From Planctomycetota bacterium (GTDB lineage Bacteria > Planctomycetota > Planctomycetia > Pirellulales > Pirellulaceae): a stretch of 64,000 nt of DNA. This document shows, in pieces, positions 1 through 64,000 of this stretch; positions within the stretch are counted from its first letter, which is position 1, and each line of letters starts with the position of its first letter. The notes below the pieces were generated by a model that worked only from the letters and a program-made list of their open reading frames with translations, had not been told where the DNA came from and ran no database searches. Made by a program: the position numbers and the translations under genes. The stretch is from the NCBI GenBank assembly GCA_026692865.1, contig JAPLNI010000055.1, positions 1-64,000 of the forward strand, read 5' to 3'.

Positions 1-1
1 G

Positions 2-271
2 AACGGCGCCATCGATCGCGGCAACGACGCATTGTTTATCAGCGAGTTCCAAACAGGGCTCCTTTACTCGCGATGCTTGAAACAATACGGTGGCCGAATG
101 TTTGCTCGTGGCGGCTTCGAGTATCAGTACTGGAACACCGCTGATCGCAACGCCTTCTCGACCTCCTTTGCTGGTGTCACTAGCAGCAGCGAAGCTTCAG
201 TATCCACCACGGGTGGCGACCTCAAGACCCACTTGGTCGGTTTCTCAATAGGTGCCGGATACGCTTGGTAG
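2..271 (+). CDS. C-terminal end of a probable outer-membrane beta-barrel protein (5' truncated by window edge)
   Basis: The reading frame is open from the window edge to the TAG at 269-271, so only about the last 89 residues are seen. The visible part alternates polar and aromatic residues (FARGGFEYQYWNT, then VGFSIGAGYAW) and ends in a terminal aromatic Trp, as expected for the closing strands of an outer-membrane beta-barrel. A strong terminator follows at 310-346, so this is the last gene of its unit. The family cannot be named from this fragment; a planctomycetal BBP7-like porin is one possibility, but that is inference. Confidence 0.6.
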   Translation, partial: NGAIDRGNDALFISEFQTGLLYSRCLKQYGGRMFARGGFEYQYWNTADRNAFSTSFAGVTSSSEASVSTTGGDLKTHLVGFSIGAGYAW

Positions 272-309
272 ATATTGAGAAGTCTCGCAAATCGTGCTGC
301 TTTCAAATA

Positions 310-346
310 AAACGATGTTGGTACCTGTGTCCAGCATCGTTTTTTT
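310..346 (+). terminator. Rho-independent terminator of the beta-barrel gene
   Basis: A 12-bp stem (AAACGATGTTGG at 310-321 with CCAGCATCGTTT at 331-342, one G-T wobble) encloses a 9-base loop and runs into a tract of T to 346. It lies about 40 bases after the stop codon at 271. Confidence 0.85.
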
Positions 347-521
347 GTTGGGATTATTCCCATTGAAGAACACTAGTCCAGAACTTAGTTGCCTCGCCCG
401 TATTGCGACAGCGGTAGCGAGCCACCGTCGAAACGGTATCCTGCAATATCTATGCTCTCTGTTGTCTTTGTTCCAAAAACACAAAGGTTCAGAATCTGAA
501 ATGCGTGTATGGATATATAAC

Positions 522-689
522 GAACCAAGTCACGCCGCCATCGGAGCTTCCATCGATGTTCATCGTCACTTGGGGCCTGGTTACTGGAATCCGCCAATCA
601 AGTTTGTTTGGTAGGCGAACTGAAGAAACGCGGCTCGCCGGTTAGCGGAGACCAGCACATCCTACCACGCAATTGTTTGACGATTTGAG
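522..689 (+). pseudogene. GxxExxY-family protein remnant, frameshifted and truncated
   Basis: In one frame the DNA encodes SHAAIGASIDVHRHLGPG (about 528-581), the N-terminal signature of the GxxExxY family (small proteins of unknown, possibly nuclease-like, function). The continuation LLESANQVCLVGELKKRG follows in the next frame from 581 and runs to a TGA at 687-689. The two parts join if one T is restored at GGTTACTGG (579-587), giving the family sequence GPGLLES. The usual C-terminal half of about 60 residues is also missing after 689. No good start codon is visible upstream. I read it as a decayed gene; a sequencing indel could explain the frameshift but not the truncation. Confidence 0.7.
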
Positions 690-721
690 CCTGATGCGAT
701 AGCCGATCTTTTGAAATCGGA

Positions 722-1168
722 CTAGCTGACACCACGCTCAACCAGGTACCGTTCTTCGCTTTCTTCTCGAAGGATATCATCATGAAGCGCGATAAAATCT
801 GTTACCAAGCGATTGATAACGGAAGGTTCATCTGTCGATTGTCGGACGCGATCGATTATCTCATCAAGATTGTCCAGCAACCGTCCCTGCCAACACTCGA
901 TATCTCTGAGTTCGCAGTACAGAGCTGGTTCATAATTGAGAACTCGCTCCAGGAAACCTTCACCGGCAACTCGCGTAAAGTGCTGATCCAGCAACCATCG
1001 GAAGTTTTCTAGATCTTCGACGAGTTTCGACCGAATCGACCGGCTTTGTGGTTTCTCTTGCCAGCGACGAAACTCTGCCTCTAAGTCGCACAAGCCTCTC
1101 TCGGTTTGTGATTGGCTATGATTCAAACACATTTTCACACCTGCAAAATCTTCAATAAACTCGGACAT
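722..1168 (-). CDS. Hemerythrin-like HHE-domain protein (tentative)
   Basis: This 148-residue helical protein has a hemerythrin-like layout: FRWLLDQHFTRVAGEGFLE around residues 53-71, then a helix with RDIECWQGRLLDNLDEI, then ALHDDILREESEE near residues 127-139. Bacterial hemerythrin domains bind a di-iron centre through His/Glu in such HxxxE-type helices. Here some ligand positions look replaced, for example no His in the third helix, so iron binding is uncertain. The start ATG at 1168 is preceded by a GGAG-like stretch. It stands alone, convergent with the upstream pseudogene. It could also be a simple helical-bundle protein of unknown function. Confidence 0.5.
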   Translation of the reverse strand: MSEFIEDFAGVKMCLNHSQSQTERGLCDLEAEFRRWQEKPQSRSIRSKLVEDLENFRWLLDQHFTRVAGEGFLERVLNYEPALYCELRDIECWQGRLLDNLDEIIDRVRQSTDEPSVINRLVTDFIALHDDILREESEERYLVERGVS

Positions 1169-1547
1169 CGTGATTGCTCCTGAATATGGCTAGGACCTAC
1201 TGAGGCCAAAAACCGCGTCTACGAAACCGATCATCGCACGAACCAAAGGTGTACCTTCACGCTGCACCCTGATTGTTGCACTGCGATGGTTGGATCGTCA
1301 AGTCTTCAAATTCGATGAAGAAGTTTTTATTCTCGTAAAACTTAAATTAATGGAAAATCGGCCAGCATTAGGTCGTACGTCTATCATTCAGGCTTGCTTG
1401 AAAAAAGTCTACTGTTCCTGGGAAAGCCGAACTAATTGTTCTTCATCAAGAGTTTGTCGCTGGAAAAATCGGTAAACATCGTCCGATCGCGTCTAGCAAG
1501 TCGTGCGGATTGGAGCCGCGATCCGGCGAAGAAGATCAGGCTTAGAT
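1169..1547. other. Intergenic region without a recognised gene
   Basis: No reading frame here has protein-like composition; a 61-codon frame at 1290-1475 looks like chance. The right part follows the 3' end of rsmA. The left part must hold the promoter of the hemerythrin-like gene. I see no terminator or repeat. Confidence 0.5.
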
Positions 1548-2453
1548 TTATTTGTTCACGACCTTTGCCGATCGGCAAGCTTCTAACATGTCGATAATCT
1601 GAGGCACAGAAAGCTGTTCTGCACGTAGGTTAGGTTCGAGCGCAAGCTTTGAGAGAATCTCGTCGACTTGAGGCTTGCTAAGTTCCTCTTGCATGGCGAC
1701 GGCGAGTTGGCTGCGAAGAAATTTTCGTCGGTGAAAAAAGAGGGCGCGGACTTTCTCATGAAAGTAATCATGATCGACAATCCGATCACGTAGCTCAGGT
1801 TTGGGGATGATCTCGAGAATCGCCGAGTCCACTTTGGGCCGCGGCCAAAAAACACTTGGCGGCATGATGCGAACGATTCGGCATTCACATTGGCTCTGCA
1901 TCCATATAGTCAGTGCGCTGTAGTCCTTGGTGCTCGGAGGAGCAACGATGCGTTCGGCCAATTCTTTTTGGATTGTCACTACCATACGATCAACCAGCGG
2001 TACCTCCTGCATCAGATTTGAAATGATTGGTGTTGCGACGTTGTACGGAAGATTCGCTACAAGCTTAAACTTGGCATTTGGAATGGCAGCCATTTGAGTT
2101 CGAACTTCTTCGATGAGTGATGGCTGAAGCGTGTTCTTGTTCTTCAGTGCATCGACTTGTAACATCGTTACGTTCGAAAACTCGCGAAGTTCTTCGGCTG
2201 CGATTTGCTGAAGTTGCGAATCGATTTCTATCGTAATCACCCAACCTGCGTGCGGTGCCATGCGAGTGCTCAGGGAACCCATCCCGGTCCCTATTTCAAG
2301 TACGACATCGTTGCTATTGACCTTGGCGGTCGTGTGCAGCATGTCTAAGAGATTCAAGTCGATTAAAAAGTTTTGGCCATACTTAGTCTTGGGTTGAAGA
2401 CCATGCTGTTCGAGCCGACGCGAGAGGAATGAAAGTGTTTGACGTTCTGACAT
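1548..2453 (-). CDS. rsmA: 16S rRNA (adenine1518/1519-N6)-dimethyltransferase
   Basis: RsmA (KsgA) dimethylates two adjacent adenines in the 3' hairpin of 16S rRNA during small-subunit assembly, using S-adenosylmethionine. The 301-residue protein shows GQNFL (26-30), the SAM-binding loop VLEIGTGMGS (51-60), an acidic ribose-binding residue in TIEID, and the catalytic NLPYN (134-138). I chose ATG at 2453 because RsmA proteins start shortly before this region; an open frame runs back to 2603 but only into ribE in another frame. The start lies 4 bases after the ribE stop, so the two are almost certainly translated from one mRNA. Length is normal (about 270-300). Confidence 0.95.
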   Translation of the reverse strand: MSERQTLSFLSRRLEQHGLQPKTKYGQNFLIDLNLLDMLHTTAKVNSNDVVLEIGTGMGSLSTRMAPHAGWVITIEIDSQLQQIAAEELREFSNVTMLQVDALKNKNTLQPSLIEEVRTQMAAIPNAKFKLVANLPYNVATPIISNLMQEVPLVDRMVVTIQKELAERIVAPPSTKDYSALTIWMQSQCECRIVRIMPPSVFWPRPKVDSAILEIIPKPELRDRIVDHDYFHEKVRALFFHRRKFLRSQLAVAMQEELSKPQVDEILSKLALEPNLRAEQLSVPQIIDMLEACRSAKVVNK

Positions 2454-2457
2454 AAGT

Positions 2458-3126
2458 TTATCTTTGAATCCTTTGGACGTACTTGGCGAGGATGTCCGTT
2501 TCGAGATTGACATAGTCACCTTCGCGAAGCTGTCCAAGTGTTGTGACTGAAAGAGTATGTGGGATGAGTGCGATGCTGAATTGGCTGTCGTCCGCGCTAA
2601 CAACAGTTAGGCTAACACCATCGATGGTAATGGAGCCTTTGTTGACCATCTGTCGAAGCAGTGGCAGGGGAGCACTAAAGAAGAAGTAGGACCACTGCCC
2701 ATCATCTTGACGTTGAATCAAATGTCCCAAGCCATCAATGTGGCCAGTGACAAAATGCCCGCCCATGCGATCTCCGACTCGAAGCGATCTCTCGTAGTTG
2801 ACGCGGCTCCCGGGTGTAAGTTCTCCGAGACGCGTTTTTGAAAGCGTTTCCTCGCCCGCTTGGAATGCAACTCGCAGGTGGATTTTCGTCGCCTCAGAGG
2901 ACGAGCTTGTATCGGCGGAAGCGTTTGTGACTTCCGGATCTCGAGGGGTAGGCTGGATATCGACGACTGTCAAGCAGCAACCGGAGATTGAAACACTATC
3001 GCCCAGGTTTATTGGAGACACTTCCGGGGTCGTAGGAAAATGAAACTCAAAAACCAATCGCACCCCGGCAGTTTCGGGGATGACTTCTTGGAGAATTGCG
3101 GTGCCCTCGACAAGTCCGGTAAACAT
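2458..3126 (-). CDS. ribE: Riboflavin synthase alpha chain
   Basis: Riboflavin synthase dismutates two 6,7-dimethyl-8-ribityllumazine molecules into riboflavin. The 222-residue protein starts with the family hallmark MFTGLVEG and contains two lumazine-binding beta-barrel repeats; the second begins around MGGHFVTGHIDG. A Ser/Thr/Asp-rich loop (near ASADTSSSS) in the first repeat is an insertion relative to most homologues. The frame is open upstream to 3255, but the MFTG start at 3126 is the family start. rsmA follows after 4 bases. No FMN riboswitch was recognised upstream. Confidence 0.95.
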   Translation of the reverse strand: MFTGLVEGTAILQEVIPETAGVRLVFEFHFPTTPEVSPINLGDSVSISGCCLTVVDIQPTPRDPEVTNASADTSSSSEATKIHLRVAFQAGEETLSKTRLGELTPGSRVNYERSLRVGDRMGGHFVTGHIDGLGHLIQRQDDGQWSYFFFSAPLPLLRQMVNKGSITIDGVSLTVVSADDSQFSIALIPHTLSVTTLGQLREGDYVNLETDILAKYVQRIQR

Positions 3127-3255
3127 AAATTGGGTTCTTAGGGATGCTTTTAGCTGGGTTGGATGAATTGTTCGGGAATAAACAAAGGTTCGCAGTTTGG
3201 CTGGCGGGCTTCCTAAAGAAGCGATCACTAACTTAAAGGCTATTCTAGCGAGCAC

Positions 3256-4854
<1,599 letters not shown>

Positions 4855-4863
4855 GCCCGTTGC

Positions 4864-4966
4864 CGAAGTCGTAAGACTTCTGAATGAATTAGATTGGTAA
4901 CACTCACGGCAGAACTCGTAAGAGTCCTGCTACGATTGCTGCAGAACTCTTACGAGTTCTGCGACG
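4864..4966. repeat. REP-like hairpin cluster (three units), copy A
   Basis: Three hairpins of the dispersed family lie in tandem. The first is around GAAGTC-GTAA-GACTTC (4865-4880). The second is CAGAACTC-GTAA-GAGTCCTG followed by CTAC (4910-4933). The third is CAGAACTC-TTAC-GAGTTCTG (4942-4961). Stem sequences differ from the GAATTC and ATGTC versions elsewhere, but pairing and the GTAA/TTAC loop are kept. The cluster fills the space between the convergent eno and redoxin genes and may also help end their transcription. Confidence 0.8.
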
Positions 4967-5002
4967 AGGCGGGTGGTTAGATGCTTCACAGTCGATCTTT
5001 AC

Positions 5003-6112
5003 TTATTCTTTGAGTAACTTATCAATCAGCGACTCAATTTTTGCGTCGCCCGTTGCGCCTTTCCAATTGAGTTCGCCTTGCCACCAGAAGCGAACGTAAC
5101 CTTTCTTGTCGATTACATAAACGGTTGGCCACATCGTATTGGCCCAGGCGTCCCAATTTTTGTTTTCGGTATCAATTAATACTGGAAAAAGAAAACCGGA
5201 TTTCGTCGCGGCCGCAGTAACCTTAGTTGGATCTCTTTCCGATACGGTCTCAGGAGTTTGAATCCCAATCACTTTGACGCCCTTCTCTTTTAGGGTTGCA
5301 TCCCAGCGCTTGTAAATTTCGAAATTGGCGACACAGTTATGGCACTGGTAAGCATAGAAATGAATCAGGACGACTTGTCCCCGTAGTGATTCGAGCGTTG
5401 CTTGCTGATCGCTGGTCCAATTACCCGAATCAATCAACTCCGGAGCAAAAGGATAGAGTCGTTCAAGCGATGAAACCTCAAGCGGTTTACCGAGAAGCTT
5501 TTGAAGTAGTTGGTTCTGTACTTTATTAAGTGTGCCGACAGATTGCGTGGATTCGCTTTTCTTCGCAGCTGTGAATTCCTTTTGCTGTTCTTTGTTAGGT
5601 TCTTGTCCTGCTTTGGTAAGATCCGCCGCAAGTTTATCGGTCTCGGCAAATAGCTCTCCGATTTTTTTGACTTGAGCAGGCGTCAGCTTTAGGTACGCGA
5701 TCACCTCGGGTCGTGCAAAGATTCGAACACTCTGCGATTGCAATTCGATCTGCCTTAAACGAACCACGGCAGCATCTCCAAGAATTCGACCAACTTCTGC
5801 GATGGCTTGTGCTTCCAAGTCCGCCACGACAGTACGCGCTTTCGTTGTTGGCAAATTTCGCGACGGCCACCAAACGCGATCGATTTTTCGCATCGATGCC
5901 TCCAAATCCTGCAACTGGTCCTCGGAAAAACCAAGTTCCGTCTGTATTTCTTCGGTATGTATCAGGCTGAGTAGATTTTGCGGAACCGCAACGGAGTCGG
6001 CCGACAACGAAGCGTAGGGGGTAGTATCGCCTTTCGTAGTGTTAGCATTGCTCCAAATCGTAAGACAAAGGGAGGCAAACCAAACAAACATTCTTCGATT
6101 CATTATCACCAT
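5003..6112 (-). CDS. Secreted TlpA/AhpC-type thioredoxin-fold protein
   Basis: The 369-residue protein has an N-terminal signal-like segment (FVWFASLCLTIW), a helical charged middle region (residues about 45-220) that resembles Spy/LTXXQ-like sensor regions (LGFSEDQLQDL, LKLTPAQVKKIGEL), and a C-terminal thioredoxin fold from about 230. The redox motif is CHNC at 257-260, preceded by VVLIHFYAYQ, with the cis-Pro loop MWPTVYVID. It probably acts outside the cytoplasm as a thiol-disulfide reductase. The start is either ATG 6112 (3 bases after AAGGAG, tight) or ATG 6103 (12 bases after it). The joining of an LTXXQ-like region to a redoxin is an inference. Confidence 0.8.
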   Translation of the reverse strand: MVIMNRRMFVWFASLCLTIWSNANTTKGDTTPYASLSADSVAVPQNLLSLIHTEEIQTELGFSEDQLQDLEASMRKIDRVWWPSRNLPTTKARTVVADLEAQAIAEVGRILGDAAVVRLRQIELQSQSVRIFARPEVIAYLKLTPAQVKKIGELFAETDKLAADLTKAGQEPNKEQQKEFTAAKKSESTQSVGTLNKVQNQLLQKLLGKPLEVSSLERLYPFAPELIDSGNWTSDQQATLESLRGQVVLIHFYAYQCHNCVANFEIYKRWDATLKEKGVKVIGIQTPETVSERDPTKVTAAATKSGFLFPVLIDTENKNWDAWANTMWPTVYVIDKKGYVRFWWQGELNWKGATGDAKIESLIDKLLKE

Positions 6113-6386
6113 CTACTCCTTGTGAAAAGTTATCGACGACAAGATTGACACCGCTGCGTTTTGATTAGTCATCCATGCGATTTAACTATCTTTATAAGCG
6201 AGTAGACGCTGCTTGACTCGCCTTTCTTACCTAGAAAATCCATATTTTAACAAACAACCTTAAAGGCAAATCGGGTAACGCGGAGCTTGCATTATCGATT
6301 CGTTACCATTCATCCCATAGAATAGAATGTCGAGGCACACCCTCAGGTAGATTTTCTTGCTTATGCCCGCACTGTAAACAAAAAAC
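6113..6386. promoter_or_regulatory. Divergent promoter region of the redoxin and ogt genes
   Basis: The 274-base AT-rich gap separates two divergent starts, so it must hold both promoters. AAGGAG just upstream of 6112 (minus strand) is the ribosome-binding site of the redoxin gene. No defined operator could be recognised. Confidence 0.45.
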
Positions 6387-7013
6387 ATGACAAGCATTTA
6401 TTACAGCCAAGTCGAGAGCCCCCTTGGATCGCTTTTGGTTACTCTCCAACAGGATCAGCTCACAAATGTTTGTATGAACCAGCAAAAGCGAAAGGTCTCG
6501 ATCGAGCCCGAGTGGATCTACGATGACAAACCATTTTGCTCGCTGGTTCAGCAATTCCAAGAGTACTTTCAAGGGCAGCGACATCAGTTTGACATCCCTA
6601 TTCGGCTTGAAGGGACACGTTTTCAAGAGCTCGTCTGGAAAGAATTGCGTAACATTCCTTACGGGACGACCACGACGTACGGCGAGCTTGCCAAGCGAAT
6701 CGGCAACCCCAAAGCGGTCCGAGCTGTTGGGATGGCGAATGGTCAAAACCCGATTCCGATTATCGTCCCTTGCCACCGCGTGATCGGATCGAACGGAAAG
6801 CTCACCGGCTTTAGCGGCGGATTGCATAACAAAACGTTGCTCTTAAGTTTAGAGGAGCAAAGCATGCAAACAAGATACGTGAGAGAGTGTCAATCGATGT
6901 TGAACCCAAGGGAAGGAGTTTCTGCAGCGCAGTTTAACCAGTTGTTTCGATTGAGATTCAATTCGATTCTAGCACGAGTACCGCCTTCGGCTGAGTGCGA
7001 GTACGGGACGTAA
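6387..7013 (+). CDS. ogt: Methylated-DNA--protein-cysteine S-methyltransferase
   Basis: This suicide repair protein transfers the alkyl group from O6-alkylguanine (and O4-alkylthymine) in DNA to its own cysteine. The active-site motif PCHRV has the acceptor Cys at residue 129. PYGTTTTYGELA (91-102) and AVGMANGQNP (DNA-binding helix and Asn hinge) precede it, and GFSGG follows. The catalytic domain ends near residue 160, but the ORF continues for about 48 more residues (TRYVRECQSMLNPREG onward) with no recognised domain. The N-terminal half is the usual RNase H-like fold. The gene is alone on its strand. Confidence 0.93.
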   Translation: MTSIYYSQVESPLGSLLVTLQQDQLTNVCMNQQKRKVSIEPEWIYDDKPFCSLVQQFQEYFQGQRHQFDIPIRLEGTRFQELVWKELRNIPYGTTTTYGELAKRIGNPKAVRAVGMANGQNPIPIIVPCHRVIGSNGKLTGFSGGLHNKTLLLSLEEQSMQTRYVRECQSMLNPREGVSAAQFNQLFRLRFNSILARVPPSAECEYGT

Positions 7014-7124
7014 TCTTGTTAGTTGTTTTTCCAAATTTTCGACGCAGGTGATACACTCATGCATCACTTGTTACCCGCCGGTGAATCCTTTCAAGAGCCT
7101 GTATTACGCTGAACAACTCTCACG

Positions 7125-7862
7125 ATGGCAAATAACAATACAATGTCAAACAAGTCCTTTCATGAGCAGACTGCATTAATTACCGGCGGGGGAAGTGGTA
7201 TTGGTCGAGTGATGGCCCACTCAATGTTGGAGGCTGGCTTCGGAACGGTTTTGATTGCGTCGCGACGTGGTTTAGTGCTTCGCGAAACATGCGATTCACT
7301 TGCCCGAATGTTTCCGAAGCAACGCGTGGTGCATTTCGAGTTTGATATTCGCGTGAGATCTCAAGTTGAAGATTTGGTCGAGTTTGCGAAAGGTCAGATC
7401 GGTGTGGTGGACGTATTGATCAACAATTCAGGGTTGGCTGTTCCTGAGGCGGTGGAAAGCATTACAGAGGATGGTTGGAATACTGTTCTTGAAACAAACC
7501 TTCGAGGAGTAATGTGGTTGACGCAATTACTCCTGCCTGGAATGAAAGCACAGAACTTTGGTGACATCGTAAACGTGGCATCACAAGCGGGAAAGCATGG
7601 CTATGCTGACGTCCCCAGTTATTGTGCTTCGAAGTTTGGCCTACTGGGATTTGCCGAATCGGTACGTGATGATGTTTGTCGTCGAGGCCTTAATATCCGA
7701 ATCGTCAACTTATGCCCTGCCTTGGTGGATGTTGAAAGCGATCCGGAAACGCCTCCAAGGCCGGGCTTTTTACATGTCCGGACGATGGCTCAAACTTTAA
7801 TTTACTGCTTGTCGCTTGACCGGAACGTTGTGCTTCATGATATTGGGCTATCGGGTAGATAA
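7125..7862 (+). CDS. Short-chain dehydrogenase/reductase (SDR)
   Basis: A classical SDR of 245 residues. The nucleotide-binding TGGGSGIG lies at 20-27, NNSG (NNAG variant) near 102-105, and the catalytic Tyr/Lys pair in SYCASK near 163-168, preceded by VASQAGKHG, which supplies the Ser. Such enzymes reduce or oxidise alcohol/ketone groups with NAD(P)H; the substrate cannot be deduced. No neighbour gives a pathway. The protein ends slightly short (normally about 250) but the core fold is complete. Confidence 0.9.
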   Translation: MANNNTMSNKSFHEQTALITGGGSGIGRVMAHSMLEAGFGTVLIASRRGLVLRETCDSLARMFPKQRVVHFEFDIRVRSQVEDLVEFAKGQIGVVDVLINNSGLAVPEAVESITEDGWNTVLETNLRGVMWLTQLLLPGMKAQNFGDIVNVASQAGKHGYADVPSYCASKFGLLGFAESVRDDVCRRGLNIRIVNLCPALVDVESDPETPPRPGFLHVRTMAQTLIYCLSLDRNVVLHDIGLSGR

Positions 7863-8301
7863 GCTGAAAGTACTAATGATGGCGAATTGCTTTAACTCAA
7901 TTTCTAAATACACTCGTCCCATTGCTTGAACTCGGCGGGGCTTGATTCGAATTTGTAAGGACCAGACGTTGGGTGATCCTCAACGAAGTAGTCCGAAAAG
8001 CCCCCCAAGCTAATTGCGGTTGATTTGAACAAATCCATGCGTCATTCGTACTAAGTGCAACGAGTTAATTGGAGTGGAAGTTTGCGATTCGATGGAGAAT
8101 CGCCCCCAATAGACTTTCTCAAACCGGATATTGAGGTAAACTTGGAGTGATACGATAGTGTTTGTTTCTTTGTCGATTCTTTAAGCGTTAAGCAAGATGT
8201 ACAAAGTCTAAGCGTGCCGTCTGCCTGCCCATAAAATCATTCCGATAAGGATATTCCTCCCTCGAAAAAGTCGCCTATTCAGAGCGCAGGACCGATGTTG
8301 C
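7863..8301. other. Intergenic region upstream of the DUF1501 operon
   Basis: Apart from the 44-codon frame at 7904-8038, no gene is seen. The right half should carry the promoter of the DUF1501-PSD1-thioredoxin operon. No repeat was recognised. Confidence 0.45.
7904..8038 (-). CDS. Possible 44-residue small protein or gene fragment
   Basis: A 44-codon frame runs from ATG at 8036-8038 to TAG at 7904-7906, in an otherwise empty 439-base gap. Its composition is protein-like, with aromatic and acidic residues (GGFSDYFVEDHPTSGPYKFE, ending EFKQWDECI), and codon choice resembles neighbouring genes. No convincing ribosome-binding site precedes it and an in-frame TGA lies just upstream, so it may be the remains of a longer gene. 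No family was recognised. Confidence 0.35.
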   Translation of the reverse strand: MDLFKSTAISLGGFSDYFVEDHPTSGPYKFESSPAEFKQWDECI

Positions 8302-9759
8302 ATGAATGTCCCTCAGAATTTGAGTCAACAACAGTTGAATTGGGCGAGGCGAACTTTCTTGTCCAATTCGTTCGCCGGAGTTGGCGGGATGGCTCTCGCG
8401 TCGATACTTGGTGGGCTTACTGGGAAAGATGCCGCAGCAAAAGATTCGCCAGCCAACGCACATCCATGGCCGGCTTTAGATGGCTTGCCGCACTTCGCTC
8501 CTAAAGCAAAACGGATCGTGCATTTGTGTATGGCCGGTGGCCCATCGCACCTGGAGTCGTTCGACCCAAAACCGGAACTCGATAAAATCGATGGTGAGCC
8601 GTTTCCAGAATCATTCACGAAAGGTCAGCAGCTAGCACAGCTTCAAGGTAGTACTCTGAAGGCACGCAAGTCTTTCGTGAAGTTCAACCGACATGGGGAA
8701 TCTGGGTTGGAAGTATCCGAACTCTTTCCCCAGATTGCGAAGTGGGCTGATGACATGTGTGTCATTCGGAGCATGACTACCGAGCAGATTAATCATGACA
8801 CGGCGCACGCTTTCATGAACAGTGGTTCTATCATCAAGGGAAGACCAAGCATGGGATCTTGGTTTCTCTATGGTTTGGGAGCTGAGACCAGTAACCTCCC
8901 AGGCTACGTGGTGATGACTTCATCTGGGCCAGGAGCTCAACCGGTTTCAGCAAGGCAGTGGAGTGCCGGATTCTTGCCAAGTAAGTTTCAGGGAATTGCG
9001 TTTCAGTCAAGCGGATCTCCGGTTCATTACATCGGTAATCCAGAAGGCGTTTGCCAGTCGACGCAACGGCAAGTCATTGATGAAATTCAAAGGATGAACG
9101 GGATGCTTAGTGAAAGACATTTCGATCCCGAGATTGAAACTCGTATTGCTCAATATGAGATGGCTTTCAAAATGCAAACGGCAGTTCCTGATCTTGCTGA
9201 TATGTCTCATGAAAGCAAAGAGACATTGGATGCATATGGCATTAAGGAACCAGGTGATGGGACCTACGCGTCAAACTGTCTGCTTGCACGTCGATTGCTC
9301 GAACGAGGCGTGCGTTTTGTACAGCTTTATCATCGAGGCTGGGACCACCATCGAAACCTTGTTAAGGACTTCACCACCTCAGCAAACGCAACGGACAAAC
9401 CGACCGCTGCTTTGCTAAGCGATCTAAAGCGATTGGGGCTTTTAGATGATACGCTTGTTCTTTGGGGCGGCGAGTTCGGGCGAACCCCAATGGCTCAGGG
9501 CGATGGACGCGATCACCACATCAATGCATTCAGCGTTTGGATGGCCGGCGGCGGTCTCAAAGGGGGTATGACTTACGGTGCAACTGACGAACTCGGTTAC
9601 CGTTCAGTCGAGGATGTTGTTAGCGTTCATGATCTGCACGCCACCATGCTACATCTGTTCGGCGTTGAACATGAAAAGTTGTCAGCAAGATTCCAAGGCC
9701 TCGATATACGTTTGACTGGTGTAGACCCATCACGCGTTGTTCATGAAATCATCAGCTAA
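8302..9759 (+). CDS. DUF1501 domain-containing protein (Tat-exported, sulfatase-like fold)
   Basis: The 485-residue protein has a twin-arginine signal (RRTFLSNSFAGVGGMALAS from residue 16) and the DUF1501 hallmarks HLCMAGGPSHLESFDPKP, NHDTAHAFMNSGS and LWGGEFGRTPMAQG. DUF1501 proteins are a planctomycete-enriched family related to the alkaline phosphatase/sulfatase superfamily, normally encoded beside PSD1-type cytochrome-like proteins, as here. Their substrate is unknown. The stop is 24 bases from the next start, so it is co-transcribed with the PSD1 gene. Confidence 0.93.
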   Translation: MNVPQNLSQQQLNWARRTFLSNSFAGVGGMALASILGGLTGKDAAAKDSPANAHPWPALDGLPHFAPKAKRIVHLCMAGGPSHLESFDPKPELDKIDGEPFPESFTKGQQLAQLQGSTLKARKSFVKFNRHGESGLEVSELFPQIAKWADDMCVIRSMTTEQINHDTAHAFMNSGSIIKGRPSMGSWFLYGLGAETSNLPGYVVMTSSGPGAQPVSARQWSAGFLPSKFQGIAFQSSGSPVHYIGNPEGVCQSTQRQVIDEIQRMNGMLSERHFDPEIETRIAQYEMAFKMQTAVPDLADMSHESKETLDAYGIKEPGDGTYASNCLLARRLLERGVRFVQLYHRGWDHHRNLVKDFTTSANATDKPTAALLSDLKRLGLLDDTLVLWGGEFGRTPMAQGDGRDHHINAFSVWMAGGGLKGGMTYGATDELGYRSVEDVVSVHDLHATMLHLFGVEHEKLSARFQGLDIRLTGVDPSRVVHEIIS

Positions 9760-9783
9760 ATCGCAATCACACACAGATAACCA

Positions 9784-12700
9784 ATGACTCGTACTCTCTA
9801 TTTCCTATCGATTGCCATCGGATTGTCGATCTCAGCACAGGGATCAGATATTCTTGTTAGCAAATCCAAGACGACAGTTCAAAAGCTGCCCGATGTAGTT
9901 TCCTTCAACGCTCATATTCGACCAGTCATGTCAAACACATGTTTCGCATGTCATGGTCCCGACGAGGAGGATAACGAGAGCGGCTATCGAATTGATTCTT
10001 TTGATAATGCCACGAAGACTCTTCCTTCGGACAGTCAAATCGTTGGGATTAAACCGCACGCACCTGAAGCGTCCGAAGTTTATCTTCGAATCACAGGCAA
10101 GAGCGATGGCGAGCAGATGCCGCCTCGCGAATTTCGTCATCAGCTTTCGGACTACGATAAAGCGCTGTTCGAAAAATGGATCGCTCAAGGTGCAACCTAC
10201 GAACAGCATTGGTCTTATACACCGATCAAGCAGTCAACGGTTCCGGTTACCGAAAAGCACGCCGATAAAATCGACAATCCAATCGACTCTTTCGTGGTTG
10301 CTCGGCTAGAGGAAGAGGGTCTCTCGCCAAGCCCAACCGCTGACAAAGCAACACTGCTTCGAAGGCTTAGCCTGGACTTGATCGGACTGCCACCGACACC
10401 AGAAGAGTTGCAAAGATTTGTTGCTGATACATCAGAAGGCGCATACGAAGTCGAAGTCAATCGTTTGATCAGTTCGGAGCATTTTGGCGAGCGTATGGCA
10501 AGTTCGTGGCTCGATATGGTTCGTTTCGCCGACACAGTTGGATTTCACGGTGACCAAAATCAACGCATATTTCCGTACCGCGATTACGTGATCAATGCGT
10601 TCAACAAAAACATGCCCTTTGATCAATTCACACGTGAACAGATTGCCGGAGATTTGCTTCCCAGTCCGACTGAAGAGCAACTGATTGCTACGGGCTTTTT
10701 GCGTCTGAATATGATGACGCGCGAAGGGGGCGCTCAACCCAAAGAATACCTTGCCAAGTACCGCGCCGACCGAGTTCGCTCGATCGGAACAGCTTGGCTC
10801 GGTTCGACCCTCGGGTGCTGCGAATGTCATAACCACAAGTACGACCCGTTCACTGCGAAAGATTTTTATTCTTTAGGAGCCTTCTTCGATGATCTTCGAC
10901 AGTGGGGCGTCTACTCCGATTACCAGTACACACCCAATCCGGATCTGCGAGCTTTCACAAATGAGTACCCGTTCCCACCGGAGATTCGCATTGATAGCCC
11001 CGTTTTAAGAACAGAGTTGGATGGGTTGGCTCGTGAACGTGATGATCGACTGCTTTTACAGCTTGGCGATGGAGCATTCGAGTCGGATGATTTTGAGTCG
11101 TGGCTGGTGAGGACCGAGAGCTTCTCGCGAAGTCATCCAGACGGATGGATCGCGGCCACTATCGACTCTGCAAGTGCGTCTGGTCCAACGAAAGTTGAGT
11201 ACGCAGGCGACGGAACCTTGCTTTTCGAAGGTGAATCGCAGAAAGATGAACAGATCACGTTGAACGCATCAGTCATGGAACCGACTGCGGTGAACTCGAT
11301 TCGCGTTGAGGTTCTTCCGGACGAAATTCATAGCAATCTCGTGGGCCGTTCTCCAGAAGGCCGATTCTCTTTATCGCTCAAGGTTTCGATTGTTGATCCC
11401 GAAACGCCTGTCGTTGAATCAGCCAAAACGGATGACAAGGTCACAACCAATAAGCCAGTTACGATTGCTTGGGCTCAGGCAGACCGACAAGCTCCGAAAA
11501 AGTATGCCAACGGAGTCGAAGCGTTGTTCTTAGAGCAACCGTGGCTAGGAGGGTTGCCTAAGTTTCAAGTACCTGCCAACGAGACATCGAAGCCGCACAC
11601 TGCCGTCTTCCATTTCGATAAACCAATAGAGGTTCTGCCTAATCAGAAACTTAAGATCGTTCTTAACAGTGGCGACGTGGGGAAGATTCGTTTGTCGTTC
11701 ACACCGATCGGTCACGCTTTTGCTGGTATGCCTGCTCTGACGGATTCTTTACGTAGCGCCCTAAAGATAGCAACCGAATTTAATCAAGCTGCATGGGATC
11801 AGAGCATTCAAGCTACGCTCGTGAGCGCTTGGCATCGATCCACGATTCCAATCGCAAAGCAACATGAGCTTAGCCTTTACTATCGAGATGAAATGCTAAA
11901 GTGCCGATCGGGCACTACCATGTCGCTCATCGCCCAGTCCGTATCCGCAGACAAGATTCCGGTCAGCAAGGTTCTTCCGCGAGGAAACTGGCAAGACGAA
12001 AGCGGTGAGCTTGCACCTCCCGGAGTGCCTCACTTCTTGCCTCAGCCAAAATCCATTCATCAAGAAGGCGAACCGGCGAGGCGACTCACTCGACTTGATC
12101 TTGCTGACTGGATTACGTCGAAGGAAAACCCGCTTACACCGCGGCACTTCGTCAACCGTACGTGGAAGCATTTCTTCGGTATAGGGTTGTCGGCCAAACT
12201 TGACGATCTTGGAAGTCAAGGTGAATGGCCGAGCCATCCATTGCTGCTAGATTGGTTGGCTGCCGAGTTTGTGAACAGTGGCTGGGATATGCAGCATGTG
12301 ATCAAGCTGATCGTTACCAGTAGAGCCTACCGTCAGTCGGCCGCCATTCGAGTAGATCTTTCCGAAATCGACCCCTACAATCGGTTACTTTCGCAGCAGT
12401 CTCCGAGAAGATTGGAAGCGGAAGCGATTCGCGATAATGCTTTGGCAATTTCTGGGTTGCTTTCGAAAGATTACATCGGTGGTCCGAGCGTTTCTCCGTA
12501 TCAACCCGATGGATATTATTCGAACCTCCAGTTCCCTGGTCGGAAGTACATCCCAGACAAAGACTACCGGCAATACCGACGCGGTGTTTACATGCATTGG
12601 CAGCGTACTTTCTTGCATCCCATGCTGGTCAATTTCGATGCTCCCTCGCGTGATGAGTGCGCTGCGGATCGTCCGCTTTCAAATAGTCCTCAGCAAGCCT

Positions 12701-13035
12701 TGACGCTTCTCAATGATCCAACCTTTGTCGAGGCGTCGATCGGGATGACTCGTCGCTTGTTGGCTGAAAAGCCGGATGCATCTTTCGATGCTATACTTGA
12801 CCATGCGTTTGTGATTGCTTTAGCCCGCATGCCTAGCGGAAGCGAAAAACAAGCGTTGGCGAGTTTATTTCTAACCCAACAATCCTACTACGATCAACAC
12901 CCAGACGAGGTCCGAAAGCTACTGGCGATTGGGTTACCGATGAAGTTGGCCGAGGGTGATTTGGCGGAACAAGCGGCCTGGACGCAAGTGTGTCGCGTGA
13001 TACTAAACTTGCACGAAACCATCACTAGGTACTAA
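9784..13035 (+). CDS. PSCyt1-DUF1549-DUF1553 (PSD1) planctomycetal protein
   Basis: A 1083-residue exported protein. After a signal peptide (LSIAIGLSISAQG), a cytochrome c-like PSCyt1 region carries the single haem-binding motif CFACHGPDE (C53-C56-H57). A DUF1549 (PSCyt2) domain follows (NPIDSFVVARLEEEGLSPS, LRRLSLDLIGLPPTPEE), then a beta-rich insertion of roughly residues 430-660, and DUF1553 (PSD1) at the C-terminus (RHFVNRTWKHFFG, SPRRLEAEAIRDNALA, QALTLLND). The DUF1501 partner lies just upstream. The pair is thought to act together at the cell surface, possibly in degradation of complex carbon compounds; the biochemical role is not established. Confidence 0.95.
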   Translation: MTRTLYFLSIAIGLSISAQGSDILVSKSKTTVQKLPDVVSFNAHIRPVMSNTCFACHGPDEEDNESGYRIDSFDNATKTLPSDSQIVGIKPHAPEASEVYLRITGKSDGEQMPPREFRHQLSDYDKALFEKWIAQGATYEQHWSYTPIKQSTVPVTEKHADKIDNPIDSFVVARLEEEGLSPSPTADKATLLRRLSLDLIGLPPTPEELQRFVADTSEGAYEVEVNRLISSEHFGERMASSWLDMVRFADTVGFHGDQNQRIFPYRDYVINAFNKNMPFDQFTREQIAGDLLPSPTEEQLIATGFLRLNMMTREGGAQPKEYLAKYRADRVRSIGTAWLGSTLGCCECHNHKYDPFTAKDFYSLGAFFDDLRQWGVYSDYQYTPNPDLRAFTNEYPFPPEIRIDSPVLRTELDGLARERDDRLLLQLGDGAFESDDFESWLVRTESFSRSHPDGWIAATIDSASASGPTKVEYAGDGTLLFEGESQKDEQITLNASVMEPTAVNSIRVEVLPDEIHSNLVGRSPEGRFSLSLKVSIVDPETPVVESAKTDDKVTTNKPVTIAWAQADRQAPKKYANGVEALFLEQPWLGGLPKFQVPANETSKPHTAVFHFDKPIEVLPNQKLKIVLNSGDVGKIRLSFTPIGHAFAGMPALTDSLRSALKIATEFNQAAWDQSIQATLVSAWHRSTIPIAKQHELSLYYRDEMLKCRSGTTMSLIAQSVSADKIPVSKVLPRGNWQDESGELAPPGVPHFLPQPKSIHQEGEPARRLTRLDLADWITSKENPLTPRHFVNRTWKHFFGIGLSAKLDDLGSQGEWPSHPLLLDWLAAEFVNSGWDMQHVIKLIVTSRAYRQSAAIRVDLSEIDPYNRLLSQQSPRRLEAEAIRDNALAISGLLSKDYIGGPSVSPYQPDGYYSNLQFPGRKYIPDKDYRQYRRGVYMHWQRTFLHPMLVNFDAPSRDECAADRPLSNSPQQALTLLNDPTFVEASIGMTRRLLAEKPDASFDAILDHAFVIALARMPSGSEKQALASLFLTQQSYYDQHPDEVRKLLAIGLPMKLAEGDLAEQAAWTQVCRVILNLHETITRY

Positions 13036-13043
13036 GGGAAATC

Positions 13044-13487
13044 ATGCGAAGCATCCTCCAAGCGTTACTGCGGTATGTCAATTGGATCGTTTTAGCTTTG
13101 GTGATTTTTGTCGTGTACCGAGCCGTTTCCGGACCGTCTAGTGTTACCAATCATCCGAAAATTTCAGATGAACAGTTCGAAAGTACGCTTAAAAACGATT
13201 CTGTTCCTGTAATTGTTAAATTCGGTGCAACCTGGTGCCCGCCATGTCGAACCACCGATAAGGCACTCGCAGAATTCGAGAAAAGTACACCTGGCAAAGC
13301 GGAAATTATGATTGTCGATATCGATTTAAATCGCGAACTCGCCTCGCGATTTTCGGTTAGATCGATCCCGCACACGTTTCTCTTTTTTCGGGGAAAAATG
13401 ATCGACGAGCAAGTCGGCGGGATGGACGCCGATGAGATCAACAGTTGGCTCGATAAAAAGCTTATCAACATTTCAGCCAACAACTAA
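13044..13487 (+). CDS. Membrane-anchored thioredoxin
   Basis: The 147-residue protein has one N-terminal membrane segment (WIVLALVIFVVYRAV, about 14-28) and then a thioredoxin domain with WCPPC at 64-68 and the cis-Pro loop RSIPHTFLFF. It starts 8 bases after the PSD1 stop, so it belongs to the DUF1501-PSD1 operon. A plausible but unproven job is to keep the haem-site or other cysteines of its exported neighbours reduced. The active site CPPC differs from the common CGPC and is closer to TlpA/ResA-type sequences. Confidence 0.9.
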   Translation: MRSILQALLRYVNWIVLALVIFVVYRAVSGPSSVTNHPKISDEQFESTLKNDSVPVIVKFGATWCPPCRTTDKALAEFEKSTPGKAEIMIVDIDLNRELASRFSVRSIPHTFLFFRGKMIDEQVGGMDADEINSWLDKKLINISANN

Positions 13488-13502
13488 CGCGAAATAATAA
13501 CC

Positions 13503-13584
13503 GTAGCAAATTTCGTAAGGAACCTGAAGCCTGCAGCTTTACTGCTACCCCGAATGCGGTTTGAATTCTTACGAATTCAGCTAC
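13503..13584. repeat. REP-like paired-hairpin element, copy B
   Basis: An 82-base element between convergent genes. GTAG (13503-13506) is followed by a decayed first hairpin with loop GTAA at 13515-13518. The second hairpin is intact: TTGAATTC-TTAC-GAATTCAG with terminal CTAC (13561-13584). The spacing is identical to copy C. Confidence 0.85.
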
Positions 13585-13607
13585 CCAATTATCTGATATC
13601 TGATTTG

Positions 13608-14840
13608 CTAAGCCCAATCTTCGCCTTGAGATCGCCCCAGTTCGATAAGGTTCATGTAGGTGTCGTCGCAGAATCGGTCTGTCATTCCCGCTAAGTACTG
13701 GGCGACTGTTCTTCGAATCGTTTGTGGTGACGAGTGTTGCTGCTGAATAAAGGACTGGAAACGTTTGGGGAGCCGTTGCGGGTATGCGACCAGAAGGTGA
13801 AACATCTGGCGAAGTCGCGTAGCGGCCCGTTGCCGAATTTCCATCAATCGCGGATGTCGATAAACGCTTTCAAAGAGGAACTCTTCGAGCTCTTCTTTCT
13901 CCGATTCAATCGCGGGTGACATTCTCAGCAGAATTCCAATCTCGCGAACCGCTTGCGAGTCGAGCCCTTTGAATTGGTCAAGCTGCGTCTTCGAGGTCTC
14001 TAGAAAGTCATCGATCTGCAAATCTAACAAAGCGTGCACAATGAATTGACGTTCGTTTGTCAGATGAGGGTTAGTGGCTCCGGCGTGCTCTAGAGCGCGA
14101 CGAACAATTGCTAATCGATGTAGCTGTTGAAAGCTTATCAAACCATGCTTCAGCGCGTCGTCGACATCATGCGCGTCGTAGGCGATGCTGTCTGCAGCGT
14201 CTACAAGTTGCACTTCCAATGTTGGTGTTACCTCTCCAGACGCGAGCTTTTTATTGGATCGGTGTTGCTGTCCCGCAAGAACTTCAAAGGTAAGGTTAAG
14301 TCCGGGGATCGTAGTGTGACGTTGCTCGAGTTGTTCTACAATTTCCATCGCGAAACGATTGTGAGAAAACCCACCATCGTTGCTCAAACATTCGTCCAGG
14401 GCGTCCTCGCCACAGTGTCCGAAGGGCGGATGGCCGATGTCATGCACCATCGCAAGTGCTTCGATCAGGTCCTCGTTTAATTGAAGGTAACGACCAGCCG
14501 TCCTCGCCAGCGACGTGACTTCATTCGTGTGAGTCAAACGAGTTCGGTGGTAGTCACCCATGTCACCGGTGAAAACTTGCATTTTGCCGCTGAGTCTTCG
14601 AAAGGCCGCGCTATGCAAAATGCGGTCGCGGTCACGCTGAAATGGCCCGCGATAAGGATGCAGCGGTTCGGCCGTTTTTCGTCCGACCGAATTCATCGAA
14701 TAGGTCGCGTAGGAAGCCAGCAATAATTGCTCCCGAGCGTGCCAAGAGTACCGCGAACCAACCCCTTCAGACGTAGAGTTATGTGTTCGCAGCGTCATCT
14801 TATCCGTTACTCCTTTTGGGCTTTGCCGAACCAAGCGCAC
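13608..14840 (-). CDS. dgt: dGTPase-like HD-domain triphosphohydrolase
   Basis: An HD-superfamily deoxynucleoside triphosphate triphosphohydrolase that would cleave dGTP or related dNTPs to the nucleoside and tripolyphosphate. The motifs are FRRLSGKMQVF, HRTRLTHTNEV (first metal His), HDIGHPPFGHCGE (HD dyad) and DSIAYDAHDVDDA (last Asp). The 410-residue length fits the short, non-E. coli Dgt type. The start is uncertain: ATG at 14840 or at 14798; conserved sequence begins only near residue 30. It is convergent with the thioredoxin operon. Confidence 0.92.
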   Translation of the reverse strand: MRLVRQSPKGVTDKMTLRTHNSTSEGVGSRYSWHAREQLLLASYATYSMNSVGRKTAEPLHPYRGPFQRDRDRILHSAAFRRLSGKMQVFTGDMGDYHRTRLTHTNEVTSLARTAGRYLQLNEDLIEALAMVHDIGHPPFGHCGEDALDECLSNDGGFSHNRFAMEIVEQLEQRHTTIPGLNLTFEVLAGQQHRSNKKLASGEVTPTLEVQLVDAADSIAYDAHDVDDALKHGLISFQQLHRLAIVRRALEHAGATNPHLTNERQFIVHALLDLQIDDFLETSKTQLDQFKGLDSQAVREIGILLRMSPAIESEKEELEEFLFESVYRHPRLMEIRQRAATRLRQMFHLLVAYPQRLPKRFQSFIQQQHSSPQTIRRTVAQYLAGMTDRFCDDTYMNLIELGRSQGEDWA

Positions 14841-15043
14841 CTTTCTTGGTCAGGAAGAAGCTTCCTTTACATCTGCATCAAGCCAGCCAACTCAACGTTG
14901 AGTTTGCCATGGGAAATCACCGTAACTCTTTGAAAGCATACCAAAATCAGGCAGCCAGTTGAAGCGGAATTCCATCAGGCTGTTGGAAGTGGCAATCTTT
15001 TACGTATGACTCAACAAGTGCTGGGGCCACGCGTCTAGGGAGC

Positions 15044-18000
15044 CTAAACCAATAGCGAATCGATATCTTCGAGACTCATTGCGAGGTCAACGGCGATGGC
15101 ATTGATTGCATAGATTTCATCGAGAGTGGCATCGGCCAACTCAGCAAGTGCGAGGTCCGAAAGCCTCACGTGTGCCTCGTCAAGGTTAACCCATTCACCC
15201 GATAAAGCAGCGACTTCTGTTGAAACCCGATCGACATTTTCCAGAATATCGTTTTCGCTTCGAACGTCATATTCGGAGTCGTCATGAGAGGCGACGTCGC
15301 TACCGAGTTTCGTACTCTCGAACGACGATGGCCCTGTTATCGCAGTTGTCCAGTTGCCGATCAACACTTCAGAGGTGGAGGATCGCACGCTAAGGTTGCT
15401 GATTGGCGAGGTTCCTGCTGAATCAGTAACTACAAACATAGTGCAATTCGCTCGAAGTTGATCCCATGTGGCGGCCGCTGGATGCGTGTTTCCCCACGGA
15501 TTGAAGGTAGTAAATTTATCGGTGGAAGCGTCGTAACCAGTGATGATGTATGCGTGTCCGCCGACGAAGCCATTTGATGGATTCGCTGTGGTTCCTAACG
15601 TGACCGCGCGACCAGATTGAAGAGCACTAATCAACGTTTGCTTCGGGGTGTTCGCAAATGAATAGTTGCTCGATCTATAGCCTAACACCTGAGCATTGAC
15701 GTTACTCATCCAACCGCCTTCGATCGCACTATACGTATTGGTGCCGTTTCGGCCCGAGTTCCCTGTTTCGTTCCATTGTGCATATGCCTTTTCAAGCAAA
15801 GCGACCCAGAGAGTTGTCGACGTATTGGCGATGGCTTGGCCAACTCCCGAGTAAGCGAGCGTTCCGTTCGAGTAGGCCGGTAACCTTCGATTTACAGTGA
15901 CATAGTCGGCAGATCCCGCAAAGAATCGGACGGTGAAAGTTCCATCTCCGTTATCGATAAAGACATTCCGAATTGCATCTGCATTTCGGTCTGCGATCGC
16001 AGTTACTGCTGCGATGAGATAGCAGTCGCCCAAGTATCCTTGCTTTGCGTCGGCACGGGATGGATCACCATTGAATAGGTTTCCAGTTGATATCTGATAA
16101 GTACGACCTGAGCCAGATATCACAGGCTCATCGGCTCCCAAGAACCATTTGTCAACAAGGTTATTGAGTAAAGTTGATGAGCTACCAGCGGCGAGATTAC
16201 CGGCTACTTGTCCTTTGAATCGAAGGTTGGCGGGATTGGCGTTGACGACATCGCGAGCAAGCTCACGAACATAGTTTGGCATACTGAATTGCGAACCCGC
16301 ACCAATGATTGCACGCAGGTCTGTTAGCTCGGTCTGACTCACCGATCCGTCGGTACCAACGCTTCGCAGAATTTGGATCATCTCAGCGCGTGTTATCGAG
16401 CTGTCTGCATAGAGCCCTGTTAGCAGATTGCGTAGAGCCATATCGGTGACGCTTGAGGCGGCTCCGGGAGTTGCAACAGCTACGTTTAGGTTAGCGGTAA
16501 CCGTTCCGGAGCGAGCTGTGATCGCATAAGTTCCTACTGTGGAGCCCGCTCGGTATAGGCCCGTAGTGTTGATCGTGCCACCGGTTGCAGCCCAAGTCAC
16601 TGTTGGTTGTGTAGCCATCGGGCGATCGAATTGATCAACGCCTTGGGCTGTGTACTGCTGCGATCCACCGAGAGCAACAGTCGACGCCCCAGTAACGTTG
16701 ATCGTTGTCAAAGTCGCAACGACATTAAACGCAATTGTCTGGGTGATAGCGCCAGATGAAACGCGAGCGGAAAAGCTTCCAACTTGGTTAAAGCGGATTG
16801 TGGTCCCGGCGTTTGCCGTGGTGTATGTTGTCGTCCCGCCTGTCGGGACAATTAGTGATGTCCAAGTCAACGTTGGTTGTGTTGCCATCGGCTGACCGAA
16901 CTGATCGTTAGCGACTGCTCGAACGGTTGTGCTTGCCGTTGGCACGGCTATCACCGCTGTAGAGCTAATTGGGGTGTTTGTCGCACCTAACGCCGAAAGG
17001 CTTGTAAACGTTTGTACAACGTTTACTTGGAACAATTCCGTCGCGTTTCCACCCGCGACCCGCAAACTGTAGCTGCCCGAACGATTGAATAGGAGGGTCG
17101 CTACGTCCGACGTGACAGTCGCCGTGGCGGTACCTTGCGTTGGTGCAGTTGTTGCGGTCCATGTTAAACTCGGCATCGTTGCCATCGCGCGTCCGAACTG
17201 ATCGAATCCTCTCACGTTCAATCTCTGACCTGTTGCCGCGGTGCGAATGGCGACAGTGGGACTAACGGCAACATTATCAGGAGTTGTCAACGCGATTCGA
17301 GTTAATACGGAAGTCACGTTGACTTGGAACGTGAACGATGCGGAATGTGATTGAGCGCGAACACTATAGGTTCCTACTCGATTGAATGTGACAGTTGCCG
17401 CATTACCAGTTGTTTGAATTCTTGGTAGAGATCCTATCGGCGATACCGGGTTGGTCCAAGTGAATGTCGGCTGCTGTGCCATCGCGTTGCCGAATTGGTC
17501 AAACGCAGTGGCTGACCACGTTTGGCTGAGTGCCGTAGTGGTGCTCGACGTCGTCGCTAATGCGGCTTGGCCGAGAGAGTTGCGGACTGCGATACCTGTT
17601 GCAGTCGCTACAACGTTGGACTTAAGATCAATGGAGAGCGTGCCTATGGTTACTCGCGATGTGTATGCCCCGAGTCGATTAAAGGTCAAAGTAGCGACAC
17701 CATTCGCGACCGACGGAGTGACGGTACCACCTGATGGGGCTGCGACTCGCGTCCAAACCGCAGTCGGTGTCGAAGTCATCGCTGTACCGAACTGGTCTAA
17801 TCCGATAACACGGACTGTTTGAGTAGTTCCGCTCACATTGTGAGTTAGACTCGGATTCAGTTCCGTACCCGCAGTGTCTTGAAGCCTCAACGTCGTTAAC
17901 GTGGCGACGACATTGACCTGAAGGAGACTTGCTGTAGTAAGTCCGCTTTCATCGCGAATCGTAACACGTAAAGAATAAGTCCCTGGCTTGTTGAACGTCG

Positions 18001-18409
18001 CTGTGTTCTGCTTGGCTGCATTCGTTCCATTCGAAGCAAATGTAACAGTGCCTCCAGAAGGAAAAGAGTTCACTGACCAAGTATAAGTTAAACGCGATTC
18101 GCCCGCGTTATCTGCACCGAGGACCGACACCACTGCGGATCGTGAACGAACATCGGTTGCATTCACAAGTCTTGGTATTGTTGCGACGGTTGGGGCTGTG
18201 TTTCCAACCGTATTGGTAATCGTGGATACTACTTGAGTGGAACCCACAGACGCTTCACCAACAGACATCGGTGCTATCAACTGTTGAAGTTGCTGCTCCA
18301 TGCCATCAACAGCATTCATCATGCGGTTTTCAAGCTGCTCGATACCAAGCTGAGTTGTTTTGCGATGCGATGTTTTCCGGCTGCGCCTTGGATCGTAATT
18401 GCTCGCCAT
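15044..18409 (-). CDS. Calpain-type cysteine protease with tandem Ig-like repeats
   Basis: A 1121-residue protein from ATG 18409 (GGGGAAAAG upstream); the frame is open to 18475. The basic N-terminus with IEQLENRMMNA resembles the LExR-type motif found near the start of many planctomycetal surface proteins. Residues of about 60-640 hold a PKD-like domain and five or six Ig/Big-like repeats with the recurring pattern DQFGxxMAxxPTxTW. A C2 calpain domain follows: QGYLGDCYLIAAV (Cys796), GGHAYIITGYD (His952) and FNPWGN (Asn970), a complete Cys-His-Asn triad with normal spacing. The acidic C-terminal tail is unassigned. It is probably secreted or surface-bound; its substrate is unknown. Confidence 0.88.
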   Translation of the reverse strand: MASNYDPRRSRKTSHRKTTQLGIEQLENRMMNAVDGMEQQLQQLIAPMSVGEASVGSTQVVSTITNTVGNTAPTVATIPRLVNATDVRSRSAVVSVLGADNAGESRLTYTWSVNSFPSGGTVTFASNGTNAAKQNTATFNKPGTYSLRVTIRDESGLTTASLLQVNVVATLTTLRLQDTAGTELNPSLTHNVSGTTQTVRVIGLDQFGTAMTSTPTAVWTRVAAPSGGTVTPSVANGVATLTFNRLGAYTSRVTIGTLSIDLKSNVVATATGIAVRNSLGQAALATTSSTTTALSQTWSATAFDQFGNAMAQQPTFTWTNPVSPIGSLPRIQTTGNAATVTFNRVGTYSVRAQSHSASFTFQVNVTSVLTRIALTTPDNVAVSPTVAIRTAATGQRLNVRGFDQFGRAMATMPSLTWTATTAPTQGTATATVTSDVATLLFNRSGSYSLRVAGGNATELFQVNVVQTFTSLSALGATNTPISSTAVIAVPTASTTVRAVANDQFGQPMATQPTLTWTSLIVPTGGTTTYTTANAGTTIRFNQVGSFSARVSSGAITQTIAFNVVATLTTINVTGASTVALGGSQQYTAQGVDQFDRPMATQPTVTWAATGGTINTTGLYRAGSTVGTYAITARSGTVTANLNVAVATPGAASSVTDMALRNLLTGLYADSSITRAEMIQILRSVGTDGSVSQTELTDLRAIIGAGSQFSMPNYVRELARDVVNANPANLRFKGQVAGNLAAGSSSTLLNNLVDKWFLGADEPVISGSGRTYQISTGNLFNGDPSRADAKQGYLGDCYLIAAVTAIADRNADAIRNVFIDNGDGTFTVRFFAGSADYVTVNRRLPAYSNGTLAYSGVGQAIANTSTTLWVALLEKAYAQWNETGNSGRNGTNTYSAIEGGWMSNVNAQVLGYRSSNYSFANTPKQTLISALQSGRAVTLGTTANPSNGFVGGHAYIITGYDASTDKFTTFNPWGNTHPAAATWDQLRANCTMFVVTDSAGTSPISNLSVRSSTSEVLIGNWTTAITGPSSFESTKLGSDVASHDDSEYDVRSENDILENVDRVSTEVAALSGEWVNLDEAHVRLSDLALAELADATLDEIYAINAIAVDLAMSLEDIDSLLV

Positions 18410-18763
18410 CGTAAACTTTTCCCCGATAAAGAGTTCGCTCAATCTATCTCGATATGGCGTCAAATTGACACCCAATGTAACACTAGGTCAAAAAACTTCT
18501 GAAGGCAAAGAACATTCCTTTCTCGAAGGATGAGGCCTCGATTAGCGATGCTTCCATTAAGCGAAAAACAAAGAAAAAATTGCGATTTAATTGTTATAAA
18601 CCTCCAAATTGGAATTGAGAAACACCATCTGTATTAAAGGTAAAATTCGCGAGAATGGGAAAAATTTTGATCATCCGTTGCGCGTTGAAGACGATCCGAG
18701 TAGAATCCAATGGTTTCCAAATGTCACAAAAGTCCCCACCTTAGAACGTCCAAGAGATACGCT
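18410..18763. promoter_or_regulatory. Divergent promoter region of the calpain-like and DUF1080 genes
   Basis: This 354-base AT-rich gap (A-rich tracts near 18560-18660) separates divergent genes. No gene or repeat is visible in it, and no specific operator could be identified. Confidence 0.45.
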
Positions 18764-19426
18764 ATGAATAAGCTTTCGTTGCTCGCCGTCGCCCTAGTTT
18801 CGATTACGGCTAGCGCCATTCCCGCTAGTGGACAGCAACCAGACCCATTTAATGCTCCTTGGCAACCTCTTTTCAACGGCAAGGATCTCACTGGTTGGAC
18901 TCCCATCGGTAACGAAAAGTGGATTGTTGACAATGGTGAAATCTACGGCGAAGGGATTACCAAAGAATACGGCTACCTTGCGACTGAAAAGTCATACAAA
19001 AGTTTTCACCTATCGTTACGATTCAAGTGCGAAGCAGACGGCAATAGTGGTGTTTATCTTCATACAGCTTTTGAGCCCGGAACGTCCAAAGTAATCGCCG
19101 GTCGTCAAGTCGAAATCGATCGTTCGCTTGCTCACCATACTGGCGGTATCTATGGCGATGACAAAGGCTGGTTGGTGTGGCCCGCGCCGCACTTGGAAAC
19201 GGTCATCAAACCAAATGACTGGAATGACATGTTGATTCTCGTCGAAGGGAAACGATATGTCGTAATCTTGAATGGCATCGAAGTACTCGACTTCACCTAT
19301 CCAAGTCCCAAAGCAACCGAAGGCGTGATCGCTCTTCAACTTCACTCCGGCGGAGAAGGTCGTATGCGATTCAAAGACATTTTGATTCGCGATTTGTCTG
19401 CTCCTGCCGCTCCTGCTGCTCAGTAA
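18764..19426 (+). CDS. Secreted DUF1080 (3-keto-disaccharide hydrolase-like) protein
   Basis: The protein of 220 residues starts at ATG 18764, which puts a signal peptide (LSLLAVALVSITASAIPASG) at the N-terminus; the open frame from 18710 would hide it. DUF1080 begins with WQPLFNGKDLTGWTP and contains GNSGVYLH and IALQLHSGGEGRMRFKDILI. DUF1080 folds as a concanavalin A-like beta-sandwich and some members act on 3-keto-glycosides. Such genes are numerous in planctomycetes, often together with Gfo/Idh oxidoreductases such as that at 21129. Confidence 0.92.
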   Translation: MNKLSLLAVALVSITASAIPASGQQPDPFNAPWQPLFNGKDLTGWTPIGNEKWIVDNGEIYGEGITKEYGYLATEKSYKSFHLSLRFKCEADGNSGVYLHTAFEPGTSKVIAGRQVEIDRSLAHHTGGIYGDDKGWLVWPAPHLETVIKPNDWNDMLILVEGKRYVVILNGIEVLDFTYPSPKATEGVIALQLHSGGEGRMRFKDILIRDLSAPAAPAAQ

Positions 19427-19468
19427 CGCGACTTCAAAGCCATAGCAGCAGTCATACTCAAATGCAGT

Positions 19469-19524
19469 CTACCGAGAGCAGTACGTCGAGTTAACTCGGT
19501 AGCCAAACCTCGAAGCTTTGCTAC
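19469..19524. repeat. Two small intergenic inverted repeats
   Basis: CTACCGAG (19469-19476) pairs with CTCGGTAG (19495-19502). Overlapping it, GTAGC (19499-19503) pairs with GCTAC (19520-19524). The GTAG/CTAC ends recall the REP-like family, but the stems and the GTAA loop are absent. Confidence 0.4.
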
Positions 19525-19638
19525 CTGATGTTTTGCCTTGCTAGTGGCATAAGTCAACAGTTCGATTGATGTACGAATGGCAAAGCGAAATCCAAACTCT
19601 TGGCAGGTTCCGCTATGAAATGCAGCGGGAGCAACTCC

Positions 19639-20859
19639 CTATCGCTCGGGCTGCGATTGAAGAAGAAGCACGGTTGTTAATCGTTGCTCGATTTCTTGAT
19701 TAATATTGCGAGTCCTCTCTCCTCCAAGTCCACCGAAATCGGTTTGGAAATCGTCTCTACTAATTCCTTCTGGTAGCCCTTCGTAATCGGGGATGATGTC
19801 CGCGACTACGGTACCTGTTCCCACGAGTGCTTGGATACGCCGTGCCGATTCAGGATTCTTGGTGGCGTTTAACGCGAAGAGCATGCCTGCGCGGTTGGCG
19901 AGCATATCGACGAATGAAAACCCGGAACCGCCTGGCAACGAGTCCTTCAATTCCTTGCCAATGGCGATCTTCATTGTACGAGTTTCATCGGTAAGTACAA
20001 TCAGCGCGGCACAGACGGAAAAGTGACGCGACAGATCGTGTCGGCCTCGAAGTGTAGTTCGGCTACGGATTGCGTTGAACTCTGCGACTCGATTGAGATC
20101 GATTGTTCGTCCGGCAACCTCCGCAATCTTTTCTTCACCTAGGATTACGCCTAAGGCCAAAATAGCTGCTTGATTGGGGACAATCGGATCGGTCCCATGC
20201 GAGTTGTCCTCGGCAAAAGCGAAAGCCAACTTCATCAACGCAATATAACCTTCATCGCCATCGGGAATGTTTTCCATCGAATCAAGCAAGTGAAGCCCCG
20301 TCGCGCGGGCAGCCGCATCCAGATTGTCCGAGATGCCGGTCGATAGCCCCCAAGCCAAGATAGCAGCTACAAAAACACCGAGCCCAAGAATGCACAGAAG
20401 GCTTCTACGTAGGGCAAGTCCGACAAGTGCCCCCAAGGTCGCACTTGCAATGCTCAATTGCAACTGCACCGGAGCTGGAAAGTAACCGTGGTTGATCCAC
20501 TGACTTCCCACAGCAAGAACGGGCGACAACAACAATACGCTTGGACCAGCCCAACGCAACGGGAATCGCATAAACAGCATTGACAACAAGACACCAAAGA
20601 GTCCGAATGCCATACCGCGGAGCAAAATCGTGCTTACCACACGCGATAGTGACTCCGAAAGCCCGACAAAAGATTCGAACGCCTGAATCGACCAGTCGGG
20701 AGCCGACAACGGACGTGGATCTGGAACTACAGAGACTGCCACAAAAAGGCTTAAGGTGGCCAGAAATCCCGCGAAAGTAGTCCAGGAATTTGAGCTCTTA
20801 GATATTCTGGAGCGATTACCGAATACACGACTTGCATTATCTACGTTCGAGTCGGACAT
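19639..20859 (-). CDS. Multi-pass membrane protein of unknown function
   Basis: ATG 20859 gives 406 residues; a TTG-started frame extends to 20922. The N-terminal 190 residues hold about five or six hydrophobic segments (FAGFLATLSLFVAVSVV, GMAFGLFGVLLSMLF, VLLLSPVLAVGS, ATLGALVGLAL, CILGLGVFVAAILAWGLS). The C-terminal 210 residues are soluble and mostly helical, ending in a Gln-rich LLLQSQPER. No family was recognised. It stands alone, divergent from the oxidoreductase gene. Confidence 0.7.
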   Translation of the reverse strand: MSDSNVDNASRVFGNRSRISKSSNSWTTFAGFLATLSLFVAVSVVPDPRPLSAPDWSIQAFESFVGLSESLSRVVSTILLRGMAFGLFGVLLSMLFMRFPLRWAGPSVLLLSPVLAVGSQWINHGYFPAPVQLQLSIASATLGALVGLALRRSLLCILGLGVFVAAILAWGLSTGISDNLDAAARATGLHLLDSMENIPDGDEGYIALMKLAFAFAEDNSHGTDPIVPNQAAILALGVILGEEKIAEVAGRTIDLNRVAEFNAIRSRTTLRGRHDLSRHFSVCAALIVLTDETRTMKIAIGKELKDSLPGGSGFSFVDMLANRAGMLFALNATKNPESARRIQALVGTGTVVADIIPDYEGLPEGISRDDFQTDFGGLGGERTRNINQEIEQRLTTVLLLQSQPER

Positions 20860-20985
20860 CAATTGGGGTAACTTCTTTTCCTGAGTACGCGTCACCGAAC
20901 AACCGGTTTGAATATCGGTCAATTATAGCAGCAGCGAGATGGCTGTAGATGCCTAGGTTTGGAGACCGTTTCACGGACGAGCGCT

Positions 20986-21052
20986 CTGGACGACTGTTCT
21001 GGACAACTGTTCTGGACGGGCAAACGGACGGGACTTCGGACCCATCCTACGG
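20986..21052. repeat. Short tandem repeat and dispersed GGACGGGAC motif
   Basis: CTGGACGACTGTT (20986-20998) is repeated as CTGGACAACTGTT (20999-21011) and partly again at 21012-21020. It leads into GGACGGGACTTCGG and CCCATCCTACGG (21026-21052). Almost the same GGACGGGAC...CCCATCCTACGG string recurs at 48380-48407. Confidence 0.6.
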
Positions 21053-21128
21053 CATCCTTTGGCGAGTTATTTTAGGTTATCATCTATGCAGGGGCGATAT
21101 TTCTTGAACAGCTTATAAGGGTAAACGC

Positions 21129-22433
21129 ATGTCCTCTCCCAATCGAAGACGTTTTCTTACGACCACTTCAACAACTGTTGCCGCAGCCCAGTTGTCTGCC
21201 GCGGCCAGCACATCTCTATTTGCTCATCAAGAACAAACAGCTGCACCGGAGCGAATTGTTGTCGGTGTGATGGGTCTCAGTCGCGGGCTGGATCTTGCGA
21301 AAGACTTATTGAAAATGCCCAACGTGGTAATCAAATATGCATGCGATGCAGATGAGAAACGAGCAGCCTCCGGAGTGAAGCGAATCACCGAAGCAGGTGG
21401 CTCTCCGAAACCGATACAAGATTTCCGAGAAATGCTGGATGATAAAGAGGTGGATGCTTTTTTCTGTGCGGCTCCCAACCATTGGCATGGTCCCGCGGTG
21501 ATTCTTGGTACCCGCGCAGGAAAACATGTTTACGTTGAAAAGCCTGCTTGCCATAATCCGCAAGAGGGCGAGTGGATGATCACCTCGGCTGAGAAACACA
21601 AGAAATGCGTACAAGTCGGTAACCAACGTCGAAGCAGTCCGGGTTTTCAAGCTGCGATCCAGAAAGTCCACTCAGGTGCGATCGGCAATGTTTATTTGGC
21701 TCGTAGTTTCTTCAATCGTATGCGTGGATCGATCGGCACGAAAACCGATTCACCACCGCCAGCGTCGCTGAACTACGACTTATGGCAAGGCCCAGTTCCT
21801 CGCCGCGAGTTCCGAGAGAATGTTGTGCACTACAATTGGCATTGGTTCTGGCATTGGGGTAATGGTGAGCTTGGTAATAACGGCGTGCACGCCTTGGATA
21901 TCTGTCGATGGGGACTTCAGGTTGATTACCCGATCAAGACAACCAGCTCCGGTGGACGGTTTTGTTATAAGGACGATCAAGAGACGCCGGATACACAAAC
22001 TGCCGAGTGGCTTTTCGAGGGCGGAAAGCAAATCACCTATCAGGGGCTTTCATGTACTCAACATCCGCCAGGTCCGTTCGTGTCGTTCTATGGCAGCGAA
22101 GGATCGATCGAGATCAATCAGGAAGGAGGGTTTCAAGTATTCGACTCGAAGAACAAACTGGTCGAGGAAAGCCCAGATTCGGGCTGGGGCCAGGCCGAGC
22201 ATATTGCGAACTTCATCGAAGCTGCGCGAAAGAATGATCCAAGCGGGCTTAAGCAACCGATCCTAAGCGGTCATCAAAGCACCTTGCTTTGCCACTTAGG
22301 AAACATCGCTTATCGGACAGGCCGAGTCATTCGCACATCCGCTACGGACGGTCGTCTGTTGGATCATGATATCCCCAAAGGGCTCTGGAGACGCGAGTAC
22401 GATCCGAAATGGGAAAATGAAATCGTCATGTGA
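21129..22433 (+). CDS. Tat-exported Gfo/Idh/MocA-family oxidoreductase
   Basis: A 434-residue oxidoreductase with a twin-arginine leader (NRRRFLTTTSTTVAAAQLS). A Rossmann NAD(P)-binding domain follows (VGVMGLSRGLDLAKDLLKMP, then AAPNHWHGPAVI and GKHVYVEKPACHN, where EKP is the family Lys motif). The C-terminal domain has NWHWFWHWGNGELGNNGVH with the GNNGVH substrate loop. These enzymes usually act on sugars or cyclitols with tightly bound cofactor. Neighbouring DUF1080 suggests work on exported carbohydrate derivatives; this is inference. Confidence 0.93.
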   Translation: MSSPNRRRFLTTTSTTVAAAQLSAAASTSLFAHQEQTAAPERIVVGVMGLSRGLDLAKDLLKMPNVVIKYACDADEKRAASGVKRITEAGGSPKPIQDFREMLDDKEVDAFFCAAPNHWHGPAVILGTRAGKHVYVEKPACHNPQEGEWMITSAEKHKKCVQVGNQRRSSPGFQAAIQKVHSGAIGNVYLARSFFNRMRGSIGTKTDSPPPASLNYDLWQGPVPRREFRENVVHYNWHWFWHWGNGELGNNGVHALDICRWGLQVDYPIKTTSSGGRFCYKDDQETPDTQTAEWLFEGGKQITYQGLSCTQHPPGPFVSFYGSEGSIEINQEGGFQVFDSKNKLVEESPDSGWGQAEHIANFIEAARKNDPSGLKQPILSGHQSTLLCHLGNIAYRTGRVIRTSATDGRLLDHDIPKGLWRREYDPKWENEIVM

Positions 22434-22436
22434 TTC

Positions 22437-22518
22437 GTAGCTGAATTCGTAAGAATTCAGAAGACAGTTTGCTCAACGGTAAAGCTGTATTTTTCAGATG
22501 TCTTACGACATCTGCTAC
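22437..22518. repeat. REP-like paired-hairpin element, copy C (best copy)
   Basis: An intact 82-base element. GTAG (22437-22440) precedes CTGAATTC-GTAA-GAATTCAG (22441-22460), a perfect 8-bp stem. After a 34-base spacer comes CAGATGTC-TTAC-GACATCTG (22495-22514) and terminal CTAC (22515-22518). Read on the other strand the second half is again GTAG, stem, GTAA, stem, so the two units face each other. It starts 4 bases after the upstream stop and touches the glnS stop. Confidence 0.92.
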
Positions 22519-24236
22519 GTTGAACCGGCAATCTTTGCCCATGTGTCACGCAATGTTACGATTCGATTGAACACGGGGGCTCCTGGAGCGGAGTCTTTCG
22601 TATCCGAGCAGAAGTAACCATTGCGTTCGAATTGGACGCGAGTTCCCGGTGCGGCAGCAGCGACCGATGGTTCGACTTTCGCGGTGACAGTTTTCACGCT
22701 GTCAGGATTGAGGTTGTCGAGAAAGGTTTTTCCTGCGGGTACATCTTCCGGGTCCTGGCCTAGGAAGAGCCGATCGTAAAGTCGAACTTGAACATCGGAG
22801 GCTGTTTTTGCGGAGACCCAATGAATGGTTCCCTTTACTTTTTTCGTGCTTGCCGATTCGCTGCCCGAACGCGTGTCAGGATCGTAGGAGCAGTTGAGCT
22901 GAACGATGTTGCCTTGAGCGTCCTTGATGACTTCGTCGCAACGAATGATGTATGCATAACGTAGACGCACTTCTCCGCCGGGCTTCAATCGGAAGTACTT
23001 CGACGGAGGTGTCTCCATGAAGTCTTCGCGTTCGATGTAGAGTTCGTTTGAAAATGGAAGCTCTCGAGTGCCATCTTCCGGTCGCTCTGGATTGTTAACC
23101 GCTGTCATCGTCTCGGTGTTGTCGGCGGGATAGTTCGTTAAGACAACTTTAATTGGATCAAGAACCGCCATCACTCGAGGAGCTACAGCGTTCAAGTGAT
23201 CGCGGATCGCATTCTCCAAGATGACCACATCGATGGTACTGTTGAATCGTGCGACACCGATGTTGTCGCAGAACATATGGAGACTCTCCGGTGTGTAGCC
23301 GCGTCGACGTAGTCCGCTGATAGTCGGCATTCGTGGATCATCCCATCCACTGACAAGCTTTTCTTCGACAAGCTGCAAGAGCTTTCGTTTGCTCATTACC
23401 GTGTAGGTAAGATTCATACGAGCGAACTCCATCTGCCGAGGATGAAAAATATTCAATTCTTGACAGTACCAATCGTAGAGCGGTCGATGGTTCTCGAACT
23501 CCAGCGTACAAATGGAATGCGTGATGCCTTCGATCGAGTCGCTTTGACCGTGAGCCCAATCGTACATCGGGTAGATGCACCACTGGTCGCCAGTCCGATG
23601 ATGGTGAGCGTGCATGATTCGATACATGACTGGATCGCGCAGGTTTAGGTTTGCGGAGGCCATGTCGATTTTCGCTCGAAGTGTATGCGTCCCTTCGAGG
23701 AACTCGCCCTTCTTCATTCGTTCAAACAGATCGAGATTTTCAGCGACAGTGCGATCGCGGAAAGGGCTGTTCTTCCCAGGCAATGTGAGTGTGCCGCGAT
23801 ACTCTCGCATCTGGTCTGCGTTTAAATCGCAAACGTAAGCACGACCCGCTTTGATTAATTGGACTGCCCACTGATACAGTTGCGGAAAATAGTCTGACGC
23901 GTAGTGCAGGTTGCTCCACTGGAACCCTAGCCATTTTACATCCGCCATAATCGACTGGACATATTCATCGCTTTCCTTGGTTGGATTCGTATCGTCGAAA
24001 CGCAGATTGCATGTCCCGCGATACTTCTTTGCGAGCCCAAAATTCAAGCAGATGCTTTTTGCATGTCCTATATGCAGATATCCGTTTGGTTCCGGTGGGA
24101 ACCGTGTCGCGACGGATTTGCCGGCAAGCTTAGGTTTATGAAAGTCCTTTTCAATCTCCTGTTCGATAAAGTTTGCAGGGCGTTCCGGCGAGCTCTCGTC
24201 GGGAGTCATGTCGATATTCCAGTTGTCGTTGTTCAT
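22515..24236 (-). CDS. glnS: Glutaminyl-tRNA synthetase
   Basis: A class I aminoacyl-tRNA synthetase charging tRNA-Gln. The 573-residue protein contains [16 protein letters not shown] (HIGH motif), RFDDTNP, and the KMSKS-type VMSKRKLLQ, followed by GlnS C-terminal anticodon-binding beta-barrels ([33 protein letters not shown]). I prefer ATG 24236, which has AAGGA six bases upstream, over an in-frame GTG at 24254. Direct glutaminylation by GlnS, rather than the amidotransferase route, is thus likely in this organism. Confidence 0.97.
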
Positions 24237-24580
24237 CCAGATCCTTCCATCCACTTCGATATTGTCGCTTGACGCGTCTAGAGCAGCATCTTAGCGACGA
24301 TTGGGAATAACTGCCAACACTGAATTGTCATCGCCGGGTTAAGCGGAAAAACCCGACAATTCGGATTTGAAAAGCCCGAAAAGCTTTTCTATGGCTCAAA
24401 ATCGCTCAAGTCGAACGATTTAACGTTGGTCGACCGTGCCATAATGGGGTGTCTCGCATATAGTATTATGCCTTCCGAAGCACGCCTCAACCGGCTTTCC
24501 CGGTTTGGGGCACTCGATTAAGCCGACCGCCGAGCCTCGACGGCTCGAAATTCAACGAAAAAGACGCAATTAATCAAGCC
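24237..24580. other. Divergent intergenic region between glnS and ftsH
   Basis: Apart from the two leader hairpins, no gene is visible in these 344 bases. It must hold the promoters of both flanking genes. No heat-shock operator was recognised. Confidence 0.45.
24489..24547 (+). promoter_or_regulatory. Two hairpins in the ftsH leader
   Basis: AACCGG-CTTTC-CCGGTT (24489-24505) and CGAGCC-TCGAC-GGCTCG (24531-24547) are perfect 6-bp stems with 5-base loops, 34 bases before the ftsH start. No T-tract follows either. They may be RNA leader structures, or simply chance. Confidence 0.4.
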
Positions 24581-26671
24581 ATGACTGAATCCAAAGCTCC
24601 TGACAAACGACCTACCAACAATCGAAACACGGATTCCAAGACAAACAATTGGATCGGATACACAGCACTAGCTGTCCTCATGGTTTTTTTGCTCGGTGGC
24701 TTCCTTTTTGACACGACCGTCAACCTGGAATACCCCCACCTGATCGACCTAATCAGGCAGACAAAGTATCAGTCCGTTGGAACAAGCCTGCCGGATGACG
24801 CGGCTGAGAATAGGTCTGGAAAAATTGTTTTGCCAGCCGTGATGGGTTCCAAAAACGTCCGCGAGCTCAGTCGTCTTCGAGAAGTCCGGATCGATAACAG
24901 TTATATTACGGCCAAGGTCCGGCTCCGCGAGCTAGACAAGGAAGGAAAGGAAGTTTCCGACACACAAGGACGATCGATCGCTATTCGAGTCGCCAATGAC
25001 GGGAACACAGAGACCAATCGAGAGCTTCGTGAGTTACTGACCGCAGCAAGTATCGACTGGGCTAACAGCGAAGGTCCCGGCGTATTCGCCCAGTATTTGC
25101 CACTGCTTATGATCATGCTGATTCCGCTCGCTTTAGTTGCGTTCATGATGCGACGCATGGGTGGTATCGGAGGCCCGATGCAGTTCGGACGCTCTCGAGG
25201 AAAGCTTTACGCACAAGACGACAACACAGTAACGTTCAAGGATGTTGCAGGTATTGATGAAGCCGTAGAGGAAGTGAGTGAGGTTGTTGACTTCCTTCAG
25301 AACCCATTGAAGTATCAGAAATTAGGCGGACGCATTCCGAAAGGTGTTCTTCTGGTTGGACCTCCGGGCACCGGAAAAACGTTGCTCGCAAAAGCCATCG
25401 CGGGTGAAGCGGGTGTCCCGTTTTATTCACTCTCAGGAAGCGATTTCGTCGAGATGTTTGTCGGAGTTGGTGCCGCTCGCGTTCGCGATATGTTCCAGCA
25501 AGCGACCGCGAAAGCACCGAGCATCATCTTCATCGATGAGCTTGATGCGCTCGGTAAAAGCCGCGCAGGAAACGTTCCAGGCTCTCATGACGAACGCGAG
25601 CAAACGCTCAATGCGCTTTTGGTTGAGATGGATGGCTTCGGTGCCAACAACGGCGTGATCGTGATCGCCGCAACCAATCGACCCGAGACACTCGATCCTG
25701 CTTTGCTTCGTCCAGGCCGATTCGATCGAAACGTTTTAGTCGATCGACCTGATAAGGCTGGTCGTGAAGAAATCTTGAAAGTCCATGTTAAGAACGTCAA
25801 GCTCGGGACCGATGTCGAGCTTCGAAACATTGCTTCGATTACGCCTGGCTTTGTTGGAGCAGACCTCGCAAATCTCGTGAATGAAGCAGCACTTCTAGCA
25901 GCTCGCAAAGGTAAAACTACGGTTGGCCAAGACGAATTCAACGACGGCGTAGAACGCGTAACAGCCGGACTTGAAAAGAAGAAGCGATTGATGAACGAAT
26001 CGGAGAAGAAACGAGTCGCATATCACGAAGCGGGACACGCACTTGTTGCTTACTCGTTACCTGACACAGATCCTGTCCATAAGGTTTCGATCATTCCTCG
26101 CGGTGTTGCGGCCCTCGGATACACCATGCAACGCCCCGAAGGTGATCGTTATCTGATGACACAAGTTGAATTGGAAGCAAACCTGCAAGTCCTTCTTGCA
26201 GGTACGATCACTGAAGAGATTGTCTTCCGCGACATCAGCACCGGAGCACAAAACGATCTCGAGCGCGCAACGCGAATTGCTCGTGGGATGGTCATGGAAT
26301 ACGGAATGAGCCGGTTGGGACGAATCAACTTTCGCGAGAGTGGCAGATCGCCATTTTTGATGGGCGGATCAGGAGACGCGTTTACTCGCGATTACTCAGA
26401 GCAGACAGCTCGCGAAATCGACCAAGAAGTAAAACGCATTCTAGATGAATCCGTCGTCAAAACGCGAGCCATCTTGAGTGATAGACGATCTGCACTTGAC
26501 GCGGTTGCTAATCGACTAATTGAAGTCGAAGTAATCGATTCGGTGGACTTGAAAAAAGTCATCGACGCAACGCTTACTGGTCCCAGAGTAGTTTACGGAA
26601 CCGGAACTTCGCTGCGTAAAGCCGAACAAGAAAGCTTAGAAAGCACTGCTCCAAAAACCAACCTAGGATGA
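24581..26671 (+). CDS. ftsH: ATP-dependent zinc metalloprotease FtsH
   Basis: FtsH is a membrane-anchored AAA+ protease that degrades misfolded membrane proteins and selected regulators. The 696-residue protein has membrane segments near 26-44 ([14 protein letters not shown]) and about 172-188 ([19 protein letters not shown]) enclosing an extracytoplasmic domain. Walker A GPPGTGKT is at 260-267, then [14 protein letters not shown] (Walker B) and [19 protein letters not shown] (second region of homology). The protease zinc site HEAGH is at 485-489. The extracytoplasmic domain is larger than in E. coli. The gene appears monocistronic. Confidence 0.97.
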
Positions 26672-26707
26672 TCTAAGTCCTGGTGATTTGTCCAACTCCA
26701 AAAACTG

Positions 26708-26791
26708 GTAAGCTGAATTCGTAAGAATTCATAGGTCAATGAAAACAATGGCGGAAGCTGATGTTTTCAGATGTCTTACGATATCTGCTTC
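26708..26791. repeat. REP-like paired-hairpin element, copy D
   Basis: CTGAATTC-GTAA-GAATTCAT (26713-26732), preceded by GTA with one extra A, and the inverted partner CAGATGTC-TTAC-GATATCTG (26768-26787) ending in CTTC. It lies between ftsH and the next plus-strand gene. Confidence 0.85.
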
Positions 26792-26889
26792 AGGTACAGA
26801 CCCAGTTGGGCACAGCCTATCAAAAAGCTTACAATAAGAGTTAGTTCGATAACAAATAGTTGTTGCTAACACGTGCTCGAGGAAAAGCG

Positions 26890-27372
26890 ATGCGACCAGA
26901 GTTGCCCGATTATGGAGTCTACTTGCAGTGGCCACAGGAAGGATCAGGTTGGATTCATCCTGACGATATTGCGATCGCCGAAGGGTTGATTCCAAGTGAT
27001 CGCGTTTTCTTGCGAGAGTCCTTTGATGGAATGTACTACCATCTTCGCTATGGCGACACACATATCCGAGTATTGCCATCGATGTGGCATGTAGTGCAAG
27101 GTGAAGGCTTTCTCATCGGTGATCATGTCGAGATTCGTTCTCGCAACGATCAAAATATGCCCGGAGTAGGTGTGGTTTCGGAGATTCGATTTGCTCAAGA
27201 ACCGCAGCGTAGTCATTACACCGTTGTGCAGCGCGAGTTCCCGCTCCCCACGCATTTTCACTCAGAAGATCTCATTAATCAGACGTCACATGAACGACTC
27301 AGTGAACCAAGAACTGAGCACCCGCCGCAGCGCATGTCGCCAACAAGTGACGTGGATTATCTGAAGCTGTAA
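26890..27372 (+). CDS. Conserved small protein of unknown function (DUF6960-like, tentative)
   Basis: ATG 26890, preceded by GAGGAAAA, gives 160 residues; an upstream frame adds ten unlikely residues. The first 110 residues are well structured (DYGVYLQWPQEGSGWIHPDD, RVFLRESFDGMYYHLRYGD, GEGFLIGDHVEIRSRNDQN), suggesting a compact beta domain. The tail is polar and probably disordered. I think it belongs to a small planctomycetal family of unknown role, possibly DUF6960, from memory only. It is alone downstream of a REP-like element. Confidence 0.75.
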   Translation: MRPELPDYGVYLQWPQEGSGWIHPDDIAIAEGLIPSDRVFLRESFDGMYYHLRYGDTHIRVLPSMWHVVQGEGFLIGDHVEIRSRNDQNMPGVGVVSEIRFAQEPQRSHYTVVQREFPLPTHFHSEDLINQTSHERLSEPRTEHPPQRMSPTSDVDYLKL

Positions 27373-27428
27373 TTCGGGGCGGCCGAAGATCGCAATAGGT
27401 TTGGCTCCCCGGCATTCTTGAAGTTGCT

Positions 27429-27675
27429 TCAAGACGCTTGCTTTGTCGAGTTCTCTTCAAAAATGGCTTGCAATCTTTTCATGATATTACTTCTGGCAAA
27501 GTAGACGGCCCCTTCATCACCCCACCGTAAGGCTGCCCTATCCAGCATGGATCAATAACAACTCGCGACCCTGCGATTCCGTCGGATAATTTTTTGGGGA
27601 CTAACTTATCTTCGCTTCGGTATCGGAGTTTGCCTTTGCTCCCTTTAATCAGGTACTGAATGCGTGGCGTACAAA
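27429..27675 (-). pseudogene. Frameshifted small gene downstream of groEL
   Basis: One frame reads RIQYLIKGSKGKLRY, then SDGIAGSRVVIDPCWIGQPY to about 27525. The sensible continuation GDEGAVYFARSNIMKRLQAI and FEENSTKQAS lies in another frame and ends at TGA 27429-27431. Adding one G in the GGTGGGG run near 27521 joins them as PYGGGDEGAVYF. Both halves have protein-like composition and codon use. No start codon is obvious after the groEL terminator; GTG/GTA codons near 27675 are candidates. The family was not recognised. Confidence 0.5.
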
Positions 27676-27686
27676 CTTGAAACGAA

Positions 27687-27714
27687 AAAAGCCAACCCAT
27701 GAGGGTTGGCTTTT
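27687..27714 (-). terminator. Rho-independent terminator of groES-groEL
   Basis: A perfect 12-bp stem (AAAAGCCAACCC, 27687-27698, with GGGTTGGCTTTT, 27703-27714) encloses a 4-base loop. Read on the minus strand it runs into six T residues, which fits termination of groEL transcription. Confidence 0.9.
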
Positions 27715-27805
27715 GGATTCAAACAAAATGCTTTGCTTACCTTAGCTTGACAGTAGCTTTGATTTTGTCGCGGCTACTTGTTTGCAAAGTGAAGATTCGA
27801 CTCGC

Positions 27806-29431
27806 TTAGTACATGTCGTGGTCGCCGCCGTGTCCGCCTTTGCCACCCTTGTCCGACTTGGGCTTCTCGGCGATGAGGGCATCGCTGGTTAAAAGCAGTG
27901 TTGCAACCGATGCAGCGTTGGCGAGTGCTGTACGTGTGACCTTGGTTGGGTCGATAACGCCAGCTTTGACCATGTCTTCGTAGACGTTCGTTAGTGCGTT
28001 GTAGCCATTGTTACCTTTGGCTTCAGCAACGCGTTCGCAAACGATACCACCATCTTGACCAGCGTTGGCCGAGATCATGGTTAGTGGAGCACGGCAAGCT
28101 CGGATGATGATCTTGTAGCCAACGAGTTCGTCTTGCGACAAATCTTCGCTTGGCTTGACCGAAGTCGAAGCTCGAAGCAACGCTACACCACCGCCAGGAA
28201 GAATGCCTTCTTCGATCGCAGCGCGAGTTGCGTGCAAAGCATCTTCAACGCGAGCCTTCTTCTCTTTGACTTCGCTTTCAGTCGCACCGCCAACGTTAAC
28301 CTTGGCAACACCGCCAGCAAGCTTCGCGAGTCGTTCTTCCAACTTCTCGCGATCGTAGTCGCTAGTTGTGTTTTCGATTTCGCGACGGATTTGATCGATT
28401 CGAGCCTTGATTTCCGAGCTCTTTCCGGCACCTTCGATGATGGTGGTGTTGTCTTTATCGATGATGATTTTCTTCGCACGACCGAGGTCAGCGAGAGTCA
28501 GCGTATCTAGTTTGCGTCCAAGTGCTTCGAAGACTGGAGTCGCATTGGTGAGGATTCCAATGTCTTCCATCATTGCCTTGCGTCGATCGCCGTATCCAGG
28601 AGCTTTGATAGCAGCAATTTGCAGAGTACCACGCAGACGATTGATAACGAGCGTCGCAAGAGCTTCACCTTCGACATCTTCAGCGATGATCAAAAGTGGC
28701 TTGCCTTGTTGAACGACTTGCTCAAGAACAGGAACCAAGTCCTTGATGTTCGTGATCTTCTTTTCGAAGACAAGAATGTAAGCGTCTTCGAGAATCGCTT
28801 CCATGGTGGCCGAGCTAGTTACGAAGTATGGCGATAGGTAACCGCGATCGAACTGCATGCCTTCCACAAACTCAAGTTCATCTTGCAAGCTCTTGCCTTC
28901 GTCAACAGTTACAACTCCGTCCTTACCAACTTTCTCCATTGCGTCAGCAAGAAGATTTCCGATGGCACGATCGTTGTTAGCAGCGATTGAGGCTACGTTT
29001 GCCATTTCGCTCTTGTCTTTGATCTTGATCGACATCTTATGGAGCTTTTCAGTGATGTCGGCAACAGCCTTCTCAATGCCAAGCTTCATTTGGATTGGAT
29101 TAACGCCAGCGACGACCGCTTTCAAGCCTTCGTTGAAAATCGCTTCGGCCATGACGGTTGCAGTGGTTGTTCCGTCACCGGCTACGTCGCTCGTCTTGCT
29201 CGCAACTTCGCGAACCATTCGAGCACCAATGTTTTCGTATACGTCTTCTAGTTCAATTTCCTTAGCAACAGTGACACCGTCCTTGGTGACGGTTGGGCTG
29301 CCGAAGCTCTTCTGTAGAATGACGTTTCGACCACGAGGTCCGAGAGTCACCTTGACGGCGCGTGCTAGTTGGCTGACACCACGGCGAATTGCTTCGCGAG
29401 CTTCTTGATCAAAGGCAATAATTTTTGGCAT
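27806..29431 (-). CDS. groEL: 60-kDa chaperonin GroEL
   Basis: GroEL forms the double-ring ATP-dependent folding chamber. The 541-residue protein carries the family landmarks [30 protein letters not shown] (ATP site), GYLSPYF (apical domain), the [18 protein letters not shown] signature and NAGQDGG. The C-terminus ends in a Gly/His-rich [13 protein letters not shown] instead of the common GGM repeat; this tail projects into the cavity in other GroELs. The upstream gene is groES, 62 bases away on the same strand, and a strong terminator follows. Confidence 0.98.
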
Positions 29432-29493
29432 GGATTAACGGGCTCCAATGAGGATGTTTCTGTTGTTTGAATTGAGGGGTGAATGAGTTCGAC

Positions 29494-29814
29494 TTAGCCG
29501 AGAACCGCGAGAACTTCGCTTTCGTTCATCAACAAGTATTCTTCGCCATCGACATCGATCTGCTCACCGGCGTAGCTTGTGAAAAGGACTTTGTCTCCGG
29601 CTTTCACTTGAAGCGGAGCACGGGTGCCGTTATCGAGGACGCGGCCGTCGCCGGTGGCAATAATGACGCCACGAGTTGGCTTGTCTTTGGCCGAATCTGG
29701 AAGAAGAATCCCGCCGGCAGTGCGTTCCTCGGAAGCCTCCCGCTGAACAACCAAACGATCACCCAAAGGAACTAACTTTACCTTTGACTTGTCTTTTACT
29801 GCCGCAGCCATCAA
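29494..29814 (-). CDS. groES: 10-kDa co-chaperonin GroES
   Basis: GroES caps the GroEL ring. The protein has [27 protein letters not shown] with the mobile loop, [19 protein letters not shown], and [31 protein letters not shown]. There are two adjacent ATG codons (29814 and 29811), giving 106 or 105 residues, slightly longer than usual at the N-terminus. It is co-transcribed with groEL. No CIRCE (HrcA) inverted repeat was seen in the upstream 100 bases. Confidence 0.97.
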
Positions 29815-30479
29815 CGAACCCTCCAGTACATGGACCCAAAAAGCGAAAAATTTCCGCGCCGGGCTCCCCCTTGATAATCGGAGAATCCAACACGAGTCGA
29901 TATTCGAAAATCGGCCAGACCAGCGTCAAAACGACACCGCCATCTGGCATCGCCGCTCATTACGCAAAACGCGTGCCGGGTTTTGAAACTACCCGTCAAC
30001 CGACTTTCGGGTTTTTCCTGAACTGAGATTCTGCGAATTGAAATCAGCGGAATAAACTAAGGCGTTTCTCGAGAAATACGTGCTAATTCCTTTGTTCGAG
30101 CGGTTGGGTTACTTTTCGATTTTGAGTCACCGGTAATCGGTTTTCGCCCGGAGTACACGATTTAGGACGGGTGAGTCTGTCAAATTGGCAATTGGCAAGT
30201 TACTATTGGCGTTACGTAGATTTTCGCCAAAAGTTAGCGGATCCTAAGTTGGCTTATTGGTCGACGCATGAGTTCTTCGTCCAACTTATAGTGATGGGTG
30301 GCTAAATTCGTAAGAATTCAAAAGTCGGCGGAAATTCCCAAAATTGCGCCGTCGGCAGATGTCTTATGGTCTTATGTGATGTCTGCTGCGAGTCAACCAT
30401 AGGTTTAAGTCTGGACGAAGCACTGTCAACATAAGCCACTACAAACGCTACAGCCCGCGACACTTTTGCAATTTAGATT
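29815..30479. other. Divergent intergenic region upstream of groES
   Basis: These 665 bases carry the promoters of groES (minus) and of the zinc-ribbon gene (plus), and REP-like copy E at 30298-30389. Short frames at 29676-30026 lack protein-like composition. No CIRCE element was found by eye. Confidence 0.5.
30298..30389. repeat. REP-like paired-hairpin element, copy E
   Basis: GTGG (30298-30301) precedes CTAAATTC-GTAA-GAATTCAA (30302-30321). The second hairpin begins CAGATGTC (30356) and closes with GATGTCTG and CTGC (to 30389), but its loop is expanded by a duplicated TTATG/CTTATG stretch. Confidence 0.8.
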
Positions 30480-31436
30480 ATGCCGATTCGAGTAACATGC
30501 CAATGTGGTGCGAGCCTATCCGTTCCAGATGCTATGGCAGGGAAAAATGGAAAGTGCCCAAAGTGCGGTGCGGTAATCAAAATCCCCCAGGCGTCTCCAA
30601 TCGTCAGGCCAGCTAAAGGCATCCCCGCCGCCGAACAAAAGGAGAACGTTGCGAAGGTATCGCCGCAATCTTCTCGGGCGACGCCGTCAACCGGTAACGC
30701 TCCTGGAGCGTTACCAAAAAGTAAAGCCCCTGAAAAAGTGGTTGCATCAGGTGCTCTAGACCAACTGTTTTCAGACGCTGGCCTTGATAAGCAACCTGCT
30801 CAAACTTGCCCCGGATGCAAGGTCGAGATCGCACCAGGTGCCGCAATTTGCGTCGCTTGCGGCCTGAACCTCACAACCGGCGAGATGCTCAAGGGGTTTA
30901 AGGTCGTAGGCGAAGAGGAAGATCAAGCTCCAAAGTTCAATAATTATCAGCTCAATCGAGCGGCCAAATCGATCAAAAAAGAACAAGCTGAAGAACTCGA
31001 GTTGCGTTTTGTTGGGGCTCCTTGGTGGGTTTCTCTCGCAGTCGTTTTCGGAATCATAACGATCATCATTTTTGGTGTGATCTACGTCGACGGAATGGGG
31101 TCCGGGGAAGAAGGAGCTTCGTTCAAAGCATCGGCTAAATCGTTTGAAGGACGGGTGCAACGACAACCGCCACTTACGCTCCTAATCTTTGTTTGTTTTT
31201 TGGTAAGCGGCATGGTCGTCACCATGGCCACGTCTGCGATTCAGGCATCTGCCTTTAAAAAGAGTTGGAAGATAGGGTTGCTAACGCTAATTCCGGGATA
31301 CGCTTTGTATTACAGTGTCGCAGCTCGTAAGAAATTGCGATCAACTTCAAAGATCCTTTGGATTTGGACAGCTGTTTTCGCTGTTTTTTCCGTACTGTTG
31401 TTCACGTCCAAAGCCTACCGCATTTTTACCGGGTAG
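30480..31436 (+). CDS. Zinc-ribbon membrane protein of unknown function
   Basis: The 318-residue protein begins with a zinc ribbon (CQCGASLSVPDAMAGKNGKCPKCG is split as CQC...CPKC, residues 8-33), followed by a Pro/Ala/Ser-rich linker. A second ribbon follows (CPGC, then CVACGLNLTTGEMLKGF, about 111-140), and three hydrophobic segments (SLAVVFGIITIIIFGVIYV, LLIFVCFLVSGMVVTMA, ILWIWTAVFAVFSVLLF). The first ribbon resembles the MJ0042-type domain common in planctomycetes. The ribbons are presumably cytoplasmic. The role is unknown; a house-keeping membrane function is a guess. Confidence 0.8.
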   Translation: MPIRVTCQCGASLSVPDAMAGKNGKCPKCGAVIKIPQASPIVRPAKGIPAAEQKENVAKVSPQSSRATPSTGNAPGALPKSKAPEKVVASGALDQLFSDAGLDKQPAQTCPGCKVEIAPGAAICVACGLNLTTGEMLKGFKVVGEEEDQAPKFNNYQLNRAAKSIKKEQAEELELRFVGAPWWVSLAVVFGIITIIIFGVIYVDGMGSGEEGASFKASAKSFEGRVQRQPPLTLLIFVCFLVSGMVVTMATSAIQASAFKKSWKIGLLTLIPGYALYYSVAARKKLRSTSKILWIWTAVFAVFSVLLFTSKAYRIFTG

Positions 31437-31631
31437 TTTTGCATTTGTTTCCAACCATTTTTTCGATTCGCTGTTTTGATTTTGTACAGCGATTTTATTT
31501 CAGTAGTGAGTTTTGTTTCATAAAGAGTTACATCGGGGACTTGAGTGCCCCGGCTGTGGCGTCTAACCTATTAAGATGGCGAGTGTGCGCCTGTTTCGAT
31601 ATTTTTAAGTTGATTAATCGCAGTTAAATTC

Positions 31632-31991
31632 ATGAGTAACAAACGTCGAATCATTGTCTCGGACGAAGGTGCCATTTGTGTTGTTCGGTTTGTCGATAAG
31701 AAAATTGTCGACTCGGCCAGCATCGAACAACTTGGAGAAGAGCTGAACTCGTTGGTCTTGGTCGATAAAAAATCTGTTTTGCTTCTGAATTTCGAAGGTG
31801 TTGAATTTATGTCTAGCGCTGCTCTCAACAAGATGATTTCGTTGAACAGCAAGTTAAAGGCAGTGCAGGGGCGATTAAAGCTTTGTAATCTTCGGGCTGA
31901 AATTAAAGAAGTCTTTACGATCACGCGACTTGATCGAGTGTTCGATATTCGAAAGACTGAGCCTGAAGCGATTGCAGCATTCAAGCTGTAA
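31632..31991 (+). CDS. STAS-domain anti-sigma factor antagonist (SpoIIAA/RsbV-like)
   Basis: The 119-residue single-domain protein matches the STAS fold: beta strand ICVVRFVDKKIVD, then SVLLLNFEGVEFMSSAALNKM, with Ser61/Ser62 at the position phosphorylated by the partner kinase, and RLKLCNLRAEIKEVFTITRL. In partner switching the dephosphorylated antagonist binds the anti-sigma kinase and frees the sigma factor. An RsbW-like kinase gene follows 32 bases downstream, supporting a functional pair. No sigma factor or phosphatase gene is adjacent. Confidence 0.9.
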   Translation: MSNKRRIIVSDEGAICVVRFVDKKIVDSASIEQLGEELNSLVLVDKKSVLLLNFEGVEFMSSAALNKMISLNSKLKAVQGRLKLCNLRAEIKEVFTITRLDRVFDIRKTEPEAIAAFKL

Positions 31992-32023
31992 TCGTTACCG
32001 CCACCTCTCCTAGGAGCCTCGCG

Positions 32024-32557
32024 ATGAATTCGAAGGTTGGAGAAGCACATCACGAAAGTTGTTACCTGCTTACGGAAGCCCCGTGCAAAGAGGCGTTGAT
32101 GTTCGTACCCACTCAAGACGCGATGTCATGGTGCCTCCAACGAGCGATCCCCAGCGATCTCGACGTAGGTCATGAACAAATCGAGTCGCTGATGACTGAA
32201 CTTGAAAAGGCATCTTGGGATGGGCGTGATCTTTTTCATGTTCGCATGGCAGTGGAAGAAGCCGTAGTAAATTCAATTGAGCACGGCAACAAGCGAGACA
32301 CTTCCAAGATTGTGCAACTCGATTTTCGAGTCTCTCCAGAGCTTTGCTATATTGACATCATCGACCAGGGAGAGGGTTTCGATCCTGACGCACTTCGAGA
32401 CTGCACCGACGAAGAATTTGTCGATAAGCCCCGTGGGCGCGGTGTGATGCTTATCAAAGAACTCATGAGCGAAGCCGTTTACAACGAGAAGGGGAATCGG
32501 CTCACAATGATTCGCAAACGAAATGACCCGGCTTTTGAAATTCGCGACGAGGGGTAA
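32024..32557 (+). CDS. RsbW/SpoIIAB-like anti-sigma factor serine kinase
   Basis: The 177-residue protein has a GHKL ATPase domain: N box RMAVEEAVVNSIEHGNK, G1 DIIDQGEGFDPDALRD, and G2 PRGRGVMLIKELM. Members phosphorylate a STAS antagonist and sequester a sigma factor or another target. The ATG at 32024 is well supported by AGGAG seven bases upstream, which leaves about 40 residues of extra N-terminus before the kinase fold. It is in one operon with the STAS gene. The target is not visible here. Confidence 0.9.
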   Translation: MNSKVGEAHHESCYLLTEAPCKEALMFVPTQDAMSWCLQRAIPSDLDVGHEQIESLMTELEKASWDGRDLFHVRMAVEEAVVNSIEHGNKRDTSKIVQLDFRVSPELCYIDIIDQGEGFDPDALRDCTDEEFVDKPRGRGVMLIKELMSEAVYNEKGNRLTMIRKRNDPAFEIRDEG

Positions 32558-32641
32558 GCTCTTCGCCAAAGCTGATTCTCAAGTTGGCTCCCGCGAGTTC
32601 TTCGTGTTCGCTATACTCTCAACGAGTAATGCCATAACATA

Positions 32642-32714
32642 CGGCCCGTAGCTCAACGGTTAGAGCAGGAAACTCATAATTTCTTGGTTCTCGGTTCGAA
32701 TCCGGGCGGGCCGA
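32642..32714 (+). tRNA. tRNA with CAU anticodon, probably tRNA-Ile2 (lysidine-modified)
   Basis: A complete cloverleaf: acceptor CGGCCCG (32642-32648) with CGGGCCG (32707-32713), D arm GCTC/GAGC, anticodon stem GGAAA/TTTCT with loop CTCATAA (anticodon CAT), T arm CTCGG-TTCGAAT-CCGGG, discriminator A and no encoded CCA. The stem lacks the three G-C pairs of initiator tRNA. The D-arm/anticodon/variable text (GAGCAGG...CTCATAAT...CTTGGT) resembles bacterial tRNA-Ile2 more than elongator tRNA-Met, so I favour Ile2, read as AUA after TilS modification. The C1-G72 first pair is unusual. Confidence 0.9.
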
Positions 32715-32753
32715 TTGTTTGATTACCTACCATTATGATGCTAGACATTATGA

Positions 32754-33394
32754 ATGAGCGCAGCAAAACAGTTACAACAAATCGCAATCAACGACTATCT
32801 GCGTGGTGAGGTTGGGGCAAAGCAAAAGCACGAATACATAGACGGTTCCGTGTATGCGATGGTTGATGCTTCCAACAATCACAACCTCATTGCGACCAAC
32901 GCGACCGTCACACTCGGCGGACAACTTCGTGGCAAGCCTTGCAGGGTTTTTAATTCCGACGCAAAGATTCGCGTCCACAATTCAAGAGGTCTTCGTTTTA
33001 TCATCCGGACCTCTCGGTTGTTTGCGAGCCGAATCCCGAAAATGATTCATTTCATGACTTGCCTGTTGTTGTCGTTGAGGTGATCTCGGCCTCTACCTGG
33101 CGAACGGACGAGTACGAGAAACGAGAGTCCTATCAGATGATCGAATCTTTGAGTGTCTACATCCTTGTCGAGCAAAAAGCACCTGCGGTTTTGGTCTATC
33201 GACGATGCGAAAACGGTTTTGTTGCCGAATCATATCTCGGACTTGATTCAGTTATACCGCTACTAGAAATCGATTGTAATTTGGCACTCGGTGACGTTTA
33301 TGCAAACGCGGTATTCCCTTCAGCGGAGCAAGTTCGCGAACAGCAAGAGCACTTCGAACTGACTGGTGAACTGCCTGTCGAGTTTGTGTTTTAA
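32754..33394 (+). pseudogene. Uma2-family (DUF820) endonuclease-like gene, frameshifted
   Basis: The first frame (from ATG 32754) encodes the Uma2 N-terminus: DYLRGEVGAKQKHEYIDGSV, NHNLIATNATVTLGGQLRG, CRVFNSDAKIRV. At CGTTTTATC (32994-33002) the frame is lost. With one added T it continues as FYHPDLSVVCEPNPENDSF, DLPVVVVEVISASTWRTDEY, EKRESYQMIESLSVYILVEQ, which carries the Asp, E-V-S and Q/K core of the PD-(D/E)XK-like Uma2 fold, and ends at 33394 in normal length. Uma2 proteins are abundant putative nucleases without a proven role. It sits 39 bases after the tRNA. A sequencing indel is a real alternative. Confidence 0.85.
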
Positions 33395-33720
33395 GAAAGA
33401 CCATCGAGCGTTTGGCCTTTTCTGAGTCTCGGGCGCTAGCTTTGAAGTCGCGCTTTTGGGCATTCGAGACGCTTCGGTCTGCGGATTTTCGTGCTCGTGC
33501 TCCTGCTCGAATTCGGTCTTTCGATTACGAACACGAGCACGTTTCTTGATCCGGTCTTCCAAAATGCGCAACTTCAAAAGACGTTAGACGTATTTAAACG
33601 ACTAGCTATCCGCTTGCGCAGGAACTTCCACTCAAGCGGCTAACGCCTGCGGCTCAATACTTGAAGCCTTGCCGTAACAAACGCCCGAACCAACCTTGCA
33701 ACTCTTGGCGACTGGCTCAG
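33395..33720. repeat. Intergenic region with inverted repeats
   Basis: CGTGCTCGTG (33490-33499) pairs with CACGAGCACG (33532-33541) across 32 bases. A second block, 33607-33656, contains GCTTGCGCAGGAA, CTCAAGCGGC and TAACGCCTGCGGCTCA, GC-rich matter that resembles intergenic repeats I recall from Pirellulaceae genomes. No gene was recognised. Confidence 0.5.
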
Positions 33721-34254
33721 CTACTTTGCAGCTTTCTTTCTCGCAGCTTTCTTTTTGGTAGCGGTGGGCGATTTACCTGCGGCTTTTTGCTTTTCGTATA
33801 AGCTAATTAGCTTTTCGCGGTCTGTTGATCGCTTTTTTCTGGCAAGGACTGCGAGTTCTAGAGCGCCCGTCTTTCCGTGCTTACTGATCGAAAAAGCGAT
33901 CTTTCTGCGGCTTTTGTCTTCTTCTACCCACGATGCGCAGTACGCGAAATATTCATTGTTGGACCAAATGGTGTCTACGCTTTTAGCAAGGTGTACTCCG
34001 ACGTACCCTGTGGAGTTTCTATCGGTTAAAATATTTCTAGTACTATGTTGGTTTGAAGGTCCGTACTGAGCGATCAGTTCAGCGTACCGAGCCTCAGCTG
34101 CGACAAGTGCCTTACGCTTCCCACCGTAAGCCTTATCCGCGAAAAATTCATTGATTCGTTTCCCCTTACGACATATTCGAACAAGAAAACCTACCCGTGC
34201 TCCGGTGTCTGGTTCGAAGCGAGTGATTCCTTTGCTTACACTGTAGAATGGCAT
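33721..34254 (-). CDS. Tandem AP2-like DNA-binding protein with lysine-rich tail
   Basis: The 177-residue protein contains two AP2/ERF-like modules. The first is GFLVRICRKGKRINEFFAD followed by GGKRKALVAAEARYAEL. The second is STGYVGVHLAKS, then FAYCASWVEED and the helix KHGKTGALELAVLARKKR. AP2 domains bind DNA in plants and occur in bacteria in homing endonucleases, integrases and free-standing planctomycetal proteins. The C-terminus (TATKKKAARKKAAK) is Lys/Ala-rich like histone H1 tails and could bind DNA nonspecifically. No nuclease or integrase domain is attached. It is monocistronic, between repeats and a glycosyltransferase. Confidence 0.7.
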   Translation of the reverse strand: MPFYSVSKGITRFEPDTGARVGFLVRICRKGKRINEFFADKAYGGKRKALVAAEARYAELIAQYGPSNQHSTRNILTDRNSTGYVGVHLAKSVDTIWSNNEYFAYCASWVEEDKSRRKIAFSISKHGKTGALELAVLARKKRSTDREKLISLYEKQKAAGKSPTATKKKAARKKAAK

Positions 34255-34416
34255 AGTAGTAGCTCAACGATCAAATGATGAATGGAAATAAGTCTAAAAA
34301 ACAGGCATCGCTTTGAAACAAATAGATGCACCGAAGTTTAATTTATCAATTCTTTTTCGTTTATCAAGTCCGTCGATGCAAGACTCGAACAATCAAGAGC
34401 CAGAACAGTTTTTCCA

Positions 34417-35610
34417 GTGAGTGATTCGAAATCCAAAAATCCAAAAATTACATTTGTAATTCCATCTTTGTCCGGTGGCGGTGCCGAGCGACAAATGAGT
34501 TACTTGGTGAATCACTCGGCTTCTTCAGGTTACGCCTGCACATTGCTGACGCTCTCTGATACGCATGATGACCGGTACGAAATCGACCCAAGGGTGGTTC
34601 GTGTCGGGCTTGACGCAATCGCTCAAAGCGGTGGATTATGGGACTCGATTATTTCGAATCGGCAACGAGTGAAGTTGTTGCGAGAAGCGATCGCTGATAG
34701 CGGTGCAACGGCTGTCGTCAGTTTTTGCGATCGAATGAACATTATGACTTTGGCTGCGCTTCGATGTTCACAACTCAAGAATGTTCGTATTGCGATTTGC
34801 GAACGCAGTGACCCTCGTCAACAAAGATTGGGTTGGGCTTGGGAGTTGCTACGGCGGATCTACTATCGGCGGTGTAACACTTGCGTGGTGCAAACGAATG
34901 CGATCGCAGAGTATCTTCAGCCAATTGTCGGCCGTGACAAGCCGATGCATATTATCCCGACAGCAATCCAAACAACGCAAAGCACGCGAACTCTCGCACA
35001 AAATGTTGTACAAGCACATGTAAGTGGAACAACGCTTAATGATGTTCGTTTGCGTTCAAAGCGATTGCTCTATGTTGGACGATTATCGCATGAAAAAGGG
35101 GTTGATCGGTTGCTGAAAGCTTGGTCGCAAATCTTTATCAATCATCCCGAATGGCGTTTAGTGATTGCGGGAGAAGGCCCCGAGAAAGAACGATGGCTTC
35201 GAACAGCATCCACAGATGACCGGATGGCAAAGGTCGCGTCGTCCATTAATTGGCTGGGGTGGGTTTCCGATGTGCGATCATTGATGGCTTCTTGCGAAGC
35301 GTTTGTGCTGCCTAGTCGATACGAGGGGTTTCCCAACTCGCTCGTTGAGGCGATGGACAGCAGTCTGCCTTGCGTCGCGACAGACTGCTCGGCATCGATC
35401 ATTGAAATCATCCCAGACGACCAGACCGGGTTACGAGTCGCGAACGATTCCGAGGGGATTGTCACAGGGCTTTCCAAGCTCATGAGTGAGGGGGCTCTCC
35501 GCAATCAATTTCGGGAAAAGGCGAAGTTAAGCGTTGCCAAGTTCTCCTGGCCCGCAGTAAGTAGATCCTGGGACAATGTTTTAGCTTCGTTAACCGTTTC
35601 GCTTTGTTAA
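34417..35610 (+). CDS. Glycosyltransferase family 4 (GT-B fold)
   Basis: The 397-residue protein starts at GTG 34417. The N-terminal Rossmann half begins ITFVIPSLSGGGAERQMSYL. The C-terminal half has LLYVGRLSHEKGVDRLLKAW, then GWVSDVRSLMASCEAFVLPS and RYEGFPNSLVEAMDSSLPCV with the EGFPN/E donor-binding motif. It would transfer a sugar from a nucleotide donor, likely in surface or exopolysaccharide assembly. No other glycan genes are adjacent here; a WecA-like transferase and UGDH lie 7-10 kb away. Confidence 0.92.
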   Translation: MSDSKSKNPKITFVIPSLSGGGAERQMSYLVNHSASSGYACTLLTLSDTHDDRYEIDPRVVRVGLDAIAQSGGLWDSIISNRQRVKLLREAIADSGATAVVSFCDRMNIMTLAALRCSQLKNVRIAICERSDPRQQRLGWAWELLRRIYYRRCNTCVVQTNAIAEYLQPIVGRDKPMHIIPTAIQTTQSTRTLAQNVVQAHVSGTTLNDVRLRSKRLLYVGRLSHEKGVDRLLKAWSQIFINHPEWRLVIAGEGPEKERWLRTASTDDRMAKVASSINWLGWVSDVRSLMASCEAFVLPSRYEGFPNSLVEAMDSSLPCVATDCSASIIEIIPDDQTGLRVANDSEGIVTGLSKLMSEGALRNQFREKAKLSVAKFSWPAVSRSWDNVLASLTVSLC

Positions 35611-35963
35611 TCGCGACATCATCATTCCAGCTATGATACTCGGGTTGGCTTATGGACGAATGACCAAGTCGCAGGGCATAATCACGATTGCTTTGTCCAG
35701 ATTAAACACTTGGGTCAGCAACCGAAGCAGATGTCGTAAGACATCTGAAGACCTTATCTTTTGCTTTTATTTCAAACTACGTCTGAATTCTTACGAACTC
35801 AGCCACCCAGAAATCGAAGCTAGGCAAGGGATTTAGCCCTTATGTAAGGACCTGTCTTTGGCTAGAGAATTATAATAGTACAGCAAGTTAGAAACATTAG
35901 TTTCGGTGCAGTGGAGTCGATGTGTTGGTGCCGATGCAATGTTACACCTTTTAGAAAGCACCT
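35611..35963. other. Intergenic region between the glycosyltransferase and hemL
   Basis: It contains REP-like copy F (35724-35806). The remaining sequence should carry the hemL promoter. No gene was recognised. Confidence 0.5.
35724..35806. repeat. REP-like paired-hairpin element, copy F
   Basis: In this copy the two hairpin types are in reverse order: GAAG then CAGATGTC-GTAA-GACATCTG (35728-35747), and after a spacer CTGAATTC-TTAC-GAACTCAG (35783-35802) with CCAC (35803-35806). Total 83 bases. Confidence 0.88.
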
Positions 35964-37292
35964 GTGAAAACAATAGATATTGATACTGAAAAAAGTAGCT
36001 CGCGATCTCGTTCGCTTGCTGCCTTCAAGCGAGCCTGCGAGATGATACCGGGCGGCGTCAATTCGCCAGCTCGAGCCTTTGGAGCCGTGGGAGGACATCC
36101 CGTGTTTATGGCGAGTGGGCGTGGACAGTACTTGCACGATCTAGATGGGAACAAGTATCTCGATTACATCGGTTCGTGGGGCCCGATGATTCTGGGGCAC
36201 GCTTATCCGCCGGTGATCGAAGCGATTACCAAAGCGGCTGAGCGCGGGACATCCTTTGGCGCGCCGACGGAAAATGAAACGCATTTAGCCGAGCTCATAT
36301 CGCGAGCGGTGCCAAGTATTGAAAAGGTTCGGTTGGTTAGCAGCGGGACCGAAGCGACGATGAGTGCTATTCGATTAGCACGAGGAGCGACTGGACGCGA
36401 GCGGATTATCAAGTTCTCCGGATGTTATCACGGACACGTCGACTCGTTGTTGGTTGCTGCCGGTTCCGCAGCCGCAACCTTAGGAGCGCCTGACTCGCCC
36501 GGTGTTACTAAAGGAACATCACAGGATACGACTGTCTTGGACTACAACAATGTTCAAGGGCTTGAAATGGCCTTCGATGAAATGGGACCGACCATTGCAG
36601 GGGTCATTTTGGAGCCGATCGTTGGCAACATGGGAACAGTCATTCCAACCCAGCCGTTTTTAAAAGCACTTCGAGATCTGTGCACGAAGCACGGTGCGAT
36701 CTTGATCTTTGATGAAGTCATGACCGGTTTTCGAGTCGCGTATGGTGGGGCTCAAAGCATTCTTGGGATTACTCCCGACGTAACGACTCTTGGAAAGATT
36801 GTGGGAGGAGGCCTTCCGTTAGCGGCCTACGGTGGGCGAGCGGACTTGATGGACAACATCTTACCGGTTGGAAAGGTTTATCAAGCAGGAACGCTTAGTG
36901 GAAATCCGCTCGCAACGGCTGCTGGTGCAAAGACACTGGAAATTCTGCGAGATGAATCTCCTTATGCTTACCTAGAGACTCAAGCCAAACGACTTGGCGA
37001 AGGTTTAGCCGACGCAGCCACTGCAGCGGGCTATCCCAATCAATTGCAACGCATGGGAAGTATGATGACGCTCTTCTTCAACGATGCACCGATTGTTGAT
37101 TGGCCAAGCGCGAATCGAAGTCATCGAAAAAGATTTGCCGAGTACTTCTGGGGGCTTATCAATGAAGGAGTTTATATGCCTTGCAGCCAATTTGAAGCAC
37201 TCTTCTTTTCTCGTGAGCACACGCCAGAAGACATCGAGTATACGATAGACGCTGCGAAACGGGTTTTGAAAGCCATGGCCAGTCGAGAGTAG
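35964..37292 (+). CDS. hemL: Glutamate-1-semialdehyde 2,1-aminomutase
   Basis: HemL converts glutamate-1-semialdehyde into 5-aminolevulinate, the C5-pathway entry to haem. The 442-residue protein starts at GTG 35964 and shows IPGGVNSPARAFGAVGG, LDYIGSWGPMILGHAYP, SSGTEATMSAIRLARG, and LIFDEVMTGFRVAYGGAQ. The PLP lysine is Lys278 in TTLGKIVGGGLP, followed by GTLSGNPLA. Everything expected is present. It is followed 57 bases later by a ymdB-like gene on the same strand. Confidence 0.96.
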   Translation: MKTIDIDTEKSSSRSRSLAAFKRACEMIPGGVNSPARAFGAVGGHPVFMASGRGQYLHDLDGNKYLDYIGSWGPMILGHAYPPVIEAITKAAERGTSFGAPTENETHLAELISRAVPSIEKVRLVSSGTEATMSAIRLARGATGRERIIKFSGCYHGHVDSLLVAAGSAAATLGAPDSPGVTKGTSQDTTVLDYNNVQGLEMAFDEMGPTIAGVILEPIVGNMGTVIPTQPFLKALRDLCTKHGAILIFDEVMTGFRVAYGGAQSILGITPDVTTLGKIVGGGLPLAAYGGRADLMDNILPVGKVYQAGTLSGNPLATAAGAKTLEILRDESPYAYLETQAKRLGEGLADAATAAGYPNQLQRMGSMMTLFFNDAPIVDWPSANRSHRKRFAEYFWGLINEGVYMPCSQFEALFFSREHTPEDIEYTIDAAKRVLKAMASRE

Positions 37293-37349
37293 TTTCCGTT
37301 TCTATAAAACCAGCTTTTGTTTAGGCACGGGCAACGCTCGGCGATCGAT

Positions 37350-38240
37350 ATGACTTTGGATGCTCAAAAATTCCTTCCTTCCAGCTTGCCGCCTAGCGGA
37401 TATGTTCGCATAGCGTTGGTTGGGGACGTGGTTGGCAAGCCCGGGATGAACATCGTTTGCAACGCAATCCGATGGATGAAGCAACACCTGAAAACCAATT
37501 TGGTAATCATCAATGCAGAGAATGCGGCCGACGGAACGGGGCTAAGGCAAAAGGAATACAAAAGGCTGATCGATGCCGGAGCCGGAGCTATTACGTTAGG
37601 CGATCACATCTATCGCAAACGCGAAATCATTGAAACGCTCAATCGCGAAACGAACATTGTGAAGCCAGCGAATTTTCCTGACTCTGCCGCAGGTAAAACG
37701 CACTGCATAGTGCATACCGACCTTGGTCATCCTGTCGCGGTGATCAGTGTCTTGGGACGCGTCTTTATGCGACCTGTTGATTGTCCATTTCATGCTTCTT
37801 TGCGAGAAGTCGAAAACATTCCGGATGAGGTAAAGCTTCGTGTCGTTGACTTTCATGCAGAAGCGACGAGCGATAAGCAGACGTTAGGGCGACTGCTAGA
37901 CGGACGCGTTTCGGCCGTTCTCGGGACTCACACTCATGTGACGACAGCAGATGAACAGATATTTCCTGGCGGTACAGCTTTTCAATGTGACGTTGGAATG
38001 ACTGGGCCTTACGAGAGTATCTTGGGTCGAGAGATTCTTCCGGTAACGCAAGCGACCATGACCTTTGAACCGATCTCTTTTGATGTCGCTCAAAAAGATG
38101 TTCGGTTAGCTGCGACTTGGTTTGATGCTAATCCAGCCACCGGAAAGTGCTCGCAGATTGGTCGGATCCAATGGCCGCTCGAGTTGATCCAGCAATGGAA
38201 CTTGGAAGAAGCCGACTTCCGAAATCGACTGCCGCTCTAA
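37350..38240 (+). CDS. YmdB/TIGR00282-family metallophosphoesterase
   Basis: ATG 37350 gives 296 residues; a TTG start at 37317 is less likely. Motifs are RIALVGDVVGKPG, NLVIINAENAADGTG, TLGDHIYRKREI, KPANFP and GTHTHVTTADEQI, typical of the YmdB family, which includes 2',3'-cyclic-nucleotide phosphodiesterases affecting RNA turnover. The third motif has GDH where calcineurin-like enzymes normally have GNH (a metal-binding Asn); this may be a lineage variant. The gene follows hemL and could share its transcript. Confidence 0.88.
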   Translation: MTLDAQKFLPSSLPPSGYVRIALVGDVVGKPGMNIVCNAIRWMKQHLKTNLVIINAENAADGTGLRQKEYKRLIDAGAGAITLGDHIYRKREIIETLNRETNIVKPANFPDSAAGKTHCIVHTDLGHPVAVISVLGRVFMRPVDCPFHASLREVENIPDEVKLRVVDFHAEATSDKQTLGRLLDGRVSAVLGTHTHVTTADEQIFPGGTAFQCDVGMTGPYESILGREILPVTQATMTFEPISFDVAQKDVRLAATWFDANPATGKCSQIGRIQWPLELIQQWNLEEADFRNRLPL

Positions 38241-38333
38241 CGAGTCGATGTGATATTCCGAATTAACGATAAAGTCGGCAATATTCGGAAACTCCTCCTA
38301 AACTACCATTTGATCCCTAACTGCATGCGTCGA

Positions 38334-38357
38334 TGTAATGATCACTGTAATGATCAG
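38334..38357. repeat. 12-bp tandem repeat upstream of the DUF11-type gene
   Basis: TGTAATGATCAC (38334-38345) is directly repeated as TGTAATGATCAG (38346-38357), about 40 bases before the start codon. TGATCA is itself palindromic. It could be a regulator site; nothing more can be said. Confidence 0.4.
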
Positions 38358-38395
38358 GAAAATTGGATCCTTGGGTAATTTACGGAGTTTGCGAT

Positions 38396-41284
38396 ATGGC
38401 AACGACATTCCCTTCTAAGCGCTATCTAGCCAGTTGGGGAACTGTAGGGCACTTCGCGGTGTTACTAATCGTTCTCAGCCTTTCGTTTCAATTCAATTCG
38501 ACTTCCTTCGCTCAAGGAGAAGCCGCTGAGAGCGACTCGGCGGTCACGGAATCCAGCAATGGAGATTCAATTGAAGGGGATGACTCATCTACGCCATCGC
38601 GATCCTTGAGTGGACTTGCTTCTGGAATCGGAAATCGAGTCCGTGGAATTTTTGGATCAAAGGAACCACCGGCTGAAGAGACCACGAAGAAGTCGAGTGA
38701 ACTTTCGGTCCGCCGAGATGCAGGGCAGTTTAAACCTGGAGCAATCCGAAATGGTTTCGCAAAGCAAATTCGCGCCACAACGGAGTCTGATTCTGAATTG
38801 GAAGCCCCAGCCGAGGAGCCTTCCAAAGCCAGTAGCGCTGCTTCCAAAGAGCCACCCAAAGCAACCAATCGCGTTGCGCAAAGGCCTTACCTAGAACCGT
38901 TTACAAAGCCCATGCCTCCAAACGTTACCCAACCCGGTGCAACCTCAACTGCTGGTAGAGCTACGAATCAGCCTCCATTGGACCCACCGAGTCTCGTAGG
39001 TACTGGATTCAGAACATCTCGAGATTCCGGTACGGCCTCCAAGTCCAATGCCCCCGCATCGAATACTGTAAATCGATTCAAGCCAGACCCTACACAAGTA
39101 GCATCGCTTCCTAAAACTTCACCTCAAATGTCTACTGGATTTCAAGCTAGTGGAGGCCAAAGTTTGACGCCACGGGCACTACCCGAAGTGGTCAGCTCGT
39201 CCCAATCTGGTAGTTCATCGACTAACACGACAAACCGCGATTTTGCCGAGTCGAATATGGCGACGGATCGTCAGAATCAAACGTCTGCGGGAAGTTTTTC
39301 CGTCGACCCACTCAACAGCCGAATCAAAGATCCATCGGCGACTACGAGAAAATCGGCCAGCGGTACCGTAGCGGTCGATCCGCGGGAAGATTCAGGCGTC
39401 GCTCAACCGAAGCCTCAAGTAAATAGTCGCGATTTTTCTACCAACACCGATGCAGGTTTGGATCTAGTAGCCGAATCGGCTTCCGATGACGGGATGCGAC
39501 CTGTAGCAAAAAAATCGGTCCCAAGCACTAATCGCCGCGAATCTAACTCGGCAGCAAATTCGCTACCGCGATCGACGACCGCAGCGAATAGTCCTGCTGC
39601 TCCTCAGGCGACACCATTCAAGCCCGCAGCACCCAACGGCAGCGGCTACGATGTTCCCAGTAGCGGTTATCCCTTAACGTCCCAGCAGTATTCAGGTCCT
39701 CAGACGCCAGCGAAAGAATTGGTTGCTGCCGGCCCCGCATCAGGTGCATTAAACAACTCTAACGCAAATCAATCGATCGCAGCAAACCGAGCGAACGCTA
39801 AGCAAAATAGCCAAGCCACGCGCGGAACCACAGCCGCTTCTTCACCAGATAGCCTCTCCAATGCGATTGGAATTCCACGTGTCGACATGACCATTCCCAA
39901 GGTACGTTTGATGGTTGTTGGACCGACTGCATTACAAGTTGCGAAAGCAGTTCCGTACGAAGTAGTCATTAAAAACGAGGGCGCAGAACAGTTAAGCGGC
40001 GTTATCGTCAGCATGACCGTACCGGCTGGTGTGACTCCTTCGGGGTTTGTGTCGACCGTTGGAGAATTCGAAACAGAGAAAGATGATAAAGGAATGGAAA
40101 CGGTGCTTTGGCACGTGACCGATCTTGGCCCATCGCAATCGCGGATTTTTCGATTGAATCTTGAAGCTTCCAAGCCCGAGCACTTTGCGATGGACGTCGA
40201 GTGGACGGTGCTTCCGCAATCGGGACAGGTTCAAATCAGCGTCGAAGAGCCGCAACTGACGCTTGCACTGGAAGGCCCTTCCGAAGTCTTGTGGGGCAAG
40301 CCGGAGCTATACCGTTTGAAAGTCCGGAACCCAGGAAACGCCACCGTAAAAAACGTTCAAGTAAAACTTGTTGCTGAAGCGTTTGGCAGTAACGAGTCGT
40401 CGATCGGAGACATACAACCCGGTGGTGAACGAATCGTCGAAGTCGAGCTTACGTTTCAGCAGATGGGCAGCATCGCCATCTCGGGCCAAGCAGCATCCAA
40501 GACGCAATCGCTTGAAGCAAAGTCAAAGATCGATGTTTCTGTCAACCAAATTAAACTCGAGTCGGAATGGAAAGCTCCATCGAAACAATATCTTGGCAGT
40601 GTCGCAGAGTATCAAGTGACTTTACATAATCGTTCGACGATGGTTGGTGAAAATGTGATGTGCTCGGCGATCATTCCAGATGGACTTTCGGTTGACCGAC
40701 TTCCCGAAGGAGCTACTGTTTTTGGCAAGGAGATCCGATGGACTGTCGCAACAATCAAGGCTCTCGAATCAATGGATTTCGTATTCTCGCTTCAAGCGAA
40801 CGAGGCCTCCGATGCGAAACTTCGATTCGAAGCGAAGTCCGCCGGAAACGGTGCGACTCTCGCTGAAGGAATCGCTGTGCTTGATCCAATTGTCGATCTA
40901 AAACTAACCGTGATCGACCCGATTGCACCAGCTCCCGTTGGGCAAGATGTTCAATACGATATGGTGATTCTTAATCGAGGTACTCGTCCAGCTCACGCTG
41001 TAAAGGTGGTTGCGCAATTCTCAAACGGAATAGAGCCTATTCGCGCTGAAGGGGTGATGGGTAAGCTAGTACCAGGGCAAGTGATTTTTGATTCAATCGA
41101 AACCATTGGTCCCGGTCAGCAGATCACGCTTCGAGTAGTTGCTCAAGCGGCAGAAGCAGGCGTTCACCGTTTCCGAGCTGAGCTTCAATGCGAAGATGGT
41201 GAGACACAATTGATCGAGGAAGAATCAACTCGATACCTTGCAACAAGCAGAAACGATTCGTCAAAGCCAATCATTCGACGGTAA
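38396..41284 (+). CDS. Large secreted protein with low-complexity region and DUF11-type repeats
   Basis: ATG 38396 (preceded by GGAG) gives 962 residues. An N-terminal signal segment (FAVLLIVLSLSFQFNSTSFA) is followed by about 450 residues rich in Ser, Thr, Pro, Ala and Asn, likely disordered. From about residue 495 come three or four beta-sandwich repeats of the DUF11/CARDB kind: VPYEVVIKNEGAEQLSGVIV, LYRLKVRNPGNATVKNVQVK, AEYQVTLHNRSTMVGENVMC, VQYDMVILNRGTRPAHAVKV. It is probably an extracellular or cell-wall structural protein. A terminator follows. Confidence 0.85.
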   Translation: MATTFPSKRYLASWGTVGHFAVLLIVLSLSFQFNSTSFAQGEAAESDSAVTESSNGDSIEGDDSSTPSRSLSGLASGIGNRVRGIFGSKEPPAEETTKKSSELSVRRDAGQFKPGAIRNGFAKQIRATTESDSELEAPAEEPSKASSAASKEPPKATNRVAQRPYLEPFTKPMPPNVTQPGATSTAGRATNQPPLDPPSLVGTGFRTSRDSGTASKSNAPASNTVNRFKPDPTQVASLPKTSPQMSTGFQASGGQSLTPRALPEVVSSSQSGSSSTNTTNRDFAESNMATDRQNQTSAGSFSVDPLNSRIKDPSATTRKSASGTVAVDPREDSGVAQPKPQVNSRDFSTNTDAGLDLVAESASDDGMRPVAKKSVPSTNRRESNSAANSLPRSTTAANSPAAPQATPFKPAAPNGSGYDVPSSGYPLTSQQYSGPQTPAKELVAAGPASGALNNSNANQSIAANRANAKQNSQATRGTTAASSPDSLSNAIGIPRVDMTIPKVRLMVVGPTALQVAKAVPYEVVIKNEGAEQLSGVIVSMTVPAGVTPSGFVSTVGEFETEKDDKGMETVLWHVTDLGPSQSRIFRLNLEASKPEHFAMDVEWTVLPQSGQVQISVEEPQLTLALEGPSEVLWGKPELYRLKVRNPGNATVKNVQVKLVAEAFGSNESSIGDIQPGGERIVEVELTFQQMGSIAISGQAASKTQSLEAKSKIDVSVNQIKLESEWKAPSKQYLGSVAEYQVTLHNRSTMVGENVMCSAIIPDGLSVDRLPEGATVFGKEIRWTVATIKALESMDFVFSLQANEASDAKLRFEAKSAGNGATLAEGIAVLDPIVDLKLTVIDPIAPAPVGQDVQYDMVILNRGTRPAHAVKVVAQFSNGIEPIRAEGVMGKLVPGQVIFDSIETIGPGQQITLRVVAQAAEAGVHRFRAELQCEDGETQLIEEESTRYLATSRNDSSKPIIRR

Positions 41285-41315
41285 AACAGATCCGATATTG
41301 ATTCGTCGGCTACCC

Positions 41316-41352
41316 ATTCGAGAGCGGCCTGTTTCGATCTCTCGAATTTTTT
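41316..41352 (+). terminator. Rho-independent terminator after the DUF11-type gene
   Basis: A perfect 9-bp stem (ATTCGAGAG, 41316-41324, with CTCTCGAAT, 41339-41347) runs directly into TTTTTT. It lies between the plus-strand DUF11 gene and the minus-strand permease. Confidence 0.85.
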
Positions 41353-41383
41353 GGCCGCAGCAAGTTGCTATATGACTGTTGCG

Positions 41384-42175
41384 CTATTTATCGGTATCGA
41401 GATTCGACGCACTTGTCCAACGTCGTAAGCATTGTTGATTAATCTGATTAACGGCGACGAAAAATACGATTCCCAAAAGCGTGCTCACAAGTATCGCTGC
41501 GATTAGACCGGACGTGTAGTTACGTCCTTGCCATCGCGTCATGATCGTCCCTAGTCCGTCATACTGCCCGCTGTTGCCGACGAAAAATTCTCCGATGATC
41601 GCGCCGATTACCGCAAGGCCGCAACTGATACGCATCCCGAGAACAAGGTGACTGATGGCCGCCGGGATTCGCAGCTTTATGAGTGTTTGAAATGAGCTAG
41701 CGCCGTTGAGGCGAAAGAGATCCCGGAGGTTTGGGTTAATCGAAAGCAGTCCAGAAGTCGTGTTCGAAACGATCGGAAAAATACTGATAATGATCGTTAC
41801 CAGAACAACCGTTCGAAAGTTGTATCCCGACCAGAGGATCAATAATGGCGCAATAGCGACGATCGGGACAGTTTGAAGGAATATCAAATACGGATAGACA
41901 GCCGAACGAAGGACGCTCGATAGGCTGAATGATATGGCGATAACCCCGCCTAGGAGCACGCTCGCACTCAACCCCGCCACCGCCGCCAAGCCGGTGGTAC
42001 GAAATCCGGTGGCCAGAATTTCGCGTTCATCCCAGAGCGACTTCCCGACTTGTAGCGGGCTCGGGAGAATAATCGGATTGATCCCATATATCTGCACCGC
42101 AGCCTCCCATCCAAGCACGAGGGTTGCGAATAAAGTCAGTGGCGCGAGAGCCGATGAAATCCACGAGCTTTTCAT
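41384..42175 (-). CDS. ABC transporter permease (SsuC/TauC/NrtB family)
   Basis: A 263-residue inner-membrane permease with about six hydrophobic segments. The EAA-type cytoplasmic loop (FRLNGASSFQTLIKLRIPAA) contacts the ATPase. N-terminal LPSPLQVGKSLW and GFRTTGLAAVAGLSASVLLGG are typical of the nitrate/sulfonate/taurine/hydroxymethylpyrimidine importers. No ATPase or binding protein is adjacent; a matching ATPase of the same subfamily lies at 54942-55811. The substrate cannot be named. Confidence 0.88.
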   Translation of the reverse strand: MKSSWISSALAPLTLFATLVLGWEAAVQIYGINPIILPSPLQVGKSLWDEREILATGFRTTGLAAVAGLSASVLLGGVIAISFSLSSVLRSAVYPYLIFLQTVPIVAIAPLLILWSGYNFRTVVLVTIIISIFPIVSNTTSGLLSINPNLRDLFRLNGASSFQTLIKLRIPAAISHLVLGMRISCGLAVIGAIIGEFFVGNSGQYDGLGTIMTRWQGRNYTSGLIAAILVSTLLGIVFFVAVNQINQQCLRRWTSASNLDTDK

Positions 42176-42484
42176 TGTAAGCTGTAAATCGTTTCTATTG
42201 CGTCATTTAGGGTGACTTAGTTGATTCGGGTTTTCTTTACCAATTCTTCTCGATAATTTGGCGAATGCTTCATGAGAGCTGGAAAGCCTCGTAAAGCGTG
42301 ACCATTATGCCGGATTTTCAAGCGATTGGCTTTTCTTTATGCGACTTTGTTGCGTCTGAGGTATTTACCACCGGTAGGACTTGGATCAAACTAAGATCGT
42401 GCAACGGCAGGCGAAAATGATCTGATTGCAACGTTGCAGCCAATAAAATCGATTTTATGCACTCCACGCATCATAAGTCACTCC
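42176..42484. promoter_or_regulatory. Divergent promoter region of the permease and WecA-like genes
   Basis: These 309 bases separate divergent genes. Apart from a TTG-started extension of the downstream frame (from 42434), no coding sequence is recognised, and no repeat is seen. Confidence 0.4.
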
Positions 42485-44074
42485 ATGATCTACCAATTGA
42501 TTGCTTTGAGCGGGTCGTTTGCACTTAGTCTACTGCTTACGCCGATTTTCCGTAGAGTATCGATTGCAATCGGTATGGTCGACCATCCCGATTCTCACCG
42601 AAAGCTTCATCGAGAACCCATTGCTCTTTGCGGTGGACCTACGATTCTAGTTTCAAGTCTTGTTGCAGCTTGCTTGATTCCCTTTTTCGATGAGCCGATT
42701 CGCAATGTATTTTGGTTTAATCCATGGCCAATCTTAGGATTGTTTGGTGGAGCAATTGCAATCGTCGTGTTAGGTGCTATTGACGATAAATTTGCCTTGA
42801 GGGGTCGCCAAAAACTTTTTGGCCAGATCGCAGTCTGCTTTTGGATGGTTTTTTGCGGATATCGGATTTCGAACGTCGAGTTATTCGGACTGCATATCGA
42901 TATGGCCATTCTAATGGTACCGGTTTCCATACTCTGGCTTTTGATGACCATTAATTCGCTTAACCTTATCGATGGGGCTGACGGGCTGTGTTCGAGTGTA
43001 GGTTGGATCGCGAGTGCAGGGATAGCTGTGATCGCAACTCTGATAGGACAAACCCTAGAGGCTACAATAGCCGCAGGTCTGGCTGGAGCACTTCTTGGTT
43101 TTTTGGTTTATAACTTTCCGCCTGCGAAAGTGTTCCTTGGTGACTCCGGGTCGATGTTAGTGGGATTGATTCTTGGAGCGTTGGCAATCCGAGCATCGTT
43201 AAAAGGTCCGACTTCCGTTTCACTGCTCGCGCCCGTAGCGATCTTTGCTATTCCTTTCTTTGATTCTGGGATCGCGATCCTTCGACGCAAGCTGACTGGG
43301 CGTAGCATTTTTAGCACTGATCGTGGGCACATTCACCATAGCATGTTGCGGTGGGGATTATCGAATCAGGGACTGGTAATTGCGATCACCATAGGTTGCG
43401 GAATCACTGCCATCGGTGCAATCTTTTCAACATCGATGGGCAATCCTGCGATCGCAATAATCTCAGTGATGTGTGTGCTCGGAGCTTTGGTCGCAAGTCG
43501 AGCGTTTGGGCATGCGGAACTCCAACTCTTGGGCCGCCGCACTTATCATTTCTGTGGCTCTTTGGTGCCCAAGAGCAAATCTGATCATGCAGTTGGAAAT
43601 TATCACGCGATTCGTTTTCAGGGGAATCGTGGTTGGGAGACTGTTTGGAATTCGCTGATGGAGTTCGCCGAAAAGCACGATTTGGCAAAGGTCTCACTCG
43701 ACTTAAATGTTCCTTGGCTACATGAAGGATTCCATGCAAGTTGGAGTCGGACACGAACTCCTGATGAAGCCAATCTTTGGAAGTCGCAACTTCCGGTGTT
43801 TGCAAATAACCGCCCTCTAGGGAAAATGATACTTGTTGGTCGGATGGAAAATGTCAACGCTGTATCGGTTCTTAATGAACTCGCGGAGATGATGGAGGGG
43901 CTTCAGTCTGTCTTGCGAGAGCTTGCGAGCGAGCCCGAAATTCATAACGATTCAAAAGCGACTCTTGCTAATGAAGCTACGGTTAGTACGACCCTGGATG
44001 ATTCGGTCGATGGCGCATTAATGTTACCAAAGGTAGCAAGTATGAAATCTGAGAACTCGTCGCTATCGTCGTAA
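42485..44074 (+). CDS. Undecaprenyl-phosphate sugar-1-phosphate transferase (MraY/WecA/TagO type)
   Basis: ATG 42485 gives 529 residues. About ten or eleven membrane segments are visible. Motifs are MVDHPDSHRKLHREPIALCG, LGAIDDKFALRGRQK (catalytic DD), NSLNLIDGADGLCSSVGW, VFLGDSGSMLVGLI and the HIHHSMLRWGLSNQG loop. Such enzymes start glycan or O-antigen synthesis on undecaprenyl phosphate. A soluble C-terminal extension of about 170 residues (from LLGRRTYHFCG onward) is not part of the core family and has no recognised domain. UGDH follows, supporting a polysaccharide role. Confidence 0.92.
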   Translation: MIYQLIALSGSFALSLLLTPIFRRVSIAIGMVDHPDSHRKLHREPIALCGGPTILVSSLVAACLIPFFDEPIRNVFWFNPWPILGLFGGAIAIVVLGAIDDKFALRGRQKLFGQIAVCFWMVFCGYRISNVELFGLHIDMAILMVPVSILWLLMTINSLNLIDGADGLCSSVGWIASAGIAVIATLIGQTLEATIAAGLAGALLGFLVYNFPPAKVFLGDSGSMLVGLILGALAIRASLKGPTSVSLLAPVAIFAIPFFDSGIAILRRKLTGRSIFSTDRGHIHHSMLRWGLSNQGLVIAITIGCGITAIGAIFSTSMGNPAIAIISVMCVLGALVASRAFGHAELQLLGRRTYHFCGSLVPKSKSDHAVGNYHAIRFQGNRGWETVWNSLMEFAEKHDLAKVSLDLNVPWLHEGFHASWSRTRTPDEANLWKSQLPVFANNRPLGKMILVGRMENVNAVSVLNELAEMMEGLQSVLRELASEPEIHNDSKATLANEATVSTTLDDSVDGALMLPKVASMKSENSSLSS

Positions 44075-44210
44075 TCGATGTGATCCAACTTCCTCTTGTT
44101 AGTATGTATCTGAACAGCCTACAAGAACCTTGTTGAAGGTTCAAATCATGCTGCCTAGCGATTAGCATGAATTGTCGGGAAACAACACCGCTTTCACATC
44201 GGAGTCAAAC

Positions 44211-45638
44211 GTGGTCCTTGCGTCGACGGTAAACATTACAAAAAAGGATTTGAAGATCTGCTGTATTGGGGCAGGGTATGTCGGCGGGCCGACAATGGCA
44301 ATGATTGCCAAGCAATGTCCTGACATTCATGTTCACGTAGTAGACCTAAATCAAGAGCGTATCAATCGCTGGAATTCCCAAGATCTCCCTGTATACGAGC
44401 CTGGCTTGGACGAAGTCGTCCGCGAGGCACGTGGACGCAATCTTCGTTTTTCTACCGAAGTAGACGAGGCGATCGCTGAATCCGATATCGTGTTTATCGC
44501 TGTGAACACGCCGACCAAGTCATTTGGTGTCGGGGCCGGAAGGGCAGCCAACCTCGAGTTTGTTGAAAAGTGCGCTCGTCAAATTGCAGCCGTATCGAAG
44601 GGGCACAAAATCATCGTTGAAAAGTCAACGCTCCCCGTGCGGACTGCTGAAGCGGTGAAGCGAATCCTTCAGAATTCAACTAAAGAAGCAACGTTTGACG
44701 TTTTGAGTAACCCCGAGTTTCTTGCCGAAGGGACTGCGGTTGCCGATCTACTCAATCCGGATCGAATCTTGATCGGAGGGGAGTCCGATGCGGCTGTTGA
44801 GACGCTTGCATCTGTTTACTCGCGATGGATTTCGCGAGATCGAATTCTTACGACGAATCTGTGGAGCAGCGAACTCTCTAAGCTCACTGCGAATGCTTTT
44901 TTGGCTCAACGCGTATCATCGATCAACGCTATCTCCGCTCTTTGCGAGGCGACGGGAGCGGATGTAGATGAAGTTGCCCGCGCGATCGGGACCGACTCGC
45001 GAATTGGACCGAAGTTCCTCAAGTCTTCGGTTGGCTTTGGAGGTTCCTGCTTTCAAAAGGACATTCTCAATCTTGTTTATCTCTGCGAGCACTTCGGCTT
45101 AAAAGAAGTCGCTCATTACTGGGAACAAGTCGTAGTCATGAACGACTATCAAAAGCGAAGGTTCTCTGAACGTATTGTTCGCACAATGTTCAACACTGTT
45201 TCAGACAAGAAGATTGCAGTACTTGGATTTGCATTCAAGAAAGATACAAACGACACACGTGAGTCGGCTGCGATCCATGTCTGCCGAAGCCTTTTGGACG
45301 AACGAGCTAAACTTCGGATCTATGACCCGCGAGTCCCTGAAGATCAAATTCGTTCCGAATTGCTCGCTTCCTTCGCCGACCCGATGGGGAGCATTTTGGA
45401 AAAGCACAAACAGCTTGTCGCATCCAACGTGACAGTCCTGCCAAGTGCTTATGAAGCGGCCAGTCAGTCGCATGGAATTGCGATCCTTACCGAATGGGAC
45501 GAATTCAAAACCTTGGATCGGGCTCGGCTTTTGGAGTCGATGCTGCGACCGGCGTTTGTCTTTGACGGTCGAAGTGTTCTCAATCGAGAGGACTGGCGAA
45601 AAGACGGTTTTGAAGTCCATACGATTGGAAAATCGTAG
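44211..45638 (+). CDS. UDP-glucose 6-dehydrogenase, eukaryote-like type
   Basis: UGDH oxidises UDP-glucose twice to UDP-glucuronate with NAD+. I chose GTG 44211 because GGAG lies six bases upstream; this gives 475 residues. The Rossmann motif [14 protein letters not shown], the [15 protein letters not shown] region, and the catalytic Cys280 in [11 protein letters not shown] are all present. From memory, [30 protein letters not shown] and FGFAFKKDT-like segments match animal/plant UGDH far better than the common bacterial Ugd/TuaD type, including Cys280 against human Cys276. It follows the WecA-like gene. Confidence 0.94.
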
Positions 45639-45851
45639 GCTTTTCGTTGGTTATTGCCGCTGATGACCGATCGAGCCGAAACCTTCGCTTTAAGCTCGCT
45701 TCACAGTACACTTGTTGAATTCCACGAACCAACCGATACTTCTCTAAAATTGATTTTTGGATTTATCGGGTTCGGCCTTTTTAAGGCCATGGTTTTCACG
45801 GCTATCGCATTTGCCCCAATAGGAATTGACCAGTAGGAATTGAATAGGACT

Positions 45852-46943
45852 ATGGAAGCGGGAATTGTTGGTTTACCAAACGTAGGCAAAAGTACGTTGT
45901 TTAATGCGTTGACTGGAACTCAGGGGGCTCAAGCGGCTAACTACCCGTTCTGCACGATCGAACCGAACGAAGGAATTGTTAGTATTCCTGACGAACGACT
46001 CGGGCGGATCTCTGCTATCATTCCCCCGCAAAAATTGATTCCAGCGATGTTTAAATTGGTCGACATCGCCGGGATTGTCGCTGGAGCTAGTGAAGGGCAA
46101 GGGCTCGGAAATAAATTCCTCAGTCACATTCGAGAGGTTGACGCGATTCTTCAAGTCGTACGATGCTTCGAAGATCCTGATGTAACTCACGTGGCAGGCA
46201 AGGTCGATCCAGTTGCAGACATGGAGACAATCGAAATCGAGCTGATGCTATCGGATATCCAAACGCTGGAAAATGCTCTCCCCAAAGCCGAGCGATCAGC
46301 CAAGACGGGCGACAAAGAAGCCAAACTAAGAGTATCAGCGATCCAAAAATGCATGGCTCATTTCGAGAAGGAACTACCCCTTCGATCGATTACCAACCTA
46401 GATGATTTCGAGCAGAAAGCAATCAGCAGCTACGGGCTCATGTCAGCCAAGCCAATTCTGTATATCGCTAACGTGGACGAAAACGATCTGCAGGGAAAAA
46501 CGCCGATGGTCACGGCTGTTCGAGAATACGCGGCAAAGCGAAACGCGAACGTCGTACCAGTGTGTGCAAAGCTTGAAGCGGAAATCGCTGAGATGGAGTC
46601 GCCGGACCGCGAGGAGATGCTCGCTGGAGTAGGACTTGCCGAACCTGCCTTACAAGTTGTTGCACGCGAGGCCTACAAGACGCTCGGGCTTCAAAGCTAC
46701 TTCACGGCTGGTGAAAAGGAAGTCCGAGCCTGGACCATTCCGGTCGGTGCAACCGCTCCGCAAGGTGCCGGCGTGATCCACACCGACTTCGAGAAAGGAT
46801 TTATTCGCGTCGAGGTTTACTGCCTTGAGGATTTGGAAACTTATCGAAGCGAAAAGGAGATTCGTGCTGCTGGTAAGATGCGAGTCGAAGGAAAAAGTTA
46901 TATTATGCAAGACGGCGACATTTGCCATTTCCTGTTTAACTAA
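45852..46943 (+). CDS. ychF: Redox-regulated ATPase YchF (OLA1 family)
   Basis: YchF is a ribosome-associated Obg-family P-loop NTPase that prefers ATP. ATG 45852 (TAGGA upstream) gives 363 residues, the usual length. The G domain has [19 protein letters not shown], then the Switch II region [20 protein letters not shown], and IANVDEND, the degenerate G4 (not NKxD) typical of YchF. The C-terminal TGS-like domain includes [20 protein letters not shown] and [12 protein letters not shown]. The gene is followed by a beta-propeller gene. Confidence 0.97.
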
Positions 46944-46978
46944 AGGCGGATGCTCTCGAGCGTCTGAACAAACTCAAG

Positions 46979-48295
46979 ATGAATACGACTCGTTCTGCAA
47001 TGCTTCACCGATCCTTGAAAAGGCACGCTCTGATTCGCTCCGTTTTCGTACTTAGTTTCATGCTATTGTCGAACGCAGTCGGAAATGCGGAAGAGTCCTG
47101 GCCGAGATTTCGCGGCCCCAACGGCGAGGGAAGATTGGCAGATTTCCAAGTCGCTCTTCCGTGGAATCCAAATCAGATCGTTGCCAAAGTCCCTTTGCCT
47201 GGCAATGGAAATGGTTCGCCCGTCATTTGGGGTGATTCGGCATATGTTCTTTGCGCTAACCCGGACACAGCCGAGCGGACCCTAGTTGCGATCGATATTC
47301 AGCGTGGAAAAATCCGATGGTCTAAATCATATCCCTCGGAACAACATCCGCTTCACAAGATGAGCTCGTATGCTTCCAGTACGCCCTGCGTGGATGAGAA
47401 GGGAGTTTACGTTGCTTGGGGTGCGCCGACGCACTCGATGCTCAAAGCCTTCACTCACGATGGTCAAGAACGTTGGAGCGTCGATTGGGGACGACTGGTA
47501 ACGCAACACGGATTTGGCACCTCGCCGGTAGTTATTGGTGATCGTATCCTCCTGTTCGCAAGCCAAGACGCCGAGGAATTGCCAGCCGGAGTCGAACCGG
47601 GCGAAGACCGAATGATCGCCTACGATAAGCAAACCGGTCGTCAGGTTTGGGAGCGCCCGCTCAAGACCACCCGCGTTTGCTACGGTGTCCCATGTATCGC
47701 ATCCGATGATTCCAAGTCTATCTTGTTTTGTGCCAGCACCGGGGAAGGTTTCTTTGCAATCGACATTGCTGACGGAAAGCAATTGTGGAGCGTTCCAATG
47801 TTTCAAAAACGAATTTGTTCATCTCCGATTTTGGCGGGAAGTCGTCTCATTGCAACGGAAGGCTCTGGCGGAGGCGGCAATGTGCTGTCCGCAGTCGGTT
47901 GGAAATCGGCTGAATTCAAGTCGCTTGCCGCTGAAACTCCGACGCTTCAATACCAAATCCAACGGGCCGCTTCCTATGTGCCAACACCGATTGTTGATGG
48001 CGATTTTCTTTACACCTGGGCTGATAATGGAGTTGTATCCTGCTTCGATCTTGCTACAGGAAAGAATGAGTGGAGCCAGCGCGTTGGTGGGAATTTTTCC
48101 GGATCACCAGTCATCCTCGGTGGCAAGCTGATTAACGTTTCGGCTGATGGTATTCTTTCGATCGTGAAAGCATCACCAACCTATGATTTGATTGGAAGCG
48201 TTGACCTAGAGCAGTCTGTGCGCTCGACCATTGCTGCGATCTCCGATCGCATGCTGATTCGAACTGACGAGTCGCTGTGGATTATCGCGAAGTAA
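46979..48295 (+). CDS. Secreted PQQ-like beta-propeller repeat protein
   Basis: The 438-residue protein has a signal peptide (SVFVLSFMLLSNAVGNA) and starts its mature region with WPRFRGPNGEGRL, the usual onset of planctomycetal PQQ-like propellers. WD-like blades follow: LVAIDIQRGKIRWSKSYP, MIAYDKQTGRQVWERPLK, FFAIDIADGKQLWSVPMF, VSCFDLATGKNEWSQRVG. No enzyme active site is visible, and a role in outer-membrane protein assembly (BamB) or carbohydrate binding is speculative. Another possible start is ATG 47000, which keeps the signal peptide. Confidence 0.88.
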   Translation: MNTTRSAMLHRSLKRHALIRSVFVLSFMLLSNAVGNAEESWPRFRGPNGEGRLADFQVALPWNPNQIVAKVPLPGNGNGSPVIWGDSAYVLCANPDTAERTLVAIDIQRGKIRWSKSYPSEQHPLHKMSSYASSTPCVDEKGVYVAWGAPTHSMLKAFTHDGQERWSVDWGRLVTQHGFGTSPVVIGDRILLFASQDAEELPAGVEPGEDRMIAYDKQTGRQVWERPLKTTRVCYGVPCIASDDSKSILFCASTGEGFFAIDIADGKQLWSVPMFQKRICSSPILAGSRLIATEGSGGGGNVLSAVGWKSAEFKSLAAETPTLQYQIQRAASYVPTPIVDGDFLYTWADNGVVSCFDLATGKNEWSQRVGGNFSGSPVILGGKLINVSADGILSIVKASPTYDLIGSVDLEQSVRSTIAAISDRMLIRTDESLWIIAK

Positions 48296-48379
48296 CATGC
48301 GCATCTGCCAGCGTAGCGTGCAGAATCTAAAGCGGAATTTTGGGACCACTGTCCTGAACAGGCATCCAAATAAACACTT

Positions 48380-48407
48380 GGACGGGACGGCGGTCCCATC
48401 CTACGGG
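48380..48407. repeat. Dispersed GGACGGGAC motif, second copy
   Basis: GGACGGGACGGCGG then TCCCATCCTACGGG. It contains GGGAC-GGCG-GTCCC as a small hairpin and repeats the string at 21026-21052 almost exactly. Confidence 0.5.
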
Positions 48408-48422
48408 TTTCTTGATTCTCAC

Positions 48423-48683
48423 TTATCCACCGCTTACTGGCGGGATCATGGCAATTTCTTCTTTGCCATGAATCGTTTGATTGTCGTTTGCAAAGGAACG
48501 ATCCATAGCGAACCTTGATATCGCAATCAGGGGCGCGAGAGTCGGGTGCTCGCTTGCCAGTTTTTTTTTGAGCTCGCGCACGGACGTCGGTAGTGAAACC
48601 GAGACGGATACAGAACTTTGCCCCGCCTTCTCTTTCGCCAAAGCGAACAAAAGGATGGTGACTGGTGTTTGAGAAATTTCCAT
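48423..48683 (-). CDS. moaD: Molybdopterin synthase small subunit (MoaD)
   Basis: MoaD carries the C-terminal thiocarboxylate sulfur donor in molybdopterin synthesis. The 86-residue protein has the ubiquitin-like fold pattern (VTILLFALAKEKAG, LPTSVRELKKKL, FAMDRSFANDNQTI) and ends MIPPVSGG with the required terminal Gly-Gly. The length fits. None of the partner genes (moaE, moaA, moaC) are in the window. The upstream sequence shows no clear promoter. Confidence 0.93.
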   Translation of the reverse strand: MEISQTPVTILLFALAKEKAGQSSVSVSVSLPTSVRELKKKLASEHPTLAPLIAISRFAMDRSFANDNQTIHGKEEIAMIPPVSGG

Positions 48684-49048
48684 GAAGTTAGTTGCGTTGC
48701 TATCGGGGCTGTCAAGAAAAATTGTCGCAATTCAACCGTAGAAGTCTAACCCAGAACTGCACGAACTGCATCACTGACACAAACCATGCGAGTCGGGCAA
48801 TCTGTAGCGTTTAGAAGCGAATCTTTCCTTTAGGCTGACTTTTATCGTTGATACAGAGTCATGCTGATCGATATCAAACAACGTCTCAGGGATCGGATGC
48901 CCATTCATTAATGAATGAGATAATGTGCGCAGAACCGACTTGGCAATCCGTTCCCGGAGATATCCCACCCAATCGTTTCTCGATTCACAGCAGTTCACAA
49001 TTTCGTTTTCTCTCGCTCCCCGAGAGACATTGCTGAGAGGTTACTTAG
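48684..49048. other. Intergenic region with a 16-bp palindrome
   Basis: CATTCATTAATGAATG at 48902-48917 is a perfect 16-bp palindrome, 130 bases upstream of the secreted-protein gene, and could bind a dimeric regulator. A 75-codon minus-strand frame at 48771-48998 has no recognisable family or ribosome-binding site. The region also holds the promoter of moaD (minus). Confidence 0.45.
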
Positions 49049-50755
49049 ATGAGGCATGCAATAATGCGAAGAGACTCAATTAGTTTGGCGTGGCTGAAGC
49101 GTTCGATTTTGGCAGGGTTGATTATCTTCATTCACTCCACAGGAAAAGCCGCCAGTGGACATGGCGATGCGGACGACGCCGCAAGCTGCAAATCATCCAT
49201 GCAAAGCCGCTTCGATGCGATTCTAAGTGATGAAGCATCAGAGGGCACTTTCGATATCAAAAAATTTGGTACGCTTGCAACCGTTGCTTTATATGAGTCC
49301 GTTCGATTGATGGATTGCAACCTGTTCGACAGCGATACTATTGCGATTATTAATCAAGATTTCGAAATGCGGTTGTGCGAACGGCGAGCTCTCGACTCGG
49401 GCAGCGATACTCCGACGAACACGAATGAGAGCCAAGTTTTTGTTGCTCATACCGCGATACCAGTTTTACCACCCGCAGATCAAGATGTTGAAGAGTTTGC
49501 TGAAAGCACCAATGAGCTTGCAAGTGAGCTGATGAAACCTTTGCCGATGGCGTTTGCCACCGGTTTCGACGTCGCCACAATTTGCCGGACAGCACTCGAG
49601 GCTAGCACCTACGGTTCGGGAAAAATGCCCTTTTCATCACCCCAGCCTGCAACTGAGCTTCCCGACATGAACTCAGGCACTGAAGAACAATTACCAGCAA
49701 AAGCATCCTTCGCCGTCGAAATCTCCGCGATCGAATCTGCAATCCAAGTGCGACCTTGGGGGTACCGATTTACTCGCGATAACTTACTTAGCTCGTACCA
49801 CTTCTCAGGCGAGTTGCAAATCACAAAGTTATACGACGAGGAGTACCGCCCCTACGATTTCTTCGAAGTACCGCAAGCGCGCAACACATCGGAAATCAGC
49901 GAAGTTCAAGTAGCGGCTGAAGTGAGTAGCATTGCCGAGATGCAAAGCGTGCCTGAAGTGCCGAGCGTGCCCGAAGCGTATGTTGACTCGGAGTCAATTG
50001 TGACATCGCCGGCTCCGGACAAAGAGCTTTCCATTTCCAGCATCGTTCCGATGAGCTCGATTACAGATTCGATAGCCTGCGCCCGATCCGCAGTATCCGC
50101 AACTTGTATCAGCGCATTTGATCAAGCCAAAATGTTTATTGATTCCTATGAATTCGATATTCAAAACTTGCTGTTCGAACGCGTTCAGCAATCAACCCCA
50201 TTTATGAATCAAATGGCGATGACCGCGACCGGATACGGCGAAGTACTTGCTCGTCAGCATTGGTTGATGAACGGCATCAAGTTGGCGATTAGCTGGAACT
50301 CTTTCGCTACGGGACGTGAGAAGGCAAGTGACGAGACCTCTGAGTCATTAGATCCATCGGTTGTTCGCCATGATTTGCGACAGGTCTTTGGGGCTAGCGT
50401 CCTCACAGACCCATTCGCAGCAGATTGTTCCCTCGTTATCAAGCGTCCGCCCACGCTCGCTTCACCAAAAATGGTTGAAATGGCAACTGAAGCTGGCGAA
50501 TCAGGGGTAAAGGTTGCTTATGACGAGTCGGCAAACGCGACGCTGGGCGACGCCGACGTCCAAGACTCGACCGCTTATGAACTGCTAGTTCTGCTTCAAG
50601 ATGCGTCTTGGATGGCTCATTCGATTGACTCGAATTTTTCAGAGGGCTCAGACGTGGTAGAAATCGGGCTTAGCAAAATTGAAGAAGCCTCGACGGAACC
50701 AAAATCCGCTTCGTTGACGCCAGAAAACGCCGGAATCGGGGTTTCTCAGCGGTAA
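49049..50755 (+). CDS. Secreted protein of unknown function
   Basis: The 568-residue protein has a signal segment (SILAGLIIFIHSTGKAASG) after a basic N-terminus; ATG 49049 and ATG 49064 are both possible, with AGAGG upstream of the first. The mature part is acidic, Ser/Glu/Ala-rich. It has a short degenerate repeat (SEVQVAAEVSSIAEM, then QSVPEVPSVPEAYV, about 289-311), and a more structured region near 365-415 (FDQAKMFIDSYEFDIQNLLF). No family was recognised. It could be a surface or stalk-type protein. The next gene is a response regulator 159 bases away. Confidence 0.65.
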   Translation: MRHAIMRRDSISLAWLKRSILAGLIIFIHSTGKAASGHGDADDAASCKSSMQSRFDAILSDEASEGTFDIKKFGTLATVALYESVRLMDCNLFDSDTIAIINQDFEMRLCERRALDSGSDTPTNTNESQVFVAHTAIPVLPPADQDVEEFAESTNELASELMKPLPMAFATGFDVATICRTALEASTYGSGKMPFSSPQPATELPDMNSGTEEQLPAKASFAVEISAIESAIQVRPWGYRFTRDNLLSSYHFSGELQITKLYDEEYRPYDFFEVPQARNTSEISEVQVAAEVSSIAEMQSVPEVPSVPEAYVDSESIVTSPAPDKELSISSIVPMSSITDSIACARSAVSATCISAFDQAKMFIDSYEFDIQNLLFERVQQSTPFMNQMAMTATGYGEVLARQHWLMNGIKLAISWNSFATGREKASDETSESLDPSVVRHDLRQVFGASVLTDPFAADCSLVIKRPPTLASPKMVEMATEAGESGVKVAYDESANATLGDADVQDSTAYELLVLLQDASWMAHSIDSNFSEGSDVVEIGLSKIEEASTEPKSASLTPENAGIGVSQR

Positions 50756-50826
50756 AAAATCTCCCAAATTCGAATGTTGCGGCTAGCGTCGTAGGGGTGA
50801 TAGCGGCGCAGCCTCGGTTCGGATAC

Positions 50827-50851
50827 CCTCTTTAAGTTGTTCTTAAGGGGG
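50827..50851. promoter_or_regulatory. Hairpin between the secreted-protein gene and the response regulator
   Basis: CCTCTTTAAG (50827-50836) pairs with CTTAAGGGGG (50842-50851) over ten positions including two G-T wobbles, with loop TTGTT. No T-tract follows, so it is a weak terminator candidate for the upstream gene or a leader structure. Confidence 0.4.
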
Positions 50852-50914
50852 CGAGGATTGGTTTCCCTGGTTTATTGATCAAGGAACGCCAATGTGGATA
50901 TGGAGATAGTTTAG

Positions 50915-51550
50915 ATGCCCCAGTCGGTCTATCTGGTTGACGACCATCCAATCGTTCGAATCGGCTTACGTACGCTACTTGAGCGGAGTGGCTACATCGT
51001 CACGGGTGAAGCCGAGTCCGCCGAGCAGGCATTTGACGATTCCATGTTGCTGAAAGTCGACGTAATCATTCTAGACATTCGACTTCCAGGCATCGATGGA
51101 ATTGATTTGCTCCAGAGGATCTTCACGATGAAATCTGATGCGAGGGTGGTCGTCTACAGCGGTCACGAAAACCCAACCTATGCGGCTCGGGCTATCGCTC
51201 TGGGGGCCAAGGCGATTGTCTATAAAGATCAGCGATTGGCTGTGCTCACGGCTGCCATCGAAAAAGCGATGATCGGAGAATCCTCGATCGATCATATGGA
51301 GCGAAAGCGAATCGCGAACGTCGGTACGAGGGCGAAGAACGCTTTTGTTTTCGACGATGTATCGTTGACTCAGCGGGAATTAGATGTCCTGAAGCACCTC
51401 GCGAATGGATTGACGAATAAAGAAATCGCCCTGTCGCTGGGAATTGGATACGAAACTGTTAAGGAGCATGTCCAGCATGTCCTGAGAAAACTGTCGGTCT
51501 CGGATCGAACTCAGGCTGCTGTGTGGGCGGTGCGACAGAAAGTCGTCTAA
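50915..51550 (+). CDS. NarL/FixJ-family response regulator
   Basis: A 211-residue two-component regulator. The receiver domain (1-115) has the acidic pair DD (9-10), phosphorylation site Asp54 in IILDIRLPG, and conserved Lys104. The C-terminal LuxR helix-turn-helix (about 150-211) has LTQRELDVLKHLANGLTNKE followed by GIGYETVKEHVQHVLRKL. It would bind DNA as a dimer when phosphorylated. No histidine kinase is adjacent, so the partner and target are unknown. GGAGA upstream supports the ATG at 50915. Confidence 0.94.
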   Translation: MPQSVYLVDDHPIVRIGLRTLLERSGYIVTGEAESAEQAFDDSMLLKVDVIILDIRLPGIDGIDLLQRIFTMKSDARVVVYSGHENPTYAARAIALGAKAIVYKDQRLAVLTAAIEKAMIGESSIDHMERKRIANVGTRAKNAFVFDDVSLTQRELDVLKHLANGLTNKEIALSLGIGYETVKEHVQHVLRKLSVSDRTQAAVWAVRQKVV

Positions 51551-51737
51551 AAGTCGTCTAAAAAAGAACCCGAATAATTGGCCTTACGAGGCATTTAATG
51601 GCCTTTCCGGTCTCTTAAAGTGGTAAATCCTGGATTATCAAAGAGCAAACGCTTACTAGCCGGTTGCTTTTGAGCGGTCGAAATGCCAAACTGCGTCGCT
51701 TCGATTCTCCGTCTTCACGTTGGGCTCAGATTTTACT

Positions 51738-53135
51738 ATGGCGATTAAAACTTCTTCACTTCGGATCGCAGAAATTGTTCCGTCTAGAACCTCCTTCGAA
51801 TATCGCACACCGATGAAATTTGGTGGTCGGGTCGTTAAGGACGTTGCGCTTCAGCAAACCTGTGTGATTCTAGAGGACAAATCAAAGAAGAAAAAAGCTT
51901 GCGGTATTGGTCAAATGACACTCGGTACAGCATGGGCATGGCCAAGCAAGATGATACTTCCAGAGCAAGTAAAGCTTATCGTAGCAGGCTTGTGCGATCG
52001 AATAACCGAACGCGCTGGTACGCTCGACTTTGGTTCGCATCCGATTGAATTCGGCATGCGCCTGAAAGAAGAGGCCAAAAGCATGGCCATTGAATTAGCA
52101 TCGCAAATGAAACTTAGCGAACCGATTCCCGACCTAGCGGTAATGCTCGCTTGTTCCAGTGTGGACGCGGCTGTCCATGATGCTTTTGGTCGGCTGCATG
52201 GAAGGAGCTGCTTTCAGTGCTTGGACCGTGAGCTTCTTCCGCAGCACTTGGATACTTGGCTTGGTATCGAATTCGCCGGAATGCACTTATCAGATTTCGT
52301 ATCGACCAAGCCGGCGGAAACACTTGCGCTATACCATTTGGTCGGTGCCCTGGACGCACTTTCCGAGGCTGATCTCGGGCGACGAATTGGTGACGGATTG
52401 CCGGAGACCTTGGAAGAGTGGATCCAAGCCGAACAACTTACGCATCTAAAACTTAAGTTATGCGGTACAAATCTGGACTGGGACGTTGGACGTACCATTG
52501 AAGTTGATCGGCTTGCAACCGCAAGCGGTCAATCACGACCTTGGTCATATTCCCTGGACTTCAACGAATCGTGCCCAAGCGAAGATTATGTGATTGACTT
52601 TATCGAACGTATCGATCGGCTCTCACGAACCGCCTTCGAGCGACTTCAGTACATAGAGCAGCCTACCGCTCGTGATTTAAAGAATCGTAAAGATATCACG
52701 ATGCACCGCGTCGGACGATTGAAGCCAGTCGTGATTGACGAGTCGCTTACGGATCAAGAAACACTTCTTATCGCTCGGCAGTTGGGCTACACCGGAGTGG
52801 CACTCAAGGCTTGTAAAGGTATCAGCGAAAGCCTTCTGATGGCTGCAGCAGCGAAGCATTATGGGATGTTCCTTTGCGTGCAGGATCTTACCTGCATCGG
52901 AGGATCGTTCATGCAATCTGCGTCGCTTGCCGCTCACATCCCTACGATTACTGCGGTCGAAGGGAATGGTCGCCAGTATTGCCCAGTTGGAAACGAAGCT
53001 TGGGAAGAGCTGTATAGACCTATGTTTCGTATCATGGGCGGCGTAGTGCCTACGGAATTGTTAACCGGTGAAGGGCTTGGATTCCGATGGCCTAAATACC
53101 TTCTGCCCAAAGGCTATGAAAGTATGGCCAATTAG
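51738..53135 (+). CDS. Enolase-superfamily (mandelate racemase/MLE-like) enzyme
   Basis: ATG 51738 gives 465 residues; a TTG at 51720 extends it. The C-terminal barrel has the superfamily residues: KLK in HLKLKLCGTN (catalytic Lys), the metal ligands SLDFNES, QYIEQP and VVIDESL, and GYTGVALKACKGISE. The N-terminal capping domain is VPSRTSFEYRTPMKFGGR. Members abstract an alpha-proton from carboxylates; the reaction is not predictable. Insertions make it longer than typical 370-residue members. It has no obvious metabolic neighbours. Confidence 0.88.
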   Translation: MAIKTSSLRIAEIVPSRTSFEYRTPMKFGGRVVKDVALQQTCVILEDKSKKKKACGIGQMTLGTAWAWPSKMILPEQVKLIVAGLCDRITERAGTLDFGSHPIEFGMRLKEEAKSMAIELASQMKLSEPIPDLAVMLACSSVDAAVHDAFGRLHGRSCFQCLDRELLPQHLDTWLGIEFAGMHLSDFVSTKPAETLALYHLVGALDALSEADLGRRIGDGLPETLEEWIQAEQLTHLKLKLCGTNLDWDVGRTIEVDRLATASGQSRPWSYSLDFNESCPSEDYVIDFIERIDRLSRTAFERLQYIEQPTARDLKNRKDITMHRVGRLKPVVIDESLTDQETLLIARQLGYTGVALKACKGISESLLMAAAAKHYGMFLCVQDLTCIGGSFMQSASLAAHIPTITAVEGNGRQYCPVGNEAWEELYRPMFRIMGGVVPTELLTGEGLGFRWPKYLLPKGYESMAN

Positions 53136-53156
53136 CGCTTTATCCAGAATCATCTG

Positions 53157-53233
53157 GTAGCTGAATTCGTAGGAATTCAGACCTCGGTGGAAACATAGAC
53201 TGAAGTCTTCAAATGTCTTACGATATGTGCCAC
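53157..53233. repeat. REP-like paired-hairpin element, copy G
   Basis: GTAG (53157-53160) then CTGAATTC-GTAG-GAATTCAG (53161-53180; loop GTAG instead of GTAA). The inverted partner is CAAATGTC-TTAC-GATATGTG (53210-53229) with CCAC (53230-53233). It is 77 bases long, between convergent genes. Confidence 0.88.
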
Positions 53234-53348
53234 AAGTCGTCACACGCCCTTGATTTGGGCAGAATGAGGGAACTGGATGACTCCGTTACAGATGTGCTTT
53301 TTGTGATCGTCAAATCAACAGTTTACGTCAACTGCATGCATCGATTGT

Positions 53349-53723
53349 CTAGAGTGACGAGATCGACATGATCAAGCACAGCACCGACACAAACGCTGAG
53401 ACTGCCACCAGCGGCATCGAGACGGGCTCTAGTCTTGCAAGCCTTGGTGCGTAAGAAGAGAAATAGAGAGGAAGTGTTGTACCCACTTCAAAGTCTGGGC
53501 GGACGCGACGTTTGGGAAGATTTTCAAGAACTATTTTTTCCCCTCGCCACTCAAACTCGATCACCGGAGCATACCATGTTCCTCCGTCGTCCTCGTGTTT
53601 GATGATACACCGCACACGGCCTTCCAATTTAGGTTCGGATCTCCAGAGGCAGTAACCAGCCCATGAAATATACGAGACACCAATAGCGAAACAGGCCAAA
53701 CAAAAGAGGGCAAAAAACGACAT
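53349..53723 (-). CDS. DUF3592-type membrane protein
   Basis: A 124-residue protein with two hydrophobic segments: N-terminal (FFALFCLACFAIGVSYISWAG) and C-terminal (PLVAVSAFVSVLCLIMSI). Between them lies a beta-rich DUF3592-like domain containing GTWYAPVIEFEWRGEKIVLE and VGTTLPLYFSSYAPRLARLE. The function of DUF3592 is unknown. The gene is monocistronic; no further inference is possible. Confidence 0.75.
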   Translation of the reverse strand: MSFFALFCLACFAIGVSYISWAGYCLWRSEPKLEGRVRCIIKHEDDGGTWYAPVIEFEWRGEKIVLENLPKRRVRPDFEVGTTLPLYFSSYAPRLARLEPVSMPLVAVSAFVSVLCLIMSISSL

Positions 53724-53869
53724 CGTGAAATCTAGAGGGAGAGGTTTCTATACTCTTGCCCCAAAATTAATACCGCCAAGTAACTGCCCGCTAACTAATA
53801 TTTTCAGAGTGTAACAACCGGGCAGTCGGCGTGTTGTGCAATTTTCAAGAAATTTTCCTTAAAAATCAA

Positions 53870-54159
53870 TTAATTTGGGACGGCGACCGAGTCAAAGATC
53901 TGTTCGATTGTGGCTTTCGGGTCGTCGAAGCCACCAGTTAGTCGAAGTTCCAACACAGGCCCAGAAACCGCTTGGACGTCGTCGGGAGTTGTAAAGCCGC
54001 GAAGAGGTTCAGAAACGCGTTCGCTTGCGCCATCCTCTGCCAAATCATCAAGCCTCGTGGGCTCAGGCCTAACGCAGCGGCTTTATAGATCCGCGTCGCA
54101 GCACAGAGATTCACCAGGTATTCCCGAACAGGTAGTTCTACGGATACCTTGGCGACCAT
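53870..54159 (-). pseudogene. MoxR-type AAA ATPase, C-terminal remnant with frameshift
   Basis: Only the last roughly 95 residues of a MoxR-family ATPase remain. From 54159 the frame reads VSVELPVREYLVNLCAATR, then LGLSPRGLMIWQRMAQANAF. Near 54013-54020 one base is missing. The continuation in the next frame is LEPLRGFTTPDDVQAVSGPV, then LELRLTGGFDDPKATIEQIF and DSVAVPN, ending at TAA 53870-53872. These are the lid-domain motifs of MoxR (the SPR arginine sensor and TPDDV). The AAA core with Walker motifs is absent. It lies just downstream of the His/Cys-rich gene. Confidence 0.8.
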
Positions 54160-54191
54160 TTTTTGGTCGCTTTACGAAAAACGAAACATGC

Positions 54192-54686
54192 TTACTGAGG
54201 TGGGCCACGAGGAGATTGGTCGGTCGATACGCTCGCTGCCATTTGGGTCGGGCGATCCAAATCTATCGGGAAGTCAACGTTACCGGCGTCTCGGAGAGTA
54301 AACTCCGGTGCGGATAGCGAAGGAGTAGAAAACCATTGGCAGACAGTACATTCATGACAATGCTCGGCTGACCACTGTAGATCGTCGCTAGATTTCTCAC
54401 CTTCAGATTGACGATTGGCCTTCGAATCTAATTCGTCACGGTCATTTTGCCCGGAATGCTTGTGTGCATGGCAATGGCTACACGCCTTCTTTTGAGCAGC
54501 AACCGATTTGTCGCTCCACGCCCGCGTTTCTAAGTGGGACGCATCCAAAACGCAGCAGTTGGAACCAGTTCCGCAAACCTGCGAGCAACCAGTCAAAACG
54601 TGGACCGGACGCCCCAAAGCTTGAAAGACCACGAAAACGAAGACCCAGAGGACCGCAAATCTGCGTTGGCTCTGGGGTGGTTTCAT
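54192..54686 (-). CDS. His/Cys-rich secreted protein, possible metal binding
   Basis: The 164-residue protein has a signal peptide (FAVLWVFVFVVFQALG) and then metal-ligand clusters: CSQVCGTGSNCC (33-44), CSHCHAHKHSG (about 69-79) and HCHECTVCQWFSTPS. An acidic, hydrophilic stretch separates the last two. The layout recalls DUF2946-like periplasmic proteins thought to bind copper or other metals, but I cannot establish homology. The start ATG at 54686 is the only sensible one. It is followed on the same strand by the MoxR remnant. Confidence 0.65.
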   Translation of the reverse strand: MKPPQSQRRFAVLWVFVFVVFQALGRPVHVLTGCSQVCGTGSNCCVLDASHLETRAWSDKSVAAQKKACSHCHAHKHSGQNDRDELDSKANRQSEGEKSSDDLQWSAEHCHECTVCQWFSTPSLSAPEFTLRDAGNVDFPIDLDRPTQMAASVSTDQSPRGPPQ

Positions 54687-54941
54687 GATGTACCAAACGG
54701 AGGAAGGGAGCCGACCAAACCGAAATGTTTTTGGTAAGATCGGTCTACGCCGAAATGTCCACTAGAGTTCACCTGCTTATGCTATGCAAAACGGCAGCCA
54801 ATAAAACCTCAGGCCGAAAAGCAGGGGCTGCGTCGTAGCGGCTGTCGTAAGACATCTGAAGACTGACGCGTTTTCTCTGAATGCTACCGACGGCTGAATT
54901 CTTACGAATTCAGCTAAACCGAATCCAATCTGGACAAAACC
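54687..54941. other. Intergenic region carrying REP-like copy H
   Basis: The stretch between the ABC ATPase stop and the His/Cys-rich start holds REP-like copy H (54835-54917) and no recognisable gene. Confidence 0.5.
54835..54917. repeat. REP-like paired-hairpin element, copy H
   Basis: GTAG (54835-54838) then CGGCTGTC-GTAA-GACATCTG (54839-54858). The inverted partner is CTGAATTC-TTAC-GAATTCAG (54894-54913) and CTAA (54914-54917). Total 83 bases. Confidence 0.88.
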
Positions 54942-55811
54942 CTAGTGCGAAATAGCGCTAAGCCTTGCGGAAACTCTTCCATACATGGCCGCAAATTCGA
55001 CGGAGCTTCGGAGCGATTCGTCACGAGTTCCCGCTATCTGGACGTCGATCCATTCGGCAATTTTCCCGGCGTGAATGATCGCAATCCGATTCGATAGGAA
55101 AACGGCTTCGGCGATGTTGTGCGTCACAAAAAGAATTGTGCGTTGGCGAGCCTTCCAAAGGTCCAGCACAAGCGCGTTTAAACGCCAACGCAACATGTCA
55201 TCCAAAGCGGCAAAAGGTTCGTCCAGTAAAAGCACCGAAGGGTCCAAAATAAGCGACCTCGCCAATGAGGCTCTCATCTTCATGCCGCCGGAGAGTTGAG
55301 CCGGCAACTTGTGATGGTCGGCATCTTGAAGTCCAACAGTTCGCAAAAGCTCTGCTGCGCGCGTCTTCGCCTCTTGGCGTCTGCCGACTCCTTGGAGCTC
55401 CCAAGGGAGTTGGACATTCTCGATCACACTGCGCCAGGGGAGAAGTGCTGCTTCCTGAAATACGAATGAGAGTTGGTCTCGACAGTCGTTGATCGGCTTG
55501 CCAGCGATCGTAACTGACCCGGTGATTGGTTGCTGAAGCCCAGCAACAGTCCGCAGCAGCGTGCTCTTTCCGCAACCGCTGGCTCCAATAAGCCCGACAA
55601 TTTCGCCGCCTGCAACGTTCATCTGCAAGTTGTCTAAGATGCGTCGCATGCTGTTCTTTGAGGAGCCACCCCATGGAAGCGTGCTCGGTTTCTGTTGCGA
55701 GAACTCCACAACTAAATCGCCGCAGTGTACTTCAGGAGCATTCTCGCGGGATTGCTTTGCGGAGTCGTTCTGTGTTAGCTGGTTCTGCATCGACAATTCC
55801 AAAGACTTCAT
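54942..55811 (-). CDS. ABC transporter ATP-binding protein (SsuB/TauB/NrtD family)
   Basis: The 289-residue ATPase has Walker A GLIGASGCGKSTLLRTV, Q loop FVFQEAALLPWRS, signature LSGGMKMRASLARSLI, Walker B VLLLDEPFAALDD and the H loop FVTHNIAEAVFLSNRIA. The ALLPW and LSGGMKMR variants are typical of the nitrate/sulfonate/taurine/HMP importers. The N-terminal 30 residues are extra. It lies 12.8 kb from the permease of the same subfamily (41384-42175) and may be its partner, but that is unproven. Confidence 0.92.
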   Translation of the reverse strand: MKSLELSMQNQLTQNDSAKQSRENAPEVHCGDLVVEFSQQKPSTLPWGGSSKNSMRRILDNLQMNVAGGEIVGLIGASGCGKSTLLRTVAGLQQPITGSVTIAGKPINDCRDQLSFVFQEAALLPWRSVIENVQLPWELQGVGRRQEAKTRAAELLRTVGLQDADHHKLPAQLSGGMKMRASLARSLILDPSVLLLDEPFAALDDMLRWRLNALVLDLWKARQRTILFVTHNIAEAVFLSNRIAIIHAGKIAEWIDVQIAGTRDESLRSSVEFAAMYGRVSARLSAISH

Positions 55812-55824
55812 CGAATCTTGAGAC

Positions 55825-57018
55825 CTACTTCCAATCGCGGCGTTGACGAGATGATGGAATGTTCATCTTCTTGCGATACTTGGTAATAGTTCGACGCGCA
55901 ACAGTGAGCCCGTGCATTTTAAGCGAGTCTACTAGCGCGTCATCGCTCAACGGGTCCTGCTTATCTTCCTTGTCAATAATTTCTTGCAGCTTGATTCGAA
56001 TCGAATCCCAAGCAACATCTTCGCCGTCTTCGCTGCGCGTTCCACCGACAAAGAATCTTCGAAGCGGAAGAATTCCACGCGGCGTTTGCAACCACTTGTC
56101 ATCGACTGCGCGACTAACCGTTGTAACGTGAACACCAACTTGATCGGCGATTTGCTGCATCTTGAGCGGTTCGATTGCTTCAGGGCCTTCGTCCAAGAAT
56201 CGCTTCTGGTAGTCCACGATGTGCTGAGTGACTTTCAAGAGCGTGCTTCGACGTTGCTGAATCGCATCGATCAACCACTGCGCACCATTAATTTTCTTGC
56301 GGATAAAATCCTTCTCCTCAGCCGAGGCGGAAGCGTCTCCCAAGCGACGTCTGTAGTACTCGCTAATTCGCAACGGCGGTAACGAATCATCTTCCAGCCG
56401 AACTATGTATCGACCGTTCTCATCGGGTTCGACATAAACGTCTGGTCGTACCGATGGAACAAAGACTTCCATAAATGCAGCGCCCGGCTTGGGATTGAGA
56501 TGGTGCATCTCTTCGCGTACATCGCGGATCAATTCGAGCGAGTAACCTGTCTTCTTTTGAATGACAGGGAGTCGGTTCTCAGCCAAGTCATCAAGGTGAT
56601 GCGTGATGATCGTTCGCATCTCTTCTTCGTAAGGTGTTTCCGGCTTGATCTGAATCAACAAGCACTCACGAAGATTCCGAGCCGCAATTCCCGTCGGCTC
56701 GAAGTTCTGGACGATACGCAAAGCTTCTTCCGCCTTGACCAAGTCAGAAGCCGTGTGGTCAGGCGGAAGAATGTCCGCCAAAGGTGTTGTAAAATAACCG
56801 CCGTTGCGAGCATCCAGGCACGAGATGATCCGCTCGGCAATCTGTTCAACATCGGTGTCGATATCTTGCTCGGCTAGCTGATGGAGCAAAAAATCGTTGA
56901 GTGACTCGGGGCGTTCTGCGGCATTGGCCATCATGTCAGCGTGCCGATCCATGTCATCCGAGATGCGTCCTGAGGACGGACGGAAATCGTCGAACGAGTC
57001 AGGCATATCGGTGGTCAT
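55825..57018 (-). CDS. rpoN: RNA polymerase sigma-54 factor, main part (C-terminal fragment of split rpoN)
   Basis: This 397-residue frame holds all of sigma-54 except region I: the core-binding region (SLNDFLLHQLAEQDIDTDVE, GYFTTPLADI, VQNFEPTGIAARNLRECLLI), the helix-turn-helix (MQQIADQVGVHVTTVSRAVD, KWLQTPRGILPLRRFF) and the C-terminal RpoN box ARRTITKYRKKM, which reads the -24 promoter element. Region I is in a separate upstream frame (57015-57299) whose TGA overlaps this ATG as ATGA. Restoring one A in the GGAAAACATG run at the junction would give a single protein of about 490 residues. Either it is split, or the sequence has an indel. Confidence 0.85.
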   Translation of the reverse strand: MTTDMPDSFDDFRPSSGRISDDMDRHADMMANAAERPESLNDFLLHQLAEQDIDTDVEQIAERIISCLDARNGGYFTTPLADILPPDHTASDLVKAEEALRIVQNFEPTGIAARNLRECLLIQIKPETPYEEEMRTIITHHLDDLAENRLPVIQKKTGYSLELIRDVREEMHHLNPKPGAAFMEVFVPSVRPDVYVEPDENGRYIVRLEDDSLPPLRISEYYRRRLGDASASAEEKDFIRKKINGAQWLIDAIQQRRSTLLKVTQHIVDYQKRFLDEGPEAIEPLKMQQIADQVGVHVTTVSRAVDDKWLQTPRGILPLRRFFVGGTRSEDGEDVAWDSIRIKLQEIIDKEDKQDPLSDDALVDSLKMHGLTVARRTITKYRKKMNIPSSRQRRDWK

Positions 57019-57299
57019 GTTTTCCAGCCCTCAGCGTTGGACGAATCATCTTTGACGACCAGTTCGCGTTCGTCCTCGGTTTTCGAGGACTGCTTCTCTG
57101 CGACCTCTAGTTCACCGTTTGCGTCGACCGGCGGCTCTGGCTCTTCGAGTTCGAGCATCGGGTTTTCGCTCATTTCCTGGTCGATCCGCTCCTGAAGCGC
57201 CATGATTGGCAACTGCAAGATCTCCATCGACTGGATCATTTTTGGAGCCAGCTTTTGGGTCTGTAATTGTCGGGCTTCCAACCCAAACGACATTCGCAT
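57015..57299 (-). CDS. rpoN: RNA polymerase sigma-54 factor, region I (N-terminal fragment of split rpoN)
   Basis: This frame encodes the activator-interacting region I of sigma-54: MSFGLEARQLQTQKLAPKMI followed by QSMEILQLPIMALQERIDQE, then an acidic region II-like tail, ending WKT-stop at 57015. ATG 57299 is preferred, with AGGA nine bases upstream; ATG 57305 is also possible. Length from 57299 is 94 residues. Without the remaining domains it cannot bind core polymerase or DNA on its own. It is translationally placed right before the main rpoN frame. Confidence 0.85.
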   Translation of the reverse strand: MRMSFGLEARQLQTQKLAPKMIQSMEILQLPIMALQERIDQEMSENPMLELEEPEPPVDANGELEVAEKQSSKTEDERELVVKDDSSNAEGWKT

Positions 57300-57329
57300 C
57301 AGCATTTTTCCTAGAAAAGCGAGTTGCAC

Positions 57330-57697
57330 GCATCGAACTTCACACGCGCCGGATAAACTCTTACTCCAAACTGTATCACCCCGGAGCTAGAAAGTGCAAG
57401 ACGTTTCGCTATTTTTCGTAAAAACGGAACGAAAATTGCAATCCCGGGCCGTTTTGTACGAATCGGTTTAGTGCCGATCAACGGCCGCCTTATAGACGCA
57501 GCCATTTTTTGGTCGTTCGCGAGAGAAGAAACTCGCTCTGGCTATAGTGAAATTCGCAGTAGCTGGATTCGCAAGAATTCAGCTTTATGACGACATCTGC
57601 TTCGAGGAAACTTCCTGTTTTTAACCTGGACGAAGATAAAAACCAAATAGCAGAAGTCTTACGACTTCTGCTACGTGAGTAGGTTCCGACTGGCAAC
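57330..57697. other. Intergenic region between rpoN and dnaK
   Basis: The 368 bases hold REP-like copy I (57559-57674) and presumably the rpoN promoter. No gene was recognised. Confidence 0.5.
57559..57674. repeat. REP-like hairpin element, copy I (extended)
   Basis: GTAG (57559-57562), CTGGATTC-GCAA-GAATTCAG (57563-57582), a partial hairpin ending GACATCTG with CTTC (57592-57603), and a third full hairpin CAGAAGTC-TTAC-GACTTCTG with CTAC (57651-57674). The third stem is the AAGTC version also seen in copy A. Confidence 0.88.
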
Positions 57698-59617
57698 TTA
57701 CTTGTCCTTGACTTCGAACTCGGCATCGATCGCATCGTCTTCGCCTGACTTGGCTGCTTCTCCGCTAGCTCCACCGGCGGACTCGGCGCCCGCTTTCTCG
57801 TAAAGGGTCTTCGTGAACGCAGTCGAGGCTTGCTCAAGGTCGTTGGTCGCGGACTTGATGGCTTCAGTATCTCCGGAAGCAATCGCATCGCGAACCTTCT
57901 TGATAGCTGACTCCATCGGTGCTTTATCGTTATCGGAAAGCTTCTCGCCTTGATCCTTGATTGTCTTCTCAAGCTGGTAAACAAGGTTTTCACCCTTGTT
58001 CTTCGCTTCAGCCAATTCGAATGCCTTTCGGTCATCGTCTGCGTGCTCTTCGGCATCGCGACGCATCTTTTCGATTTCGTCTTTGCTGAGACCACTGGAC
58101 TGTTCGATCTTCACGCTAGCTTGCTTACCGGTTCCGATATCGCGAGCAGACACATTCAAGATACCGTTTTGGTCGATATCGAATTTGACTTCGATTTGAG
58201 GTGTTCCTCGAGGTGCTGGCGGAATGCCTTCCAAGTTGAATTGGCCAAGCACTCGGTTCTGCTGAGCCATCTTGCGTTCACCTTGGAAAACGCTAACCGT
58301 TACGGCAGTTTGCCCATCGGCAGCCGTTGAGAAGGTGTTCTTCTTTTCGACAGGGATGGTCGTGTTTCGTTCGATGAGAGCCGTCATGATTCCACCTTCG
58401 GTCTCGATGCCTAACGTCAACGGTGTGACGTCCAAGAGGAGCACGTCACGACGATCACCGGCAAGAACTGCACCTTGAATAGCTGCTCCAACAGCAACAA
58501 CTTCGTCCGGATTCACTCCTTGGTGAGGCTCCTTGCCGAAGATTTCCTTGACGATCTGACGAACCTTAGGCACACGAGTCGAACCTCCAACGAGCACGAC
58601 TTCATCGATATCTGAAGGCTTCAGCTTCGCATCAGCGAGAGCTTGCATCACTGGCTTTCGGCATCGTTCCATGAGTTCGTCGGCAAGCTCTTCAAACTTC
58701 GAACGAGTAACTGTCATTTGAAGATGCTTCGGACCGGTTGCATCGGCAGTAATAAACGGGAGGTTCAAATCAGTCTGAGGGACGCTGCTAAGCTCCTTCT
58801 TCGCTTTTTCGCAAGCTTCTTGAAGCCGTTGAAGCGACATCGGTTCTTTGCGTAGATCTATCCCGTTGTCTTTTTGGAACTGTGCTGCAACGTAGTTGAC
58901 AAGCGACTGGTCAAAGTCGTCACCGCCCAAGTGAGTATCACCGCTGGTGCTGATGACTTCGAATACCTTGCTGCTGGTATCGTCACCGCTTAAAGCGACT
59001 TCCATGACTGATACGTCGAACGTGCCGCCGCCCAAGTCAAATACGACAATCTTGTGGTCTTTGTTCTTGTCGAGCCCGTAAGCCAAGGCGGCTGCGGTTG
59101 GCTCGTTGATGATCCGTGCGACTTCAAGACCTGCGATCTGGCCAGCGTCTTTGGTTGCTTGTCGTTGAGCATCGTTGAAGTATGCAGGGACAGTGATAAC
59201 CGCCTTGCTTACACGGTGACCTAGGTACGACTCGGCTGCTTCCTTAAGCTTTCGGAGAACCTTGGCGGAAATTTCTTGTGGGGTGTATTGCTGGTCGCCA
59301 ATGCCTACTTTGACATACTCGTTTTTGCCGCCGACAATTTTGTACGGGACGATCTTCTCTTCCGATTCGACTTCTTCGTGACGGCGACCCATGAATCGTT
59401 TCACCGAGGATACGGTTCGTTGTGGGTTGGTCACCGCTTGTCGGCGTGCTGGCTCGCCAACAATCGTCTCGTTCTTGTCGTTGAATGCGACAACACTAGG
59501 GGTCAGGCGGCTTCCTTCAGCGTTGGGAATGACCTTCACTTCATTCCCTTCCATCACCGCGACGACGGAGTTTGTTGTTCCTAAGTCAATTCCAATAATC
59601 TTTTCGCCCGAAGCCAT
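57698..59617 (-). CDS. dnaK: Chaperone protein DnaK (Hsp70)
   Basis: The 639-residue Hsp70 starts with [19 protein letters not shown] and contains [66 protein letters not shown] and the substrate-binding-domain [17 protein letters not shown]. The C-terminus ([16 protein letters not shown]) is acidic like the EEVD-type tail of other bacterial DnaK. It is monocistronic in this window; dnaJ and grpE are not visible. No CIRCE operator was seen upstream. Confidence 0.98.
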
Positions 59618-59888
59618 AATCTCTAACCCTTTAAGTCTAAGTCGACAGAAAAAACGTTACGATGCTTTTAGAAAGCAACCAGCGTGCCAAACTTCCTACG
59701 ACTATTGTCGAGGCCCATCGCTCAGGCTGGCGAGTCGAGCTAAACTGGTTTTTCCGTTAAAGACGCGCCAAAGAGGTCCTGTTTCGCCCTGAACCGCTAG
59801 ATAGTGTCGTTTTTTGTAATCGCTCGAACTTCCCAAGTCTCAACAGCCGCCATTCTGGGGGTTGCCAATTTGACAGTGTTGCCCATCG

Positions 59889-61046
59889 ATGCCTAAAGCC
59901 AAATCTAATTCGCCGAAAAATACTTCCAAAGTCGAAGCCCTTTATCCGCAAAAGCTGGCCGCTCTCGACCAGTCGTTGCTGGATCTCGCTGAACAAAGAG
60001 TGGAACTGCTTCGTCGTTGGGCCCTGGAATCGAAAGCTGACCCAAAATCCGCTGGAACTCCACCTCCGATTTGGGACCAGCTGACCACGGCATCGGAGGC
60101 AACCAACGAACTTGCCGTCGATAGCCGGCTTCCCAAGCCGCTTGCGAAAGAGCTTTTGCGGTCCATGGTCGGCGTGACTTACTACGCAGCGTCGACTCAA
60201 ACGCAAATCGCGTATCTTGGTCCGTTGTACTCATACAGCTATTTAGCCGCCGTCAAGCATTTTTCCGAATCGGCGTCTCTCGAACCAGTTTCATCTATCG
60301 CGGCAGTCTTCGAAGCAATCTTACGGAACCAAGCGACCTTCGGTGTCGTGCCTATCGAAAATTCAACCGACGGAAGAATCGTTGATACGCTAACAATGTT
60401 CGCGAAGCATCCGGTGAAAATTTGCGGCGAAGTAATGTTGCCGATCCATCATTGCTTGCTCAGTCGAACACCACGCCAGGATATTCGCGAAGTCTACTCC
60501 AAACCGCAAGCGCTGTCGCAATGTCGTTACTGGCTTAGCCAGAATCTTCCCGAAGCGAAGATCCTCGAAATCTCAAGCACTACGCGTGCGGCTCAGGTCG
60601 CAGCAGAGAAAGCGGGAGCCGCCGCAATCGCCTCGCGCGAAGCTGGAACGCATTACGGATTGAACATCGTTGCTGATTGCATTGAAGACAACCCGAATAA
60701 CTCGACTCGTTTCGCGGTGCTAAGCAATCCCGATTTCGATAATCAATTAGTAAATCGCAAAACTCCATCTCGCACCGGAAAAGACAAGACCTCGGTCATG
60801 TTCCAAATCCCACATCAAAGTGGAGCTCTTGCTGACGCGATGCAAATCCTAAGCAAGGCAAAAATCAACATGACTTGGATCGAATCCTTTCCCATCGCAG
60901 GCAACGCAAGCGAATACCTGTTCTTCATTGAACTGGAAGGTCACCAAGCAGATAAGAATGTCGCCGTAGCGCTCGCAGCACTATCCAAAAAGACTCTGCG
61001 AATCGAGTTGCTGGGAAGCTACCCGAAAGCGACTATCGCAAGCTGA
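59889..61046 (+). CDS. pheA: Chorismate mutase/prephenate dehydratase (P-protein-like)
   Basis: The 385-residue protein makes phenylpyruvate from prephenate, on the way to phenylalanine. The N-terminal 100 residues resemble a chorismate-mutase helix bundle (ALDQSLLDLAEQRVELLRRW), but its key catalytic residues are not easily recognised. The prephenate dehydratase domain runs from IAYLGPLYSYSYLAA (about 108) through VVPIENSTDGRIVDTL and the catalytic NSTRFAVL. An ACT domain closes it: VMFQIPHQSGALADAMQIL and INMTWIESFPI, where ESFP replaces the common ESRP. Phe feedback through ACT is expected. Confidence 0.93.
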   Translation: MPKAKSNSPKNTSKVEALYPQKLAALDQSLLDLAEQRVELLRRWALESKADPKSAGTPPPIWDQLTTASEATNELAVDSRLPKPLAKELLRSMVGVTYYAASTQTQIAYLGPLYSYSYLAAVKHFSESASLEPVSSIAAVFEAILRNQATFGVVPIENSTDGRIVDTLTMFAKHPVKICGEVMLPIHHCLLSRTPRQDIREVYSKPQALSQCRYWLSQNLPEAKILEISSTTRAAQVAAEKAGAAAIASREAGTHYGLNIVADCIEDNPNNSTRFAVLSNPDFDNQLVNRKTPSRTGKDKTSVMFQIPHQSGALADAMQILSKAKINMTWIESFPIAGNASEYLFFIELEGHQADKNVAVALAALSKKTLRIELLGSYPKATIAS

Positions 61047-61162
61047 TCGATCCGCATGCGATCCAGCGGTCGTGTATTCCGAAGGGCGAGAAACCGTTTG
61101 TTCGGTCTCCCGCGAGTTTCCTGAAACCACCATTCGTGGCTTCGGGTGTTGAATGTGCTCAC

Positions 61163-63367
61163 TTAATAAGTGAATCGTGAGACCAATCTTTGGAGTTCGG
61201 TCGCCATCCGAGCAAGTTCGGAAGCCGCTTGCTGCGTGTTGTTAGCACCTTGCGAGGTACTGTTTGCAGCATTGGCGACGCTGGAGACATTCAACGCGAT
61301 TTCGTTGGTTCCCGTCGCTGCCTCAGCAATATTGCGACCCATTTCGTTGGTCGTCGCTGTCTGCTCTTCGACGGCACTCGCGATGGTGTTCGAGATATCG
61401 TTGATCTGATTGATCACATCACTAATTTGTCGAATGGCTTGAATCGCGCCGCGAGTATCCATTTGGATCGCTTCAATCTTCTGACTGATATCCTCGGTTG
61501 CCTTAGCGGTTTCTTTTGCAAGCTCCTTCACCTCATTAGCGACGACCGCGAACCCCTTACCGGCTTCACCTGCTCGGGCTGCTTCGATGGTTGCATTCAA
61601 TGCAAGAAGATTAGTCTGATCAGCGATCGATGTGATGACTTTAACCACCTTACCAATGTCGCAACTGCTTTCACCAAGTTTTGCGATAGTGACATTCGTA
61701 TCTGCCGCAATCGCAACGGCTTGTTGTGAAACTTTGGCTGCTTGTGTTGCGTTCATCGAGATTTCTCGAATTGCAGAATTCAGTTCTTCCACGCCTGTGG
61801 CTACTGTTCGAACGTTTTGGCTGACTTGTTCAGAAGCAGCTGAGACCATAGTCGCTTGTGATGACGTTTCTTCGGCATTGGAGCTCATCTCGGTACTAAC
61901 CGATGAAAGTTCTTCTGATGCGCTTGATAAAGTTGATGCGTTCTCAGCCATCGAAGCAATGGTCTTTCTCAAGTCAGCAAAGAAGCTACCCAGCCCACGA
62001 CAAATTTGGCTGATAGCGTCATCACCAGTAGCGACAATATCTTGAGTTAAATCACCCTTGGATGCCAAATCAAGAATGTAGTCCACCTTCTTCCGCATCT
62101 CATTGCGAGCACTAACTTCAGCGGTGAGATCTGTCGCGTATTCAACGACTTTAAAGGGCTTACCATTGAGGTCGAAAATTGGATTGTACGATGCTTGCAT
62201 ATATATGTCCTTTCCGCCCTTTCCGATCCGTTTGTACTCAGCCGATTCGAACTCGCCGCGGTTTAGCTTGGCCCAAAACTCGCGATAAGCGGGGCTTTGG
62301 CGCTCGGAATCGGTTACGAACATGCTGTGAGAGCGTCCTTTGATCTCGTCAAAGCTGTACCCAAGCGTACGTAGGAAGTTGTCGTTTGCCTTGAGTACTG
62401 TTCCATCCAAGTTGTATTCGACAACTGTTTGTGACTTGCTTACCGCTGCAATCTGTCCTTCGAAATCTGCGACCCGCAATCTCTCGGCCGTAACATCGGT
62501 CGCGATTTTTACAACCTTGGTTACGCGTCCCACTTCGTCTTTGACGGGTGAGTAGACCGCTTGTATCCAGACGTCTTTACCATCTTTGGAGATCCGCTTA
62601 AACACGTCACTTTTGTTTATTCCCGCATTCAAGTCGCTCCAAAATTGCGTGTAAGCGTTGCTATTTGCAAAGCTTGACTCAACAAACATGCGGTGATGCT
62701 TGTTTGTTATCTCATCGAGTCGATAGCCCATGGTCTGCAGAAAGTTTTCATTCGCAGTCTGAATGTTTCCTTTGGTGTCGAATTCGATGTAAGCGTAAGC
62801 GCTATCGATTGCATTCAGAATTCCTTTTGAATTGTGACGTTCGATTTCGTTAGCTGTAATGTCGTAACGCACGCCAACATATTTTATCGGCTTGCCATTG
62901 GGTCCCATCACAGGTGCAATAACAGCGTCGACGTAATAAGGTGTTCCATCCTTTGCTTGATTTTTAATGATGCCTCGAAACGTCCTACCTCGGCCGATCG
63001 TTGACCACAACTCTTTAAATGTTTCCTTAGGCATATCAGGGTGCCGGGTTGTGCTATGAGGAGCACCGATCAACTCGTCGCGGCTATATTTCGATATCTG
63101 GACGAACTTGTCGTTGACCGACAGGATGTCTCCCTTCAGGTCGGATTCGGAAACGATACTTGTCTCGTTCATGATGTCGACACGTACGTTAAGCTCGTTG
63201 ATTTGTGCGAGTAACGCTTCTTTCTCTGCCGTGAGCGTATCGACTTGTTCTTGGATCAGAAGCATTTCTACATCGTTCGCTTTACTCGTGGAACGTTTCT
63301 TGGGAGCAGCGACAGTTTTGCTAGAAGCTTGTGGGACGTTTTTTACAGATCGGGTTGTTGTTGACAT
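61163..63367 (-). CDS. Cytoplasmic chemoreceptor with three PAS domains
   Basis: This 734-residue methyl-accepting chemotaxis protein lacks membrane segments. After a basic N-terminus and a coiled-coil (residues about 30-60) come three PAS domains of the aerotaxis type, each with PAC-like strands: (1) [20 protein letters not shown]; (2) [20 protein letters not shown]; (3) [20 protein letters not shown]. The signalling domain follows, with the hairpin tip [20 protein letters not shown] and [15 protein letters not shown]. It would sense an internal cue (redox, oxygen or small molecule) and drive CheA with CheW, encoded just upstream. Confidence 0.94.
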
Positions 63368-63450
63368 GGTTTGTTGGCTTATAAAGGTTGTTTTGTGATA
63401 GGATGGAAGAGCAGTAGCAAATGCGTATGAAGGAAAGCTTGGATGATTCG

Positions 63451-63891
63451 TTAATCAGTACTATTGGTGACGTTCATCGCGCGCTCCGTATTGAGAATGA
63501 GAATAAGTCGATCTTTTAACTTATAGGTTCCTTCAATCATCCCGCGGGAAGCACCTTCGAGTGTTTCCGGAGGGGGTTCGAAGTTATCCATGTCGATCTG
63601 TTGCACGTCGCCGATTTGATCGACAAGCAGACTGATCGCGCCGTCATGGCCTTTGACCACAACGTTCATTGGTAATTCTGAATCTGGGCGGTTAGGAAGT
63701 TCGAGTCTTTTTCGTAGATCAATTGCAGTAACGATTTGGCCACGCAAGTTGATCAATCCCATTACAGCATCAGGCGCTAAAGGGACCTCTGTCATTTCCT
63801 GATAGCGAATGACTTCTTGAACGGACTGCACATCGACTCCATACATTTGATTGTCAAGGTAGAACGTACAAACTTGGTTTACAGTGATCAA
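63451..63891 (-). CDS. cheW: Chemotaxis coupling protein CheW
   Basis: CheW bridges chemoreceptors and the kinase CheA. The 146-residue protein shows [40 protein letters not shown] and the conserved [10 protein letters not shown]. It is upstream of the chemoreceptor gene by 83 bases on the same strand, so the two are likely co-expressed. No CheA is visible here. Confidence 0.95.
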
Positions 63892-64000
63892 AGCAGAAAC
63901 TCCTATTTAAAGAGAGCGAACAATATTTTTAGGTTTCATTCCTGTACGCCCTATAATTGACGGTAGATCTACGAGATCTGTTACGTAACCTTGGAGGATC
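63892..64000. other. Region upstream of cheW, window edge
   Basis: No gene is visible. A cheW ribosome-binding site may lie in the AT-rich bases 63895-63920. An imperfect inverted repeat (GTAGATCTACGAGATCTGTTAC, split as GTAGATCTAC and GAGATCTG) is near 63963-63984. Confidence 0.35.

Follow-up and report, generated by a model that had tools for sequence, protein, structure and literature searches.

The sigma-54 gene rpoN in the window, i.e., the 64,000 nucleotides of contig JAPLNI010000055.1 (positions 1 to 64,000; Planctomycetota bacterium, assembly GCA_026692865.1) analyzed here, is divided into two reading frames that overlap as ATGA. Our favored explanation, with a probability of about 0.43, is a very young 10-base deletion in an ordinary single-copy rpoN. 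It is preferred because the rpoN of a relative from the same genus is intact, no split was found in other relatives, the gap comprises ten bases, and the dN/dS of the two pieces is low. We counted against it that rpoN is otherwise retained in the phylum and in the relatives, and that a frame break in a Uma2-family gene, also in the window, makes assembly errors conceivable. Either a young deletion or an artefact of assembly accounts for everything seen.

Two rpoN frames and a ten-base gap

A sequence-only reading of this DNA had described sigma-54 as split into two ATGA-overlapping frames, and the frames and Pfam domains on the minus strand bear this out. The first piece (57015..57299, minus strand) starts with an ATG at 57299, comprises 94 codons plus a TGA at 57017-57015, and encodes region I (Sigma54_AID, PF00309, E = 4.5e-15) together with the beginning of region II. 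The second piece (55825..57018, minus strand) starts with an ATG at 57018, comprises 397 codons plus a stop ending at 55825, and encodes the remaining region II, Sigma54_CBD (PF04963, E = 3.4e-48), and Sigma54_DBD (PF04552, E = 6.4e-61). The TGA of the first piece and the ATG of the second have four bases in common (57015..57018, minus strand). Taken together, both pieces harbor all three sigma-54 domains (AID, CBD, and DBD) above the Pfam cut-off, distributed over two frames and not joined in the single polypeptide that defines RpoN. In the genome (72 contigs, 99.42% complete), the DBD and the AID were each matched once, in both cases at this locus; no second sigma-54 copy and no free region I was found elsewhere in the 72 contigs.

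The next gene upstream (57698..59617, minus strand) was named dnaK on account of its sequence and because it is conserved in 34 of 36 genomes. Between dnaK and rpoN lies a terminator-like stem-loop (57647-57674, minus strand; chance expectation, 0.5), which suggests that rpoN may be transcribed separately from dnaK. The best sigma-54-type site 5' of rpoN itself scored an unremarkable 8 of 11.

For comparison, one other genome of the same genus was used, in which rpoN is located on JAIYDQ010000147.1 (H1_MAG_00040). Its rpoN is uninterrupted (494 codons) and has dnaK and an ABC-transporter ATPase gene as neighbors in common with the window. The DNA of the rpoN region is 86% identical between the two genomes, and the protein encoded by the second piece is 98.5% identical to the corresponding rpoN product. 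Relative to this gene, ten bases are absent from the window about 10 nt upstream of the ATGA overlap (57027..57030 in the alignment, minus strand, with edges uncertain by 1 to 2 bases). The absent bases correspond to most codons of a DFER motif in the linker of regions I and II, and the protein at the junction accordingly reads ...SNAEGWKT-stop in the window versus ...SNAEDFERLENM in the relative. The motif [E/D]DFERL is in frame in all 17 nearest named relatives and also in frame in a wider alignment of 121 distinct loci, being varied or gapped in the more distant ones. The locus thus shows an out-of-frame indel opposite an intact orthologue in a close relative, as is typical of a frameshift pseudogene.

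The ATGA overlap had previously been taken as a sign of translational coupling. This interpretation falls with the same-genus rpoN, which also has ATGA at the overlap position, where its ATG is an in-frame Met codon of an intact frame; the overlap in the window therefore arose by chance of position. The case may serve as a warning that an ATGA overlap older than the break should not be taken for evolved coupling.

Relatives, selection, and the presumed cost of losing sigma-54

The relatives likewise speak against an evolved split, for which they had been proposed as a test: the rpoN of the nearest one is uninterrupted between the same flanking genes, so that the split is not shared by the sole comparison genome of the genus. 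Among 60 relatives, 57 had a DBD match, in each case within a frame of at least 491 amino acids, and one of the 57 showed an additional weak, broken DBD match (E = 8.8e-4). All 52 relatives that are at least 90% complete possess the DBD. Of 131 rpoN loci, 123 have the whole gene in one frame, three have a single long frame whose N terminus is diverged, four are truncated at contig ends, and one is the window. In a sample of the phylum, the AID was matched in 141 of 149 genomes and was present in every one of the 88 that are at least 90% complete. Among the matches listed for these 60 relatives, 131 loci, and 149 phylum genomes, no split was found in a relative whose gene is complete. Six other short AID frames (74 to 353 amino acids) were considered as natural splits and rejected, since all six, among the matches listed, reach contig ends. 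The rpoN junction gave no match in viral_contigs, a collection ill-suited to a chromosomal gene, and a search of mostly non-subscription literature returned no title on a split or frameshifted sigma-54.

Between the window and the same-genus relative, the rpoN pieces differ by 160 synonymous and 7 nonsynonymous changes (dS = 0.81, dN = 0.006, dN/dS = 0.0077). Both pieces have been under strong purifying selection in the past. When the nonsynonymous changes were assigned to branches with the help of 12 outgroups, two of the seven fell more likely in the relative, while the others were ambiguous or possibly belong to the window, which puts at most about 5 on its branch and reveals no surplus of amino acid changes there. 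Without constraint, about 458 nonsynonymous changes would be expected on this branch (half of dS times 1137 nonsynonymous sites). From this comparison of at most 5 changes with about 458, a null state can have lasted for no more than about the last 1 to 2% of the branch. The break is hence young, or tolerated (i.e., non-null), or an artefact. The low dN/dS is inherited from an intact ancestor and would look the same whether the split works or the break is very recent.

The genetic setting of rpoN bears on how costly its loss would be. Twelve strong activator AAA+ domains (E below 1e-60) were found in the genome, of which seven carry GAFTGA, three carry GSFTGA, and two have TDA endings; four weaker AAA+ matches are doubtful, and the activator family also matches in all 14 control genomes. 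Furthermore, an exact match to the -24/-12 sigma-54 consensus is located 5' of dnaK (59674..59689, minus strand) and is identical in the same-genus relative. We examined 30 dnaK loci including that of the window, and in 24 of them (23 of 29 without the window) a site matching the consensus at 10 or more of its 11 positions lies no farther than 200 nt from the gene. The reversed pattern was found at 1 of the 30 loci, and neither the antisense strand nor the complement pattern gave any (0/30 each). A CIRCE element was not seen upstream of dnaK at any of the 30 loci. Judged from these sequences, dnaK seems to depend on a putative sigma-54 promoter across the order. The site accords with a published prediction for Planctomycetia, in which the sigma-54-linked genes include those for DnaK, GroEL, and GrpE (PMC12316311).

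Genome-wide, exact -24/-12 sites are not enriched over the reversed pattern (4 versus 4), and the corresponding counts are 3 versus 4 in the same-genus relative and 11 versus 4 and 12 versus 9 in two other genomes. The genome-wide count is therefore no evidence of a sigma-54 regulon, which is indicated by the dnaK site only. Given the 12 activator domains and the sigma-54-type promoter of dnaK, a true loss of sigma-54 should be very costly.

Explanations of the break

If the gap is a young deletion, it would have struck the linker that joins region I to the core-binding domain, and the shifted frame would run into a TGA that by chance overlaps a pre-existing Met codon. The cell would then produce region I as a fragment of 94 residues, and ribosomes re-initiating at the overlapping ATG may add some sigma-54 that lacks it. 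The truncated protein would probably retain its binding to core polymerase and to -24/-12 promoters, but its response to AAA+ activators would be poor or absent, with activator-dependent transcription presumably abolished or much lowered in the sequenced cells. An Escherichia coli sigma-54 without region I resembles the second piece alone in having the core-binding and DNA-binding domains; it is a laboratory construct, whereas here region I is still encoded in a separate frame. In vivo, this form showed no activity at pspA, and across the genome it caused no major bypass transcription, yet at 42°C it reached about half the wild-type level at glnAp2 (PMC4551910). In view of the activity at glnAp2, the loss of function need not be total. 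Natural or spontaneous damage to rpoN is likewise described in evolved Campylobacter jejuni, where all five populations contained cells with partial rpoN loss (PMC7677240), and in the form of truncated RpoN in some Neisseria (PMC12316311). There, rpoN has lost domains or large portions, whereas here all domains are kept in two frames. As a disrupted rpoN, the present case is ordinary.

It is possible, though in our estimate short of even odds, that the gap is absent from the living cells and that the rpoN of the organism is intact. The gap would then have arisen as a fault of assembly or consensus, or the consensus would have picked up a minority variant. Selection on both pieces appears undisturbed, sigma-54 appears important in the group, and the relatives are all intact, all of which would fit such an artefact. 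On the other hand, sequencing errors seldom take the form of a clean 10-base gap, and the flanks of this one share 1 to 2 bases only, which offers little for a misjoin.

The quality of the window was further assessed by comparing 43 main frames (42 genes, with rpoN counted as two frames) beyond its first 3.5 kb with the same-genus genome. Main frames and their gaps were used for this purpose; six-frame split detection gave many false hits from antisense frames. A net out-of-frame gap was present in 8 of the 43 frames, and in 5 of these 8 it lies 5' of the first Met codon or at the extreme end of the gene. Breaks within genes were found in two cases, namely, rpoN and a Uma2-family gene (32754-33391, plus strand), whose halves are in two frames and which lacks one base compared with the intact copy in the same-genus genome. 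A one-base break in the same window is a point in favor of an artefact, and finding this second broken gene slightly raises the odds of one; in our judgment, however, Uma2-family genes may also decay naturally, and the 40 of 42 genes without such a break indicate that the consensus is good overall. The frame breaks in the window neither prove nor exclude an assembly error. The remaining one of the eight gaps alters only the C-terminal tail of a methylguanine methyltransferase gene (6378-7010, plus strand), whose frame differs from that of the same-genus copy past the end of the domain.

A third explanation, which we regard as unlikely, is that the split works: both pieces would be made, the second by termination-reinitiation at the ATGA, and region I would dock noncovalently on the long helix of the second piece to give an activator-responsive two-piece sigma-54. 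Both sets of domains are complete by Pfam, both pieces are still constrained, and a null state should be costly. Furthermore, the interruption is located in region II, a variable part of sigma-54 that Rhodobacter capsulatus lacks (PMC4005640), and region I directly contacts region III in structures (PMC7057263). A cut in region II would thus be placed where it does least harm, and a two-piece protein is conceivable. A GAGG lies 10 nt 5' of the second ATG with a duplex energy of -5.8, a value that 5.9% of the 903 ATGs on the minus strand equal or surpass. In the intact relative, however, the corresponding ATG scores even better for its Shine-Dalgarno-like context (-6.4). The ATGA is older than the break, so nothing appears adapted for coupling, the constraint is inherited from an intact ancestor, and the arrangement is seen in no relative and hence gives no sign of persistence. 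A working split accords with the data, but none of the results argues for it positively.

In its boldest form, to which we assign a slightly lower likelihood, the locus would be a natural two-piece sigma-54 at its birth: a deletion in a dispensable region II would have cut the gene, an overlapping frame would now provide region I in trans, and the cell would live on the result; as sigma-54 appears to drive dnaK, the break would hardly be tolerable otherwise. If the pieces do work, they would amount to an experiment of nature on whether the activator-sensing part of sigma-54 has to be covalently joined to the remainder, a question that is sharpened by the apparent sigma-54 dependence of the neighboring dnaK across the order. 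In Bacillus subtilis, SigO-RsoA is a two-protein sigma factor of the sigma-70 family encoded by two separate partner genes. We liken it to the rpoN pieces by description alone, both being two-part sigma factors, although SigO-RsoA belongs to the sigma-70 family.

Recoding, by which a frameshift programmed at the junction or slippage of the transcript there would produce one full-length sigma-54, is very improbable. An AAAA run is indeed located just 5' of the junction, which reads TGG AAA ACA TGA in frame, but shifted tRNAs would pair poorly at these codons, four A residues are short for slippage, and no relative has a junction of such a kind.

The same run was central to the indel error considered by the sequence-only reading as the alternative to a true split. 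An indel was the right kind of event; the proposed detail, a single A lost from the run, is not supported, as the missing sequence comprises ten bases upstream of it. Although one added base would restore the frame arithmetically, a dropped A has a negligible probability, since the relative reads GGAGAAC where the window reads GGAAAAC, without a longer run, and has its ten further bases upstream, which makes a homopolymer error hard to invoke.

Dispersed repeats in the window

Besides its genes, the window contains a dispersed repeat of about 80 bases that occurs on both strands and has many copies in the same-genus genome. Copies are located at about 10578-10662, 13502-13586, 22437-22519, 26711-26789, 35723-35808, 53156-53233, and 54833-54916, and from its sequence the element looks like a REP-type palindrome. 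Furthermore, a stretch of about 115 bases (49528-49644) matches the same-genus genome at about a dozen places.
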